Below, piece by piece: positions 1 to 64,000 of a stretch of 64,000 nt of DNA. Each line of letters opens with the position of its first letter. The stretch's first letter is position 1. The DNA is from Viridothelium virens (Eukaryota > Ascomycota > Dothideomycetes > Trypetheliales > Trypetheliaceae). Both the position numbers and the translations under genes were made by a program. The notes beneath the pieces were generated by a model. It was given only the letters and a program-made list of their open reading frames with translations. It searched no databases and was not told the origin of the DNA. The stretch is taken from assembly GCA_010094025.1 (NCBI GenBank), contig ML991809.1, positions 186,001-250,000 on the forward strand, in the 5' to 3' direction.

Positions 1-549
1 GTGTTCCTTGGTATCTCGAGAGATGGCATCGAGGGAAGAGATGAGGGAGTTGATAACCTCTGGAGATGCGGAATTCACCCGCGGATAGTCTGTCGCACTA
101 TATCTCCCCCGAGCTCGCATTGTCGGAGCAAACGAACGATGGCGGTAGGATACATCTCCAGTGAAACGGGTCTGATTGGGCGGGGTGACTGTTCGTGGAG
201 GTGTTACAGCCATTTCGGCGTTTGAATCCCTGACATTGCCTGTTTTAATTGCAGTTTCCCAATAGGGATTCAGGATGGGGACGGAATCGTCGCTAGACGC
301 AACGCGAAGTGGATGTTGGAGGTGTCTGCCTTCGCTAAGAGCGACGTGTAGACTTCCTGGGTCGTGGACGCGAGCTCGACATTATCAATCTCAAGTGCGT
401 GGAGCACAATTGAAACATAATCGTTCATACGGGAACTACTAGCGACGAGTCTGTCCTGGGGCTGGGACTGCTCGAGGAAGGGTAAGGCAAGGGTTGCAGT
501 GGGTCCGGGCAATTTAGACGTCTGACTGGGAGCCTGGACCCCTACACTC
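1..549 (-). CDS. Unrecognised protein gene, cut by left edge, 5' end unresolved
   Basis: Reading the minus strand, an open frame runs from base 356 off the left edge (118 codons). It joins in phase to an upstream exon ending at base 431, through a 74-nt intron with donor GTATGA and an acceptor ending CCCAG. The upstream exon is open to about base 549, where a TTTTCTAG acceptor-like site lies, but I see no in-frame ATG, so a first exon is missing from the model. The visible product is Ser/Pro/Thr-rich (for example VTPPRTVTPPNQTRF and SPEVINSLISSLDAISRDT) with no motif I know. An internal ATG at base 213 could be the real start if the splice is wrong. I do not recognise the family. The head of this gene faces the next gene across about 390 bp. 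Confidence 0.45.
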
Positions 550-937
550 CTAGAAAAGCATATTACACCGTGCTGTATGCGCAGATCGGCACTGCAATTA
601 ATTGGCCGACGTAGCCACTGACCCGGGCCGGCGAATAATGATGGAAGAGGCTGTAAGGCCAACTTAAAGCACCGTAAAGCTTGCCTGCCGACTACGTGCC
701 CCTTTTGAGGTAAGCGTGATCAGGTACCTGAGGCACTGCGTCACTGCCGTATTCCGCAAATTGAACCTTGATGCTTGGTCGCTTGGCTCTCCCACGTCCG
801 CATCAGCATCAGCCTCTACGCCAGACAGACAGCGACGACATCGATGCAAACAACTAAGCTTCAAGATCCTATCACTTCTCCGCAATCGCAATAATTCTGA
901 TCTCCAATCGTTTTACCAAGACAAGAGCGAGGATCTC

Positions 938-2050
938 ATGGCTTTCGCAATACCCTTACCAGTTCTATCATTCTTAGCCGTCCCGGCTTTGAGCTCTTAC
1001 AGCACCCAGCTCAATATCCTATTCTTTTACATGACATGGAGCACTCTATTGTTCTCATATTCGCCTCTGGCTATTGAATTCTTTGGCACATTCGCCATAC
1101 GGACGCTCTTCTATACCCTACCTTCTCTACTATTTCTCGCTTTCGATACAGCAATTCCTAATGTCGCAGTACTTATCAAAGCTCAGGGCGATCCCGCCTT
1201 ACCCTCACGACACAGCCCGAAAAGGCTGGCCTTTATTGTTGCCTTGACGCTATTCAATGTTGCTTTAGGTGTAGCGCTCCAAACAGCTATAGATCTTCTC
1301 TTCACACACGTATTCAATATAAGGAGTAACTTGAGGGTAACCACGAGCCTGCCGCTGCCATGGGAAATTGCCAACGACCTTTTCAGGGGTCTCGTACTGA
1401 GAGGAGTGAGCCATCCCCGAATACCTAGACCAACATGATAAGCAATGCTGAAACAGATAAAGGTGCTTCATTATTACCTCCACCGGTTCGGCTTGCACGA
1501 TTCGAGATCGCCGATAGCCAAATGGCATCAAAATTGGCAGCACAGCATCCGAGTCTCATTCTCTATGGTAGCAAATTTCGACCATCCCGTCTGCTATTTG
1601 GTGGGCCGCTGGCTGCCCGCTTACTTACCCGCAGCTTTGTTTCGCTCCCACATTCTCACCTATCATATCATGGTTGCATTACTTTCTCTTGAAGAGGCAT
1701 TTACTTACTCCGGATACTCGATTCTACCTTCGACTATCATCCTGGCTGGCATGGCTCGGAGACTTGATGGCCATTTCATGAACGAAGGTGAAGGAAACTT
1801 TGGCGCTTCGGGTCTTCTGGTACGCACTAAATTTCTTCAGATTAATAAGCACGATTTGTGTGCCCTCCCTGACACAATGTTGTAGGACTGGGCATTCGGA
1901 ACGTCAATTGGGCGAGATGTTCTGGAAGACGTGAAGGCGGAAATGGAAAAACATGACGTAGAAGGCCGGACCGAAAACGCCGTTGGTAATGCAGTATCCA
2001 ACGTGAAAGGGAAGGCAAGAAAGAAGGAGAAGAAATCTTCGAATAAATAG
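938..2050 (+). CDS. Fatty acid hydroxylase / sterol desaturase-like membrane protein
   Basis: Three exons (938-1405, 1457-1819, 1886-2050), all joined in phase 0, give 331 residues. Hydrophobic segments fill the first half. The second half carries the histidine-rich layout of the fatty acid hydroxylase superfamily: HRFGLH near residue 165, a WHQNWQH stretch, NFDHP, then SLEEAFTYSGY and GNFGASG followed across the last intron by DWAFGTSIG. Members are di-iron oxygenases of ER membranes acting on sterols or fatty acids. Some boxes look weakened here: GHF stands where a HxxHH-type box is usual, so catalysis is uncertain. The ATG at 938 is the first in frame; the frame is open further upstream but only from a GTG. 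The C-terminus is Lys/Glu-rich and ends in a lysine-rich tail that could be an ER retention signal. Family assignment is good, substrate unknown. Confidence 0.8.
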
Positions 2051-2387
2051 ATCGGTGATGATTTGGTTATATTGATGGTGGAGTGTATAGTTTTCTCTTG
2101 TTTAGTAGGTCTAGTCCCGATACCCTTATGCGTCTTTGATGGGTGGTCCTTGAGCTCTTTTGGTGCGTGATACCCCTCGAGTCTGCACCTCTGAAGTTTT
2201 TTGAGGACATACAACTTATTGTTAATTTTCACTCAATGCGACAGCTGATCCACGGAAAGTAAAAAGCTTGTTACATGCTCTTGACGAAGTTATATTTGTT
2301 GTCAGTGAGCAAGAGGTTCGTGAGCGGTGTCAGCCTAGCCTGCCTTACGCCTGTCCGTTGAAATCCCCCACTGCCCTCCTCACACAT

Positions 2388-3208
2388 CTAAAAGACCATC
2401 TCGTGTGGTTTGTCCCCCTTGCGCAAGCTGAAAGATGATGCCAAGTAACTCAAAAGGAAAGGTTCCTTCTTCAAGTTTCCGATTAATGTTTTGTCTACCG
2501 CCTTCTGGTCCTGAACCCTGCTGCTGGAGACTTCCTTCTTCTGTACAAAGCAGTCAGTCACACGTATATCAGGCAGTTAAATCAAATCTTCGACTGACCT
2601 CTGGCTTATCTCCCTGCTTGAAGAAGGCGTCCTCGCCCTGCTTCTTGTTCTTCTTATCCCGGGCAAAGTACTCCTTGCCTCCAACCTTTTCCACGACCTT
2701 TGAGTCAATACCACCGAGGTTCACCCTTGTGCTTGTTGCTATCACGTATCTCGAGTTCACTCTCCGAAGCGGCACACCATTGACCTTGAATGGTCCAGTA
2801 ACCAGAAGGACACCCTGATCGAGGACTTTGAGAAGAACGACGCGCTTTCCCCGGAAGCGACCGGCGAGAAGGATAAGGACGGCTCCAGGCTGTAGCGATG
2901 GTCGAGGCTTGAAGGGACGGAGGGCTTTTCGAGACTGAATTCATGGTAAGACACACTTCGGAAAACTGGGACAAATCACTCCAGAAGGAGCAGAATTGAG
3001 ATTGTCGGAGAAGAACATTGTGTATCCGTTTTACTGCTATGATTTCTCATACTTGGAGGAGGGAGACGAGTCATCGTACCTTCTTTGGCTGAGCGATATC
3101 TTCGGCTGGGTAGTATTTGGAGGCCTTTTGCGACGGGTGAGGAATAACGCGCTCTCCCTTGCCGAATTTCTTCGTCGTTGGCTGCTCCTGCTTTGTTGAG
3201 GCGGACAT
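2388..3208 (-). CDS. RPL6: 60S ribosomal protein L6 (eL6)
   Basis: Exons 3208-3080, 2934-2599 and 2540-2388 join in phase 0 to give 205 residues. The product matches eukaryotic eL6: a basic N-terminus, then [17 protein letters not shown], the KOW-like core [29 protein letters not shown], the basic segment [10 protein letters not shown], and a C-terminus ending [14 protein letters not shown]. It is a structural protein of the large subunit. The first intron is 145 nt and the second 58 nt; the latter uses a GTCAGT donor. It is divergently transcribed from RPN13 with only 218 bp between the two ATGs. An intron after a short first coding exon is usual for fungal ribosomal protein genes. Confidence 0.95.
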
Positions 3209-3426
3209 GGTGGATATCGTCGTTGACGCACACAGGCAGTGGATCAACGTTGTTATGTCTGCCACGGCACCAGGTCGAGAGGTCGGCGGGCAGAAAGTGC
3301 GTGGTCGTCGCTTCACGGAAGAACTATTTGGCCGGGACGCGGCGGTATCATGATCCGTGCGTCATCCCGGCGAGCTTCTTGAAGTCTTGTCACCGCAACA
3401 CCTTTGGTTCACGAACCTCTATAGTC

Positions 3427-4855
3427 ATGGCCACAGCTCCTCTCATTACCTTCAAAGCTGGAAAATGCGACTACACTGTAAGTTTCAGTGCGTCTTTGTA
3501 TTATGAACACCACACTAAATTGCAACACAGCCCGGTTCGAAAAAGGTAGAACCTGTGCCTGGCCCAGGTTACATCTACCTGTACTCGGAGGATGGTATGG
3601 ACTACAACCGGCTATCTTCTGAAAACAATGCTGATTCTATAGATCTGATGCACTTTTGCTGGCGCCCTCGGTCCGCACTATCTACGGACCCCGAGCTAGA
3701 TTTGCTCATGGTCCCGGGCGATGGATCCTTCATACCATACCTAGGTCCGGATGGGGATACAAACTCGGACTGGATTAAATCGCCTACCAGTGGCCGGATA
3801 TATGTCCTTAAATTCTCCTCAAGCTCACAAAGGCACTTCTTCTGGCTTCAGTCAAAATCGCAGGAGCCGTCAGGCAATCCTAGTGCTTTCAGCCAGAGAG
3901 ATCAGAAACTTGGACAAATAGTCGATATGCTACTTTCTGGTCAAGAAATCGATGTTGAGGAAGAACTTCAAGATTTAAATCGTCAGGGTGATGGGCAGGA
4001 TCGTGATGGCGATGATACTATGGAAGATGTGCATGGCACGAACGGTGATACACAAGGTCCCGGAAGTGGCGGTGCTGGTGCTGGTGCCACGGGCGGTGAC
4101 ATAAGAGACGAAGGTGAGGAATCGAGAGAAGGGGGCGCCGACGGGGCTCGAGCGTGAGTGCCTCCCCGTATATCAACGTGGGTTGTCCCGCCCCCCTGTG
4201 CACGAATCGTTGGCCCAGGTTTCAACGCAATTAGGCCGCAAAGCCCCGGACCTCTGAGTGACGACTGACAAATGTTATATCTAGACCTTCGATTAGTGCA
4301 CCCAGTAATGACCCTTCCGAAGTCGTGCGGAACTTTTTGAGTTCAATCCCGGGCAGCAACCTCTCCGGTGCAGGTGGGTCTCAGTCGAGACAAAATCAGC
4401 CTATCGTCACTCTTCCAGATCTTTTCCCATCCAATATTACAATATCGATGCTAGAATCGGCGAGTCCCGCCTACATCGACAGATTATGTTCCCTACTCCC
4501 ACCTACAATTTTGTTACTAGCTCAAGAAGCTGATGACCCTTCCGATACCGACTCTTCGCCGGCAGCCGCTGAGGCAGCGATCCAGGCATTATCAGTAGAT
4601 CAGAAGAAAGACATACTGAGGCGTGTTTTGAGAAGCCCTCAGCTGATACAAAGCATGGCCAGTCTCACCGTCGCTCTGAGAGATGGAGGGCTACCTACTG
4701 TAAGCGAAGCTTTGCAACTCAGGGTTGACAATGGTGGTTATATTAGAGGTGGTTCCATGCCTCTTGGTGGGGCTCAGGCCATTGAGGCATTTCTGGAAGG
4801 ACTAAAGAAGACGCTTGAAGAAGAGCAGAAGGGTGGAGGTGGTGATGGTCCATAG
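3427..4855 (+). CDS. RPN13: Proteasome ubiquitin receptor Rpn13/ADRM1
   Basis: Exons 3427-3477, 3531-4153 and 4285-4855 give 414 residues. The N-terminal Pru domain (about 6-125) is clear: ITFKAGKCDYT continuing across intron 1 to PGPGYIYLY, DLMHFCWRPR, LMVPGDGSF and GRIYVLKFSSSSQRHFFWLQ. This fold binds ubiquitin and the proteasome base subunit Rpn2. A Gly/Asp-rich linker follows. The C-terminal DEUBAD domain (about 270-400) begins near TLPDLFPSNITI; in relatives it binds and activates the deubiquitinase UCH37 where present. S. cerevisiae Rpn13 lacks this domain, so the fungus has the full-length metazoan-like form. Intron 2 has a perfect CTGAC branch point upstream of a CTAG acceptor. Confidence 0.93.
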
Positions 4856-5297
4856 ATATCATGTGAACGGCTAGACGTACTGGATATAGAATTGACCAAA
4901 GTTCCGACTGACCTCCGAAACTGACCCCCAGTTATCAAGTCCTGTGGGTCCAACGGGTGTCCCACACAAAGTTTCGAAATCCGTACAGGCACACAAAAGC
5001 GTCAAAAAGTATATACATCATGAACGTCTCTCATTTTCCAAAAAACCCATCTCGTTCACGGTCATGTCTACCTGGATGTCCGTGCTCCAGCGATTGGTGT
5101 AGCTCCCATCCCTCGCCATCGGATTGTCTCGAGAGCGTCTTTCTAGGAGGAAACGGCATCTCGCCCCAGTTCGACTAAGCGGATCTTATACGTCGGCAAA
5201 TGCCCATGCACCCTCGCAAAAACTTCATATGCGCCTCGCAAACCGCTGTCTATCTGCATTTCAATTGAATTTCTTCTCTTCCAACTTCTTTATCAAG

Positions 5298-6187
5298 TCA
5301 GTCCCGTACGAGGTGATGAGCCATGTCTAGCCCTTTGCGGCGGAAGCCCGCTTGGGCATGAAAGGCTTCATTGGCTTCCGAAGAAGCAACAATAGTCTAA
5401 CACTGAAATTAGCTCCCTCTGCGTAGAAGCGAGTGAACAGGATCGCAGACTTACCTTGTAGCATCCAACGGTTTTTGCCAGGAAATCCAGAGCTGTCAAC
5501 ATCCTAAACCCCAGGTTCTTGCCATGCTGGTTCTTTGCAACCGCTATATCCTGGACATGCCCAACGGAGCCCATGCCATGCAAACTATCAACCGTTTCAT
5601 ATCAGTCCGAACTCCACTAAGGCAGTATCAAGCAGCATCAGCACTCACAACTTCCTCTCCACCATCAGCGTCCCCGTACACACTACCGTGTTCTGGTCGT
5701 CCACGACGCACAGCACATAGTACGTATCCTTCATTCGCCTCAACCACTCCACCCGCTCATTCCACTTCGCCTCGCTCACATGCCCCACGCTGCTCAAACA
5801 GCTCTGCACCATGAGAAACCCGCGATCATAATCCGCCCGCTCTAGTGGTCGCAGCCGATACCCCTCCGGCAGCTTCGCCTCGACCTCAACAGACACCAGC
5901 TCCGGGTCGAACAGCGGCTCATTGGGATCTGACAGCGTCTCGACAGTGCCAAGCGCCGGTGTTGAAGGTGGGATGTTGGTGGTTCCCTTGGAGAGATCGA
6001 GATTCGGCGCGCCGAAAAGGGCAGCGACCTTAGAGTCGTCGATGCGTTTGGCATTAGGGTCGGGCTCCTTGTACTCGAAGAGTCGGCCGAAGCTGGGGTT
6101 TGTGATGGCCCGGACGATCTTGGATGGTTTTCTGGCGTGGTTCGGGCGGTCAGAGATGGGAGGAAGGGCAGAGATGGTTGAGTCCAT
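5298..6187 (-). CDS. GNA1: Glucosamine-6-phosphate N-acetyltransferase
   Basis: Exons 6187-5649, 5584-5455 and 5396-5298 give 255 residues. From about residue 110 it is a GNAT-fold enzyme of the Gna1 type: LPEGYRLRPLERADYDRGFL, VVCTGTLMVERKF, then GSVGHVQDIAV and the acetyl-CoA pyrophosphate loop QHGKNLGFRM, followed by LDFLAKTVGCYK and the final exon FHAQAGFRRKGLDMAHH. Gna1 acetylates glucosamine-6-phosphate on the way to UDP-GlcNAc for chitin, N-glycans and GPI anchors. Typical family members are about 150-190 residues; this model has about 100 extra N-terminal residues of low-complexity sequence, which could be a true extension or a misplaced start. Confidence 0.9.
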
Positions 6188-7298
6188 TTCAAAGATTGTG
6201 GGAGAAGCAAATTGCGTATGATCGGAAGTTGTGTGTCTTTCAGGGAGAGAAGAGATCGTAAAATGGGAAATGAAAAGGATCGGCCTTTAAGGAATGAAGA
6301 TCTAGCTTACCTCTCCATAATTTTATACCTTCAAGCATTTACTATGTAAGAGTCTACTAAGGACTTGTCCAGAGTATCGCATTTCAAATGCATGTCTGTC
6401 TTCAGGAGCGGCACGCGATTTATATCGGCCCCCCTCCCTCCGGCCGGACAACGAACGATCTGGCTTCATGCCATGGACTACCTACGTACGGCATCATAAA
6501 ATTGGTGTGAAGACGCCAAAAGCTTGGGAGTGAGTCCCAAGGGTCATCTACAGAACACTTCTGGCGCATTTGTAAGATGCTGTTTCCAGCTTGACATGCA
6601 TGACCGGCGTCACTGTCAGCGCCAGCGTCAAGAGGCAGCCAGAGGCTTGTAGAAATAAGATAAGGTAGGAGCCCTATTATCCGAGATTTAGTGGTCTGTG
6701 CGCACGAACAACTTCGACAGCCTCAAATTTCTTGAAGCCTCAACCGCGCCGACGTACTTCCTGTACAATCTGGAAATGTTGTGCAGCCTACACCCCCAGA
6801 AGCTAATGCTAATACTCATTAGGAGATATAAGTATTATGAGCCTGCGTCTGATATCCTCTGCTTCCTTCAAGGGAGATACCCAAGCCTGATGAAACAATC
6901 TAGTCAGGGATTGGCGGCGAATCAAAACCTCAAACAATCTCAGGACTCGAGAGCGTTCCCTCGTCCAGTAGAGATCAATAACTTTTTGTATGAGGGCATG
7001 TTAATGCACATCGTAGACACCTGAGGCGGCGACTCGCTATGCATCTGACTTATCGAGAAGGTGGCTGCCTCTCGAAAGGCAATTTGCTGTAGAACCGTAC
7101 CTGGATCCAATGGTCGGGCTTCCAGCTACCCCAGCCCTGTCCCCTCGGCTTCTCTGATATTAGTATGCCGGTATTGAGGCATAGAGATTTATCGTTCGTG
7201 AGTTTAGACAGCTTTGATTCTTTCGCAACTCCGGTTCTCTGTTTACCTCAAATATCGGTTGTTCTCTACGAGCCTTCCAGCACACCAATCGAATATTC
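6188..7298. other. Intergenic region, no supported gene
   Basis: About 1.1 kb between GNA1 (leftward) and the surface-type protein gene (rightward). A 108-codon frame on the plus strand ending at 7024 has no recognisable motif, and its composition does not look coding. The last 150 bases are pyrimidine-rich with a possible short upstream exon (GTGAGT donor near 7199), but no convincing signal peptide exon was found. Confidence 0.4.
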
Positions 7299-7949
7299 AT
7301 GGGATCGACACCAGTCTTCCTCACTATAACGAGTCCTACAAATCAAACTCCAACCACCCTCACTGAGACAGCTTCGTGGATAACTTTAGGCGCGATCGTG
7401 ACCGTGACCTTTGCGCAGGTTTCACCTGCGCCTACACTATCTTATCAAGTACTAGATGATGGGTCACTGGAATTGCTCGCGCCCGGAGCCATAACAAGCA
7501 CAGCAGCGAACTCCCAGTTTACGGCACCAACAAGTCTTGGACCTACTACGACTACTCTCATTCCGCCCAGTGTCACCTCTTCTACTGTTCCGTCCACTGT
7601 TACATCTTCACCTATCCAGTCCACCGCACTATCAAACGCCGGCCTTTCATCGGGCGCAAAGGCAGCAGTTGGTGTGGGTGTCGTTTTTGGCGTAATAGGT
7701 ATTTCTGCACTACTTGGTGTCATTCATCTCCTACGGCGGCGTAAACAAGAAAGTACCATGAACAACAAGGAGAACAGAAATAATGTGGATCATCAGTGGG
7801 GTAAATTTGAGCTTCCGAGTACGGAGAGGCAAATGGCTGAGTTGCCTGACACTCATGGAAGAGTCGAGATAGAGGCAGCCCCTGCTGAGCTAGCCCATGC
7901 TGAATTAGCGGCAGAAGAGAGACCTTTAGAAATGGATGGGAGGGACTGA
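7299..7949 (+). CDS. Putative single-pass Thr/Ser-rich surface protein
   Basis: An uninterrupted frame of 216 residues from the first ATG. The first 120 residues are rich in Thr, Ser and Pro (clusters such as TSLGPTTTTLIPPS), as in O-glycosylated fungal wall-sensor stalks. One hydrophobic segment follows at about 127-145 (VGVGVVFGVIGISALLGVIHLL), then the basic stop-transfer RRRK and a polar, acidic cytoplasmic tail. The architecture resembles WSC- or Mid2-like sensors and many anonymous Pezizomycotina surface proteins, but no cysteine-rich domain is present and the model has no obvious signal peptide. An upstream exon may be missing. No function can be named. Confidence 0.5.
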   Translation: MGSTPVFLTITSPTNQTPTTLTETASWITLGAIVTVTFAQVSPAPTLSYQVLDDGSLELLAPGAITSTAANSQFTAPTSLGPTTTTLIPPSVTSSTVPSTVTSSPIQSTALSNAGLSSGAKAAVGVGVVFGVIGISALLGVIHLLRRRKQESTMNNKENRNNVDHQWGKFELPSTERQMAELPDTHGRVEIEAAPAELAHAELAAEERPLEMDGRD

Positions 7950-8194
7950 AAATAGGTGGCTCACTGAGTACCTATCTCTGGTGCCGGTCTTGATTATTCA
8001 AAGGTGCATTCTTGGTATAAGTACTGGCAACACGATACTCCAGAGTTTTGAACTATGCGCTACAGGAGCTCCAACTGAAGGGTTTCTTACGCTGATCTCG
8101 GCCCTTCAAGTGCTACAACCTTCGGGGAACTTTTCAAGTACTTGGTCACATATTCATCACTACATCAGTATTTCAAGGCCAACCAGTTGACATA

Positions 8195-10536
8195 TCATCC
8201 GAGGCCCAGCCCCTTTACACTATCGTCCTCTCTCAATGCATCCCGAATTTCTTCCTCTCCTACCCCCAATCTGACCCTGCCCACTCGTTCACCTCTTCGA
8301 TTTTCTATCCCCAGAATCCCTGCTTCTGCCAGCTCGACCGCAGCTCCTCCTAGTCCCCACAGCCTTGCTGCCTTTGTAGTGATCTCCCTTTTCATCGGCA
8401 ACCTTCCTCTCTTCCCGGGCGTGCCCAACAGTCCAGCACCCGGACCAGCTCCATCATCGCCGTTTCCCATGCAATCCTCATTCGTTCCGGGCGCAAGCAT
8501 AAAATCATGGATCGGCTGCAGATCGACGGCCATTATTCCCATCCTTCTTGCTTCGTCGAGGACATCGCCGAGTACTGCTTCGCCAATGCCGGTACGCCGT
8601 ATTCGAGCCAGAAGCGCCGCGAGAAAGAGCTTGGCGGAGAGAGGGAGTGCACGAAGGGCTGCGTGGAGAGGTGAGGACGTGGCTTCCACGATCGCGCGTT
8701 TGATCGTTGCGATAGTGACAACTGGCGGACTCGGCTTTGGCCTTCTATCCTCAGTCTGTTTGTCGTTGCGGCCAGGAGTCTTGCTTGGAGTGTTTGGCAT
8801 GGGGATTTCTTGGAGATGTTTGTCTGTGCTTGCTGCTCCGTCTGATTCTGCTAACTCCACTGCTCGCCGGCATATGTCTAATGCGCGTCGAGCGTCTCCT
8901 GAGACGGCCGCCACTTTTCGAGATGCGAACTGGATAGCATCCGGATGGACAATCGTTGAGCCCGGTACGTTAGCTAACCGAGACTCGATAATATTGATCA
9001 ATTGGGTGTGCGTGTAGCCTGGAAACGTGATTCGACGAAGGCCTAGACGACTACTGATCTTATTGCTCAGCGTTCGCTCAGGCAGGTCCATAGTGTTTGC
9101 AACCGCGAGCACTATCAGACGAGAGTGACGAAGGCCAGGCCAATTGAAGAAGTTGTACATGACCGACTGTGAACGAGTAACAAGTTGGTCCAATTCATCC
9201 ATGAGGACTACACATGGAACACGACGCGGACTAGGAGCAGAGAATTCTTGCTCGAGGAGCGTAAGGGCGTGAGACGGGCTCACACGATCTCCACGCAAAG
9301 CTTCCCATAAGAGGGAATATGCTTGGTGCGGATCAGTGACCTTCATCCCGTTGATTTCGACGAAGATGAAATCGTCGAGCTCTTCTGCTTGCACGGAAGC
9401 ATTGAGCTGGGCTATGGCTTCACGGACCGTGGCTGTCTTGCCTGTCCCTGGCGTTCCTGATATATATATGCAGGAGCCGGTGCCATCAGTGATTGCAGCT
9501 TCAAGCTGAGTATATACATTGGCAAATTCCTCCTCTCGACATGGTAAGCTGGTAGGGACAGACGAGACGTGAAGCTGGGTTCGCGCAACCTGATAAGGTG
9601 AAGATTGTGTGTGTTGGGGAGATAAGATGCGAGTTCCAAGCGGAGTAAATTCGAGAGGCTTCTTTATTGCGATGCGTTTGTGTGTAGGAGTTGTGAGCTT
9701 GTTCGGCGTCCGGTTCTTGTTCCGCGAGCTAGGAGTGCCTGCACTATCTAGTCTTCTTCTTTTCTTTGGAGTCCTGGGCAAGCCATCCTCGTCACCCTCT
9801 TTATCATTGACCACAAAGTCTTCCGAATCAGCCTTCTCTTGCTTCGAATTCTTTCTCGAGGCCTTTGTTTGACACTGTATTCGTTCTATGAGGCCCTGAA
9901 GATCTTCTACGCCATTATAAGCCTCACTCCAGTCAAGTTCTTCAGTATATGTTGCCGTCCTAGTGTTACAGCCTCTTCTACAGAAAAAGACCTTGTCATG
10001 GTCGCGAGAATTCCTGGATATCTTGCCGCTGGGATACTTCTTCATGAATGTCTCGTATGGCAGGACAGTCGCTTTGCCATTGATTGTAGTCAAAGAATTG
10101 TCATCCCAGGCAGGGGTAATGTAAAGCTCGTTCTGAAAGTCTCAGCGCTTGCCAGTGATTAGGGATAGTACGAACATACCTCAAGGCAATCAGTTCTTTT
10201 CTTTTTATTGATGATCTCCTTTTCGGTGGAGAACCACATAAAGTTGGCCATTTTCTCTCTTTCCTCATCTTCTTCGTCCTCGAAGAAGTAGCAAATTATG
10301 CCAACCCATACAGCATTCCCTTCTGCCTTGAGCATGACAATATCCCCTCTTTTGCATTCAAAGCTACCCATACGTGCCCCAACAATGATCTGTCTGCTCT
10401 TCGGACCTTCTTCGTAAATCCATTCCCATGGATGATCCTCGAGTCCTAACTCATCATCTGAGTCTTCTCGGAAAATTGCGCCGGATAGGTACCTGCGAGC
10501 AGTTTCCGTCGTTGTCCTCTTCCGCTTCACAGCCAT
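8195..10536 (-). CDS. ORC1: Origin recognition complex subunit 1
   Basis: Two exons (10536-10180 and 10132-8195, phase 0, donor GTATGT) give 764 residues. The N-terminal exon encodes the BAH domain start (WEWIYEEGPKSRQIIVG, GDIVMLKAEG, VWVGIICYFFEDEE), which in relatives binds nucleosomes; it continues across the intron. A basic disordered linker with a nuclear-localisation-like PKKRRRLD follows. The AAA+ ATPase module has Walker A GTPGTGKT (about 345) and Walker B VVLMDELDQL, then sensor segments (VLAVANTMDLPERTL, SSRLGL) and a C-terminal winged-helix region. Orc1 is the ATP-hydrolysing subunit that loads Mcm2-7 at origins. The promoter holds MCB-like elements (listed separately). Confidence 0.95.
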
Positions 10537-11607
10537 TGTGATAGTATTTGGAACGGCGAGTTTCTCCGTTTACGTACGTTGGTAAATATGGGTCGTCATG
10601 GTGGTGGACGCGCGCGAACGCGAAGCTGCGCGTTAACGCGTTCCTATTAACGGGTTCCTGGCCAACCGGGTGTAAGCAGTTACGTCATCTCGAACTCCCA
10701 CACCTTCTACCTAAATACGACCGCATACCTTGTAATTAGGAACGCACCCAACATTTCACACGCCTTAGAAAGGTCCCCCGTACCTCACAGGGGTATGAAT
10801 ATCATACTTGACTCGAGGGTTCTCAGGAGCCATGCCAACGATCAGTCCCTGTTACATTTGTATCCATGTAGGGAGAGACTAGCGAGATATCATTCTGGAC
10901 CCGCCGAGCTTTCGTCAAGACCTGAGAAGCCAACTTAAGCGTCTTCTAGTCCTTTCCCACTCTTTTCGGGTCTCTGACAATGAGGCGATTTGTATTGGCT
11001 GACTTTATACCGAATTTCCTACGATCGCAATTGGGTATCAGTCTACTATATTTGAATCAATTATCTCTAGCTCCGAAACTAGCAAGGCTTTCTATGGGAG
11101 GAGGTAGAAGTTGGGGCGGGAGCGCCAATATATTTACGGTTACATGCCTGAAAGCAAACTCCAACACCTTATGTCAGTGTACCTTAGATTTGTCAATGAC
11201 CAGTTTATTTATGGAAGCTGCAACCTCAACCGCAACGGTGTTGCTGAAAGCGTCGTGAAACACATACCTAGCTATGAGAGTGAGAAGCACACGAGTTGGG
11301 CAGGTGCCTGGCATGGCGACAGTGAGCTTGCATCCTCACCACACATCATGAGTCCCTCAAGCGCGCCTTTTTTAGTGGATCTATCCACGCTGCCACAGCG
11401 ATCCCAGAGAACTTGAACGCTGATTCCACTGACGGCCTTTCATTCAACGGTCGTTATCCTCCCTTCATCCTCCCTCTTGAGCGCGTGAACACGCAAACAA
11501 TTCCAACGACATCTGCTACTTCAATTAAGCCATATCCATTCATCGTTGCCAATCTCGATTCGACAACTAAATCACTACTCCGCTGTAGACCCGATATCTT
11601 GGTGAAA
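10537..11607. other. Divergent promoter region between ORC1 and the KH-like gene
   Basis: About 1.07 kb containing the MCB-like cluster near ORC1. Two plus-strand frames of about 90-100 codons (from 10980 and 11111) are open by chance or lie in a leader; neither has a motif. The frame from 11326 to 11615 is open and in phase with the next gene but lacks an ATG before 11608, so it is more likely 5' leader. Confidence 0.4.
10608..10641. promoter_or_regulatory. MCB-like cluster upstream of ORC1
   Basis: Within 34 bp, at 72-105 bp before the ORC1 ATG, lie ACGCGC (10608), ACGCGA (10618) and a perfect ACGCGT (10636). ACGCGT is the Mbp1/Swi6 (MBF) site that drives G1/S expression of replication genes in yeasts. 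The positions are seen directly; the function is inferred from the gene it precedes. Confidence 0.5.
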
Positions 11608-14227
11608 ATGGAAGAGTAAGTTCTCTCTGTGCCCCATTACAGTCATATTTTGGCTAATACTTAACTTATCGAAGCTGGGGGGCCTTCGGTTCTGCAAGTA
11701 ATACAGATTTTCCATCAGATTTGCAATTTGCTTCACTAACTCTTTTCCAGTCTGGAAGGATCGAAAGGGTAAACGTCCATCCGATAAAAATCCTTGGCGA
11801 AACGTTTCGCTGTCTGCATCTGTCGCTGCCAGCACACAAGGTATGCCCCAGCAGTACTTTGATTGTAGCTACGATATTCACAATGCAATAGGACGTAACT
11901 CCTCCGAAATCACACACCAAACTTCCGAACCACGAAAAATCAATTCTGATCCTAAGTCCCCGGAAACTATACAGGAAGCCAGGACTCACGGGCGTCATGT
12001 TCGCTCTGAGGACTCCAACGTTGACTCTCAAAGAATATCTATGCTCTCGCTACCTAATCAAGCGCGATACAAGCGTCCACCACGACCGCTCTTCACTGAA
12101 CGCGACAACGCAGCTAGGTTAGCATGGCGTCAAAAGGCTCAGGAGACAGGCAAATTGGTCATTAACCGAATTTTCATTGAAATGGAAAACCAGGACCCGC
12201 ATCAAGCACTCAAAACTGCATCATTTCCAAAGCTGGAGCAGTTGGCTAATGAAACTGGGACGCACATCCAAGTTAAGCGATCCGAAAAGTCTGGGAACAA
12301 TGTCGTTTTGCTTTTCTGGGGTCAGAAGCAACAGGTCGATGCTGCAAAAGCCATAGCCAATAAATGGGTCTCGGAGCTGGGTGGGGAGAGTGTGAAAGCA
12401 AAGGCATGGGCGAAACTTTGGTCTCTCACACCGGACCTTAAGCAGAGACTGGAGAAAAAGCTCGTAGATGACGAGCAACGCCAAGCATTTAGACAGACCC
12501 CAGAGACTGGCATCACATTCCCTGCTATCGTAAGTTCGATTTCTGATGGATTTGCTTGGCAATGCTAACACTATTTAGGGTAATGTTCTATGGCCAGCTG
12601 ACGAGTACCATCCAGTGGAGGTCCTAGGCAAGAGCTATGAGGCTCTCGATCCAATTCGTATGGATTGCCGGTGCTACATCGTCTGGGATGACGACGCTTT
12701 CAAACTCATGGGACGTGACAAGGAAATGGTGAGGACAGCCGCGATTCGTGTTCGTGGAGCCTTGTTCCATGTTGTTGCACGTCAGATGGATGTGAGGAGT
12801 ATCTACATTCTCCAGCTTCCTATAGAACATGGTGCTCTCTTGAACATACGACCGTGGAAATATTATGCCCCTGACCAGCTAAGACGCGGTGTGGATCCGG
12901 ACAAGGCGCAGACTCTAGTACGAGCTGACATGAACCGCTCCGGGAGTCTGCCGGAAGCCGATATTCTCCTGGATTCCACGCTCAGGTCCAGGCTAAACGC
13001 CATCAAGATAAGAGATACGACAATTGAGCTATTGGAAGGACTGCGTTACTACAAGGGCAACGTGAAGATGGAGTTCCGCCTAGGCAATTTCATGCTCCTG
13101 CGCTACAGGCACCCCTCGGCTGATGGCTGGCAATTTGAGGACTTTGAAAACATGCTGAGCCAACAACAGTTCAAGGGGGCTGTTAGTCAAGTGTGAGTTC
13201 ATTCGTCTTCCTTCTGACCCTTGATTTCGCGAGTTTTGAGAGCGCATTTCTTTCCTTTTCGCTACGGGTTCTCCGGACCTACGATGAATGATTTTTTTGT
13301 GAGGCGGTTGCTAATAATTCTAGACTTGGAGATGAAGAGCTCGAAGAGATGCTCCTGAAACGAATAATGCAAGCCGATCATCTGCTCGAACCGTCATCGA
13401 CCGGCACTGCTACCCTTGAGGATGAGAGACCGACGTACAGTGCTAAAATCAACATACACAACCCTAATGGTACGGGCAATTACCTTTATGAGCTTGTCTT
13501 TGAAGATAGCGGCCGTATGTTTCAGTGTACCTCCCAAAATTGGAGCAAGCTCGACCCCGATTGCAGCAGTCCGACCAAATTACTTGATGTTCCCTTAATA
13601 GACCTCCAGAAGGGTTCTGCATGGGCCCTCGAAGCCAGCGCTACCCAGGTCGTGTCCGACGAGTCGCAAGTCCCTTCAATCTTACTGAGCTTTGCCGAAC
13701 GGCTTGCAGTCGATCCCAGGCGAGCACGAGATCATGCTAACCCCACACGTTTCCTCTGGTTTCCCGAAGGTCTCCCCGTCAACTACTGTGATCAGAAGGT
13801 GTCCTGGACATTCAAACTCATTGGTAGCATGTATCATGTAGAGGTCGCGAGGCACCAGCACATCGATCTGAAGAAAGCAGATGCAGTGATCGGAAGGGGA
13901 ATGGGACCTTTGGGTATGATGGAAAAGCCGCGCTGGAGCGTTACTGTGTATCATGAGGGGTGGGGCGCGTCTCTAGCGACTCATGCAAATCTCAAAGTTG
14001 GAGAGTGCACGACTTACCCGATCGAGGCGACGAAGTGGTTCCCGGAGGACCACAACACTGGCCATGCGAGCAACACTCACGAGGATCAAGAAGGTTGTGT
14101 AAGCTTGATGGAGAAGCTTATCAAGCTTGAGCGCGTTATAAGAGAGAAGATTGAAGCGAATGGGAGATCAAACACAGCCGAATACTTTGAACCGGAGATT
14201 AACGGCCATCAGGATTCACTCTTGTAG
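11608..14227 (+). CDS. Large fungal protein with KH-like N-terminal region
   Basis: Six exons: 11608-11615, 11675-11697, 11751-11840, 11892-12529, 12579-13192 and 13324-14227, giving 758 residues starting MEDWGAFGSAIWKDRKGKR. The ATG has A at -3 and G at +4. The first two exons are only 8 and 23 nt. The intron 11841-11891 is 51 nt with no stop, so retention would add 17 residues. A segment near residue 145-220 (FPKLEQLANETGTHIQVKR, then NNVVLLFWG and DAAKAIANKWVSEL) resembles a KH RNA-binding fold lacking an obvious GXXG loop. The C-terminal 450 residues are well-ordered and resemble a domain I recall as DUF7905 in filamentous ascomycetes. Function unknown; RNA binding is only an inference. 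Confidence 0.75.
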
Positions 14228-14651
14228 ATGGGGAAAAGCTGCTTGTACCTGCGTTTCGCGCATGTAGAGCAGACTTGCTTCCAATAGCTCCGACAACGAT
14301 GGAAATAAGCAGATGGCAACTCTATAGTGCCAATGGAGAGAGACAACGACATATTCGACCCATTTGTGATGTAAGGGTGCCAATAGCTTTTTTGCCCTCG
14401 GTATCTAGATAGATTTCATAGTCACAAATCCAAGCCGCTACAATTTCGTCCTTTACCGCCTGCTTTATTCTCTGATACTCGAGTTTTCTCGTATGTACTA
14501 GGGCCGGTGTTTGTCGTGTAGCTTCTTTATATTTTTTCCCGGCGCGAACTTCCTTATCGAGAGGCTGCCGCATAAAAGAGGATCTATTCCTAACACGAGG
14601 ACTTTGCCTCGTCATTATTGATCGTGTAACATTTGTTCTTGCACCCGCCTA
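14228..14651. other. Tail-to-tail intergenic region
   Basis: 424 bp between the stop codons of two convergent genes. A minus-strand 97-codon frame (14322-14615) is Lys/Arg-rich but unrecognised and probably lies in the 3' untranslated region of the prefoldin gene. Confidence 0.4.
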
Positions 14652-15234
14652 TCAAGCCGCCGCAGCCTGTGTACTACCTTCACCTCCTTGTCCAGAGAGC
14701 ACCTTTTGTCTGATTACATCCTCAACCATGCTTACACTCCGTCCCTTGCTCTGCACCGCTTTTTCTAGATCCTTAAGATTCTTCTCTAGGTCATCTACCT
14801 TCTCGTTGTAGAATGTGGTCGCATCCTCAGGACTTTTTTCCAAAAAAAATCCAGTTCCAACATCTACGAGGACAGAACGTACAGATGACAGCGTAGCGGG
14901 AACGTAGAGAGAGGGCGTGAGTGGGATAAGTAAGTTTTGAGCTTTGGATTCCGTGTCGTTGGTGACGTGAAGCTTCTGCGGCCCATTTGGGAAAGTGCGC
15001 TGTATGTTGCTGAGGCAGTCGCGAAATTTGTTCTGAGCTGCGCGTAGATTTTGGTATGAAGTGGTGAGATGGGTGAGTTCGTCGTCAAGTTGTTTTTTTA
15101 CTTGAGAGAGTTGCGGGGTTGAGAGGGTGCTGAGGTCGACTGGAAATTGATCAGCTTCTGCACTAAACCGCGCCAGTAGCATGGAAAAATGCTTGAGTAC
15201 CTGATTGACCTTGGGGACTTGTTGTAGCTGTCAT
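14652..15234 (-). CDS. GIM5: Prefoldin subunit 5 (Gim5)
   Basis: Exons 15234-15201 and 15139-14652 join in phase 1 to give 173 residues beginning MTATTSPQGQSVDLSTL. The intron has donor GTACTC, branch GCTGAT and acceptor TTTCCAG; a frame read straight through it would use a false start at 15182. The product shows the alpha-type prefoldin pattern: N-terminal helix PQLSQVKKQLDDELTHLTTSY, a central beta hairpin region (LLIPLTPSLYVPATL, VLVDVGTGFFLEK) and a C-terminal coiled-coil helix DDLEKNLKDLEKAVQSK. Prefoldin is the hexameric chaperone that hands unfolded actin and tubulin to CCT. The gene is divergent from the CPC1-type gene across about 0.9 kb. Confidence 0.93.
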
Positions 15235-15322
15235 TCCGGCTACCACAGATGGAATTGGAGATGTTTGCTCTGCCCGCAGGAGATGATCGACGTCACAGAA
15301 ACAGACCGGGAAGCTTTGATAT

Positions 15323-15346
15323 CACGTGCATGATGATCGACACGTG
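15323..15346. promoter_or_regulatory. Paired CACGTG E-boxes
   Basis: Two CACGTG palindromes lie about 18 bp apart, 90-110 bp upstream of the GIM5 ATG and further upstream of the CPC1-type gene. CACGTG is bound by bHLH factors such as Cbf1 and Pho4 in fungi. The sites are visible; occupancy is inference. Confidence 0.4.
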
Positions 15347-15504
15347 CCCGGGACCCTGGCCGTTAGGCCGTTGATGAAAGTTAAGTCAACGCCGTGGGGT
15401 GGGATGAATTAGGTGCGGAAATAAACTACACCGTATTCCGTAGATGGTAGTTTAACAGCCGGAAAAGCAACTCCGAGTAGCTCCGCTAGTATGCGATGAA
15501 TGCC

Positions 15505-15511
15505 TGACTCA
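15505..15511. promoter_or_regulatory. GCN4/CPC1 recognition element TGACTCA (distal)
   Basis: A perfect 7-bp GCRE/CPRE, the consensus bound by the product of the adjacent gene class. Together with a second copy at 16184 it suggests autoregulation, which is known for cpc-1 and cpcA. Confidence 0.5.
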
Positions 15512-16122
15512 CCTCTAGCATCCAACACTGATGCCTGCGATTGATCTATAGGAAAAAGCGCCCCTCGCATTCAATCTTCCGGGGCCGCGTTATGCATGCA
15601 GTGCATTCGTCAAGATCTCAACGAACGGCTGCGGAATACGTCCGTAAATGGGAGTACGGCTTCGTGTTGCCCCTTACCGTACCGGCTGAATAGACGAGAT
15701 TGGAGAGAGATTTATCGCTGCCTGCAGCTTGGCCGCCTTTGTGATTGGACTCGTGGCTGCATTAGCTGGGCAAGGCGCAATGCGTTGCTTACTGAGCGGG
15801 TTTTTGGAGTCTGCCTAGCGAGGCGGTGTTCACAGGATCGCTGACCCTGGCCGGTCCACGACGACAGGCCACGCAATAGTCGCAATCGCTGTGTCTGTGA
15901 ATTTGCTTCAAGAAGTCATGCTGGGAATTATAGTCATGAGGAGCGGTCTTTGTGGTTGTCGTGAGTATTTGGGATGATCGCAAGCTACAGATCTCGTCGC
16001 AATTCACTGTCCGTGGCGGTGGGGGAAAAAATCATCTCACGATCCCGGCCGGTTTCAAGGTTGACCGACGAGGACGAGTGCTGGGCAAGCAGAGGGCGGC
16101 ACGCTAAACCGCCTTGAGTCTG

Positions 16123-17637
16123 ATGCATTCATCGGCGATTGGTCAGACGCAGCCAGGATTCACGGCTGGTCAGGGTTTTGCAGTGACTCACACTCACGAT
16201 AGCGCGGGGATAGGGCGCACCCACACTCCCACACTTCCATTAATAAGGCACCAAACCCCCATCTCTGCCTGGCTCTTCTCTTCCTCCCAACCACCCACAT
16301 TGTATCCATACAGTAATCAAAAGAGACAACCACAGGCATGGCTGTCTTCTAGTTCTTCGTCTTCACCTCAAATCTTGTCCAACGGCAAGATAGCTCGGTT
16401 CAGTCTACCGGTTAACTCTCCACTCAATAACAATTACCATTCAGAGCTTCTGCTTGCAGATCCTCTGAACTCAAGGCCAGCCTCGCGCACCTTCAGTTCA
16501 CCTTCAAACACCTTCACCACGTTCGACTTCACGTCGTTCACCACGGCTCAACCACAGCAACAATGGCTTTCTCCATCATTGTCAGCTCCCCGGCATCCGC
16601 CACAACCAACCTTCAGCAATCAACAAGACTTCGTTCTGTACGATCAACCACCGGCACCCTCCCAGGCCAGCCGTCACTCTCCCGCTACGAATCCGCGGCA
16701 TACGTTTAACAGCGTCCACAACCAATTTCCTACATCTTCACCGTCGACTTCTGTTGCCACTGTGCATCAACGTAGTAACTCTGTTCAACGTCCACCGGTT
16801 CCTCTTTTCTCTAGCAATAGTGGTTCTAGTACATCTCAGCAGTCTGTCACTATGTTTGCAGGTAGTTCTCCTTCCTGTAGCTCTGTGTCTTCTCAAAGTC
16901 TTACGCCATCTTCAGACATGAACGAGAACTCTGCGGCCAGCCTTGGTGGCTGGACCGACGGATTCGGTACTCAGTCTATGACTGATGCGGAAATGGCCGC
17001 CCACATTACCAACTTTACGTCGATTAATGGCAACAACAACGAGTTCCAGCAATCGACGTCAACTGGCGGCACCATCTCTCCAAGCGATCTCGTCAATGAA
17101 TCCGTTCCGAACTCCACTGCTATGACCAACCTGACATCGCCTTCTCCATGGGAGACTCCACTCGATGATTTTGAGACTTCTCCCCTGTTCGATGGCCTTC
17201 AGGGTGATCCGACTCTCGGAAGCTCTGACCAATGGTTCTCTCTCTTCCCGGACCAGGAGCATGACAATGATGTTATCCAACGATCCACCTCCCAACGCTC
17301 ATTCGACTCTGCCGCTAGCGCTTCTCCTATCGTTCTCCACCCTGGTGGTCAATCCAACCGCAAAATGTCTACAACTGCCTCCCCTGCTGTCAAGCACTCC
17401 CAGACTGCTGGTGTGCACAAGAAAAACCGTGAACTTCCTCCCATCCTCGCTGATCCTGGAGACCCGATCGCTGTCAAACGTGCTCGAAATACTGCAGCAG
17501 CTCGGAAATCTCGTGACAGGAAAGTCAAGAAATTCGAGGACATGGAAGGAGAGATCATGGCACTTCGCCGAGAGAAGGCTGACTTGCAGGCTGAGATGGA
17601 AGAGTGGAAAAAGCGAGCTCTGGCTCGAGGCTCGTAA
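16123..17637 (+). CDS. cpc1: CPC1/GCN4-type bZIP activator of amino acid biosynthesis
   Basis: One open frame of 504 codons from ATG 16123. The last 60 residues are a bZIP: basic region KRARNTAAARKSRDRK, then a short leucine-zipper helix, preceded by the GCN4-like lead-in NRELPPILADPGDP. Acidic/aromatic activation segments lie at SPWETPLDDFETSPLFDG and SSDQWFSLFPDQE, as in CPC1/CpcA/Gcn4. The start is uncertain. From in-frame ATG 16852 the protein would be 261 residues, close to the 245-281 of characterised CPC1, CpcA and Gcn4, leaving a long leader with two short out-of-frame ORFs. Against that, the main frame stays open for 240 codons before 16852 and looks protein-like (QQDFVLYDQPPAP, RPPVPLFSS). 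The factor drives the cross-pathway amino-acid starvation response in the nucleus. Confidence 0.85.
   Translation: MHSSAIGQTQPGFTAGQGFAVTHTHDSAGIGRTHTPTLPLIRHQTPISAWLFSSSQPPTLYPYSNQKRQPQAWLSSSSSSSPQILSNGKIARFSLPVNSPLNNNYHSELLLADPLNSRPASRTFSSPSNTFTTFDFTSFTTAQPQQQWLSPSLSAPRHPPQPTFSNQQDFVLYDQPPAPSQASRHSPATNPRHTFNSVHNQFPTSSPSTSVATVHQRSNSVQRPPVPLFSSNSGSSTSQQSVTMFAGSSPSCSSVSSQSLTPSSDMNENSAASLGGWTDGFGTQSMTDAEMAAHITNFTSINGNNNEFQQSTSTGGTISPSDLVNESVPNSTAMTNLTSPSPWETPLDDFETSPLFDGLQGDPTLGSSDQWFSLFPDQEHDNDVIQRSTSQRSFDSAASASPIVLHPGGQSNRKMSTTASPAVKHSQTAGVHKKNRELPPILADPGDPIAVKRARNTAAARKSRDRKVKKFEDMEGEIMALRREKADLQAEMEEWKKRALARGS
16184..16190. promoter_or_regulatory. GCN4/CPC1 recognition element TGACTCA (proximal)
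   Basis: A second perfect TGACTCA, about 60 bp inside the longest open frame of the bZIP gene. If it works as an autoregulatory site, transcription may begin downstream of it, which argues against ATG 16123 as the start. Confidence 0.45.
16338..16352 (+). other. Short upstream ORF candidate 1 (MAVF)
   Basis: ATG GCT GTC TTC TAG, out of frame with the bZIP frame, after a CT-rich stretch that looks like a 5' leader (16240-16310). Its size matches the very short first uORF expected of GCN4-type translational control. Confidence 0.4.
16563..16709 (+). other. Upstream ORF candidate 2 (48 codons)
   Basis: Starts CAACAATGG, a strong context, and encodes 48 residues out of frame with the bZIP frame, ending TAA at 16707-16709. 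It lies 210 nt after candidate 1 and 142 nt before ATG 16852. The layout resembles the two-uORF leaders of N. crassa cpc-1 and A. nidulans cpcA, in which the second uORF is the longer one. Confidence 0.4.
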
Positions 17638-18548
17638 GCTGCCTATTGTGATGCTTACTGCTCCTATCCGTCTCTTTCTTTTCTTTTGGCGCCGACTAGG
17701 ATGTGCAAAAGTGCTTGGCTTTCCTGGGATTCCTTTTTTCCTCGCCATCTCCTGCTCTTTGGGACATAGCGACATCTCCTCTCAGGCTCACCTGATTTGC
17801 ATGATGTTCGCATTGATTATAGTTTCTGTTTTAACCTTCCCGCAACTGCCCACTCTCCCTGATATTCTTGATTTACAGTTTTTGTTATTTTCTTGGCTGG
17901 TCGGTTCTGATTGTCGTCTGCCTTAACGGTGGATTCGACTCGTGGCCTTGCCATACTTAGTTTATATTATGATTGCTGATTGCTGAAGAGGCTGACGGTG
18001 GTGGAGACAGATGATTCTCGACTTGATGTAGTCTTTGCAATATACACCACCACATTCATTGGACTCACGTACACTGCTGCTGTGACCTACGTAGTCATTT
18101 GTAAAGATCTTGTGCTGGATAGAGAACACCTCCGTGAACATCGTCGCCAAAATCTGTCTAACAGAGGCCTCTCAAAGTTGACGCATCCTGCGTATATCTA
18201 AACGCGTCATTCAACCAGACGTGTGGCAATGAGGACGACCCTTGCTCGAGAAATCTAGATCCCTTTCAGGATTTGTCTGCACTGTACTCCGTAAGTCAAG
18301 CCGACTTTCAATCCTCGATGAAGACATGACCTTTGTAGAACCTGCTCATCCTCAGTCCATGTCTGAATCTATCCTTAATGGTGACATCCACCTCACCGGA
18401 ATTGCATAGAGATAAAGTCAGATATTCATCGATTTGGTTTCGATTGCTTTCAAACATGTCGATGTCTTTGTATAGTACTAAAGGCTCTGTACACATGGCA
18501 ATCTCTGCAACCCTCCCACCTCCAACCCCCTCCATCCTCCCCTTCCCC
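17638..18548. other. Tail-to-tail intergenic region
   Basis: 0.9 kb between two convergent genes. The first 300 bp are T/C-rich, as in long 3' untranslated regions. Frames there are shadows without motifs. Confidence 0.4.
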
Positions 18549-21002
18549 TCAGATCCACAACCTCCCCACCCCATCCGCTCCCACACTCACACACCACGCC
18601 TCTCGTCCATGCCACCCCACCTCCAACACCCCCAGTCCCCCTTCCACCCTATGCCCCACCAACCGCTTCAACGGCACAATAACCGGCTCCTCCAACCCAT
18701 CCGCCACCACCCTCGCATGCAGCACATGCACCGCGCCATCATCCGCCCCACTCGCCAACAACGGCACCCCACCACCACTCGGATGAAATGCAACACTACG
18801 CACCGCTCTCGCATGGTACCTCAGCGTCTTCCAGGGCAGCGGGCCCAACTCCAAGTCATGCCACAGCACGCGTCGATCGTACGCCCCGCACACGAGATGC
18901 GCGCCTGCACCCGGGTGCACGGCGATGCTGCTGAGCCAGCGCGCGCCGGGCCGCAGCGTCTTCGCCAGCGTCTGCGCCTGCAGGTCGTAGATGCGGACGG
19001 AGCGCTGGGTCGCGAGGAAGAAGAGCGGTTGCGTCGGGTGGAACGCAGTGGTTTGCGGGGCGCCGCCGCTGGAGCTGGGGATCCGTCGGAAGGGGTGCTG
19101 TGATGTGTGCGTGGGGAGGGTGTGGATGGTGACGGCGGTGCGGGACGACGCGGCGGTGGGGCTGGTGCTCGACAGGTGGGCGCCGCGCCGGTGGAAGCTG
19201 AGCGATTTGATGGGGGAGGTGGTGCTGGTTAGGGTGATGAGGAGGTGGATGGAGGAGGCTTGGAGGGAGGCGGGAGGGCGCGTCCAGGTTGCGGGGGAGT
19301 CTTTGGCTGGGATGGAAGAGGAGGAGGAGGATTTGGTGGCGGCATGTCCGAAGCCGGCGGAGAGGATGTCGTGGCTGGCTTGCTCGAGCTCGGGGTTGAT
19401 GAGAGAGGACGGGATCATCCAGTAGATGGTTTCGCCGGCTGCTGCAGTAAGGATGAAAGCGTCTCGGCCTGGGCGCCAGCGAACTACGTTGACGGCCTCG
19501 TCTGAGGAGAGTTTTGCTGTCCAGCATTGTCGGCCGCTGAGGATATGCCAGACCCGGACTGTACCGTCATCTCCAGCTGTAGCAACCCAGTTGCCGGACG
19601 GGTCGACGTCTACGCTCCGTACTCGTCCCTTGTGGCCTCGGAAGACAGTGGCGCATGCTGTAGGGAATGGGCGCAGTTCCTCGGGGCTTGGCAATTTTGG
19701 TAGGAGGGACTCAGGATCAATATTGAGCTTACTCCGTCGAACTCGAGGGGCAAGATACAGATCTAGACACCGCTCGAACTTCTCTTTCACGAAGCCACCA
19801 TATCCCGCCACCTTCCGTAATGCGTCATGAGTCTTTGGTAGGTACTCCCTTTCCCTTTCTTCAGGGTCCTGGCTTTCCCAAGTAGCCTTCTCGTCCTTGT
19901 CGGGCAGATACTCCGGTGGAGGTCTGTAGCTCTCCTCGTAACCCGGAGGAGGGAGCTTTGGAGCTGGGACGTGCATAGGATGGTCAGGTCGTGGAGCTTC
20001 GTCGGCCCAAATGTCGTACGTCTTCACGTCCGGATCTTGCTCTTCTTCCTCTTCCGGGGGTCTGTAAGGTTTTATGCGTCCTTCCCTTATTGCTCTCACC
20101 ATTTTCATCACCCGTTTGGCTTCATGCTTTGAAGGCACAAAGCGGCGCTTGGGTTCTGGAGCCGCACTCAGTGGCATGACCTCCTCCTTCCCTGAAAAGT
20201 ATTCAATCATGTTCGGATAGGGGTCGTAGCCGTCTACTGTGACTTCATTCCTTGTAAGCTTCTTGAGCACTTCCAGCTCCTCTTGGTTTAGCTCCAAAGG
20301 CTTGCCGGTAGCTGGATCGGTCAGACCCGTCCACCCCTCTGGTATGTCTATACTGTCAAGTAGTGCATCCAAAGCTTCGCCCTTTGCCGGTCGCATAATC
20401 TTCTTGCCGTTGATATCATAACCTATATGTGGATATACCTCATAGAAGTGTGAAGGTATGTTGCCGACAGTGTTTGCATTGGCCGGCGCGTCAGAATCAT
20501 CAGAGTCGTAGATAGGGTCAATTTCACGGTAGAGATATCGTGGATTCCCATTGGCATCTTGCGTGATAGTGTAGTTCGGTCCAACATCATCCTCGTCCAC
20601 TTCAACGTCAGCCAGAGCGTGGTCCTGTTTCGTGCCATTCTTAGAGATCACAGTTCCATCAGCACTTCTCTCTACTTTACTGGCATGGTCTTGGACCCTT
20701 TTGCTCCCCCCTCCTTGCTTTTGAGACTTGAGATCACTGACGAGCTGCCGGAGACCCCCCTTTCCTTCCTCGGACAAATCGCCGTTACTACTCAGCTCGT
20801 CGAGATCCGTTTCAGTGCCTTCGTCATCAAGTCCACTGAAATCGTCCTCGTCACTGCCACTATCATCTTCGGCCTCGGAGATATTTTCGCTACTGAGGTC
20901 AAGACCGTTGACGAGATCAATGGGTAAATCATTATCTGCAGATTCAGGCGGCGAGTTTCTTGTCACAATCTTCCGTTTCTTGCCCGCGACCGCGTTCGCC
21001 AT
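18549..21002 (-). CDS. ERB1: Ribosome biogenesis protein Erb1/BOP1
   Basis: Single-exon gene, 817 residues. An acidic Ser/Asp/Glu-rich N-terminus is followed by the BOP1NT domain (about 150-430), recognised by [36 protein letters not shown] and [15 protein letters not shown]-terminal WD40 propeller follows ([54 protein letters not shown]), ending GVGRLWI. Erb1 forms the PeBoW complex with Ytm1 and Nop7 for 60S maturation in the nucleolus. The loop at about 560-640 is Ser/Thr-rich. The 3' third is notably GC-rich compared with the 5' half. It is divergent from the Zn2Cys6 gene with 304 bp between the two ATGs. Confidence 0.95.
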
Positions 21003-21306
21003 GGTAGACCGCTTCTTTCAACGGGATGTTGGGCGTCTCAATTTTTTTGCGCGTGCAGAAGCGAGAGAAGATCGCGATAAGATAGGGCTCGGATCAGCGC
21101 CGCACCTCCGGTGCTGCTGAGTCATTGGGCTACTTAACCAACAAGCTGCTCACCGTTGGCCGACTCCAATGGCCCCGACCCGAGTATGACGGAGGAGAAT
21201 TGCTTGGCTTTTTCATGGGATATTTAAATCCTCAGCTGGCCAGAAGGGGGGAGTCGCCGGTGATTCTTTACGTGTCTTTTCACTCTGCAACAGAAGATTA
21301 TGCGGC

Positions 21307-22535
21307 ATGTCGGGAGAGAAACAGCATGCAGCTTGTGACGAGTGCAGTAAGCTGAGCCCTACCAGTCCTGTCTCTTGACATCATCTCGTCAATAGCTGAT
21401 TCACGAGTCTCAGGAACGCGCAAGATCAAATGCTCTGGAGGCCTACCAGCTTGTGAAAGATGTACCCGTCAACGCATCGATTGCGTCTATTCGCCCCAGA
21501 GGCCGATGGGCAGGCCGAGAAAAAGACAGCGTCAAGACGAAGATAACGTAAAGGCCGGGCCAAATGCGCAATATCCGACACCGGAATTGGACCATCAAGA
21601 CGTATTCTTCGATCTAGCGAGTCAAGGACAATATCTCACATCCAATGATGATCTGGGCAGGCATTCTTTGGACAATCTAGCAGCAGAAAACCTTGGTGCA
21701 AGTACTGCGTTTCTGAATACCTTTAACCCACCCATCGATCCGTCATTAGATTTTAGGTATGCATCCACGGCCGGTTTCGAGGTCGTTTCATCCCAATCTT
21801 AACCAACTTTCCTACAGTGCTTTGCCTTTCGACGCCGATCTCTTAGATACTTCAGCAATTCAACTCCCAACTTCAGTAGCCATTCCAGACATAGGAAGCC
21901 AATGTACATGCCTAACGAACATCTATCTCATCCTGTCCGAATTACGTACCTACAGTGGATGTAGCTTCCCTCTCCCCTTACCAACGCTTCGCAAATCAAT
22001 GGTCACTGCCGAGGAGGTGCTGACTTGTGAAGAATGTCCGAAAGACTTCTCCACCGCCTCCCAAAACCTACATATGACATGCGCTCTGCTCGGCACCATC
22101 GGTAATGGTTTCCGTCAATTGCTGAAGGGAATTGATCAAGAGGCTGCATTCGCCGAAGCAAGAGGAGAGAAGAAGGCGCTCCGCGTTGGCGATATGAATG
22201 TAGCTAATTCGCATCTCCACACCGGTACTCTCGACTGTCCCATGGGATTCAATGTCGAGATTGCTGCGTCAGAGTGGCGAGAACTAGCGAGGAAAGCGGT
22301 CATTGCAAGTTTCAACGGCATGAATGGAGCAACAGGTCTGATGGATATTGTCCAAAAGCTGGAGGAACGTCAGCGCGCACGGCATTTTTCGTCGGATGTG
22401 GAGCATTACCAACCGTCGGGAAGTCATCATACTGCAGGGAATAGTGAGTGCGAAGATCCGATTTGTGTAAAGATGGTCACCCAGACGCGCCAGGTGATCG
22501 AGGTCCTTGCCGCGGACATTCGTTCCGGTACTTGA
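21307..22535 (+). CDS. Zn2Cys6 transcription factor
   Basis: Exons 21307-21346, 21414-21756 and 21818-22535 give 366 residues. Splicing of the 40-nt first exon completes a full binuclear zinc cluster, CDECRTRKIKC then SGGLPACERCTRQRIDC (C-x2-C-x6-C-x6-C-x2-C-x6-C), followed by the basic linker GRPRKRQRQDE. The rest has an AflR-like C-terminal half with paired cysteines (CTCLTNIYLILSELRTYSGC, LTCEECPK) and TCALLGTIGNGFRQLL. This suggests a regulator of an accessory pathway, although no biosynthetic cluster lies beside it. It is convergent with RAD10, the stop codons only 23 bp apart, so the two transcripts almost certainly overlap. Confidence 0.85.
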
Positions 22536-22558
22536 ATACTTAGCTCCCGGCATATGGT

Positions 22559-23722
22559 TTATTGATTACGGAGCTTAGCCAGGGCTGCTAGTACGCCTTC
22601 GCTTGGCTGCTCGTCCGTCGGGTTCCGTGAGCTAGGCCTTTTCTTCGCTGAAGATTGTGTCTGCTCATGTCTTACGGAGTCCTGAGCTGCGGCATCCATC
22701 ATCGCCTCCTCCTCATCTTCATCTGGATCCTGATAGGACATATCTTCCGCCAGTCGACCTGATGGTCTACGCTCAGCATCTGGGGTGCCATCACCCGCGG
22801 CATCTGGCCCTACTAGGCTTTGGCCCACAGGTACTGGAGATCCAATTCCGAGCCGAATGGCAACTCCAGGATCGACTTCGCCTTCAGCTCTAGAGACATC
22901 ACGGGACATGACCGATGTTATATCAGGATTGGTCAGTTCGCGAGCTACTCCACGCTTGGCTGCTTTCTTAACTCTAAAGGGCTCACGAACCGAAGTGCAC
23001 CATCTCTGCACCTTCTTCTCGCCCCAGCCAGCCACTAGGGCAACCTCTTCAGGTCGAGCATTGACGGCAGTACGGATGCTACCGAAGCTGGAAACAAGGG
23101 AGACGGCGTCCGTTTTGTTTATGCTTCGTGGAGTGGTGATGAATTCGGTTATCCTATCAGCATAACCAGTGGCTTGGTGGGCCTTGATGCTCGTCGGTGC
23201 AGCGTGTTCGTACTGTTTGTAGAGTTCTAGATAGCGTCCAGCTTCCTGTGCACTCCAGCATAACATAATCGTCACATTATTAATCAGAGACGTCTTGGAA
23301 AGCTCCTTAATAGACTCTTCGTGATTTTGAATATCCACCATTGTGAGTAGGATGCGAAGATTATAGCGGCCCTGAAGCTGTCTAATGCGACCATAGATGT
23401 ATTCTGGGTGCAATCGATGGTATTTCAGAGAGAGAAACAATGCACAAGTGGTATTTCCCATGACGTAGTCAGCAGGAATATCCGAATATTCCCAGGGCAT
23501 TGCCTTGATGTTGTTCAAGATGGGGTTTCCCTTTTGTCGTGGAGACACCAATACGGAGCTCGGTCCGGAGCGAGAAGGTAATGCTTGAGGCTTTGGCTGT
23601 TGTACCTTGCCAGTGGCCGGCGCTCCATTCTGTCTAGATGAAGATGCGGCAGGGGTGGTACTTTTGCGCTCGGCGGCATCTGCAGCTGCAGAAAAAGCAG
23701 CATCATCAAAGTCGTCTTCCAT
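22559..23722 (-). CDS. RAD10: DNA excision repair protein Rad10/ERCC1
   Basis: Single exon, 387 residues. The central nuclease-like domain is conserved: VSPRQKGNPILNNIKAMPWEY, DYVMGNTTCALFLSLKYH, HPEYIYGRIRQLQ and LLTMVDIQNHE, the ERCC1 fold that lacks catalytic residues and binds XPA/Rad14 and DNA. A helix-hairpin-helix dimerisation domain follows (INKTDAVSLVSSFGSI, EEVALVAGWGEKKVQRW). With Rad1/XPF it cuts 5' of lesions in nucleotide excision repair and in single-strand annealing. The C-terminal 120 residues are an acidic, Pro/Ser-rich tail, longer than in yeast. Confidence 0.93.
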   Translation of the reverse strand: MEDDFDDAAFSAAADAAERKSTTPAASSSRQNGAPATGKVQQPKPQALPSRSGPSSVLVSPRQKGNPILNNIKAMPWEYSDIPADYVMGNTTCALFLSLKYHRLHPEYIYGRIRQLQGRYNLRILLTMVDIQNHEESIKELSKTSLINNVTIMLCWSAQEAGRYLELYKQYEHAAPTSIKAHQATGYADRITEFITTPRSINKTDAVSLVSSFGSIRTAVNARPEEVALVAGWGEKKVQRWCTSVREPFRVKKAAKRGVARELTNPDITSVMSRDVSRAEGEVDPGVAIRLGIGSPVPVGQSLVGPDAAGDGTPDAERRPSGRLAEDMSYQDPDEDEEEAMMDAAAQDSVRHEQTQSSAKKRPSSRNPTDEQPSEGVLAALAKLRNQ

Positions 23723-24162
23723 TGTGCATTTGTGTTAGTTTGAGTTCGGGCCTAAGCGAGCGACCCTGTCCCGTCTGCGGTACTACTGTCGATGTTCACA
23801 AACACGATGTTGTGGCGCGCGAGATGCTTCTGAAAGTGGAATGGCGCGTACCTCGGTTTAGCCGCTTAGTCATACGGAACAATAGGAATGAGCCGATGAG
23901 ATCGCCAGCACCAACCTCACTCCGTACACCGTCCACTTCTACGAACCATCCCAGGAACCACTGTCTACGGTTACTATCGCCTATCTCAAGCCCTCGTTCA
24001 CTCTTACAAGCGTCCGCAACAACATATGACCACAGCGCATTGTTGAGAGAGCCTCACGTTGGGGGCCAGCTGCGCCCCCACCTCTCCATTGCTCTCACTT
24101 CCACCTCCACCACGAGCAGAAAGCCCAGAACCGTTGCAACTCCCATCGCGCTCTAGCCTCTC

Positions 24163-25739
24163 ATGTCCGCACCTTCTCCGAAACGACAACGATTGCCAGG
24201 CTCGTTTTCACCGGCTTCACCGCCGTATCACCTTGCGGCCAAGGGAGCCATCGGTTCTACGAAGTCCACTATAGTTCAACCTCACACACCCATTTCACCC
24301 TCAGATATGTCTTCCTCCGGCCGTGGAAACAGCAACTCTACCTCTCCGACACAACCCTCCAACCTTTCTCCGCCGCTGTCCGGATCTGGAAGCGCACACC
24401 CATCCACACAAACTTCTGCAAACACTGCCCTTCCTACACCCGCAAGCAGTGTAAAAGGAGGTTCTACGACTATGAATGACGAAGATTTTCCGACAGATAG
24501 CATATCACATTTATCAACAGCACGGCCAGTCACGCAGGACACAGCGACCGACGACTCCGCCTCACATACTCGCACCGACCACGACTGGCAAAACGAGAAT
24601 GACACTCAGATGGAGGATGTGGATCAATTACCAAGGCGTGTAGATGCAAACTCTGCACCATTTTACTACATTCTTGAAGAATGTAAGGTCCCTTTGACGA
24701 CGGTCAATTGAGCGCTACGCTCACTTGCCCTCTCCCTTGCTTTCAATATGTTATGATTACTTTATTGACATTATCTGATCGGATAGCACACCCACCATCC
24801 GCACCACATCCATCGCAAGACCTCATCTCTATGTACAGCCTAGACCCAATAGCAGCCAGCGTAGCTCGGCGCGATCCGATAACTGGTGATAAAATCAACA
24901 AGATCCGCAAGTCCTACGAAGGCAAGATTAAGACTCTTGGCATTAGCGGCAGGAACAAATCCACCACAAAACCCGGCGAGCTATCAAGCCTCTTCCACAT
25001 CCCCGAGGATGCTTGGCAAGCAACCGAAGTCTCCACCCGCAACGTCAAAAAGGGCATGACTGCCTCTCTCGACGCCAAGCTTGACCGGGCCCTCAAAATG
25101 GCTCCAGGCAAGCTTCCCCCAGAGGAAGCCGACAAATGGAAGAGCCTGCTCGCCGTCGACGAACCCGCCAAATCCAAATCCGGCGCTGCTGCCACTACCG
25201 ACACGACGAACCGAAAGCTCGGCACCCTCCCTCCTCCTTCCTCGAACGCTAAGACAGCGGCATCGAATTCCACGACAGCAACAGCAGGATCAGCGGCGGC
25301 GCACCCTGAGCCCTCGCGGCCTCAGCGCGCGAACAAGAAGCGGCGCTACGATGACTCGAGCTTTGAGGGGTATGCCGAGGGCCTCAACGAGGAGGACGCC
25401 GGATACTCGAGTCCAGAGGAGAAGTTGGCGACGGTGGCGGCTAAGAAGAAGCGACGGAAGGTACGCGTGAGCACCGATGAGGGGGCAGCACCCGTGACGG
25501 CAAAGACGGCGATGACGACTACTGTCGCTGGTGGAAACACAGCGATGGGAGGCCGTGGGAGCGAGACCAGGCAGCAGCAAGAACGGCAGCAAGAGGGGCA
25601 GATGCAGAAGAAGAGGAAGAGGGAGGAGGAGCGAGACCGAGAACAGGAGCAGAGGCAGGGGAAGAGTCTGAAGCAGGATCATCCGAATAAGAAGATGAAG
25701 AAGGACTTTCGGTTCAAGTTGCGTCCTACTGAGCCTTGA
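24163..25739 (+). CDS. MED19: Mediator complex subunit 19 (Rox3-like)
   Basis: Exons 24163-24682 and 24787-25739, joined at phase 1 with donor GTAAGG, give 490 residues. The N-terminus is Ser/Pro-rich and disordered. The conserved fungal Med19 core begins at FYYILEE, continues across the intron with PHPSQDLISMYSLDPIA and includes DPITGDKINKIRKSYEGKIK, then LGISGRNK. It ends in a long Lys/Arg/Gln-rich tail with several nuclear-localisation-like clusters. Med19 sits in the Mediator head/middle junction and links activators to RNA polymerase II. Family assignment rests on the DLIS..Y and RKSYEGKIK motifs. The tail is longer than usual for the family. Confidence 0.88.
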
Positions 25740-26440
25740 GTTTTTATCTTTGTTTCCTTTTTGGGAGGATAGTCTGTCTGCAGAGAATGTTGGTTGCTGG
25801 TTAGATGGAGAGGAGTGAGAGGAGAGTGTGATCTTGCTTGCGTGTGCGGTCTGGCTTGCGTGTGAGGCCTTTTGCTGTCTTTTTGCTGGTAATGGGTGTC
25901 TGCCCCCAAAGGTTCTTTCTACTTTTTTCCCCATCACAAGCCCCACTTTGATACCCCACTCGCCGTTTTGATAGGTCTACGTAGGGTGTAATACCTTGTG
26001 CTTACGACGTTCACTCTATAGGATTATGGCAGTGTTGCCTCGCCCGGTTACGGAATGGGCATGGTGGGCGTGAGCTCGCGTTCTTGAACGCCCCACTGTG
26101 TTACTCACCCCGCCCCCCCCCTCGGACGATCATAGATTGATGGAGGTCCTCACGATGATTTTCGACGGAGTTCACGAGTAAGGTGTGATGGGTGGTGGCG
26201 CGGTAGATATTTGTATTCTATTATACCAAACGATGTCGGACGCGGCGTTTGCTTTTTTGCTCTTTAACGGAACGAGACTCCCCCCGATGATTTTGTTCGG
26301 GCATGAGACAATGGGGGCCTTTTTGCAAAGAATATGAAAAGGCTAAAAGTCTTTGTAAGACGTTTCCTGTAAATATGAAGCGGCTATTCATACATTTACT
26401 CTCGGAGCTAACTCCCTCGATCTATGTAAAGAACATTTGC
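25740..26440. other. Tail-to-tail intergenic region
   Basis: 0.7 kb between two convergent genes, with a run of nine C at about 26109-26120 and otherwise no feature I can support. Confidence 0.4.
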
Positions 26441-29400
26441 TTAGCCGCTGAGCTCGGCCCGTGGCATGTAAAACGTATCATCGATTCCCACTCTGTGGCC
26501 CGCCATGTTGGCCGTCATCTGCTCCTGCATGCGTTCTTGCATGCGTTCCAATGTCATCTCCCTCCTTCTCTCCTGCTCTCTTGCATCCGTCACACTCCTA
26601 ATAATATTCAGAACCTCCTGCCTCTTCTGATTCGGCACCGAGTCATGGAACCCAAAGCCCAGCGACGCCATTACTCCCACCCCAGCCTCCACAGATCCCG
26701 GATCGAGCCCCAGTATCGCAAGCGAAGCTCCCTGCGCCAGGAGATACTGCACTGTCGTCGCGTGTCCATGGTACGCGGCATAGCGCAGCGGCTGGCAATT
26801 GTGCTCGTCAGGCGTGTGGACGCTCCCGCCTCGATTCACCAGTTCCTGGACGACGCCGAGGTGCCCGCCCTTGGCGGCCTTGCAGGTCGGCGAGTCGTTG
26901 AAGCGTGGCTTGTTGTGCTTGCTCGGCATCTTTAGACTCAGCGCCGCGCCGCGGTCGAGCAGGAATCTCACGACGTCGAGGTGGCCGTGGATCGCAGCGA
27001 GGCCGAGGGGTCGGTCGCCTGCGGGGTCGCGGGCTTCGAGGTCGGCGCCGCATTGGAGGAGGATGGAGAGTACGGGGATGGAGGCGGAGAGGGTGGCGAA
27101 GTGGATGGGGCGTTTGGGGTTGGAAGAGCGGTAGCCGCCTTCGATGTTGGCGCCGGAACCGATGAGTAGTTGCACGAGGGCTGGGTCCGCGTTTTCGCAG
27201 GCGTAGTGTAAGGGGCGTAAGAGGGAGGTGCATTCGGCTTCGATGGCGGCGCCGCGGCGGAGCAACAGCTCTGTAGCAGCGAACGACTTTGAAAGGATGG
27301 CAAGATGAAGCGGGGTTCTTCCGTCGCCGTTCTTCACGTCGACGTTTATGCGCTTTTGTTGAAGGAGGAGATCCGCAATCTCGTCATGTCCATTAGACGC
27401 TGCCCAGTGCAGAGGCGTCATCTCTCCATCAGCTTCGTGCTTGCAATTGGCTTTCCTCGCTAGGAGAAGTGAGACGACTTGTTTTGAGCCCGATGCACAG
27501 GCAATGCAGAGCGGTGTCATGCCACCCATTCCCTGTGCTTCAATGTTGGCTCGACTACCGAGGAGCGCTTCCGCAACGTGATCGTGGTCATTTTGGGCAG
27601 CATAGTGGAGAGGCGTCATGAGTTCGCCATCCTTTGCCTCGCAGTCGGCGCTATGTGCGGTCAGAAGCTTCACAATCACATCGTCGCCGATCTTAGCTGC
27701 GGCGTGGAGAGCGGTAGAATAGTTGTGATCTCTTGAAGTCACCTTGGCACGGTTTTGGAGCAGGATTTCGACCACATCGTGATGGCCGTTGTCTGCAGCA
27801 ATCCTCAAAGCCGTTTTGCCTTTTGGGCCAATTGCATCAACGGAGGCATGATCATCCAAAAGTAGTTGGACGATGCTGTAATGATCACGCGACGCAGCCA
27901 GATGAAGGGGTGTCATATCAGAAGAATCCAAAACATTCACATCAGCTCCACGCTGCAGCAACAATGATACGACTTCCTCATTGCCGCAATGTGCGGCGAC
28001 TGCAAGAGCCGTCCGTCCCGAGCTTTCGTGACGCTCTTCGATGTTCACACGTTGCTCCAATAGCCTTAGAATTTCCATGCGGGAACCAGACTGAGCTGCG
28101 CGAACAATTGCTGGTGCTCTGAGACCTTCTGGGGACCCAAAGTCTATGCTGGTATGCACATTGAATTCATTCTTGCGCTTGACTCGCCTGGGTCCTGGTG
28201 TGGGGCTCAAGGTATCAGTCGAGGGCGAGGGAGGTGTTGCAGTTTTTAGTGCGGTAACATTGGGACGACTTGCTTTCCGTCTCAAAGTTCCCCATATCGA
28301 CTTCTTTGGATCGGGAGAGGTCTTTTGACGGGATAGGTTGAATGAAAATTGACGAGGTATTGCAGAATCGGACGCAGAAGTTGCATGTCGTGCTGGCGGA
28401 CGATGGTAATAATTAGACATACTATCCCCCAACTCAGGCGAGGTTGATCTTGGGAAAGGGCGTGCCCTTTGCCAAGACTCATTTCTGAATCGTTCCATTG
28501 GTGTCAGCTGATCGGCTTCTTCCTCTGCATTCTCAGCAAGCTTCTTTGGTATGTCATGATTGTGTCTCCTGGCTGGATGGGAGCTACTGTCCGATACAGA
28601 TCGCGGAAGTGGTACGCCAGCTTCACGGGCTTTTGTATTAGCCATGGTCTGACGATAAGCTTCAGGATTGACCATATCGGCATCCATATCGTAATACCCG
28701 CTATCTTGCGTCACTTCAGTTGGTGCAGGAGTCTCCACACGTGGAGGTGGCTTTCGAAAAGGGTTCGTCGAGTCCGAAGCAGACCGATTGGGCTGTTTAA
28801 TACCTGCCTTTGATTCATTATGTGCAAGCGCATTACGATAGGGTCCTGTGTTCACAATTTCTTTATCGATATCCAGCTCGAGACTACCGATTGTAGATTC
28901 CGGATGGCTGATGACAGTAGGGGATCCTTCTTGCGCCTTCGTTACGCTAGCTCGCAGCGTTGAAGTGTCATCGACGATCTTTTGTATTACGCGACGGCTT
29001 TTCGGCTTCTTAAGCATTTCTGTTTGCTGTGTTTCTGTACGACTAGTCTGTGCGTTAACATCTGGGGGCCAACTCTCCAAAGCCTTGCCACCATGACTTA
29101 CCAGTGCGCTGCCTGCAGTAAAAATTGCAAAGCTGCCACCTGTGACTGTAAACGATGTTGATGGTCCCTCATATTCGTTTCATTCCAAACAATTTTGGCG
29201 CTCCTCAGAAAAGGATTGTTCGTCACTAAAAGCGCCACTTCTTGTGCCATGATGTCCACGAATAGCCTACAGCCTTCCAGAGATATCTTGAATCCTTCGA
29301 TTAGCTCTCGCTGTGTCGGCGAAGAGGGGACACGGTTGCGAGCCCATTCTTGAATTTGGTTCAATGCACAATTCACAGTAGTCAACTCGTAGACAAGAGA

Positions 29401-29526
29401 CTGAATGGTAAGGTCTGCATCGACGAATTTCCCGCGAGCATCGGAGAGATTTTTAATTGTCTTCGTGATTGCGGCGATAATACCTCCCACAGCACTCACG
29501 CCCCCAATCAGTGATAGAGGATCCAT
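26441..29526 (-). CDS. NLR-like N-terminal domain plus ankyrin-repeat protein
   Basis: Exons 29526-29102 and 29042-26441 (59-nt intron, GTTAAC branch, phase 2) give 1008 residues. The first exon encodes the helical N-terminal domain found at the front of fungal STAND/NLR proteins (MDPLSLIGGVSAVGGIIAA, then TIQSLVYELTTVNCALNQIQ and a terminal coiled helix ending LQFLLQAAH). About 300 disordered residues follow, then about 14 ankyrin repeats (about 450-930) with clear TPLHxAA and VVxLLLxxGADV signatures. Typical fungal NLRs place a NACHT or NB-ARC NTPase between these parts; here no P-loop is present. It may be a signalling adaptor or decoy in non-self recognition, or a scaffold. No function can be assigned. 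Confidence 0.85.
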
Positions 29527-30468
29527 CTTCGATCGAAAAGGTAACCGGAAAGACTCGAGACGAAGCAACGAAGACTAATTGGAGTAGAGAAGATGAAAGA
29601 AAGTACAGCGAGCGATGTTCAAGACGACATGGTCATTGGATAGCAGACGATCTGTGAAAGAACAAATGCGAACGAAAATTTTCGACAACAGCCGCCGCTT
29701 GGTGAAAGAGCACGGTCGAAAGCTCGTGCTGCCGCATGGTTGGAGTAGACGGAGTGCTTAGATATGCAGCAGGCAGCGAGGCTGAGCATTTCGGACCTGC
29801 ATCTCAGCGCCCCTCAGCTCAGATGCTGATATTCTGCTACAGGGTTCTCCGCTGAAGTCGTCGATCATTTCCCTAATGGATTTCAATGTCGCTTGCTTGC
29901 TTGCTTGTTGGCGTGACCCAAGCGTGGCGCAGGGGTGGCTTAGGAAGCCATTGGCTTCTATAAGTTGCATACAACTAGTCATTAGCCATCCGTGGCGGGT
30001 TGTTTGTTTTGAGAGGTACATCAAGATAGGGAATGTCACTTCTGTCGAGTTTACTGTCCGCAATGGACAGTGGCTAAGTCGAGTGCAGTTGCAGTGGCAT
30101 GGATGAGTCTTTCCTAGGAAGGGCGATAGCGGAACCGCAAGGATCTTCAACGGGCCATAAGGCCAGAAAGATTGGGCGTCACAGTCGGTATCTTCACTTC
30201 AATAAGGTCCACATGAATTTCATATTGTTAAGATGGAGGCTTGCACGCACGTAGCATGGAAGTTATAAAATTTCCTGAGGCATACTACTCCCTGAAATCA
30301 CATCTGTCCACAAAGAGGCAATCCCATCACAGCGGCCTTGATACGGTAACTCGTAGCCAAGCATGACCTAATTTGTCCAAAATGTACTCTGTCTAACGGA
30401 TTAAACCTCCCAAAATATCCAAATACTGGCCAGATGTAGTCCTAACACAGGATAAGAAAGTTATCCAA
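29527..30468. other. Intergenic region
   Basis: 0.94 kb of leader for the ankyrin gene plus terminator region of the bHLH gene. A small tetranucleotide microsatellite (CTTG, about four copies) lies at 29891-29908. Nothing else supported. Confidence 0.4.
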
Positions 30469-32043
30469 TTAATCTCTTAACAAGTCGCGAACACTCATTC
30501 CTCTAGTCTCCTCAGCGTCCCAAGACCTACGATCAGCGTTAAGCATGAGCAGAGCAGCGGTTGCTTGTTGATCTAGATCATTGTCGCCGATATTATTACG
30601 TTTCACCCTTGTGCTAGACCGTGCTCGACTTTGTGCTGTCGCATTACCTGGAAAAGCAGCAGAGGGATGACTAGCACAGGTAGGCCGTCTATGGCTATCA
30701 CTTGAGAAACCGCGACCATCGAAATAAGCATTGATTGGAGAAGACGAAGAGGACGCGCTCCCGATCTTTTCCTGGAGGCCAGGATCGGCCTGTGGCTTAA
30801 GGGCAGGACTCGCCAGTCGAAACTCGGCGAGACTGCCGCTAGATCCAAAGGGCTTTTGATTGGCAAAGGTTTCGAGAGATGGAGATGGAAGCGCAGAGTT
30901 CAAATAGCCAGAAGACGCGTGAGTGATATAAGAAGACGAAGAATAGTGACGGGAGCCATGATGAGCTTGTTGGTTATCAGTTGGATGAATGGCGGGTGAT
31001 GCATTTGCTGAAGAAGCGTTGCTGAGGATTGGAGAAATACTAGGGAGGATCGGACGAGCAGCAGAACTTGGGGGTTTTGTGAGTCCACTGTAAGGAGACT
31101 GCTCTGCCATAGGGCGAGCCTTTGCAGCAGCTTGCGCGTTGCTCGTTTGAGCGGAAGGTGTCGATGTGCCGGAGCCAGGGCTATCAGCCATTTCCTCGTC
31201 TTCGTTATCGTCTTCATTCTCTATGGGTTCAGGGTGGTAGTTTGGAGGTAAAGAAGCGTTTTTCTGTTTACGTTCTTCGTAGGGCGATCTACTAGCAGCC
31301 TGAAGGTCCGAAACGCATTTCTCTAGATATCGCAGATATTCGATGCTGGCCTATAAGATTGTTATTTCCGAATTTGGCTGTTCGCCTTTGGAGTGCATAT
31401 CTACCTGGAGGATTGCGAGCTTGTGCATCTCTTGCCCAGCACATGCTGGTATCATATCTTTGAGCACCCCAAACTCTTCATTCATCTTTGAGCGTCGCCT
31501 TCGTTCAATCAAGCTATGCGCGGTTTTACGCGCGATCTTTCGCCCTGCAGCAGTATTTCCATTTGCCTGTTTTTTCCTTCCGCCCGCATTCTGTGTCACA
31601 GCAGTCTTATTACCAGCAGGAGTTGTACTGCTTGGCCCCTGCTGATCTTTCACCTCAACGGCTTGCTGTGCAGGCTTGCTGGGCTTTTCCTCTTGACCGC
31701 GGGGTTTCATCTGGATGATCTTACGAGATCTCGTAGGTGGAGGAGGCAAGGCGAAGTCATCGGCACTGCCGCCAGCGTGGAGGGCCGCCGAAGAACGCTT
31801 CCGTGGGACGGCATTGGGAGAAGTCGGAGACATGGGACGGTACGATGAGTCGGAGGATTGATTCGCGGAGCTTGTGGAAGAGCTCATGCTGGTTCTGCTC
31901 GAGGTATTGGAGTTCTGATTGCCTGCTGCCATCGCGGCTGGCGGCAAGGCGAACGCAGACTCGATTTGAGAAAGAGTAGCATCTTGCTTCCCAGAAATGT
32001 CAGTTGAGGAGGCCGGCGTAGGAGGTAAGCCCGGTCGAGGCAT
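30469..32043 (-). CDS. bHLH transcription factor
   Basis: Exons 32043-31405 and 31350-30469, phase 0 with a 54-nt intron, give 506 residues. The bHLH domain spans the splice at about residues 175-235: basic region KTAHSLIERRRRSKMN, helix 1 with FGVLKDMIPACAG, then helix 2 HKLAILQ joined to ASIEYLRYLEKCV. The H-E-R arrangement of the basic region fits class B factors that bind CACGTG E-boxes. N- and C-terminal regions are low-complexity Ser/Pro/Ala. It resembles S. pombe Esc1-type and other fungal developmental bHLH factors from memory, but I cannot give a firm orthologue. Part of helix 2 and the loop are intact, so it should be a functional DNA-binding protein. Confidence 0.85.
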
Positions 32044-32980
32044 TGGGAGAGCCTATACGGTCAAGCAAGATTATGGTATTTGCTTTTCGCAGAAATCTAG
32101 GGGGAGACTTGAGGAGGATAACGGAGATTCGCGAATTGGCAGACACACTAGACTGCCCCGCGATGGAGAGAGGGTCTGGGCGTGCCATTGCGGCGTGCAA
32201 AGGGTATATACGCCAGTCTGGATGGTGGTCGCGTGCGTGCAACGATCGATTGGTGGGGGAGCGTCGGCGGTTGCCCTTCCCACTCCTCCCATTGTTGTCC
32301 ACGGTTCGGGAGCGCAGACTGGGATTGGCTGGACATTGCGACTCTGCTCTCGTGCTCAATTCATATCTCCGCCTATTGCGCGAAACTGGTCCGGCCACCG
32401 CATAAAGTCTGAGGATCAGGTTGAATGCTCAACAAGTAACCTGCAGCAGAATGACGCCCTGTCCGCACGTGCCTGCAGTCTCCACTGAGAATCGGTGTTT
32501 CCCCTCAGACGAAGGCCAGGGCCCCCGTACCTATATGATAACCTGGCATTTTCAATCAGCATTGTTGACACGATAACAAGGAGATCCGCATGTTTTGATC
32601 CAGAGTCCCAGACTTCCTGCTCGGTCTTATCAGCCGAGGTGCATGCAGGATGATGATGTTGCGTCCAGTTTCGGATCGAATTTAGCCTCTGTCCTGGATT
32701 TCCATCACGATCCAGCATCACATCATCCTCGCAAATTCGCTTGAACGTCCCTACCCCCTGTTCGCTTTTGTTCAAGCGAATAAGCAAACAGAGACGAGGT
32801 CACAAGGGTTAATGATCTAAGAACGGTAGGCTTTTTGTCTTTGGATGCCATTGGATGAATAAGGTAAATTTACCAAGCCTAGAGAAGCGTATATAGGAAA
32901 CCAACCTCGTATCATGATACCTGATCTCAAAATCACTTGCTTCCATCGCGGTACCGACCCCTCGTCTTCCTCTGATTCGG
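32044..32980. other. Intergenic region upstream of the bHLH gene
   Basis: 0.94 kb. Frames on both strands up to 163 codons have no recognisable motif and no splice context. Probably promoter and leader of the bHLH gene and the 3' region of the Myb-like gene. Confidence 0.4.
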
Positions 32981-33908
32981 TCATAGCTCAGCGAACCTCT
33001 CTTGTACATCATCTGCATGGACCCGTCGTCCCGTCTTGTCATAGAAGCCGCTCGCAATCCGTAGCCATTCTCTCTCCTTGTCCTTTCTCACCAATTCCGA
33101 AAGGATCTGCAGCTCCTCGAAGCTGAATAACTCATCTTGTGACCATTTCTTCCACTGTGACTCCCCAGACACCAATTCCGATCTACCATCACCTGCCGGT
33201 GCAGCAGCATATCCACGCTTGTTCTTTTTGCCCTTACCCCCTTTCTCCCTCTTCCCTCCCTCTTCTTTCACACTACCTCCATTATTTCCACCCCCGCCTT
33301 CACCATCACCTCCACCACCTCCACCACTCCATGTGGCGCCATCACCGTTGCCGCCGTTGCCGCCGCCTTCTCCTCCACCCCCTCCAACCTCCTTCTGACC
33401 ACCCGAATCTCCTCCGGCGGCATTTTCAGCTGCCTTTAGCTCCTTGAAGCGGGCTTTAAGTTCATGCGGCGGCTTCCCAAGTTCCGCTGCAATCTGTTTC
33501 CATGTACTTTTGCCATCTGCTTTCATTTCCAGGAGCTTGGCGTCTTGCTCGGCCGTGAAGGTGGTAGTTTGCTCCGGACTGGCGGCAGCGACTTCGGTCG
33601 CATTGACATTATTGTTATCGTTAGGTGCATTGTTAGGAGCGCTGTTGGCACCGTCACTGTTGCGATTTTCCTCGTTGTTGGTGCCGGATGTAACTGGCTC
33701 TGCAGTCGTCTCGGGCTGTTTGGCGGCATTCGGGGCAGTCGTCTCGGGTTTCTACGAACACAAGACAAACGTCAGTGATATGCGGTAAGCATGCTTGGGT
33801 CTCTGAAGCTCAGCCGGAGATAATCTTCACCACCTATCACAGTCTACAAACCTGAAAGAGGAAGCCGAGCCCAAGGTTGAGAGTGAAGTGGAAGACGGTT
33901 GATGTCAT
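32981..33908 (-). CDS. Myb/SANT-like protein with poly-glycine linker
   Basis: Exons 33908-33852 and 33751-32981 join in phase 0 (donor GTTTGT) to give 275 residues. A Myb/SANT-like helix bundle lies at about 70-115 (FTAEQDAKLLEMKADG, STWKQIAAELGKPPHELKARF) with the spaced tryptophan expected. A linker of about 60 residues is almost all Gly, Asn, Glu and Lys. The C-terminus has a second helical segment, KKWSQDELFSFEELQILSEL and EREWLRIASGFYDKTGR, which looks like a degenerate Myb repeat. Such proteins are common but uncharacterised in Pezizomycotina. Possibly chromatin-associated; function unknown. The short first exon encodes a hydrophobic stretch (FTLNLGLGFLFQ). Confidence 0.72.
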
Positions 33909-35251
33909 GTTATACAAATGTATTATGATCATCGATGACCTAGATTGAATCGAGGATATCCAAAGTTAGGGAGCAACACGAGTGAAGCCAAATTGTAATC
34001 AGAAGGAAATCAACAGTTAGGGACAACTATGCAGACGGCGCTCCACTATTTATGGGACGCTACTTCTAAAGGCTCGGCCAAGTATCTGACCCTGCGTCTG
34101 TATCCACTGTGGAGCCAAGTGAGGCTTAAAATGACACAGGAAGCCCTCTGTAAGTCAACGCCTTACCTTCATGGTAATTTTGCGCGTTCTCAATGTTCGA
34201 GAACCTCTAGCATCGCAGCTGAATATGTCCAAAAGCGAGACCTTCGGTACTTGTCCTTTTGGGGGCATTTTGGTCGGTGAATTTCGATGAATTCGTGTGG
34301 GGCTGCAAATAGAAAAAGCTTATTGGAAGATGGGAAAGCTAAGATGTGACGATTTTTGACTCCACTTTATAGAAACAATGCAGATGATGCAAGTGACTGA
34401 CCAAGTGTGGTTAATGAGAAGAATTACTCACTAAACATAACAGTGTTTGTCTTGCCTCAGGGTCACACGCTGTGGCAAACAATATGCCCACAATGAACTT
34501 ATCTGCTTATCTGATTGATAGCTCCACTCTTACTGGGTGAATACAGTACAAAGTGAGGTTCCTACCTCGACGTCCGTCTTACATTCGAGGCTGGTATCCT
34601 CAGGCATAAAGCCAGGAATAATCGTATTTGAGGAAGTCTCCATTCCTACTAGAAAAGCTCAAATCCAGAATTGTTGAGTGTCGCCCTGCGATTAGCCTAT
34701 TTATGGTACCAATTCGCTTAAACAAGTGCAACACTAGAAAGCAGTAGTAGTTTTCTCAGAGGAAGTCCGTTTTACATCGCCCAAATTGCCGTGGGTGTAG
34801 GCTACCCATTTGCTCATTGAGCTTTGGGTCTGGCTTCTCTCTACGTGAGTAGAGCTCAAAGAATAGTACAAGCCAATATATAGGAGTTGTTGGAGAGAAT
34901 TTGTTTTGTTTGACTGTTTCAGAAGAAGGGCATATAGGGAAACTGAATTGGAAAGGACCTCGTGTCAAAGGAGAAGCAGCCTAACAGAAGTTGTCTTAGA
35001 GACATGATCACCAGGCGGCGAATTCCTTGGACACCGCTAATGGACGACATTGAAATGTCATGTCGAATGTGCCTATGCCAGTGTTAGGACGACACGACGC
35101 GACAAACGGTTTTTGAGTGTTGCGCGAAATGAAGTCTTCCGACATTTGTCCGAGCTCAAAGGGACAACTTTGCCGGTCAAGCTCTCCAAAGGAATCATTT
35201 CTCCTCGTAGCTTTCAGCTGAGCCTCGAGTCTCTCTTGAGCCTCGGACAAA
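33909..35251. other. Gene-poor stretch
   Basis: 1.34 kb between two divergent genes. No frame over 100 codons with coding character, no repeats or RNA genes recognised. Likely holds the promoters of the Myb-like gene and EMP24. Confidence 0.4.
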
Positions 35252-36082
35252 ATGCTTCCAATTCTATTTCGTGTGTTTGCTTCCCTTAGCATCTTCATTA
35301 GCCTTGCTTCCAGTCACAATGTCCAGATGAAAGCACACTCGCGAGAATGCTTTCATGAACAACTACATGCCGACGACAAAATGACCGTCACCTTCCAAGT
35401 AGGGGATCGAGAATTTGGACACAGCAGTGGAAATCTCGACATCGACTTCTGGGTAATTTATCGCCCCATTCCCATCGCCCTCAGCAGAGGCAATCGCATG
35501 CTGATAAGTAACGCTTTCGTTAGATTCAAACACCTGGAAATACAATGCAAGTCCACGAACGTGGCATCTCCTCAGGCGATCATTCCTTCACGGCATCGCA
35601 AGACGGACGCTATACATACTGCTTCAGCAACGAGCACTCCAGTTTCACAACAAAGGAAGTGAGCTTCAACGTGCACGGTATCGTTTATGTCCCGGAGAGT
35701 GAAGCTCCTCAAGACCCGTTGGATAAGGAAGGTGCGTCAATGCAAGGATACAGTTCTGCTTGCTTGCTATGTCTCGAAGACGGGAGAAAGAGGGTGTCAG
35801 CTAACGGTTACACAGTGAGAGTCTTGTCGGATTTATTAGCCCAGGTCAAAGATGAGCAATCATATATCGTTATGAGGGAACGGACGCACCGCAATACCGC
35901 TGAAAGCACAAATGCTAGGGTGAAGTGGTGGAGCATATTTCAGCTGGGGGTGCTGTTCGGTGAAGGTATCTTCCAGGTTTGGTGGCTCAAGAGGTTCTTC
36001 GAGGTATGGCTTCCGTTCTCTGACAAACATTTACGAGTTGTAACTTACATGTACTCTTCTCTAGGTCAAGCGCGTTGTATGA
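35252..36082 (+). CDS. EMP24: p24 family cargo receptor Emp24
   Basis: Exons 35252-35452, 35524-35731, 35816-36003 and 36065-36082 give 204 residues. Layout: signal peptide 1-21 (LFRVFASLSIFISLASS), GOLD domain with the paired cysteines (SRECFHEQL and YTYCFSNEH), the conserved LDIDFW motif, the neck/coiled coil LLAQVKDEQSYIVMRERTHR, one transmembrane helix (WWSIFQLGVLFGEGIFQVWW) and a short tail RRFFEVKRVV-like (here KRFFEVKRVV) with the FF COPII signal. The coiled coil and tail identify the p24-beta (Emp24) subfamily. It cycles between ER and Golgi to sort GPI-anchored proteins. The last exon is only 18 nt. Confidence 0.93.
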
Positions 36083-36247
36083 TACCCGATTAGATGCAAA
36101 ATGAATACAGTGATGATTTTCGTCAGAATATTTCGTAATTTAATCTTTGGGGTATCTTTTCTAGAATTGCTTCAGTGTTGGACTAAAACAAATTCAGTCC
36201 TAACAAGCCTCCAACGCCACCCCATGGATCTTCTCGATCGCTGTACC

Positions 36248-38355
36248 TCAGAAGCTTTGAGAGCCGAGCGCCTTGTTCGGTAAAAGCGCTATGGATACCA
36301 CACAGCCCAACGTTACACCGCCAGCCAAATAGAGCACGCTGTCCACATTTCCGCCGCTCCCATATAGGTGAGCCGCGATCAAGGGGCTCACGATCCCGAA
36401 TAGCCTTCCCCAAAAACTTGCCACCCCACAAGCCGTTCCTCGAATTGGTGCCGGGAACGCCTCCGGTGTCCATCCGTACAATACCGCATTGAACATACTC
36501 TGGAAGAAGTATTCCATAACATTGAGACCGATGTTGGATTTTTCGTCGTTGATGGCACTGAATATGAAAATGGAGGCGCCCATAAGGCCGGATGATATGA
36601 CCATGGTCCATTTGCGGCCCACGTTGGGAATTTGATAGAGGACGGCACCCAGCATGACTCCAACAACCCCGGGAAAATATATGTATATGTATGAGCGGTA
36701 GGTAAATTTAAGGGATAGATCGAGTGAACTATTCTTTAGGGCGAGAATTTTAGGGAGGTAAAAGCCTGATCGGAGAAAATGTTAGTGTGGGTAATTGAAA
36801 GGATACGGTCGAGTAAAGAACTCCGTTTAACTTACCAGCGACAGTGAAACCCCAATAATCCATAATATAAGTCAGCCAGACGAGAATAGTAAGGCGTGTG
36901 ACCTGCCAATCAGAGAAAAGCATTTTGTAGCGATCAAATTCAAGCCCGACCTTCTCAATCCAAGTCGTCTTTAATTGCTTCGCGCCTCCACCTAGCATAG
37001 GTTCGCCGCTGCCCATTGAGTTGTGCTCTTCGGTCAGGGCTTCCAAAGTTTCCAAAGTAATATCGCTCTCTCGGCCATTGAAACGAGCGATGTATTGTAA
37101 AACTTCGACAGCTTTGTCGTCTCTACCCCGGTACACGAGAAACTTGGGCGATTCCTTAAATCGGAAGATCACGGTGCGGAGGATAAACACGAAAAGAGTG
37201 ATAGCCCCAAGTGTATATAGTAGGTACCGCCAGCCCATGTTGTCTTGTTTGCTGCAGCAAGGAGGCGCATGAGTTTTGCATGAAGGCAACGCGTCGCCTT
37301 GACTGAAATCGGGGTGACATGAGTTGGTGGGTATGAAGCCGTAAGCAATAGCGCTGCAGATGACGACGCCGATAGGCTGGAAAATCGATAGAAGCGCAAG
37401 AAGGAAACGGCGGTTCTAGCGTGGTGTCAGCATCTGTATCCAGCTTCATTCAACTGTCTCAAAGATAGTAAACATTATTGCAGAAAGAGGATGACAAACC
37501 TGGGGAATGAACTCTAGCGTAATGGTAGTGTCGATAGGAATATTCCCTCCTACTCCAAAGCCAACGAAAGCCGTTAGAACTAGGAAAGTATTGTAGGTAT
37601 TGCTACCGCCAAGTCCGATACCAAAGGCAGAAGAGACCAGAACTGTAAGATTAAAAGCCCACTGGCGACCTGCAAATATCGGTCAGCGATACTTCGAATT
37701 TGTCTTTAGTGTTGAATGAGAACAACCAACCTATGATATCGACAAGAACACCCCAAACAAAGGCACCTGCATGCGGGTCAGAAAGTTAGTCCTGAAATGC
37801 AACCCGGGAAGTCGGGTGCAACGGACCCGCTGTTAAACCGCTATTGAAGGAGGTCGATATATTGCCAGATTCGGCGTCTGTCCTTATCAGATCTCCTGTT
37901 TTCCTGAAAAGCTTCGAACGAGCATATTCATACTGCCAAAGCCTAGTTCTTGCTGTAACGGTCCCAGCACAAGACCAAATGCTTGTGCCCAGAGAAGATC
38001 GAGCATGTAACCAAATCCACAGAGGGACCAGATATACCTATAGCTTTATGTTAGCAATGGCAGGGAAAAGCCTGTCTCTGATTGGGCAGTCCGAGGCTCA
38101 GTACCATTGATATCGACCCATTCCATGGGAATCAATTTCGCGATTAATGAGCGTGCATTTCTTCTCGTAGAGGCTAAGACCCTCAAGATCATCGTACTCA
38201 ACGGATGCTCTCGAGCGACCTGGTTCCTCAGGCACAGTAACGTCTGCCGAAGGCTCGACAGAACCATCCTTGAGATCAGTGCCTTCCATGATTGACTCTT
38301 CGGGTGGAAGCAGCTCGTAGTTCGCGCGGGACGAGCGAAAAGTGGTGGGGGGCAT
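36248..38355 (-). CDS. MFS sugar/organic-solute transporter (SVOP/SP-like)
   Basis: Seven exons: 38355-38105, 38037-37934, 37877-37827, 37766-37731, 37669-37500, 37415-36836 and 36765-36248, giving 569 residues. Exons 3 and 4 are only 51 and 36 nt. The first transmembrane segments carry WSLCGFGYMLDLLWAQAFGL and AGAFVWGVLVDIIGRQWAFN, the MFS loop 2-3 motif (D-x-x-G-R-Q/R), followed by FGVGGNIPIDTTITLEFIP. A large central loop includes FKESPKFLVYRGRDDKA, typical of SV2/SVOP-like members. Twelve helices are expected. It is a plasma-membrane symporter by family; substrate is unknown. Intron 3 has an unusual donor GTCCGT, but the frame and family alignment support it. Convergent with EMP24 (166 bp apart). 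Confidence 0.9.
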
Positions 38356-39265
38356 ATTAAACACTTAAAGCCAGGCCATAGGGTGATAGGTCCACCAGGG
38401 TCCTAGTGATGCAGTGATCCCGGGTGACTGTGCGGTGGTGGGTTAGTCGATGGAAAGTTCTTCACTCATCAACGTCGGTGGCTACACCGAGACACCGGAG
38501 AGGAGATAATCAGGAAGATTGGAAGAGGAGCTCAGGAATGGCTAGACTCAAAAGGGCATGGGTGCCTTGCGACGCGGCAGAGCTTGCACGGGGATGGAAT
38601 GCGCCCTGAGACAATCTTGTGTGAGGTCAGGTAGCCAAGGATTCACGATAATCTCCCACCAAGCGCTATGTTGGAATAGCTCTGGGAGCGGTTCGACGAG
38701 TCCGTCGTATCCTAAAGCACTTGCGCTCTTTCCGTAGTTGGTACCCAGTTTCCAGCACGACCCAGATTCTTGCGCACGCGATTCGCAGTGGTGACGTCTA
38801 CGTAGGCCTTAAGGAATGTTAGCTGATTTTACTGCTTAGCGCGGTGTTGCCACCCGACCGTGTCATTCTCCTACCGTTGTACCTACCGCAACTCAACCTT
38901 TGATCAGCATCAGCAAAATAAGCATCCTTTTCCCAGCAGCTCCGATCCGTCCAAGTTAATGGGCTATTAATTACTTTGCTTACCTTGCCAAATGACCATA
39001 CTGTGATTCGTGTCTCCATGTCTCCATTAAGCTTGCCAGGCCCTGTCAACAGTACCTTACCGAAAAACCTCAACACCTGGACATGTGACGATACTTTAAG
39101 CGTAATCATGGGTTTTCGGCAGATCGAACTTCCAGACCTATCTGTAATCAAGTCGCTGGATGGATGCGCAAGTCAACGCAAATTCCTAGGAACCTTTCCC
39201 CAGAGATGAGACGCCAAGCCCAGTACTCTACGCAAACCCTCTCGAGAAGACTAAAGATTGTATTC
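38356..39265. other. Promoter region of the MFS gene and unassigned DNA
   Basis: 0.9 kb with no frame showing coding character. No repeat recognised. Confidence 0.35.
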
Positions 39266-39581
39266 ATGTCACTCGCGCAGTTCGAGCGTCAGTTCCCTGC
39301 TGGCATGTGGATGGATTCGCTGCCATTCCAACTGTCTTTGCTTCTTGGATTTTTTGCTCTTCTGCTTAGGCCAAAGTAAGTCTTGCACTGGTTAGATTGG
39401 ATTCTAGTTTGTCTCCGTGTACATCTCTCCGTTCAACAGGTCTGGTGCGCTTGGAAAGAAATGTCCAACGTCCTTTTCTCAACACCTTAGGCCCAGAACG
39501 TCAATTTCCACTCCAAACACCACATCTCGTCGTTCTGTAGCTCTCGGATATCTCGAGGGAACTGTAAGGGTTGATTGGTAA
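39266..39581 (+). CDS. Possible small spliced gene, unrecognised
   Basis: Exons 39266-39375 and 39440-39581 would give 83 residues. The 64-nt intron has a consensus GTAAGT donor and a CAACAG acceptor in a pyrimidine-rich context, and it joins the frames at phase 2. The product has one hydrophobic segment (LPFQLSLLLGFFALLL) and then a Ser/Thr/Arg-rich tail. The frame is open upstream of the ATG for about 34 codons. I know no homologue; it could be a chance frame or a relic. Confidence is low. Confidence 0.25.
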
Positions 39582-40986
39582 TTGTTAGAGTGGAAAGCAT
39601 TTCTATGGTAATGTGACAGAAACAATCGGAACCAAAACGTGCGCTCTCTGAAAGATTATATGGCAGCGAACAACATTATCGAAGCTGATCTTTTTTTAAG
39701 CTCACAGCATTGGGTTATAGTAAAGGAAAGAGTAATTTTAAACCTATCCTCCTCTGTGGGACACCAGACCTTATCCACGCGAAGTCCGCAAGGAGGGAGG
39801 GGCGCCCTTGTTCATTACGTTGCACTGAAAACGATGAATTCGTCCGTTCCGGATCTGGCCGGGCTTGTCCTTTGATATGATTGTCTTGTTTCGAGTTCCA
39901 AAGAACGAGCTCGCTGCCGCTGGGGACCTTCAGTACCTACGGCTCCAAACAGCTGATATTCAATGCTCCAAAAGCAGATCGCGTGAACAATTCACGAACG
40001 GACAGTTAACTGAAGGTTCTTATAGTTTTGCTAGACGAAAATTCGAGGAGATGATGCCCAAAGTCTTCGATCACACGCTGGAAATCAATACATACCTCGT
40101 GACTGTTATTCCCTTCGGAAGTGTGCAGATAATTAAACTAAAAGTAGGATAGCGGCCGAACTTACGCAGGAATGCCAGCCTCCCCTCCGCACTAACGTTG
40201 TGCCGTTTGCATAAGGTATATAATGCTCATCTTCAGCTTTTTCGCCTAGATCTTATGCTAAAAAGGTATAGCATAAGCCAGAATGTACGGAGTATCGAAG
40301 CCTGCTTCATTGATACATACGTTGTCTTTAATATCTCATTGTGATAAGGTCTTTTCACTGGAGTCTGCTTGCATAGGTTTATGCATTCCCAGGGGAATGT
40401 ATAAAATCTGAGGTGGTTCTATAAGATGTCCTGAAGAACCTTGTCTTTGATCATAGACTGCTGCGAAGTGCTGTGTAGTGCTGACCCAATTTGCCAACAG
40501 TCTCCCTTGAGCCTGCTTAGCCTCTGCTTACCGGTGGCCGGAAAGTTCGGATACGCATTGGCTTGTGCAGCTTTCTTCATATTAGCTCTATTCATGTATT
40601 GGCTGGGCTCCAGCTACTTGACCAGGCGTGCGATGTCAGATGCCCAACCGGTTTCATCAATTTTTGTAATTTATGACTTGTATACTATATAGCTACAGCG
40701 TCAGGAAAGATCGCTAAAGGAATTAAGACGTAGAACGGCCATCCTTTCGCTATGATCTGTTGCTAAGTCTATGTATGCCGGCTGGCTATGCCAATGAACC
40801 TCTTACCGACACCATCCAGACAAAGCGGAGCCCCTCAAGTACCCCTACTCTAGCGAGGTACTGTAGCGGTCAGTATCATGAAATTTGGTCAGAATCGAAA
40901 ATGGATTTGCTCCGCGCCACCAACGCAAAGTGTTTGGTCTTTCCCCGCAATATTGGAGCTTCAGTCTCCAAATATTGTGAAAAGAA
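39582..40986. other. Gene-poor stretch
   Basis: 1.4 kb. Plus-strand frames of 78-95 codons (39639, 39865, 40441) have no motif; the last has a hydrophobic stretch. I see no transposon signatures, but it could be eroded gene remains next to the P450 fossil. Confidence 0.35.
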
Positions 40987-41843
40987 TCAGACCTTGGACT
41001 TCTCCTTCATTTCATCAAATGCCAATGTCCCAGGTTCATCCCATTTTCGCCTGCTCTGAAGTATCATGTCCTGTTCCCAGTGGACAATAATGCCCCGATT
41101 CTCCGTTCGGCATGGCTTTTCTGGGCCTTTGATACGGATTGCGAAATCGCGAAGAAGCTGCAACTGGAAGTTGTCAGCGCCAAGACGAAAACTACAATGG
41201 ATCTGGACCGCGATGCTTACCTGGATGACAAACTTCTGCGACTCGGAGAGCGCTATATTCTTCCCCAAGCATCGGCGACTTCCATAGCCAAATGCAAGTA
41301 CTGCTTTTTGAGTCGAGTCCTTGCTGGGTGTTCCATCCATCGCTCAGTTGTGAACTCTTCAGCATGCTCGCCATGCATTCTGCGCTCCCGATAAATACCG
41401 TATGGATTGGCGGCCACCTCAACCGATTCTGGGACCCAAGTGTCACTCAAGTACATACCGCCTTCGGGAGCATACTGGGGAAGAGTCATTGATACGGAAG
41501 GAAACATTCACAATGCTTCTTTGATACAGGTCAAGAAGTATGGCATGTGCTCCGTCTCTTCGAGGGCAACAGGTTGGGACAGTCGTCCCGACCGGTCGAA
41601 GGCCCCAGTTCCTCCCACCAGTCTTCTGTACACCTGTTCGTGAGTAAGGATGAAATGCAGAAATTCGCCAATGAAGGCTGCAGATATATCTTGCGAGCCA
41701 ACGGTCAGAATGAAATACTGATGTTCGGCTTCTTCGAGGGTAAATTGCCTCCCGGCTATTGGGTCGTATGAACCAGGCTGGTGGGCTGCGGAGGTCGCCG
41801 CCGGGAAAGATGGGAAGGAAGGGTCCACCGAGGATGAGAGAAA
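40987..41843 (-). pseudogene. Cytochrome P450 pseudogene (C-terminal half)
   Basis: Minus-strand sequence encodes the C-terminal half of a fungal P450: helix I region ILTVGSQDISAAFIGEF, the ExxR-helix region up to TCIKEAL, then PSVSMTLPQYAPEGGMYL, VPESVEVAANPYGIYR, ERW, and the haem loop FGYGSRRCLGKNIAL with the invariant Cys, followed across an intact 57-nt intron by LQLLRDFAIRIKGPEKP. Two lesions are visible. A TGA at 41508-41510 falls exactly where the ExxR arginine (usually CGA) is expected. A frameshift between about 41290 and 41340, near an A5 run, separates ERW from the haem loop. The N-terminal half (membrane anchor, helices A-H) is absent; the thioesterase gene begins only 230 bp upstream. 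So it cannot make an active enzyme. Confidence 0.82.
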
Positions 41844-42073
41844 ATATCATCATAACATCTGGTCCTGGAAGAATCTTTGGAGAGAGGTCGAGAGGAAGAC
41901 TGGCATCAAGTGAACAGTACAAGTGTCCGTGAAGAGTCCGAGCGCTTGGTATTCAGAAAAGGAAGACTGTGACTGGAAGGGATTCTTTGCCGCGTTTTCT
42001 GTCGTACGCGAGTAGTGATAGGAGGGCCCAAATGACTTTACCCCGTCGAAGCAACTGCATGGCGGGAATCAAT

Positions 42074-42824
42074 CTAGAGCTTGGATACGGCGCTGACTTC
42101 TACTTTCTTGGCAATCTCGAGAGCTATGGCTTCTACTTTGGATTGCTCGCAGACGAAATAGGTCTTCTGCCGGTCTTGGGACATGATGGCGCCTCTGACA
42201 AGTCCCATCGTTGATCCACGGTGCACGACTTGAGACTCAATTACCACGGTGGCGGGCAACGGAAGGGGTCGGAGGCACGTCATGTTTAGATTCCAGGTTA
42301 AACCGCCAGGAGGCTTGAACCTGACAAGCGTAACCATTAGATCGAGATCATAAAGTAAGAAGTTTAACGCACTTCTGCTCTTCAAACTTTACAGGGAATG
42401 GAATGAAAGCCGAGGCTGTGAATTGATCTATGCAAGATCTTTTTAGCGTAGGTATAGAAGTTTGATTTCTGTAGCCACCCATACCAAGAAGTAATGCTGC
42501 TGCGCCACCATGCAGAATCTCTAATGAAAGCGTTCAGTTTAATGTCGAATTCTCGGCATAGCTTTGGCGACTTACTGCCGCGATTGCTGTATCTCAAGTC
42601 CAGATCTAGCTCGAAGACTGACTTGCCGGTCGACGAGGCATCTATAAGCCGGCAGGTGGTCATGATATGAGCATCAAACATCTTCCTGTGCTTTAGCTAT
42701 GCAGATTGAGTTCGATATATTCAACCCGTACCGGGTCTTTGCTTTCCCGCACCCACCTGGCAAAGAGATCGAATCGGCCCTTGATCTTTGCCATAGCCTC
42801 CTCCCGGTCTTGGGACTTGTCCAT
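42074..42824 (-). CDS. Hotdog-fold thioesterase (PaaI/4HBT-like)
   Basis: Five exons (42824-42757, 42685-42576, 42520-42485, 42427-42373, 42320-42074) give 171 residues. After splicing the hotdog core reads YSNRGKILHGGAAALLLDQFTASA, with the N/D...HGG signature of 4HBT/PaaI thioesterases, then WNLNMTCLRPLPLPATVVIES, VVHRGSTMGLVRGAIM and a final strand TYFVCEQSKV. The family hydrolyses acyl-CoA or aryl-CoA thioesters, usually in the cytosol or mitochondria. Exons 3 and 4 are 36 and 55 nt, and the model rests on phase consistency and this core. The usual membrane or targeting parts are absent. It sits beside the decayed P450 on the same strand; a shared pathway is possible but unproven. Confidence 0.78.
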
Positions 42825-43954
42825 GGCTGCTTATTATTGATGGTCGATCTTGGATTGAAAAACGATTATAGGAAAAAAAAGCTTGCTGGATAGAAGAGCA
42901 GCTGAGTTTCGAAACAAGACGAAGGTCTCCAGCTTCACTCATGCGGCGCGGTCGGACCAAAACGGACAGGACTCCACGCACTAAATAATTAGGAGACGGG
43001 GGCTCCGTCTGCGGCCTTCGGTCCATCGTTCAGCCCATCCTTTGTTTCTCACTAAGCAAAGACGTGTGCTCTGATCCTACTTCACACGCGCTAGAAGCAC
43101 TCTGCCACCGCTGCTACCGACAAGTGGATCGGCGAAGGAGCTGCTGCGCCGCAACAGTGTCGAAAAAGTTAATCTTTATCTATTCAAGCTATCAAAGTGA
43201 TATCTTCTATTGACAAAGGAAAGCAAGGTGACCTCTAAGAGAAAGCCTGTCACCTGCCCTCCGGACCGCCAACTCTCCAGAGCATACAGCTCCACTAGTC
43301 CCGACTTGCTGAGCACACATTTGCTGCTTTGATTTCTCGGGATAAGCATTGTGTGGACTTAGCCCCACTTCTGCACTGCCTGAGCAACTATGTCGCTCCT
43401 TCGATTATGTGCAGTTTCCAGTCACGAAGACATCAGTTTAGTCACTGGCACAATCCGGATAGCATGCCATGGCCTCTATCCCCTAGAATTTCACGTAGTC
43501 CAATAGCTTACTGGAGGCCTCGGTAGCAGATCACGGGCCGACGTTGTCACCAACAATGAAAGTATTGGGCAGAAGCAAATCTCGTTTCGACTTTGTACAG
43601 AGTTCCTGAACGAATAGTGAAGTTGGTCCCATGGTAAGACGGCATAAACACAAGCCTTCCCAAACAATGCCTGGCCTCGATTGTGTATACGCTTCTCGCT
43701 GTTCCTATCACCAAGGCATGCAATTAGGAATGTCAGAGGGATCAGCAAGGCTGAAGAGCTTACCGAGGTCTTCCCAGGTTGTATAAAGCTAAAGAAGGAA
43801 AAATGGACAGATCAGTACCGGTTGTTGTCTGATAATTCAATTAGTACGTTTATACACTCCTGAACCCCTTGTTACTGAGGGACATGTAGAACCTACGAAG
43901 GATAAATATCGGCCACTTCTATTGGCATCGAGAGTTCTTGTTTTACTCTTGGTG
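42825..43954. other. Intergenic region
   Basis: 1.13 kb between the thioesterase start and the F-box-like gene's stop. Only short shadow frames. No repeat or RNA recognised. Confidence 0.35.
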
Positions 43955-45510
43955 CTAATGCCATACGAATATGCGTGCATCATCCGATCGCCACGACTTC
44001 TCGGTTTCCTGAAAGTGCTGCTTTAAATGCGACAACTTCTCCGTAACATCCTCAATCTCATTGTGGATCTCGGCGTAATAATCGTTTTGTTCGACTATCA
44101 CCCACTCTCGTTGAAGCTCTTCCGCTTCAGCACGGGTCAAGAGTGTTAGAGGTGGTGGTGTCTCAAACGAACACTCAGACCTCGGAAAAGCGACTCGCCT
44201 ACGACTTTGCGATATTTGAAAGAGTCGCAGGGCTTTCAAATTTGAGAACTCGCGCAGTTCATTCAGTAGCCTGAACCAGGTGCATCCTCTGACAAGAGTA
44301 CAATTGACTAGCACAAGTGACTGGAGCGTGCTCTTATGGAGCCTCAGGAAATGGACAAATGTGGGGCAAGGGTCACCACCGCTGGACATGCTTCTCAGAT
44401 CCACCTCCACCCTTATAAGGACGAGCTCGCGGAGATGCCCTAGCTCCACATGGCGATAGATACTCCGGAAGAGACGGACGGTATCTTGCCAATGATCAAA
44501 CTGGAGGTGGAGACGCTCGAGATTCGGCATCCGTTGCAGAAACCTGGAAGTGATGCTGTTCCATTCATCTCCATAAAATTCTGTAGAGGTCAGTTGCAAT
44601 TCTTGAGCCGTGGATCTGAAGAGAGGGAAAATTCAGCCTCATGACCTTGAATGGGAACAAACTCACGTTTGAGCGCTCGGTCCCGCGTACTAAGGTAGAG
44701 TCGTAGGCATCGCAGACTCTCCAGTCCCGGAGTGAGTGGAATTGGCAACGCCAGCTCTTGCACAGCAACTCCGTAATACTCTTGATCACTTAAAAAGGTC
44801 GATGGAAGTTGTGTAAGAAATTGAGACAGACGGACACCACTGAGCCCGATGGCACTCAAAACGATGGAAGTGTTGCGCGACAGATAATGCGAGCCAAACT
44901 TGTGGATGCTTGGGCATTCACCGCTCCCAATTCCCGGGAACTCCACTTCGACCACTGAAAGGTTTGGCAAATTCGAAAAAGCCTTTGTAAGCATGGCCGA
45001 GTCTAGTCCAGACCTTTCGGTGTAGCCCCGATCGATGGTACTCATTCTCCCAGCAGACAGGACAGACCCGGCCCACAATTTGTTCTGATTAGGAGATAAG
45101 GGGTTATTCATGTACATCTGGGCGAAGTGAACGTCCCATATGAAAGGTGGTTCGGAGCATAAGACCACTTTGTGAATGGCGGCAGCAAATTCCGGCAGCT
45201 GAGAAATCTGCAACAACCTGCTGAGAGATCTGTACGAAATGCTGAAACTGCGTTCTCGAAATACCGTTTTCAGGAATTCATGTTTTGTCGCGGCATTGAG
45301 GGTTCGGCAGGTCAGTCTCAAGGATGCAAAGCTTTCCAAGCGTCGATTTCTTGGGCCATACAGATTTGCAAAGTGCATTCCGCCGACCGTTGGGGTGAAG
45401 TGGCTCAGACAGTGAGCTCCTATTAGTGCAAGAAGTTCGGGTGCCAGCGCCATCAGACCTTTGGGGCTCGCCTCGAGCTTCGAGGGAGATGGTGAAAGAG
45501 AGTCCTCCAT
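43955..45510 (-). CDS. F-box-like / LRR-type protein
   Basis: Exons 45510-44667 and 44580-43955 join in phase 1 (donor GTGAGT, CTGAC branch, CTACAG acceptor) to give 489 residues. Near the N-terminus ALAPELLALIGAHCL followed by LRLTCRTLNAATKHEF fits a degenerate F-box helix bundle. The rest contains irregular leucine-rich segments (NLSVVEVEFPGI, NLERLHLQFDHW, LRELVLIRVEVDL, LQSLVLVNCTLV, LKALRLFQI), as in fungal F-box proteins with LRR-like recognition domains for SCF ubiquitin ligases. The C-terminal 60 residues form a charged coiled coil. The ATG at 45510 is the first in frame; the frame is open 28 codons further only from a TTG. Target unknown. Confidence 0.7.
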
Positions 45511-46447
45511 GGCGCATTCGTAGTCTGGTATTGAGTTCCAAATCGTCTCAATCTGCCGTGTAAAATATTGTTGAATTGGTTCAAGATGTCGCAAGGATTC
45601 GTGCTATGGGACTTCTTCGAATCTGCTATGTACCTCCCTGGTACGTCCCTACCTGCAACTAAGGAGTGGTGGAAGTCGCATGGAAGCGCAGGTGGAAGGG
45701 GATGGATTGAGAAATCTTGGCAAGTCATACCTTGCCTTAAAAAAACTGCCTCTGACTTGAAATCTATTGCGATCCTTTCAGATAAAAATAAAACTGGAAT
45801 AGAAAATCAGAGAAGGTTCTTTTTCTTGACAGATACTTCTTCGATATCCCAGTAATCGGTTTTTCTGACCTCCTGAACGGACTTTACGGAAGGGACCCTA
45901 GACCTGGACAAAGTCAAAACATTTGGTTATGTCTAATAATACTAACATCTAATATTTTACTCCTTGATGGGAACGACCGCTGGTGATGGCGGCCTGCGTC
46001 TCGAGTTGGTAAACCCCACTAGGCTACAGAGCAGAGAACAAACAACCAATTATCACAGCCTGACGTGATCTACGAAGGGGTTGTCCAAAAGTATTCTCCA
46101 GCTAATGTTCCCAACCCGCATAACCTAAGGCCCTCAATACGGATCTTACTCATGAGATCAAATTGTGGGTAAAGTCCGATATTGACAGGACTCGGAGATA
46201 TGCGACGTGAATTGGAGTTTGACAGGCCTCTAGAAACTCTCCTCGGAAGGATAAAGCTCAATGCGGCATCACAGTTGCCAATGCTGGGTACGTTGTGGCT
46301 CGGTTGTTCTGAGTTGGGCCTGATGTAGGATCGTAGATTTTGTATGCAGATCGCCTTCATATGCATCTAGCTTGGAGCTAATCTTCGCGAGCATTCAATT
46401 CCGATGCTACTAGACACTCAAACGCCGGAGAACAGTGACTCTGAAAA
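45511..46447. other. Intergenic region
   Basis: 0.94 kb between the F-box-like gene and RPL9. Plus-strand frame 45568-45855 and minus-strand frame 46070-46366 lack motifs or splice context; nothing supported. Confidence 0.35.
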
Positions 46448-47213
46448 CTATGCGTCTTCCTGAATGTGACCCCTCTCCGAAACGTACAGACCATCCAAGA
46501 ACTGTAAATGACATCAGCACAACACTCGCAAAAATCGGTAATCTTACATACCTTCCGAATATCCTTGTTCCTCACTCTGCAAACTTGCTGGATATCTGCC
46601 GCACTTTGTGACACATCCTCCAGCGAATTGCCCATGAGCAGCAGCTCATCCTTCTGCGCCTTACTCGTTTCCACATCCACACCCGGTTGCATAGTCACGC
46701 GCCTGACAATCTTCTCGCCAATGAAGTTTCGAATCTCAACCTCCCAGAGCCCGGTCTCGTTGTTCTTATCTAAATTGACGTTGATGGGGAAGTGAGCATA
46801 GACGTAGCGCATCTTGTACTTGAAGCCTTTCGTGACGCCGATGATCAGGTTATTGATGATGGTACGGACGGTTCGTAGGGTTGCGACGTTTTTGCGGGCG
46901 CCATGGTGGAGTTCAATATTGATGATGTTCTTCTTGGGATTCGTGAAGGAAACTGCGAGATGACCAAGGTTCTTGGTAAGTTTTCCTGCGGCACCATTAG
47001 TATTGAGCATTTTTGTACGCTTTGAGAAGAGTGGGGTGGCCAATTCGCGCACCTCGAGGGCCTTCGACGGTAACGTTTCTTGTCTTAATGGAGACCTTAA
47101 CTGTGAGAACTTGTCAGTATATGCTGTGTCCAAAAATGCTAATTGGATTATCAAGCGTGCCACATACCACCCTCTGGCACCTCCAGCGACTCTTGTGAAT
47201 AAATGTACTTCAT
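46448..47213 (-). CDS. RPL9: 60S ribosomal protein L9 (uL6)
   Basis: Exons 47213-47168, 47100-47053, 46985-46552 and 46501-46448 give 193 residues, the family's usual length. The protein begins MKYIYSQESLEVPEG and continues VKVSIKTRNVTVEGPRGKLT, then VRTIINNLIIGVTKGFKYKM, RYVYAHFPINV, VRRVTMQPGV and SAADIQQVCRVRNKDIRK. The last exon gives FLDGLYVSERGHIQEDA. uL6 lies near the sarcin-ricin loop of the large subunit. Exons 1 and 2 are 46 and 48 nt. All introns are 50-70 nt with consensus sites. Confidence 0.95.
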
Positions 47214-47817
47214 CTTGACGGCAAGATCGAGGAATGAAGGTCGTTGATCGTCTCGAGAATTGAAGCCTTCTGCAACGCTCAAAATTCGGCCGGTGCCGCT
47301 AAGCGAGTGGGATGTCACCGGTGCCGGAAAAACGCTACGCCGTCATAATGATCTATAGCTGCTCACACTGCCTGACCAGCACCTTGAATATCGTAGGTAA
47401 GATCTGCCGAGGTCCCACTAGTCGCCAAGAAAAGGCATGTGGAATCAAGAGCCGCAAATTGATCATGCTTACTAGGTAAATAAGTAAAGCTATGTCCTCT
47501 AACAATACATGAAGACTCCGTTGGCTTCAGTGCCCGCTAGCTCATTCCGTACACAATGCCTGGGCTGCATTTTAGCAAACTGCCGTTCATTGCAAGTGTC
47601 ATTTCAGCGATTCTATATCAGAAGCGCTTTGAGCGCGAGAAGTTATTGTACAGTTGAGCATAGGGATATATGTAATCCCGCTCTAGAGAGTGGCGCCTCT
47701 CTTCTGTCATGAACCACCAAGTTCAATGCATGTAATAAACATTACGCAGCATCAGTCGTGACACCATAGAGCGTGCATAATCTAGAATGGAAAATAGAAG
47801 GTTAGATTGTGCGAAAA
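47214..47817. other. RPL9 promoter and glutaredoxin 3' region
   Basis: 0.6 kb, no coding frame of interest. Presumably the RPL9 promoter plus the 3' untranslated region of the glutaredoxin gene. Confidence 0.4.
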
Positions 47818-48741
47818 TTAGCGCATAGACCTCTTTGCCTTCCTTCTCATCTCTGGCTTAGTCTCCTCTTTCCTCAGCTCAGCCGTCATTATTCTCTTCC
47901 CACCCATACTCTTGACTGTCTCCATGATGGAACCCTTGCCATCATCAAGCGCGGCAACGTCATCGCCTCCACCAATGCTCTTGCCATTGATCAGAACATT
48001 TGGCACCGTCTTGCGACCAGTCATCTTGCCCAAAGCTGTTTGCAATAATTTGCCAAGAGGATGCTCGTCGAGCTCAACGACGTATGGTGCTGGTATGATT
48101 TTGTATTTCTCGACGAGGATATGTTTGGCTTTTTTCGAGAAGGGACAGTAGGTTTTCGAGAATATGATTACTGTATTTAGATTAGTTGAGGTTCAAGCTC
48201 AAACCAGTGGTGGGAACACAATTGACGCACTGGGACTTCGCTTTAAAATGCTGTTTAACTCCACTTCGACAGCATGTTCCTCTTCCGTTTCGTCCTTATC
48301 GGTAGTACTTGACCCTTTTTCTGTGTTACCAACTTTTGCGACACCTTCCTCAGTGTACTTGTCATCTTTCATCTTCTTCCGCCCTGCCACACTCTTCTCG
48401 CCCTCGCTGGAATCATCATCTTTCTTAGGCGCGATAATAGGCTTCTGGGCGGCTCCCTTCTCTCCTGTTATGGCATGCAATTTTTCCGCTTCAGTGGGAG
48501 GTTTCTCATCCTGGTCAGTGTTGACCTGGGCAATCTTCTCCCTGACTGCAATTCGTTGTTTGATCTCGAGGTCTGCTGCTTCTTGTCTGGCGGCTTTGGC
48601 CTTGCGATCGAGTGCTGCTACAGTCCTGGTGTAAAATTCGGAGGTTTGTGTTGATTGGGCGGCCGTCGTTATGTAAATAACCATAAGTATGGATACGACA
48701 ACTACAACGGCAATGCCCCTCACTCGCCGTTGGGAAAGCAT
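47818..48741 (-). CDS. Membrane-anchored glutaredoxin (Grx6/Grx7-like)
   Basis: Exons 48741-48231 and 48170-47818, joined at phase 1 with donor GTGCGT, give 287 residues. An N-terminal signal anchor (about 9-28, GIAVVVVVSILMVIYITTAA) is followed by a Lys/Glu-rich stalk and then the glutaredoxin domain: IIIFSKTYCPFSKKAKHIL with active site CPFS, VVELDEHPLGKLLQ, and the glutathione-binding segment VPNVLINGKSIGGGDD. The C-terminal tail is basic (MRRKAKRSMR). The single active-site Cys and the type II anchor match yeast Grx6 and Grx7 of the ER and Golgi, thought to manage protein glutathionylation or stress. The low-complexity stalk (residues about 80-155) is longer than in yeast. Confidence 0.88.
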
Positions 48742-50187
48742 GCTGGCGCGTCTGGGGACTGGTAGAGTGGAGACGACAAGGTATATATGCGGGAGGTGAT
48801 CGGTGGGGGAAGTGTCAACAGTCGACCCAGCTGGACTGGGCGCCTGATTGCTGACCTCCTTTTTAAGTTCTGGACTGGAACCCTCTGGTCTTCGTTTTGT
48901 TGTTCGACCCCGGCTAAATGATGACAGATATCAATATTGAGCGACGCCGCTCGATGCTATCAAGAGCTGCTGTCATGCGACAGCCATCTGGGGTTCTTGT
49001 ATTGCCCGGCGCAGCGCGAAATTGAGGGGCACAGGGACAGCGGGTTAGTCCTCAGTCCCAATATTGGCACGCCAAGCCTGTCGAGAACCAGCACTTTGCG
49101 GGGAAAACCAAGGGAGGATTTTCAGAAATGGTGATTCGAAAATTGAGGGATAGGATGAAATTTCTATGATTCGTTCAGAGTGGACGCGGCGGATGTCGTG
49201 CGTGCGCTTCATCCCTATTTTCTGCAGCAAGTTATCAATAGCAATGGCAGAGGCCAACAGATGCCCATGCTCTGCGCGACCTCGTCTAATCCTGGTCGGA
49301 TAGCTCTTCTTCTAGCGCGACCTTCTTAATGCGGTTGCTAACTCTGCCTGTTACTGACAGCGCGTTGTTTGGAGAAACGAAACAATGTTTTCTCACCAGG
49401 ATTCCCCCCGCACCTTCGTTCCAAGACCTGAAGCCAAATCGGCAGGCCTCCAGTCAGCCTTGGCAATAACCACTAGAGAAGACTCTTAAGTAAGCATGTA
49501 CTGTAAGGGTGATTTCTCGGCAATCGGTGAGCCGCAAGACCCTGCACCCCTAGACGACTGTCTCTTCCTGACCCAGGAACCCGGGACCAGAAGCAATCTT
49601 GCGTGTACGTACTTATCTAGGACGCCTAGGTACCAATGTTTTGTTTTCCTACGCCAACTCCGAGGACGAGGCGAGATATAAGCACGTGTGGAAGATCATT
49701 TTTCAAGGCAAGGCCGTAAGACGAGCGCCAGGCTCCACTTTGTTGGTAGACATCCCGTGCAAGATCTGTCCCTCGTTGTATGAGGCATTTTCCCATTGTC
49801 TCAACGCCGGGAGCAGCGGTGATAGTAATGGCTTGGCCATGACTTTCCCGTGGACCCTCTCTCTTCTCTTAGTCTCTTTCAATCCGGCCAATGTCAAGGC
49901 TTCGAACGCTGCTCGCCAGGAGATCACACCATGGTTGTGGTGGGGAGCCATGCCCATCACAAGCTGAAGGTGCACTCACGGCAGTACAAGAGCAAGGTCC
50001 ACTCCTCGTAGAAGCTTTTCCAAGATGAGAGTTCCAGCCTTCAATCAAGTTTAAATTTTTTTGCCTCGTACTTGCGCTGCAGTAGGCGACACCCAGTTGC
50101 GTGGGCGCCTGCATTTCTTGCTCTTCTTTGTCCCCCTCGAGTTCTGTTGCTTGTTTCGCTTCGTGCTTCAAGCAATTGGTAAGAGTC
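48742..50187. other. Divergent promoter between glutaredoxin and HAK genes
   Basis: 1.45 kb. Plus-strand frames 48937, 49496 and 49599 and minus-strand frame 49703-49975 have no motif. Long leader for the potassium transporter is likely. Confidence 0.4.
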
Positions 50188-53042
50188 ATGGCCAACAACG
50201 GAGAACACATCCACTTCGAAGATCACGTAGAACGTTCGGGAATCTCCAAAGTCAGAAGCAGAAGCGAAGCTCGTTCGGAACGCAGCAGGAGTTGGAGAAC
50301 ATCCCAGCAACCCCCTTCTGACGAAGAGAAAGAGGTTCGACCCATTTTCGAGGATGAAGTTCCCCCAGTTGAGGATCGTGACTTCAAACGCAGACAGGTT
50401 TGCAATTTTCCTATAGCCCTGATTCCGTGTGCCTAATATTAACCACCCTAGGTATTTCACGGTTGGACTCTGGCATGGTACGCTTTGCAGTTACTTTCCG
50501 AGGAAGGGCATGACTGAGCAATCATAGGCTAGCATACCAATCGACTGGTGTCATTTATGGAGACATTGGCACGAGTCCTCTCTACGTCTATTCATCCACG
50601 TTCTCTTCAGCGCCAAACCGCGATGATCTTCTAGGAGCCCTCTCTCTGATAATCTGGACCCTTACCCTAATTGTTTCTGTCAAATATATCCTCATCGTAC
50701 TCAGAGCTGACGACGAAGGCGAGGGTGGAACATTTGCGGTTTACAATCTACTTTCTCGCTATGTAAGGACCAGTCTAAAAGATATTCAGGGTTGAGTCCA
50801 ACCGGCTAATTGTAATTGCAGTGCAACATCGCCGTACGCGATCCGAAAAGCAGCAATACTGTGAAGTTTGAGCGGTATCAGAGTACTGAGTTGAAGCCAA
50901 GTAATCGTTCGGTTCGGTCATGGCTTGAGACAAGTCCGATCGCTCGTGCTTTCCTCAAAACTTTGGCAGTCTTTGGCGTCAGTCTGATCATGGCCGATGG
51001 TGTCCTCACGCCGGCCCAGTCCGTACTTGGCGCCATCCAGGGTAAGGCGACGCTTTCGGATTCTATATATAGTAGCTAATTTAGTGAATAGGTCTCGAAA
51101 TTGTGAAGCCAGATATCTCTACCGGGACAATAATTGGAGTTTCTTGCGCGATCCTTATCGTACTTTTCGCCGTTCAGCCTCTTGGAATTCACAGGATCGC
51201 AAGCGTATTTGCACCGATTGTTATCATTTGGCTGGCCTTCAATTTGTCATTTGGTATCTACGTAAGTGCAGATACGATGAACCGATTCAATCTTTCTGAA
51301 GAGTGCTGAAGTCATTTGTAGAATCTGGCCATGTATGATGGCGGCGTTCTGAAGGCTTTCTCTCCATACTTTGCGGGACTTTGGTTCATTAGAAATAAGA
51401 CTGAAGGTTGGAAGAATCTCGGTGGTATCCTCCTAGCTTTCACTGGTGTAGAAGCATTGTTTGCAGGTAGGTATCGATGTCCGAGTTACACCAGTCGTTG
51501 AGCTGACAAGAACACAGACTTGGGAGCTTTCAGCAGACGGTGCGATGCACAACTGCACTCACGTTCAAATATTCTAACAAGCTGAATAGGGCTGTCCAGA
51601 TTTCATGGCTATGCTTCGCATACCCATGTCTGCTATTCGCCTACATTGGACAAGCTGCGTATCTTGCAGTCAATCCGTCCGCGTACTCGAACCCATTCTT
51701 CAATACTGTGCCCCCAGGCATGTTCTGGCCATCACTAGTCGTCTCTATTCTAGCTGCCGTGGTCGCCAGTCAAGCGTTGATCACAAGTACCTTTCAATTA
51801 CTTTCGCAAGTCATGCACTCAAGCTACTTCCCACAGATAAAGATGATCTACACTAGTGAAAAACATCACGGTCAGGTGTATATCCCAATGGCGAACTGGC
51901 TCATGATGGTAGGTACTGTCGTTGTCACGGCCGTGTATAGCAACACGACCAGGCTTGGGCACGCCTATGGAGTTTGTGTCATTCTCGTGACATTCCTAAC
52001 AACAAAGTGAGAAGACCCCTGGTTCTTGTTCACAATCTGTTCCTCTTCCGAGCTGACATATTGTAGTATGATAACTCTAGTAGCACTTGTCGTATGGCGC
52101 TTGAATCCGTTATTGGTCTTCGTTGTCTGGCTGCCATTTGTCACGTTTGATGGCCTTTACCTGACCGCAGCACTTACTAAAGTACCTAACGGAGCTTGGT
52201 TCACCTTACTTCTTGCTGTGATTCTGGCCAGTATCTTCATCCTGTGGCGCTACGGCAAAGAATCCCAATGGAGCGCTGAAGGCAAGAATCGCTACAGGCT
52301 AGATTACCTTGTCGTCACCGATGACGACGGTAAGCCATATCTCAACGAAACATTTGGCGGTGGGGAACTCTCAACAATCAAAGGATTGGGCATCTTCTTC
52401 GACAAGGCTGGCGACTTGGTTCCCTCAGTCTATGAGCATTTCCTGCAAAAGTTTCAGGCCCATCCAGAAATCGTCGTTTTCCTGCACATGCGCGCGCTCT
52501 CCGTCCCGCACGTTTCCCCAGACGACCGCTTCTCCGTTACTGGCACCTCAATGGGCAACTGCTACCGTCTCATGATCCGCCACGGCTATAATGATCATGT
52601 CGTCACTCCTGACTTGGGCCGCCTCGTCTATCAGGAGCTGCGAAAAGCCGTTATTCAGGCAGGTGCCAGACTCGGCTCTTCATCATCGCCAAAATGTCAC
52701 AACTTGGTAGCTAAAGACGCTGCCAGCGAAGACGCTACCGAGATCAACGGTATGACGAGTTCCAGCTCGGATGTAATTCAGTCGGCAGTTGGTCCTCTAA
52801 CACAAGCTGCGGTCGATGCGCAAATCGCCCGTCGCTTGGCGGCGCTTGACGCGGCCTTTGCGACGCAGGTTGTATACATGCTAGGGAAGGAGCAGTTACG
52901 GATCACGCCCAGTAATAATATATTAAAGCGTACGTTGCTGGGTACGTTTCTGTTTATCAGGGAGAACACCAGAGCCAAAGTTGCCAGCCTGAAAGTACCT
53001 ATAGATAAGTTGGTCGAGGTGGGGTTTGTGAAGGAGATATAA
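50188..53042 (+). CDS. HAK1: High-affinity potassium transporter (KUP/HAK/KT family)
   Basis: Nine exons: 50188-50397, 50452-50477, 50528-50762, 50822-51041, 51092-51261, 51322-51466, 51518-51539, 51590-52006 and 52067-53042, giving 806 residues. Exons 2 and 7 are 26 and 22 nt. The KUP signature [15 protein letters not shown] opens the membrane domain. Other family motifs are [66 protein letters not shown] and [10 protein letters not shown]. About twelve transmembrane helices are followed by a long cytoplasmic C-terminus ([28 protein letters not shown]). It is a plasma-membrane K+/H+ symporter for uptake at low external potassium. An acidic/basic cytosolic N-terminus of about 75 residues precedes helix 1. 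Reading frame and every phase agree. Confidence 0.95.
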
Positions 53043-53918
53043 GGGATGGACAATTCGAGTTATATCAGATAGATTTGAAATTTTATACTCACCAATCCTG
53101 CTTCAGATCAACAGGATGCCTTGAATCAATGATGCAGTGTGAGCATGATCGAAGTTGAAAATCGAGAATCAATCAGAAAGGTAGGTCAGTCCAAATTATC
53201 CAAATCTCTCTGGACCTTTGCTTGTTCCTGTCAAATAGCATAGGGTTTCCAATTGATCACGGATGTAGGAGACGGGGGAAAAGGAGAGAAGATCCTTGGC
53301 GACTAGGGCTTGGAGCGAAAGTAGATAATTTGGAAGCGATATACAATAGTGAACACCTGTGCAGCTTGGATCGTCCAGATCTGAACTAATGGCTATTTCC
53401 TATTCCCTGATGCTTCATGTTTGTGGTGCTGGGAAAGTCCAACAGCGGTCGTCTAAGTTGGTGTATCTTCCCCGCTGGCTAAGGAGCTTCGAAATGGCTA
53501 TGTGGCTTCACTAATCTTAATTTAACATGGTTGTTCTGGATTTAGGAAGCTTCGACGTTAATATCGGTTTCTCTTCGTATACAGGAGCCGAAGTTACTCC
53601 CTCTTTTCTTTACGATCGCATGTGGGAAAGCCTCACACAACTACTCATAGGAGTGCCTAGCTTTCTTTTAACTTGTATTCAATAAATGGTTGGTGGAATG
53701 CCATACTTATGCTCGTAACATCTCGAGGGCATGCCCACGCTCGGCGCCGAAGCCTCTCAAACTCTGAAGCTCTGGGGTCCTGCCGCTCCATCGGCTTTGA
53801 ACGCTCGTGTTTGCCGTGAAGCACTGCAATGTATCTCGTTCCATGCTGTGTCCTAGCACCTTTACGTTCAATATCCAAGAAATGTCGCCAAGCTCTTATG
53901 CATCGTCCCTTGATCATT
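53043..53918. other. Tail-to-tail intergenic region
   Basis: 0.88 kb between the HAK and LSM8 stop codons, AT-rich in parts. The minus-strand frame 53657-53992 is a shadow. Confidence 0.4.
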
Positions 53919-54280
53919 TCACACGTGTTTCGTAGTGCCAACGACGCTTCCTCTGACCTGACTCCAATCGATGCTCGCATCCAGCTCTTCATCTACAAGT
54001 CCGCACGCAACCACATTCTCGCCCCGAATTATATAAAGACCATGATGAGCCTCTTCGCTGGGTTCTGGGTCCTCTGGAGGTCGGATAATACGTTCGATAG
54101 TATCACGGAGAACGAGGTTGGTGACCTGGTCGCAGGAGACAAGCTCGCCGATCAAAGTGCGGCCATCGGTAGTGAGCACGAGGACTTTTTCTAGAGAGCA
54201 AGTTAATCAGGAAGCTGGTAATGGCGCAAGTATGATTCATTGGGGCAGAGCTTACTATTTATGTAACCATTTAGAGCCAT
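53919..54280 (-). CDS. LSM8: U6 snRNA-associated Sm-like protein LSm8
   Basis: Exons 54280-54256 and 54190-53919 (phase 1) give 98 residues, usual for LSm8. Sm1 motif TTDGRTLIGELVSCDQVTN and Sm2 segment HGLYIIRGENVVACGLVDEE are both intact, followed by the family-specific DASIDWSQVRG and KHV C-terminus. The insertion ERIIRPPEDPEPSEE between Sm1 and Sm2 is typical of LSm8. LSm8 replaces LSm1 in the nuclear LSm2-8 ring that binds the U6 snRNA 3' tail and chaperones splicing. The first exon is 25 nt and the intron 65 nt. Divergent from the HET gene across 391 bp. Confidence 0.93.
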
Positions 54281-54671
54281 CTTGAGGCACGCTGATGCTC
54301 TATCACCAATCAACAAGTCGTCAGTCCAGTGTCGCAGGAAAGGGCACGTAGTTAACCGATGGATGAACAGGACAGTATAGACGTCGCGCCGTGAGACGCG
54401 TTTGCGGATGGCTCGGGGAGGTGTCCGAAAAAATATTGCCCACAACGTAAATGCTCTACTCCGTACCACCAGGCCGAACTTACAGGGTACCTCCTCCTAC
54501 TGCCCTGTTCGCTGAGTGTCGTAGTATGTCTTTGGGAGCAAGTGTGTGTTCGGCCCAGCTTCGGCTCAGCCTCCGCGGTGCCTGTATCGCTACTGCTTTG
54601 ACAACACTGTTGTATCGTAGGATCGTTGTTTTAGCCTCTGGAAGCTGGTGCTATTTTGCTCATCCATCAGT
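54281..54671. other. Divergent promoter between LSM8 and the HET gene
   Basis: 391 bp with no coding feature; short frames are shadows. Confidence 0.4.
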
Positions 54672-56846
54672 ATGTTGTATAAACCTCTACCGACAAACAC
54701 ATCCATCCGGCTTCTGTACGTTAATTGCACTGAAAATTTGGGATCAGCTCCAGGGCCTTCACCCACTCTCTCCTGTTTTACAAGGGTAATCGATCTAGAC
54801 GATGAAGCTGGAGTACCTTCGTATGCATGTCTGTCTTACACGTGGTGCTCTCCATTCCCACTTCATCACCATCTTTCCTCCCAATACGATGTGACAACGA
54901 GATCGCATTTGCAGCAACCATTCATTGTTGTGGACGGAGAAAAGATGGTGGTCACGCTCTCGTTATATGAGGCATTGCACCAGTTAAGAAATGATACTCC
55001 CGCGCGACTGCAGCCGATTTGGATAGATGCGGTTTGCATTGATCAGAGAAACCCTCAAGGGAATGTAGAGCGTTCCAAGCAAGTCGTCATTATGGACCGT
55101 ATTTACGCAAGTGCTGAGAAAGTGCTCGTATGGCTAGGACCCGCAAGCCCCAAAGCATCAGATATTGCGATAGATGCCCTTCGCAATCTTGCTCGCATCA
55201 ATGTGAATGCGCTCGGTCTCGCGCTCATGAACGGCGTTATCGATATATCAGACCCAGATACTTATACAACACTCGGTATCAGTTCCATTTCCCGAAAAAC
55301 TTGGAAGGATATCCGTGATTTTTACGAGCGTGCATGGTTCCAGCGAACATGGGTCACACAAGAAGCGGCACTTGCTCAATCTATATCATTTCATTTTGGA
55401 CCGTATTCACTTTCATGGAAGGAGTTAGATGACGCATCGCACAACATATTTCGTCTGGGATTACCATTCGCATCCAGCACTGCCTTTCTCGTTGGAGTAA
55501 TCCAGAGTTTAGTAGAGCCTGACGAAGACCTACAAATAACCGAAGCCACCAGTCTTGCCTTCAGTAGCATCAACACTATCAGGAGTGTTCGCCTTCAGCA
55601 TGAGCGAGGAGGATACGGCACTAAGAGACGACCGCTTCCAAGGGCCGAAATCTCATATAATTCTTCCATAACTGCGACCAAGGAGTATGGAGGGGATCCA
55701 GAATCATGGAAAGACTTTTGGAAACTAATTTTACACAAGACGCGGCAAAACCAGGCCTCCGACCCTCGAGATAAAATCTATGGCTTTTTGGGTCTTCTTC
55801 GAGGAGTTACTGACAAATCCGGCCGTGAAATAATTATACCAAGTTATGAAGCTGACAACACTGTACAAAAGCTGTATACCGAAGTCACACGCAAGCTAAC
55901 CGTTGATCAGCCAGAGGCTGCTTATACCCCCCAAACTAACAGTACTACTAGGGTTCCTCCTATCGAGGACCGTTCCGTGCGAATCCAGAGAGATCTGCCG
56001 TCTTGGGTACCTGACTATTCAGCTCCACAACGGCCGCGGCCTCTGATATCCAGTTCTGTAACTTGTTTTCACTATCGCGCCAGCTTGCATATGACGGGTG
56101 GCTTCTTCGAGACGGGTAATGTTCGCTGGTACGGAATCCGCGGTATGCTGGTCAGTGAAGTAGCAGCTATAGGAGAAAGTTATGATGAGCTTAAGGAGAC
56201 GTGCTCAGTTCGAAGATGTTTGCAAATGCTCACAAGCCTTCCCAACGATAATGATAGAGCAGAGACTTTGGCACGTACACTCATCGCGAATCATTCACTT
56301 GGATTTGAAGTTCAATTAGACGAAGTAGCGGCTATTTTTCGCAGTTACATGACCTTGCTCAAAACGACCGAAATCCATCGCGAGAAACGAGGAAAGCTGA
56401 AGAACGAGGATGACAACACTCTCCTCTCAGACATTGAAAGATCATGTGAAGAGCTCAATATACTTGGTGAACGCTGGAGACCGCACATATCTGACGTATT
56501 CGATAGCTTGACAGCGTTGCGAAACAAGAGCTCAATCAGGGCACGTACTGGCTTGGATAAGGCTCTCATTGATCTGGCTTCCCGCTACGAATCTGCTTTG
56601 GACCTACTATTTGACTGTAGAAGATTCTTCTTGACAATTGACGCTAGAGTTGGGATTGGACCGCGATCCACGAGTCCTGGTGATGAGGTATGGCTTCTTC
56701 CGCCTGAGAGGAACTTTCACATTCTGCGCAGGCAGAGTAAGGGGAGACATGAACTACTGGGTGATGCATACGTACACGACATCATGTTTGGTGAGTTTAC
56801 GAAGTTCAAGTGGGAAGAGGACTTGGTCGATGTTTGCCTTGTGTGA
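54672..56846 (+). CDS. Heterokaryon incompatibility (HET) domain protein
   Basis: A single uninterrupted frame of 724 residues. The HET domain (about 40-200) has its three classic blocks: SYACLSYTW, PIWIDAVCIDQRNPQ with the invariant D/Q positions and RSKQVVIMDRIY, then RAWFQRTWVTQEAALAQ. A long C-terminal region follows, with the conserved DPRDKIYGFLGLL segment (about 380) and PSWVPDYSAP usual for these proteins. HET proteins trigger cell death when fused hyphae are genetically different; some act with NLR partners. No NACHT, TIR-like or other extra domain is present. It starts at the first ATG; the frame is open 8 codons further from a GTG. No disruption seen, so it should be a working gene. 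Specificity unknown. Confidence 0.9.
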   Translation: MLYKPLPTNTSIRLLYVNCTENLGSAPGPSPTLSCFTRVIDLDDEAGVPSYACLSYTWCSPFPLHHHLSSQYDVTTRSHLQQPFIVVDGEKMVVTLSLYEALHQLRNDTPARLQPIWIDAVCIDQRNPQGNVERSKQVVIMDRIYASAEKVLVWLGPASPKASDIAIDALRNLARINVNALGLALMNGVIDISDPDTYTTLGISSISRKTWKDIRDFYERAWFQRTWVTQEAALAQSISFHFGPYSLSWKELDDASHNIFRLGLPFASSTAFLVGVIQSLVEPDEDLQITEATSLAFSSINTIRSVRLQHERGGYGTKRRPLPRAEISYNSSITATKEYGGDPESWKDFWKLILHKTRQNQASDPRDKIYGFLGLLRGVTDKSGREIIIPSYEADNTVQKLYTEVTRKLTVDQPEAAYTPQTNSTTRVPPIEDRSVRIQRDLPSWVPDYSAPQRPRPLISSSVTCFHYRASLHMTGGFFETGNVRWYGIRGMLVSEVAAIGESYDELKETCSVRRCLQMLTSLPNDNDRAETLARTLIANHSLGFEVQLDEVAAIFRSYMTLLKTTEIHREKRGKLKNEDDNTLLSDIERSCEELNILGERWRPHISDVFDSLTALRNKSSIRARTGLDKALIDLASRYESALDLLFDCRRFFLTIDARVGIGPRSTSPGDEVWLLPPERNFHILRRQSKGRHELLGDAYVHDIMFGEFTKFKWEEDLVDVCLV

Positions 56847-57696
56847 ACTTTGAGTTACCTCGGCTTAAATTCTAGCGCTGCTTTATCTGTCCTTCTACTT
56901 TCGACGTCCTTCATTCTTGCCGTGTCCGTTTGAACACTATTCCATTTGGTCTCTGGCAACTAAGTGACCTTGATCATCTTTGTGGTGGCATGACCACTAG
57001 AAATGGCGCCATCAACGGCAAACATACTAATACCGCTCAAAAAGGCCCAGGCAGTGCTAATACCAGCATCTTAAGAGCATGAGAAGCAACACCAAGTCGT
57101 ACCAGAAGCAGGCATATCTCCGAGAAAGCCAGATTTCCGACCAGTAAAACTATTTATGGCAATTTGAGCTTTGTCTGAACCACCCGACTTGGCAATTGCA
57201 CCGACTCCAATTCAGCAAGAGTACGCTATGTCTCGTTAAGCTGCCTCGTTTTTATCTTCAGTCGTCTGGATTTTAGCGCATGCTTATATTACGTCCTTTA
57301 TATCGTTGTGGATCTTCGCACGTCTGTATGGTCTCCCGGTTTGAGCTGTATCAGCATATGATATTCGAACGCAACCGCTCGAACATTTGCATGAAAGTTT
57401 GCTATAGATGTTCTAGGGTTGCTGCAATTTTACTGCACTGATGAGAGATTACTATCCTTTTCGTTGGATCGTCTCAAACCAAGGTCTTTCTGAATTAAAC
57501 GTACAGTTTTGGCTACGATCTTTCCACAATCCCAGAAGAACGCATTGAGATGATATAATATCAGTATTTGAGTGGCTTGATAACTACAGAGACTTGAGTT
57601 GGGTATGGAGTGCTTCTAACAAAAATCCACTAAACTTCAAAAACGACTTCTCCTTTCTTTCCGCCTATAGAGGTTATCGGCGATCTTTCACAATCT
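56847..57696. other. Intergenic region
   Basis: 0.85 kb tail-to-tail between the HET gene and a small minus-strand gene; no coding frame seen. Confidence 0.35.
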
Positions 57697-57933
57697 TTAG
57701 GCGCCACCTTCCCGCTTCGCATACTCCTCCTCAATCCTCTCTTCATACAACTTCTCGGCCGCCTTCTCTGCATCGCCCTTTGCACCATCGTTCCCTCCAG
57801 ACGGCTTATCTGATCCGCCAATCGTACTGCTAATGTTGGAAACGCGGTCTCTGACCGAAGACGAGGAAGGCGATGTTTCAGGAGCCTCGGGTTTTTCTTC
57901 GGCTGGGCCGGCGGTTTGAAGTGGAAGTGGCAT
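57697..57933 (-). CDS. Small acidic hypothetical protein
   Basis: A 78-codon frame from an ATG in good context (ACAACAATGC). The product is disordered at first (Pro/Glu/Ser-rich) and ends in a charged helix KAAEKLYEERIEEEYAKREGGA. No motif is known. The charged C-terminal helix and the good start context favour a real gene, perhaps a small conserved ascomycete protein. An upstream exon cannot be excluded. Confidence 0.5.
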   Translation of the reverse strand: MPLPLQTAGPAEEKPEAPETSPSSSSVRDRVSNISSTIGGSDKPSGGNDGAKGDAEKAAEKLYEERIEEEYAKREGGA

Positions 57934-58421
57934 TGTTGTGTTGATAGTTTCCGCAGTGTTCTGGGAGTTGCACGGAGGATGGATTGACTTGAACTGGAGC
58001 TGAAGTTGATTTGTTTCTAGAGGCCAGTAGAGCTTTCAAAGGCTCCTTGCAGGACTTACGAGGAATCGTGAGTTGGGAGGATCTAAAGGAGCAGGTGAAG
58101 AAAGGCAGATGAGATGTCCGGAAGTGTGGCGTTGGGTAAACCTTCAACTACGTCATCTGAGAGGTGGCGTAATGGTGGCGGTGCACGGCACTTGTGCGGC
58201 GGTAGAGAAGTACAAGAATCTAACTGTCGTGCTACAATGCAGACCATTTTCACTATTAGAGGCTAATGTCTTGACTAGGAGCTACGTAGACAGACTTAAA
58301 TTTGGTACATAGAATAGAGCTGCAGGAAGGAAGACAATGAGGTATCTCAAAAACAAAAAGAATCGACGCAATTAAAAACCTACTCCATCTCTTCCATACC
58401 CAAGAGCATCCAAGTGTGATT
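57934..58421. other. Intergenic region
   Basis: 0.49 kb upstream of the small gene and downstream of the phosphatase; one 89-codon minus frame has no motif. Confidence 0.35.
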
Positions 58422-60707
58422 CTAAGAAGCCTGAACCTCCAGTCCCGGGATTGTCATCCCGTATCCCACTGTCCGTCCATTCGGATCATTGGCTTTCACC
58501 TCAACCATGATACTCACATCCAATCCGTACTTCCCTCCCAACCCCGTTTTTTTCAGACCACTTGCAGCAGGATGCTGCGTGCCTGCGTTCTCCTCTCCAG
58601 CATGCAGCGCTGTGCGAGGATTGCTGCTTTTAGTGCCATTACCATTCGCAGGAACAGCCTCACCATCAGGGACGCCGTTCGTGGTGGCAACTCCATCCAC
58701 CTCCGCGTCATCAAAGCTATGGCTCTCGTCGATAATGGCGTAGTTGCGGCTTGGCATGGTGGAATGATTTCCATCTGCCGTCTTCCTCGCTACACCGGTG
58801 TCGCCCTCGCCAGGGTCCCTGTCGAAGAAGTACATAAGCGTCTCGTCGGTCTTGTCGTCAAGATGATGGACTTTGTTTCTTCTCGCCAATAGATTTGCCA
58901 CGGCTTGGGGAGGTGGCTTGTTTGTTATAGCGCTTGAGATGATGTTCGGCATATAGCGGAAGTCGTTTTCGGCGGGGATTTCAAGCTTAGGGTTGCTATA
59001 GAAGCGTCCTAACGCGGCTAAATGCACGTCACCGCCGAGGATGGAAATGCGGACGCTGTGCTTCTTTGAGATATCTTGAAGACGATGAACAAGCATTTTG
59101 CGCTCTTTCTTGTGCTGATGTGCGGTATAGTGGTCATCGAGATCATCTAAAATGTCGACATTCCCATCAAAGTGATTGAAAAATCCTCCAGCTACACCAA
59201 AGCGCTTGTTGAAGAAGCGTATCGGACCAATGATTGGAGACTGCAGAATGTTTTCCAACCATTGAAGACGTGGATAGGCGATAGGCACGCCGAGTAGGAG
59301 GATGAAGTGCTTGAGATTCTTGTTGGCCTGCAGTTCGGTGGAAACTCGAGCGAAGATTTTGTCGTAAGTATCTGGGTAATTGATTTGGTGACGAGTCCGC
59401 TCCGTACGTGCATCAATACCAAGAAAAGCGACATGTGCACCGAGCTGGCAATAGACTGATCTGCTCTTCTCTTCAACGTATGGCCCTGGGCGCCCACCAA
59501 GGACGAAAGAGGGATCTTCATTCTTCTCAGTCATGACGAAATTCTCCTTCTCTTGGACGGGGTCTTCCGCAACACCATTTGTGCCCGGTGTACCAGTTAT
59601 GCCTGGGGCATCGGTTGTGAAGGTTGTCCTTGGGGGAGGGACGTGGTGTTGGAACAGCATATAGTACTTGTGTGCAACACCTCCGATCCCGCGGAAGACG
59701 GGACATTGCATGAAATGATCGGTGTACGAGCCAAAGCCGTCGATAATATCATGGTCGTCCCACACATTCACCTGGGGAATTTGACCATTCGCCGTTGCAA
59801 AGGGCTCAGTATTGTACCACCGTGTGTAGTTTTTGAAGTAATAGTCGTCACAGGCTCGGCGCATGCCCTCGTCAAAGGGAAATTTTCTTCTTTTCTGCGG
59901 GTTGCCAATGTCGGTCCAGGCTCTCAATGGACCGTCTACTCGCACACCATCGTTGTAAATTTGGTCACCGCCTCCGATCATAACATGTATTGGTTTTTGG
60001 GTGTGGATTCTGAGAACGTCTTCCCAAACCACTGGTCCACCACCGAATGCAGGAATATCCGTGCCAACACTGAAGCCATTGCAGGAATGGAACATGATGC
60101 GCATCGATTGTTTTTTGGATGGAACGCAGAACGTTTTTGTGGATGTCTTCTTGGTGTCCTGCCCGCTATCCTCCTCTACAAATCGTACCCTTGGTATTGT
60201 GTATTCCCAACTTGACTCATGCTCCTCGAAGGGCACATCAATCCGAAATCTCCAAAACGTCTTTTCCTTATCTGCATATAGCTTCTCGCTCGCAAAAGAT
60301 CGTTGTTTGCCGGACTGACTAACACCGTTGATCCCGTTGACCTGGTTTGGACCGCCCGGCTGTCCAAGTCCCCTCAAATGTAGTTCTGGCTGGGGCTGTG
60401 CATTCTTGGTAACGATTAAGACTGAACCATGCCATACCGGGTTACGGGAGGTTCCATTGCTGGTATGCTTGTAGTTGAGAAGGGGTCCACAGAGGACTTC
60501 GAGCTCATCCGTGTTGTTCCTGCCCTGCCGTTCGTTCACAGCACCATCCATAGAACTCGGAGGAGGCTGATGAATGCCATTCGTTTCTTCGTGCAGCTGA
60601 ACTGCTGATTTGATCTCCCCAGCAAATGCATTTGCAGCAGTGCCGATGCCCGGTCTGGTATCTGGGTCTGGCTCGGGACCAGTCCTGCTCATATTATTCG
60701 AGTTCAT
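58422..60707 (-). CDS. PhoD-like metallophosphatase
   Basis: Single exon, 761 residues. A low-complexity N-terminus is followed by the PhoD-like metallophosphatase core (about 200-560): MIGGGDQIYND, NVWDDHDIIDGFGSYTDHF, CQLGAHVAFLGIDARTERT, and ISILGGDVHLAALGRF. These are the metal-binding Asp/His motifs of the PhoD superfamily. Related fungal proteins have been described as phospholipid- or polyphosphate-linked cytosolic phosphatases; I cannot name a substrate. No signal peptide or membrane segment is seen, so it probably acts in the cytosol. The C-terminal quarter is disordered. The ATG at 60707 is followed two codons later by another Met; either may be used. Confidence 0.88.
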   Translation of the reverse strand: MNSNNMSRTGPEPDPDTRPGIGTAANAFAGEIKSAVQLHEETNGIHQPPPSSMDGAVNERQGRNNTDELEVLCGPLLNYKHTSNGTSRNPVWHGSVLIVTKNAQPQPELHLRGLGQPGGPNQVNGINGVSQSGKQRSFASEKLYADKEKTFWRFRIDVPFEEHESSWEYTIPRVRFVEEDSGQDTKKTSTKTFCVPSKKQSMRIMFHSCNGFSVGTDIPAFGGGPVVWEDVLRIHTQKPIHVMIGGGDQIYNDGVRVDGPLRAWTDIGNPQKRRKFPFDEGMRRACDDYYFKNYTRWYNTEPFATANGQIPQVNVWDDHDIIDGFGSYTDHFMQCPVFRGIGGVAHKYYMLFQHHVPPPRTTFTTDAPGITGTPGTNGVAEDPVQEKENFVMTEKNEDPSFVLGGRPGPYVEEKSRSVYCQLGAHVAFLGIDARTERTRHQINYPDTYDKIFARVSTELQANKNLKHFILLLGVPIAYPRLQWLENILQSPIIGPIRFFNKRFGVAGGFFNHFDGNVDILDDLDDHYTAHQHKKERKMLVHRLQDISKKHSVRISILGGDVHLAALGRFYSNPKLEIPAENDFRYMPNIISSAITNKPPPQAVANLLARRNKVHHLDDKTDETLMYFFDRDPGEGDTGVARKTADGNHSTMPSRNYAIIDESHSFDDAEVDGVATTNGVPDGEAVPANGNGTKSSNPRTALHAGEENAGTQHPAASGLKKTGLGGKYGLDVSIMVEVKANDPNGRTVGYGMTIPGLEVQAS

Positions 60708-61246
60708 TGAAGCACAATGTTACGAGCAGTGGGACAATGTATTTCGGAATCGTTAATGTAGGCCTGTGCCGCTCGAAAGGAAAGCTCGCTCGAGGGATAA
60801 GGTTCAAGGTACTTGATTATGAGTTAGAGACAGTGTTAAAGGATTGACATAACGGCAAAGTCAGCTGGAAGTCGAAGAGGTCATCGACGGAACAGGGAAA
60901 TGAGCGCCAAGCGTCCGTTGTGGAAGGCTGCATGTGTAAGGGAAGACTAGGGTCGTCAATGGTGGATGTTTGACCTTGACAGCTCGAATCCCTACCTTGG
61001 TATGCACCTATCGTACGGGGGTTATTAGTTTGTCGATCTTCCGAGAACCATTAGTGTCATCCAACGAATCATGCAACCGGAAATTACCGAATGACACCGA
61101 GCAAGAGTTTGATTGCTAGAGGTACTGATGCTACCTGTTTTCTGATTCGTGAGCAGCAGAGACCCAGAAGCTAATTAGAGCAATTCACCGAGAGGCATTC
61201 TCCGCCACGCTATCATTTCCCTGCTCAATCATTTCAGCACCTCAGT
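60708..61246. other. Phosphatase promoter region
   Basis: 0.54 kb with no supported coding frame. Confidence 0.4.
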
Positions 61247-61435
61247 ATGCTTAGTGTGGATGACGCGCATAGAGATGAACCCCCAGAATTCTACGAAATA
61301 TACGCCGGCAATGATGCCTTCGTGGCAAATCCCCCACCAGATAGTGTTAGAAACCTTGTAAGCACAGCTCTGCTGACTTCAATGTCTGGTCCAAATCAGA
61401 ACGATTGGGCTTCTTGCCCGACTACACCTCTCTAG
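61247..61435 (+). CDS. Possible tiny gene, antisense overlap at its end
   Basis: A 62-codon frame from ATG (MLSVDDAHRDEPPEFYEIYAG at the start, longer context Asp/Glu/Pro-rich). It contains an optional 42-nt intron: GTAAGC donor, CTGAC branch, AATCAG acceptor, length divisible by three with no stop, so both forms stay in frame. Its stop overlaps by four bases the stop of the minus-strand gene to its right. No homologue known. It may be a 5' piece of something larger or a chance frame. Confidence 0.25.
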   Translation: MLSVDDAHRDEPPEFYEIYAGNDAFVANPPPDSVRNLVSTALLTSMSGPNQNDWASCPTTPL

Positions 61436-62460
61436 GTCTGCTTCGCAATCTGGATATGCCCATGCGTGTCCACTAGGAAGCCTCTGTCGTCGGATTCTTT
61501 GTTCAGTACGCGAGCGTATCCTCTCGGACCTACGAGGAAAGTCCTCCCTCCGGCTTTCTGGGACATTGGAAGATCCGCAAAGTCTATCTCCGAAGTACTC
61601 CCTACCCTGACCTCAGTCTTAACATTATTTCTTGAATAGAGAAAATATGAAAGAATGCTGTTTGCTTACTCTCTATCATCTTGGCCTTTCTCGGTTCTGT
61701 TCGCTTTCTTGGACTTCTTTGGCTTTTGACCATTTTCAGTCCCGTCGTCCTCCTCTTCCCCCTTATTTTCGAGGCCTCTCTTCTTCCTTCTCTCCTGTCC
61801 CGCTCCAGTAAACATTCCATATTTCCTCCGATTCGCCTTAACCGTGACATGGCTCGTCACCCCATCATAGCTCTTCCCCTTGCTCATCTTCACATCAGTC
61901 CTCTCTCCGGCACCCTTCGCCTTATCATCTTTACGGACGTGGCCTGCCCTCACATCATCCTTGTCCTTTCCCTTACCCCTTCCCTTCCTACCCGCTATCT
62001 TCTCGTCCTGTGCTCTTCTCATCTGATTCCTAGCCTTGGTCGTCTTGCTTTTCTGGACTGCGCGTCTCACTTTCTGAGATAATTTGGGTTTGCCGAAGAG
62101 ATTACCGTAGATAGCCTGCGCAATCTCGTCCTCGCTTCCTTCGTCGGAGTCGGTATCGTGACTTCCTTTCCCGATGTCGCTGTCGTCTGAGACGGAAACG
62201 AAGTCGTTGCTGAGAGAGAATGGTCTCGCTTGGCTCGGTCTAGCAGTCTGCTCGTCTTCTTTTAATGCGTCACCTCGTGTGGGAAGTGAGTGGGAGTTTA
62301 GGTTGCGAGATCCCTCAGTGGGTGTGGTGGTGCGAGCGGCGAACTCGCGTTGGAGACGAGGGGAGAAATTGACAAACTGATGGAGGTGGGTATGGAGGGT
62401 AGAATTGTCAAGGCCAAAGGATCGAACATCCTTGTTTGGACTGGGATCCGAGTCTGCCAT
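61432..62460 (-). CDS. Unrecognised charged nuclear-type protein
   Basis: Exons 62460-61670 and 61630-61432 join at phase 2 (donor GTAAGC, TTCAAG acceptor, 39-nt intron, near the lower limit for fungi) to give 329 residues. The N-terminal part is disordered, with an acidic Ser/Asp stretch (SDDSDIGKG, DSDEGSEDE). A helix-like segment near 110-150 (EIAQAIYGNLFGKPKLSQK) is followed by several Lys/Arg-rich clusters resembling nucleolar signals. The C-terminal exon is a compact segment (RTFLVGPRGYARVLNKESDD, HGHIQIAKQT). Reading through the intron would end the protein three residues later. I do not recognise the family. Composition suggests a nuclear or nucleolar protein, perhaps in RNA handling, but this is a guess. 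Confidence 0.72.
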
Positions 62461-62710
62461 TACCTGGTAGGTAGGATGATGAGTGAAGCCGAGAGTGTTG
62501 GCAAGCCTACAGTCTCCGCGCACAGAGATCAGGTATAAAAAAGGCTTGCTGAAGCGAAGAGTAACGACATGTTCGGGGCATTCTCACTAGGCATGGGTGA
62601 TGTGAGTGACCATGCTCGGGACTCAATGCGATTAACGGCTTTTCCTATTTTGGTCTGCTAAGCTTTTCCTATTATAATCTTTCCAGTGCTGTTCGCGTCC
62701 GAATTCCATT

Positions 62711-64000
62711 TCATTCATCCTCATCATCAGACCCAAAGATTGCCTTGAAGACTGCATCACCGGGTCTTTCTCCCTCGAGCGCCTCATTCTTCTCCACGTC
62801 CACTGCCGCTCTTTCTGGTACCTCCTGTTCCTTTGTAATGTCTCCCTCCGCTGCCTTGGCTTCACGCAACCTATCTGAGTCCATTGCCACTGCTTCCATC
62901 ATCATCTCATTCATTGCAGTTTTACCAACAACTTCCAACTTGTTCTTATTCCTTTCCGATTGTCCATTGTCGCCGGGGGCAGCTCCAGAATCCACCATCA
63001 CGTGAACCGGTGGTTGAACATTAAAGCGCTTGCAAACTAATCTCGTTGGAAAGAATCGAAATTCGGTCCTGGTCATGGGACCAAACATGCCCATCTTTGC
63101 TGCCTCCTCTGCAGGATCCTGCGATTTCTCGCTCGCCTTTCGCAACAGCGACTCACCCTCCCGCCCACTGCTGGTCGCATCTCCCCGTTCGTGCTCCCGG
63201 TCCGATGCTCCCTGGGGACCGGTAGAGCTCGATGTAAATCGACTAGCCATCAGCCCCTTCATCGGCTTAAAGACTCTCGCCGCGTGTGCAAATTCCGCAA
63301 GCTCCCGCAGCCATTCACTTCTTGTGTGGCCCGGGGTCCGCTTCAGGGTCGACACGTCGGAATTCAGACCGCCGCGATATTCCATGAACGCTCGGTACCG
63401 CGCCCGTTTGTCAAGGTCTTCAGAGTAGGGCATCCAGCCTCCGATACCGCGGCCGAGAGCGGCGAGCGCGATCTCTTTGTCGAGATCAGGGATAGCATTG
63501 GCGTCTGAACCAGGCTGTTTGGAAGTAGAGCCGGAAGGAGGTAGCTCATTTCCGGCGGCGGGGAGGTTGGAGCGGCCGGAGGCAGAGACCAGGCGGTCGC
63601 GAGCTTCGGAGGAGAGGAAATCAAAGACAGATTTTCCGGGGAGTTGAGTTTCACCGAGGAGAGCAGCGCGAGATTTGGGATCAAGAGTGGATGCTTTGGC
63701 TGCATCTGCTGTAGATTGGTAGGGTGTGGAGGTTGAGTTGGGACTGGATGGCTGCTTTGATGATTTCCAAACAGAAGGTATCTCAGGCGGTTGGTATTTC
63801 TTGCTAGTTTCTGTAAGCGTTGTCGTGATGGCTAAGAGGAAGCCATTGAGCGGCAGGCGACCATCGTGGCATTTTCGGAACCCCTTCGCTGAGGCTTTAC
63901 TCTTGGAAATAAAGACCGGCTTGTTTCGGAGCGATGGATTGGCAAAGCTTCTAGAGCTTACCTTCACGCTTGATGACTTCTTGCCTTTCTTCTTGTCCCC
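62711..64000 (-). CDS. GPATCH1/TOUGH-like G-patch protein, cut by right edge
   Basis: The frame runs open from the right edge to a stop at 62711, giving the C-terminal 429 residues. Family segments: NKPVFISKSKASAKGFRKCHDGRLPLNGF, read as two parts (NKPVFISK and GFRKCHDGRLPLNGF), then PPEIPSVWKSSK, the block PGKSVFDFLSSEARDRL, GGWMPYSEDLDKRARYRAFMEY, EWLRELAEFAHAARVFKPM and MASRFTSSS. This pattern is that of GPATCH1/TGH proteins, which act in pre-mRNA splicing; their G-patch lies N-terminal and would be outside the window. The tail is acidic (GSDDEDE). A GTAAGC at 63961 resembles a donor, but the frame continues through it with family-like sequence, so I read no intron there. Confidence 0.8.
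   Translation of the reverse strand, partial: GDKKKGKKSSSVKVSSRSFANPSLRNKPVFISKSKASAKGFRKCHDGRLPLNGFLLAITTTLTETSKKYQPPEIPSVWKSSKQPSSPNSTSTPYQSTADAAKASTLDPKSRAALLGETQLPGKSVFDFLSSEARDRLVSASGRSNLPAAGNELPPSGSTSKQPGSDANAIPDLDKEIALAALGRGIGGWMPYSEDLDKRARYRAFMEYRGGLNSDVSTLKRTPGHTRSEWLRELAEFAHAARVFKPMKGLMASRFTSSSTGPQGASDREHERGDATSSGREGESLLRKASEKSQDPAEEAAKMGMFGPMTRTEFRFFPTRLVCKRFNVQPPVHVMVDSGAAPGDNGQSERNKNKLEVVGKTAMNEMMMEAVAMDSDRLREAKAAEGDITKEQEVPERAAVDVEKNEALEGERPGDAVFKAIFGSDDEDE

Follow-up and report, generated by a model that had tools for sequence, protein, structure and literature searches.

The window analyzed here is a 64,000-nucleotide stretch of the genome of Viridothelium virens (contig ML991809.1, positions 186,001 to 250,000), and all coordinates refer to it. 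On its forward strand, a reading frame of 509 codons is open from 16108 to 17634 and is closed by a stop codon at 17635 to 17637; the nearest in-frame stop upstream lies at 16105 to 16107. The C-terminal part of this frame matches PF07716 with an E value of 8.5e-8, above the family cut-off, and the top five matches of a phmmer search against PDB sequences were all GCN4 (2dgc, E value of 2.6e-6). By homology, the locus is the cpc-1/cpcA gene, a GCN4 homolog predicted to encode a Gcn4-type bZIP factor, and the domain and PDB matches bear out the CPC1-type identity proposed in an earlier sequence-only reading of this DNA. The 261-residue protein from 16852 described there holds in length and coordinates, as do the coordinates of the two uORFs assigned to its leader. 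The gene and its leader comprise the following features.

15505 to 15511, no strand assigned: CPRE-type site TGACTCA, in the upstream region common to cpcA and a divergent prefoldin gene
16123 to 16125, forward strand: first in-frame ATG, in the poor context AGTCTG-ATG-C (C at -3, C at +4)
16184 to 16190, no strand assigned: CPRE-type site TGACTCA, at -668 from the main AUG and 61 bases downstream of ATG 16123
16338 to 16352, forward strand: uORF1, MAVF-stop, 5 codons, context ACAGGC-ATG-G
16563 to 16709, forward strand: uORF2, 48 amino acids plus stop (49 codons), context GCAACA-ATG-G
16852 to 17637, forward strand: main ORF, CPC1/CpcA, 261 amino acids, context GTCACT-ATG-T, without an intron
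17467 to 17613, forward strand: bZIP_2 domain PF07716, residues 449 to 497 of the 504-residue open frame

The only ATGs of the CPC1 frame between 16101 and 16900 are those at 16123 and 16852. A further in-frame ATG at 16918 to 16920 (forward strand), which is residue 23 of the 261, could yield a slightly shorter main product. A scan for strict donor, branch site, and acceptor consensus over 16200 to 17637 returned one candidate intron (17411 to 17589, 179 bases), which was rejected, as splicing it out would cost the protein the greater part of its bZIP domain and change the reading frame. Rfam gave no match over 15200 to 17700 at E values up to 1. Among the best three candidates of a protein search of the organism's own genome (30.7 Mb; 504-residue query, E values up to 10), the locus itself was found along with one match that has an E value of 0.17 and contains one stop, which is weak evidence for a single cpcA copy. 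The genome also encodes a PF12745 domain (250 bits), a domain typical of Gcn2 kinases, inside a 1316-codon open frame. Searches for relatives returned no match to the main ORF in viral contigs and none to a 432-residue query in bacterial and archaeal contigs, results that are uninformative on fungi.

The neighboring genes both lie on the reverse strand. The divergent one (14652 to 15182) encodes a prefoldin subunit (PF02996, E value of 4.8e-22), and it shares with cpcA an upstream region of about 1.15 kb that contains both TGACTCA sites. The convergent one (18549 to 21002) encodes BOP1NT and WD40 domains (PF08145, E value of 3.4e-104), a combination found in Erb1/BOP1, a protein of ribosome biogenesis.

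Both uORFs are in the -1 frame relative to the CPC1 frame, and uORF2 overlaps the N-terminal extension of CPC1 that the open frame would encode. This cpc-1-type leader architecture is already known from published homologs. According to the report by Ivanov et al. 2017 (PMC5487733; summarized in a commentary, PMC5676045), all 100 of 100 Pezizomycotina cpc-1 homologs have a uORF1 of 3 to 6 codons and a uORF2 of 35 to 70 codons, ranges (stops included) within which the 5 and 49 codons found here fall. In all 100, the open CPC1 frame also reaches well beyond the main AUG in the 5' direction, and no stop interrupts it from the uORF2 AUG to the main AUG (PMC5487733). The interval is likewise free of CPC1-frame stops in V. 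virens, where the frame is open for 248 codons before 16852, and the shortest published extension is 160 codons.

The closest description to set beside this leader is that of N. crassa cpc-1, which likewise has a short uORF1, a long uORF2 in the -1 frame, and a C-terminal bZIP domain and whose CPC1 frame runs open through the leader (PMC5487733). However, the two uORFs share a frame in V. virens, whereas in N. crassa they occupy different ones (frame 2 for uORF1, frame 3 for uORF2). The cpcA gene of L. maculans, as given in PMC3199737, is intronless, like the main ORF here. Its uORF1 encodes MAAI at -541 (MAVF at -514 here), its uORF2 is 159 bp long and lies at -344 (147 bp, stop included, at -289 here), its protein has 246 amino acids (261 here), and its CPRE lies at -698 to -703 (a CPRE-type site at -668 here). 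The leader anatomy, along with the presence of the PF12745 domain, fits GCN4-type reinitiation control, in which uORF1 would be permissive and uORF2 inhibitory. S. cerevisiae GCN4, which has four uORFs, resembles the V. virens gene in its bZIP homology and in having a permissive first and an inhibitory last uORF, the roles that we infer for the two uORFs here. However, the main frame of GCN4 is not extended at its N terminus (PMC5487733), in contrast to the extension predicted here.

Between the two uORFs, the CPC1 frame holds two near-cognate codons with A at position -3 and G at position +4, and the second of these opens the predicted extension.

16390 to 16392, forward strand: ATA near-cognate codon, CPC1 frame, A-3/G+4, candidate extra start
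16543 to 16545, forward strand: ACG near-cognate codon, CPC1 frame, A-3/G+4, last near-cognate codon before uORF2
16543 to 16851, forward strand: predicted CPC1 N-terminal extension, 103 codons from the NCC8 counterpart, giving an isoform of about 364 amino acids

In the published homologs, NCC8, the best conserved of the near-cognate starts, is an ACG with A-3/G+4 that is the nearest near-cognate codon upstream of uORF2, and it is kept in 98 of 100; NCC6 is CUG or UUG in 77 of the 100, and NCC7 is AUU, AUC, or AUA in 74 (PMC5487733). The ACG at 16543 is likely the counterpart of N. crassa NCC8, which it matches by codon, context, and order. When the sequence from 16339 to 16563 was shuffled, an in-frame ACG in the A-3/G+4 context arose in 203 of 5000 shuffles, and it was the last near-cognate codon in 49 of the 5000. 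The same comparison of codon, context, and order yielded no counterparts of NCC6 and NCC7 in the published order between the uORFs, a possible difference from N. crassa: CTG codons at 16450 and 16465 are in weak context, and ATA 16390, in good context, lies 5' of both.

The N. crassa codons themselves have been studied in some depth (PMC5487733). NCC5 to NCC8 initiate translation in N. crassa extracts, although toeprints did not reveal NCCs, and larger products persisted in vitro at reduced levels with NCC5 to NCC8 all removed. In vivo, the ribosome footprints that fall outside the uORFs follow the CPC1 frame, and the in vivo data are consistent with near-cognate starts, with NCC-derived luciferase at <1% of main-AUG activity (PMC5487733). 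Across the published homologs, the extension is under purifying selection, with a dN/dS of 0.348 for the stretch that begins at NCC8 and ends at the main AUG versus 0.144 for the main ORF (PMC5487733). The sequence-only reading had set a long, in-frame protein and a short, uORF-controlled one against each other as competing readings, but they need not compete and are best seen as two parts of one known arrangement. The possibility it raised of a leader that holds uORFs and is also translated in frame is supported, as this is what has been published for cpc-1 in Pezizomycotina (PMC5487733).

Codon choice was scored with two models, the first built from 15 open frames of the window and the second from 51 long open frames (26925 codons). 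With the first model, the synonymous score of the main frame over 16353 to 16851 was reached by 5 of 1000 shuffles. The whole-codon score, which includes amino-acid make-up, was -0.15 for the main frame over the same stretch and -0.26 and -0.19 for the other two frames. The two halves of the main ORF scored +0.17 and +0.25 in frame, and the extension is thus unlike the average protein of the genome. With the second model, the CPC1 frame over 16354 to 16851 had a synonymous z of 3.15, with 3 of 1000 shuffles as high, and the two other frames had z values of -0.26 and -1.89. Broken down by stretch, the CPC1 frame had a z of 0.62 (no signal) over 16108 to 16336, 2.29 over 16339 to 16563, 2.34 over 16564 to 16707, where it overlaps uORF2, and -0.29 (no signal of its own) over 16708 to 16851; the main ORF itself had a z of 1.33.

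A z of 3.15 or more was also seen in each of three sets of controls: true-frame segments (11 of 123), wrong-frame segments (28 of 615), and the frames of 113 noncoding-like stretches (3 of 678). Past uORF1, codon choice therefore favors the view that the CPC1 frame is coding, but the result is suggestive rather than decisive, since wrong frames reach this value in nearly 5% of cases and since 3.15 is one uncorrected value among the 18 stretch-frame combinations that were scored. Overall, the single-sequence evidence for the CPC1 extension is only moderate.

The open CPC1 frame upstream of 16852 is moderately beyond chance. Dinucleotide shuffles were still open over 16109 to 16851 in 29 of 5000 cases, over 16240 to 16851 in 49 of 5000, and over 16353 to 16851 in 193 of 5000. 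The first of these figures agrees with the earlier statement that so long an open frame is unlikely by chance; the last tempers it, as do the C content of the leader (about 35%) and a second open frame. That second frame (forward strand, positions mod 3 = 2) runs from 16469 to 16918 without a stop (150 codons), has no ATG up to 16900, and shows no codon-choice signal over 16354 to 16851 (it is the frame with the z of -0.26), and its open run looks like a composition effect. The sequence-only reading had also suggested that low-complexity, C-rich sequence might keep the CPC1 frame open. Composition does help to hold it open, so on this sequence alone such an explanation is plausible, but the published cross-species dN/dS values (PMC5487733) speak against it.

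Taken as a full account of the locus, the idea that only a canonical GCN4-type mechanism operates, with the upstream frame kept open only by the C-rich, stop-poor composition of the leader, is improbable. It would accommodate the 193 open shuffles downstream of uORF1, the negative whole-codon score of the extension, the 150-codon run in the second frame, and the stretch from 16708 to 16851 in which the codon signal is missing. However, it sits poorly with the rarity of open shuffles over the whole of 16109 to 16851 and with the synonymous z of 3.15 in the main frame. It also leaves aside the 100 homologs without an in-frame stop from the uORF2 AUG to the main AUG and the dN/dS of <1 in that interval (PMC5487733).

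The ATG at 16123 has to be considered alongside the promoter elements. The CPRE motif is defined in PMC3199737, which describes A. nidulans cpcA as autoregulated through a CPRE. The window contains 5 TGASTCA sites versus 11.4 expected by chance, and 2 of the 5 are in the cpcA upstream region; a CPRE match by itself is weak evidence. The N. crassa cpc-1 transcript starts 703 nt before the main AUG (PMC5487733), and the same spacing would place the transcript start here at about 16149. Because one CPRE-type site is downstream of 16123 and an N. crassa-type transcript would start near 16149, this ATG, which sets the V. virens gene apart from that of N. crassa, by analogy likely sits in the promoter, upstream of the transcript start.

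ATG 16123 is thus unlikely to be a start codon, contrary to the earlier suggestion that translation begins at or near it to give a protein of about 500 residues. As an explanation of the locus, a start there on a longer transcript, producing a 504-residue AUG-initiated protein, has the open frame from 16108 and an ATG in frame in its favor. Against it are the poor context, the CPRE-type site 61 bases downstream, the position of the ATG upstream of the expected transcript start, and the lack of codon signal over 16108 to 16336; furthermore, no upstream in-frame AUG able to make the extension was found in the published homologs (PMC5487733). We consider this explanation extremely improbable. That an alternative upstream transcript carries ATG 16123 and yields an AUG-initiated, 504-residue CPC1 that bypasses both uORFs is, as a claim on its own, very improbable. 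If it were true, the isoform would be promoter switched and outside uORF control, a kind that is unseen in published homologs. Least probable of all is that ribosomes reach the extension by a +1 frameshift from uORF2 and not by near-cognate initiation: Ivanov et al. retained this as an open alternative, but removal of NCC5, NCC6, NCC7, or NCC8 in N. crassa abolished specific products (PMC5487733), and frameshifting leaves the codon signal upstream of uORF2 unexplained.

The best explanation of the reading frames, bZIP domain, start contexts, NCC8-matching ACG, suggestive codon signal, and CPRE-type site observed here, with a probability of roughly 0.87, is a Neurospora-type leader in which a uORF-controlled start at 16852 is accompanied by minor extended isoforms from near-cognate codons. 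Translation of the main protein most likely begins at 16852 and is controlled by the uORFs, and the extended isoforms probably arise from near-cognate starts between uORF1 and uORF2 rather than from 16123. The steps of translation and its regulation are modeled on N. crassa and yeast. Ribosomes would first translate the short uORF1 and then scan onward. With ample amino acids, they would reinitiate at the inhibitory uORF2; when Gcn2 phosphorylates eIF2-alpha, uORF2 would be passed and initiation would take place at the main AUG at 16852, giving the 261-residue factor. A minor share of starts would occur at CPC1-frame near-cognate codons between the uORFs, most likely at ACG 16543 and perhaps at ATA 16390. 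Such starts would bypass uORF2, and the resulting isoforms, longer at the N terminus, would have about 364 to 415 residues. The segment from 16563 to 16709 would therefore be read in two frames.

Automated annotation of such genes varies, and according to PMC5487733, some annotations take in the extension without resolving its start. The V. virens gene would be a further instance of an mRNA leader with two roles: it regulates translation through its uORFs and also encodes part of longer isoforms of the factor.
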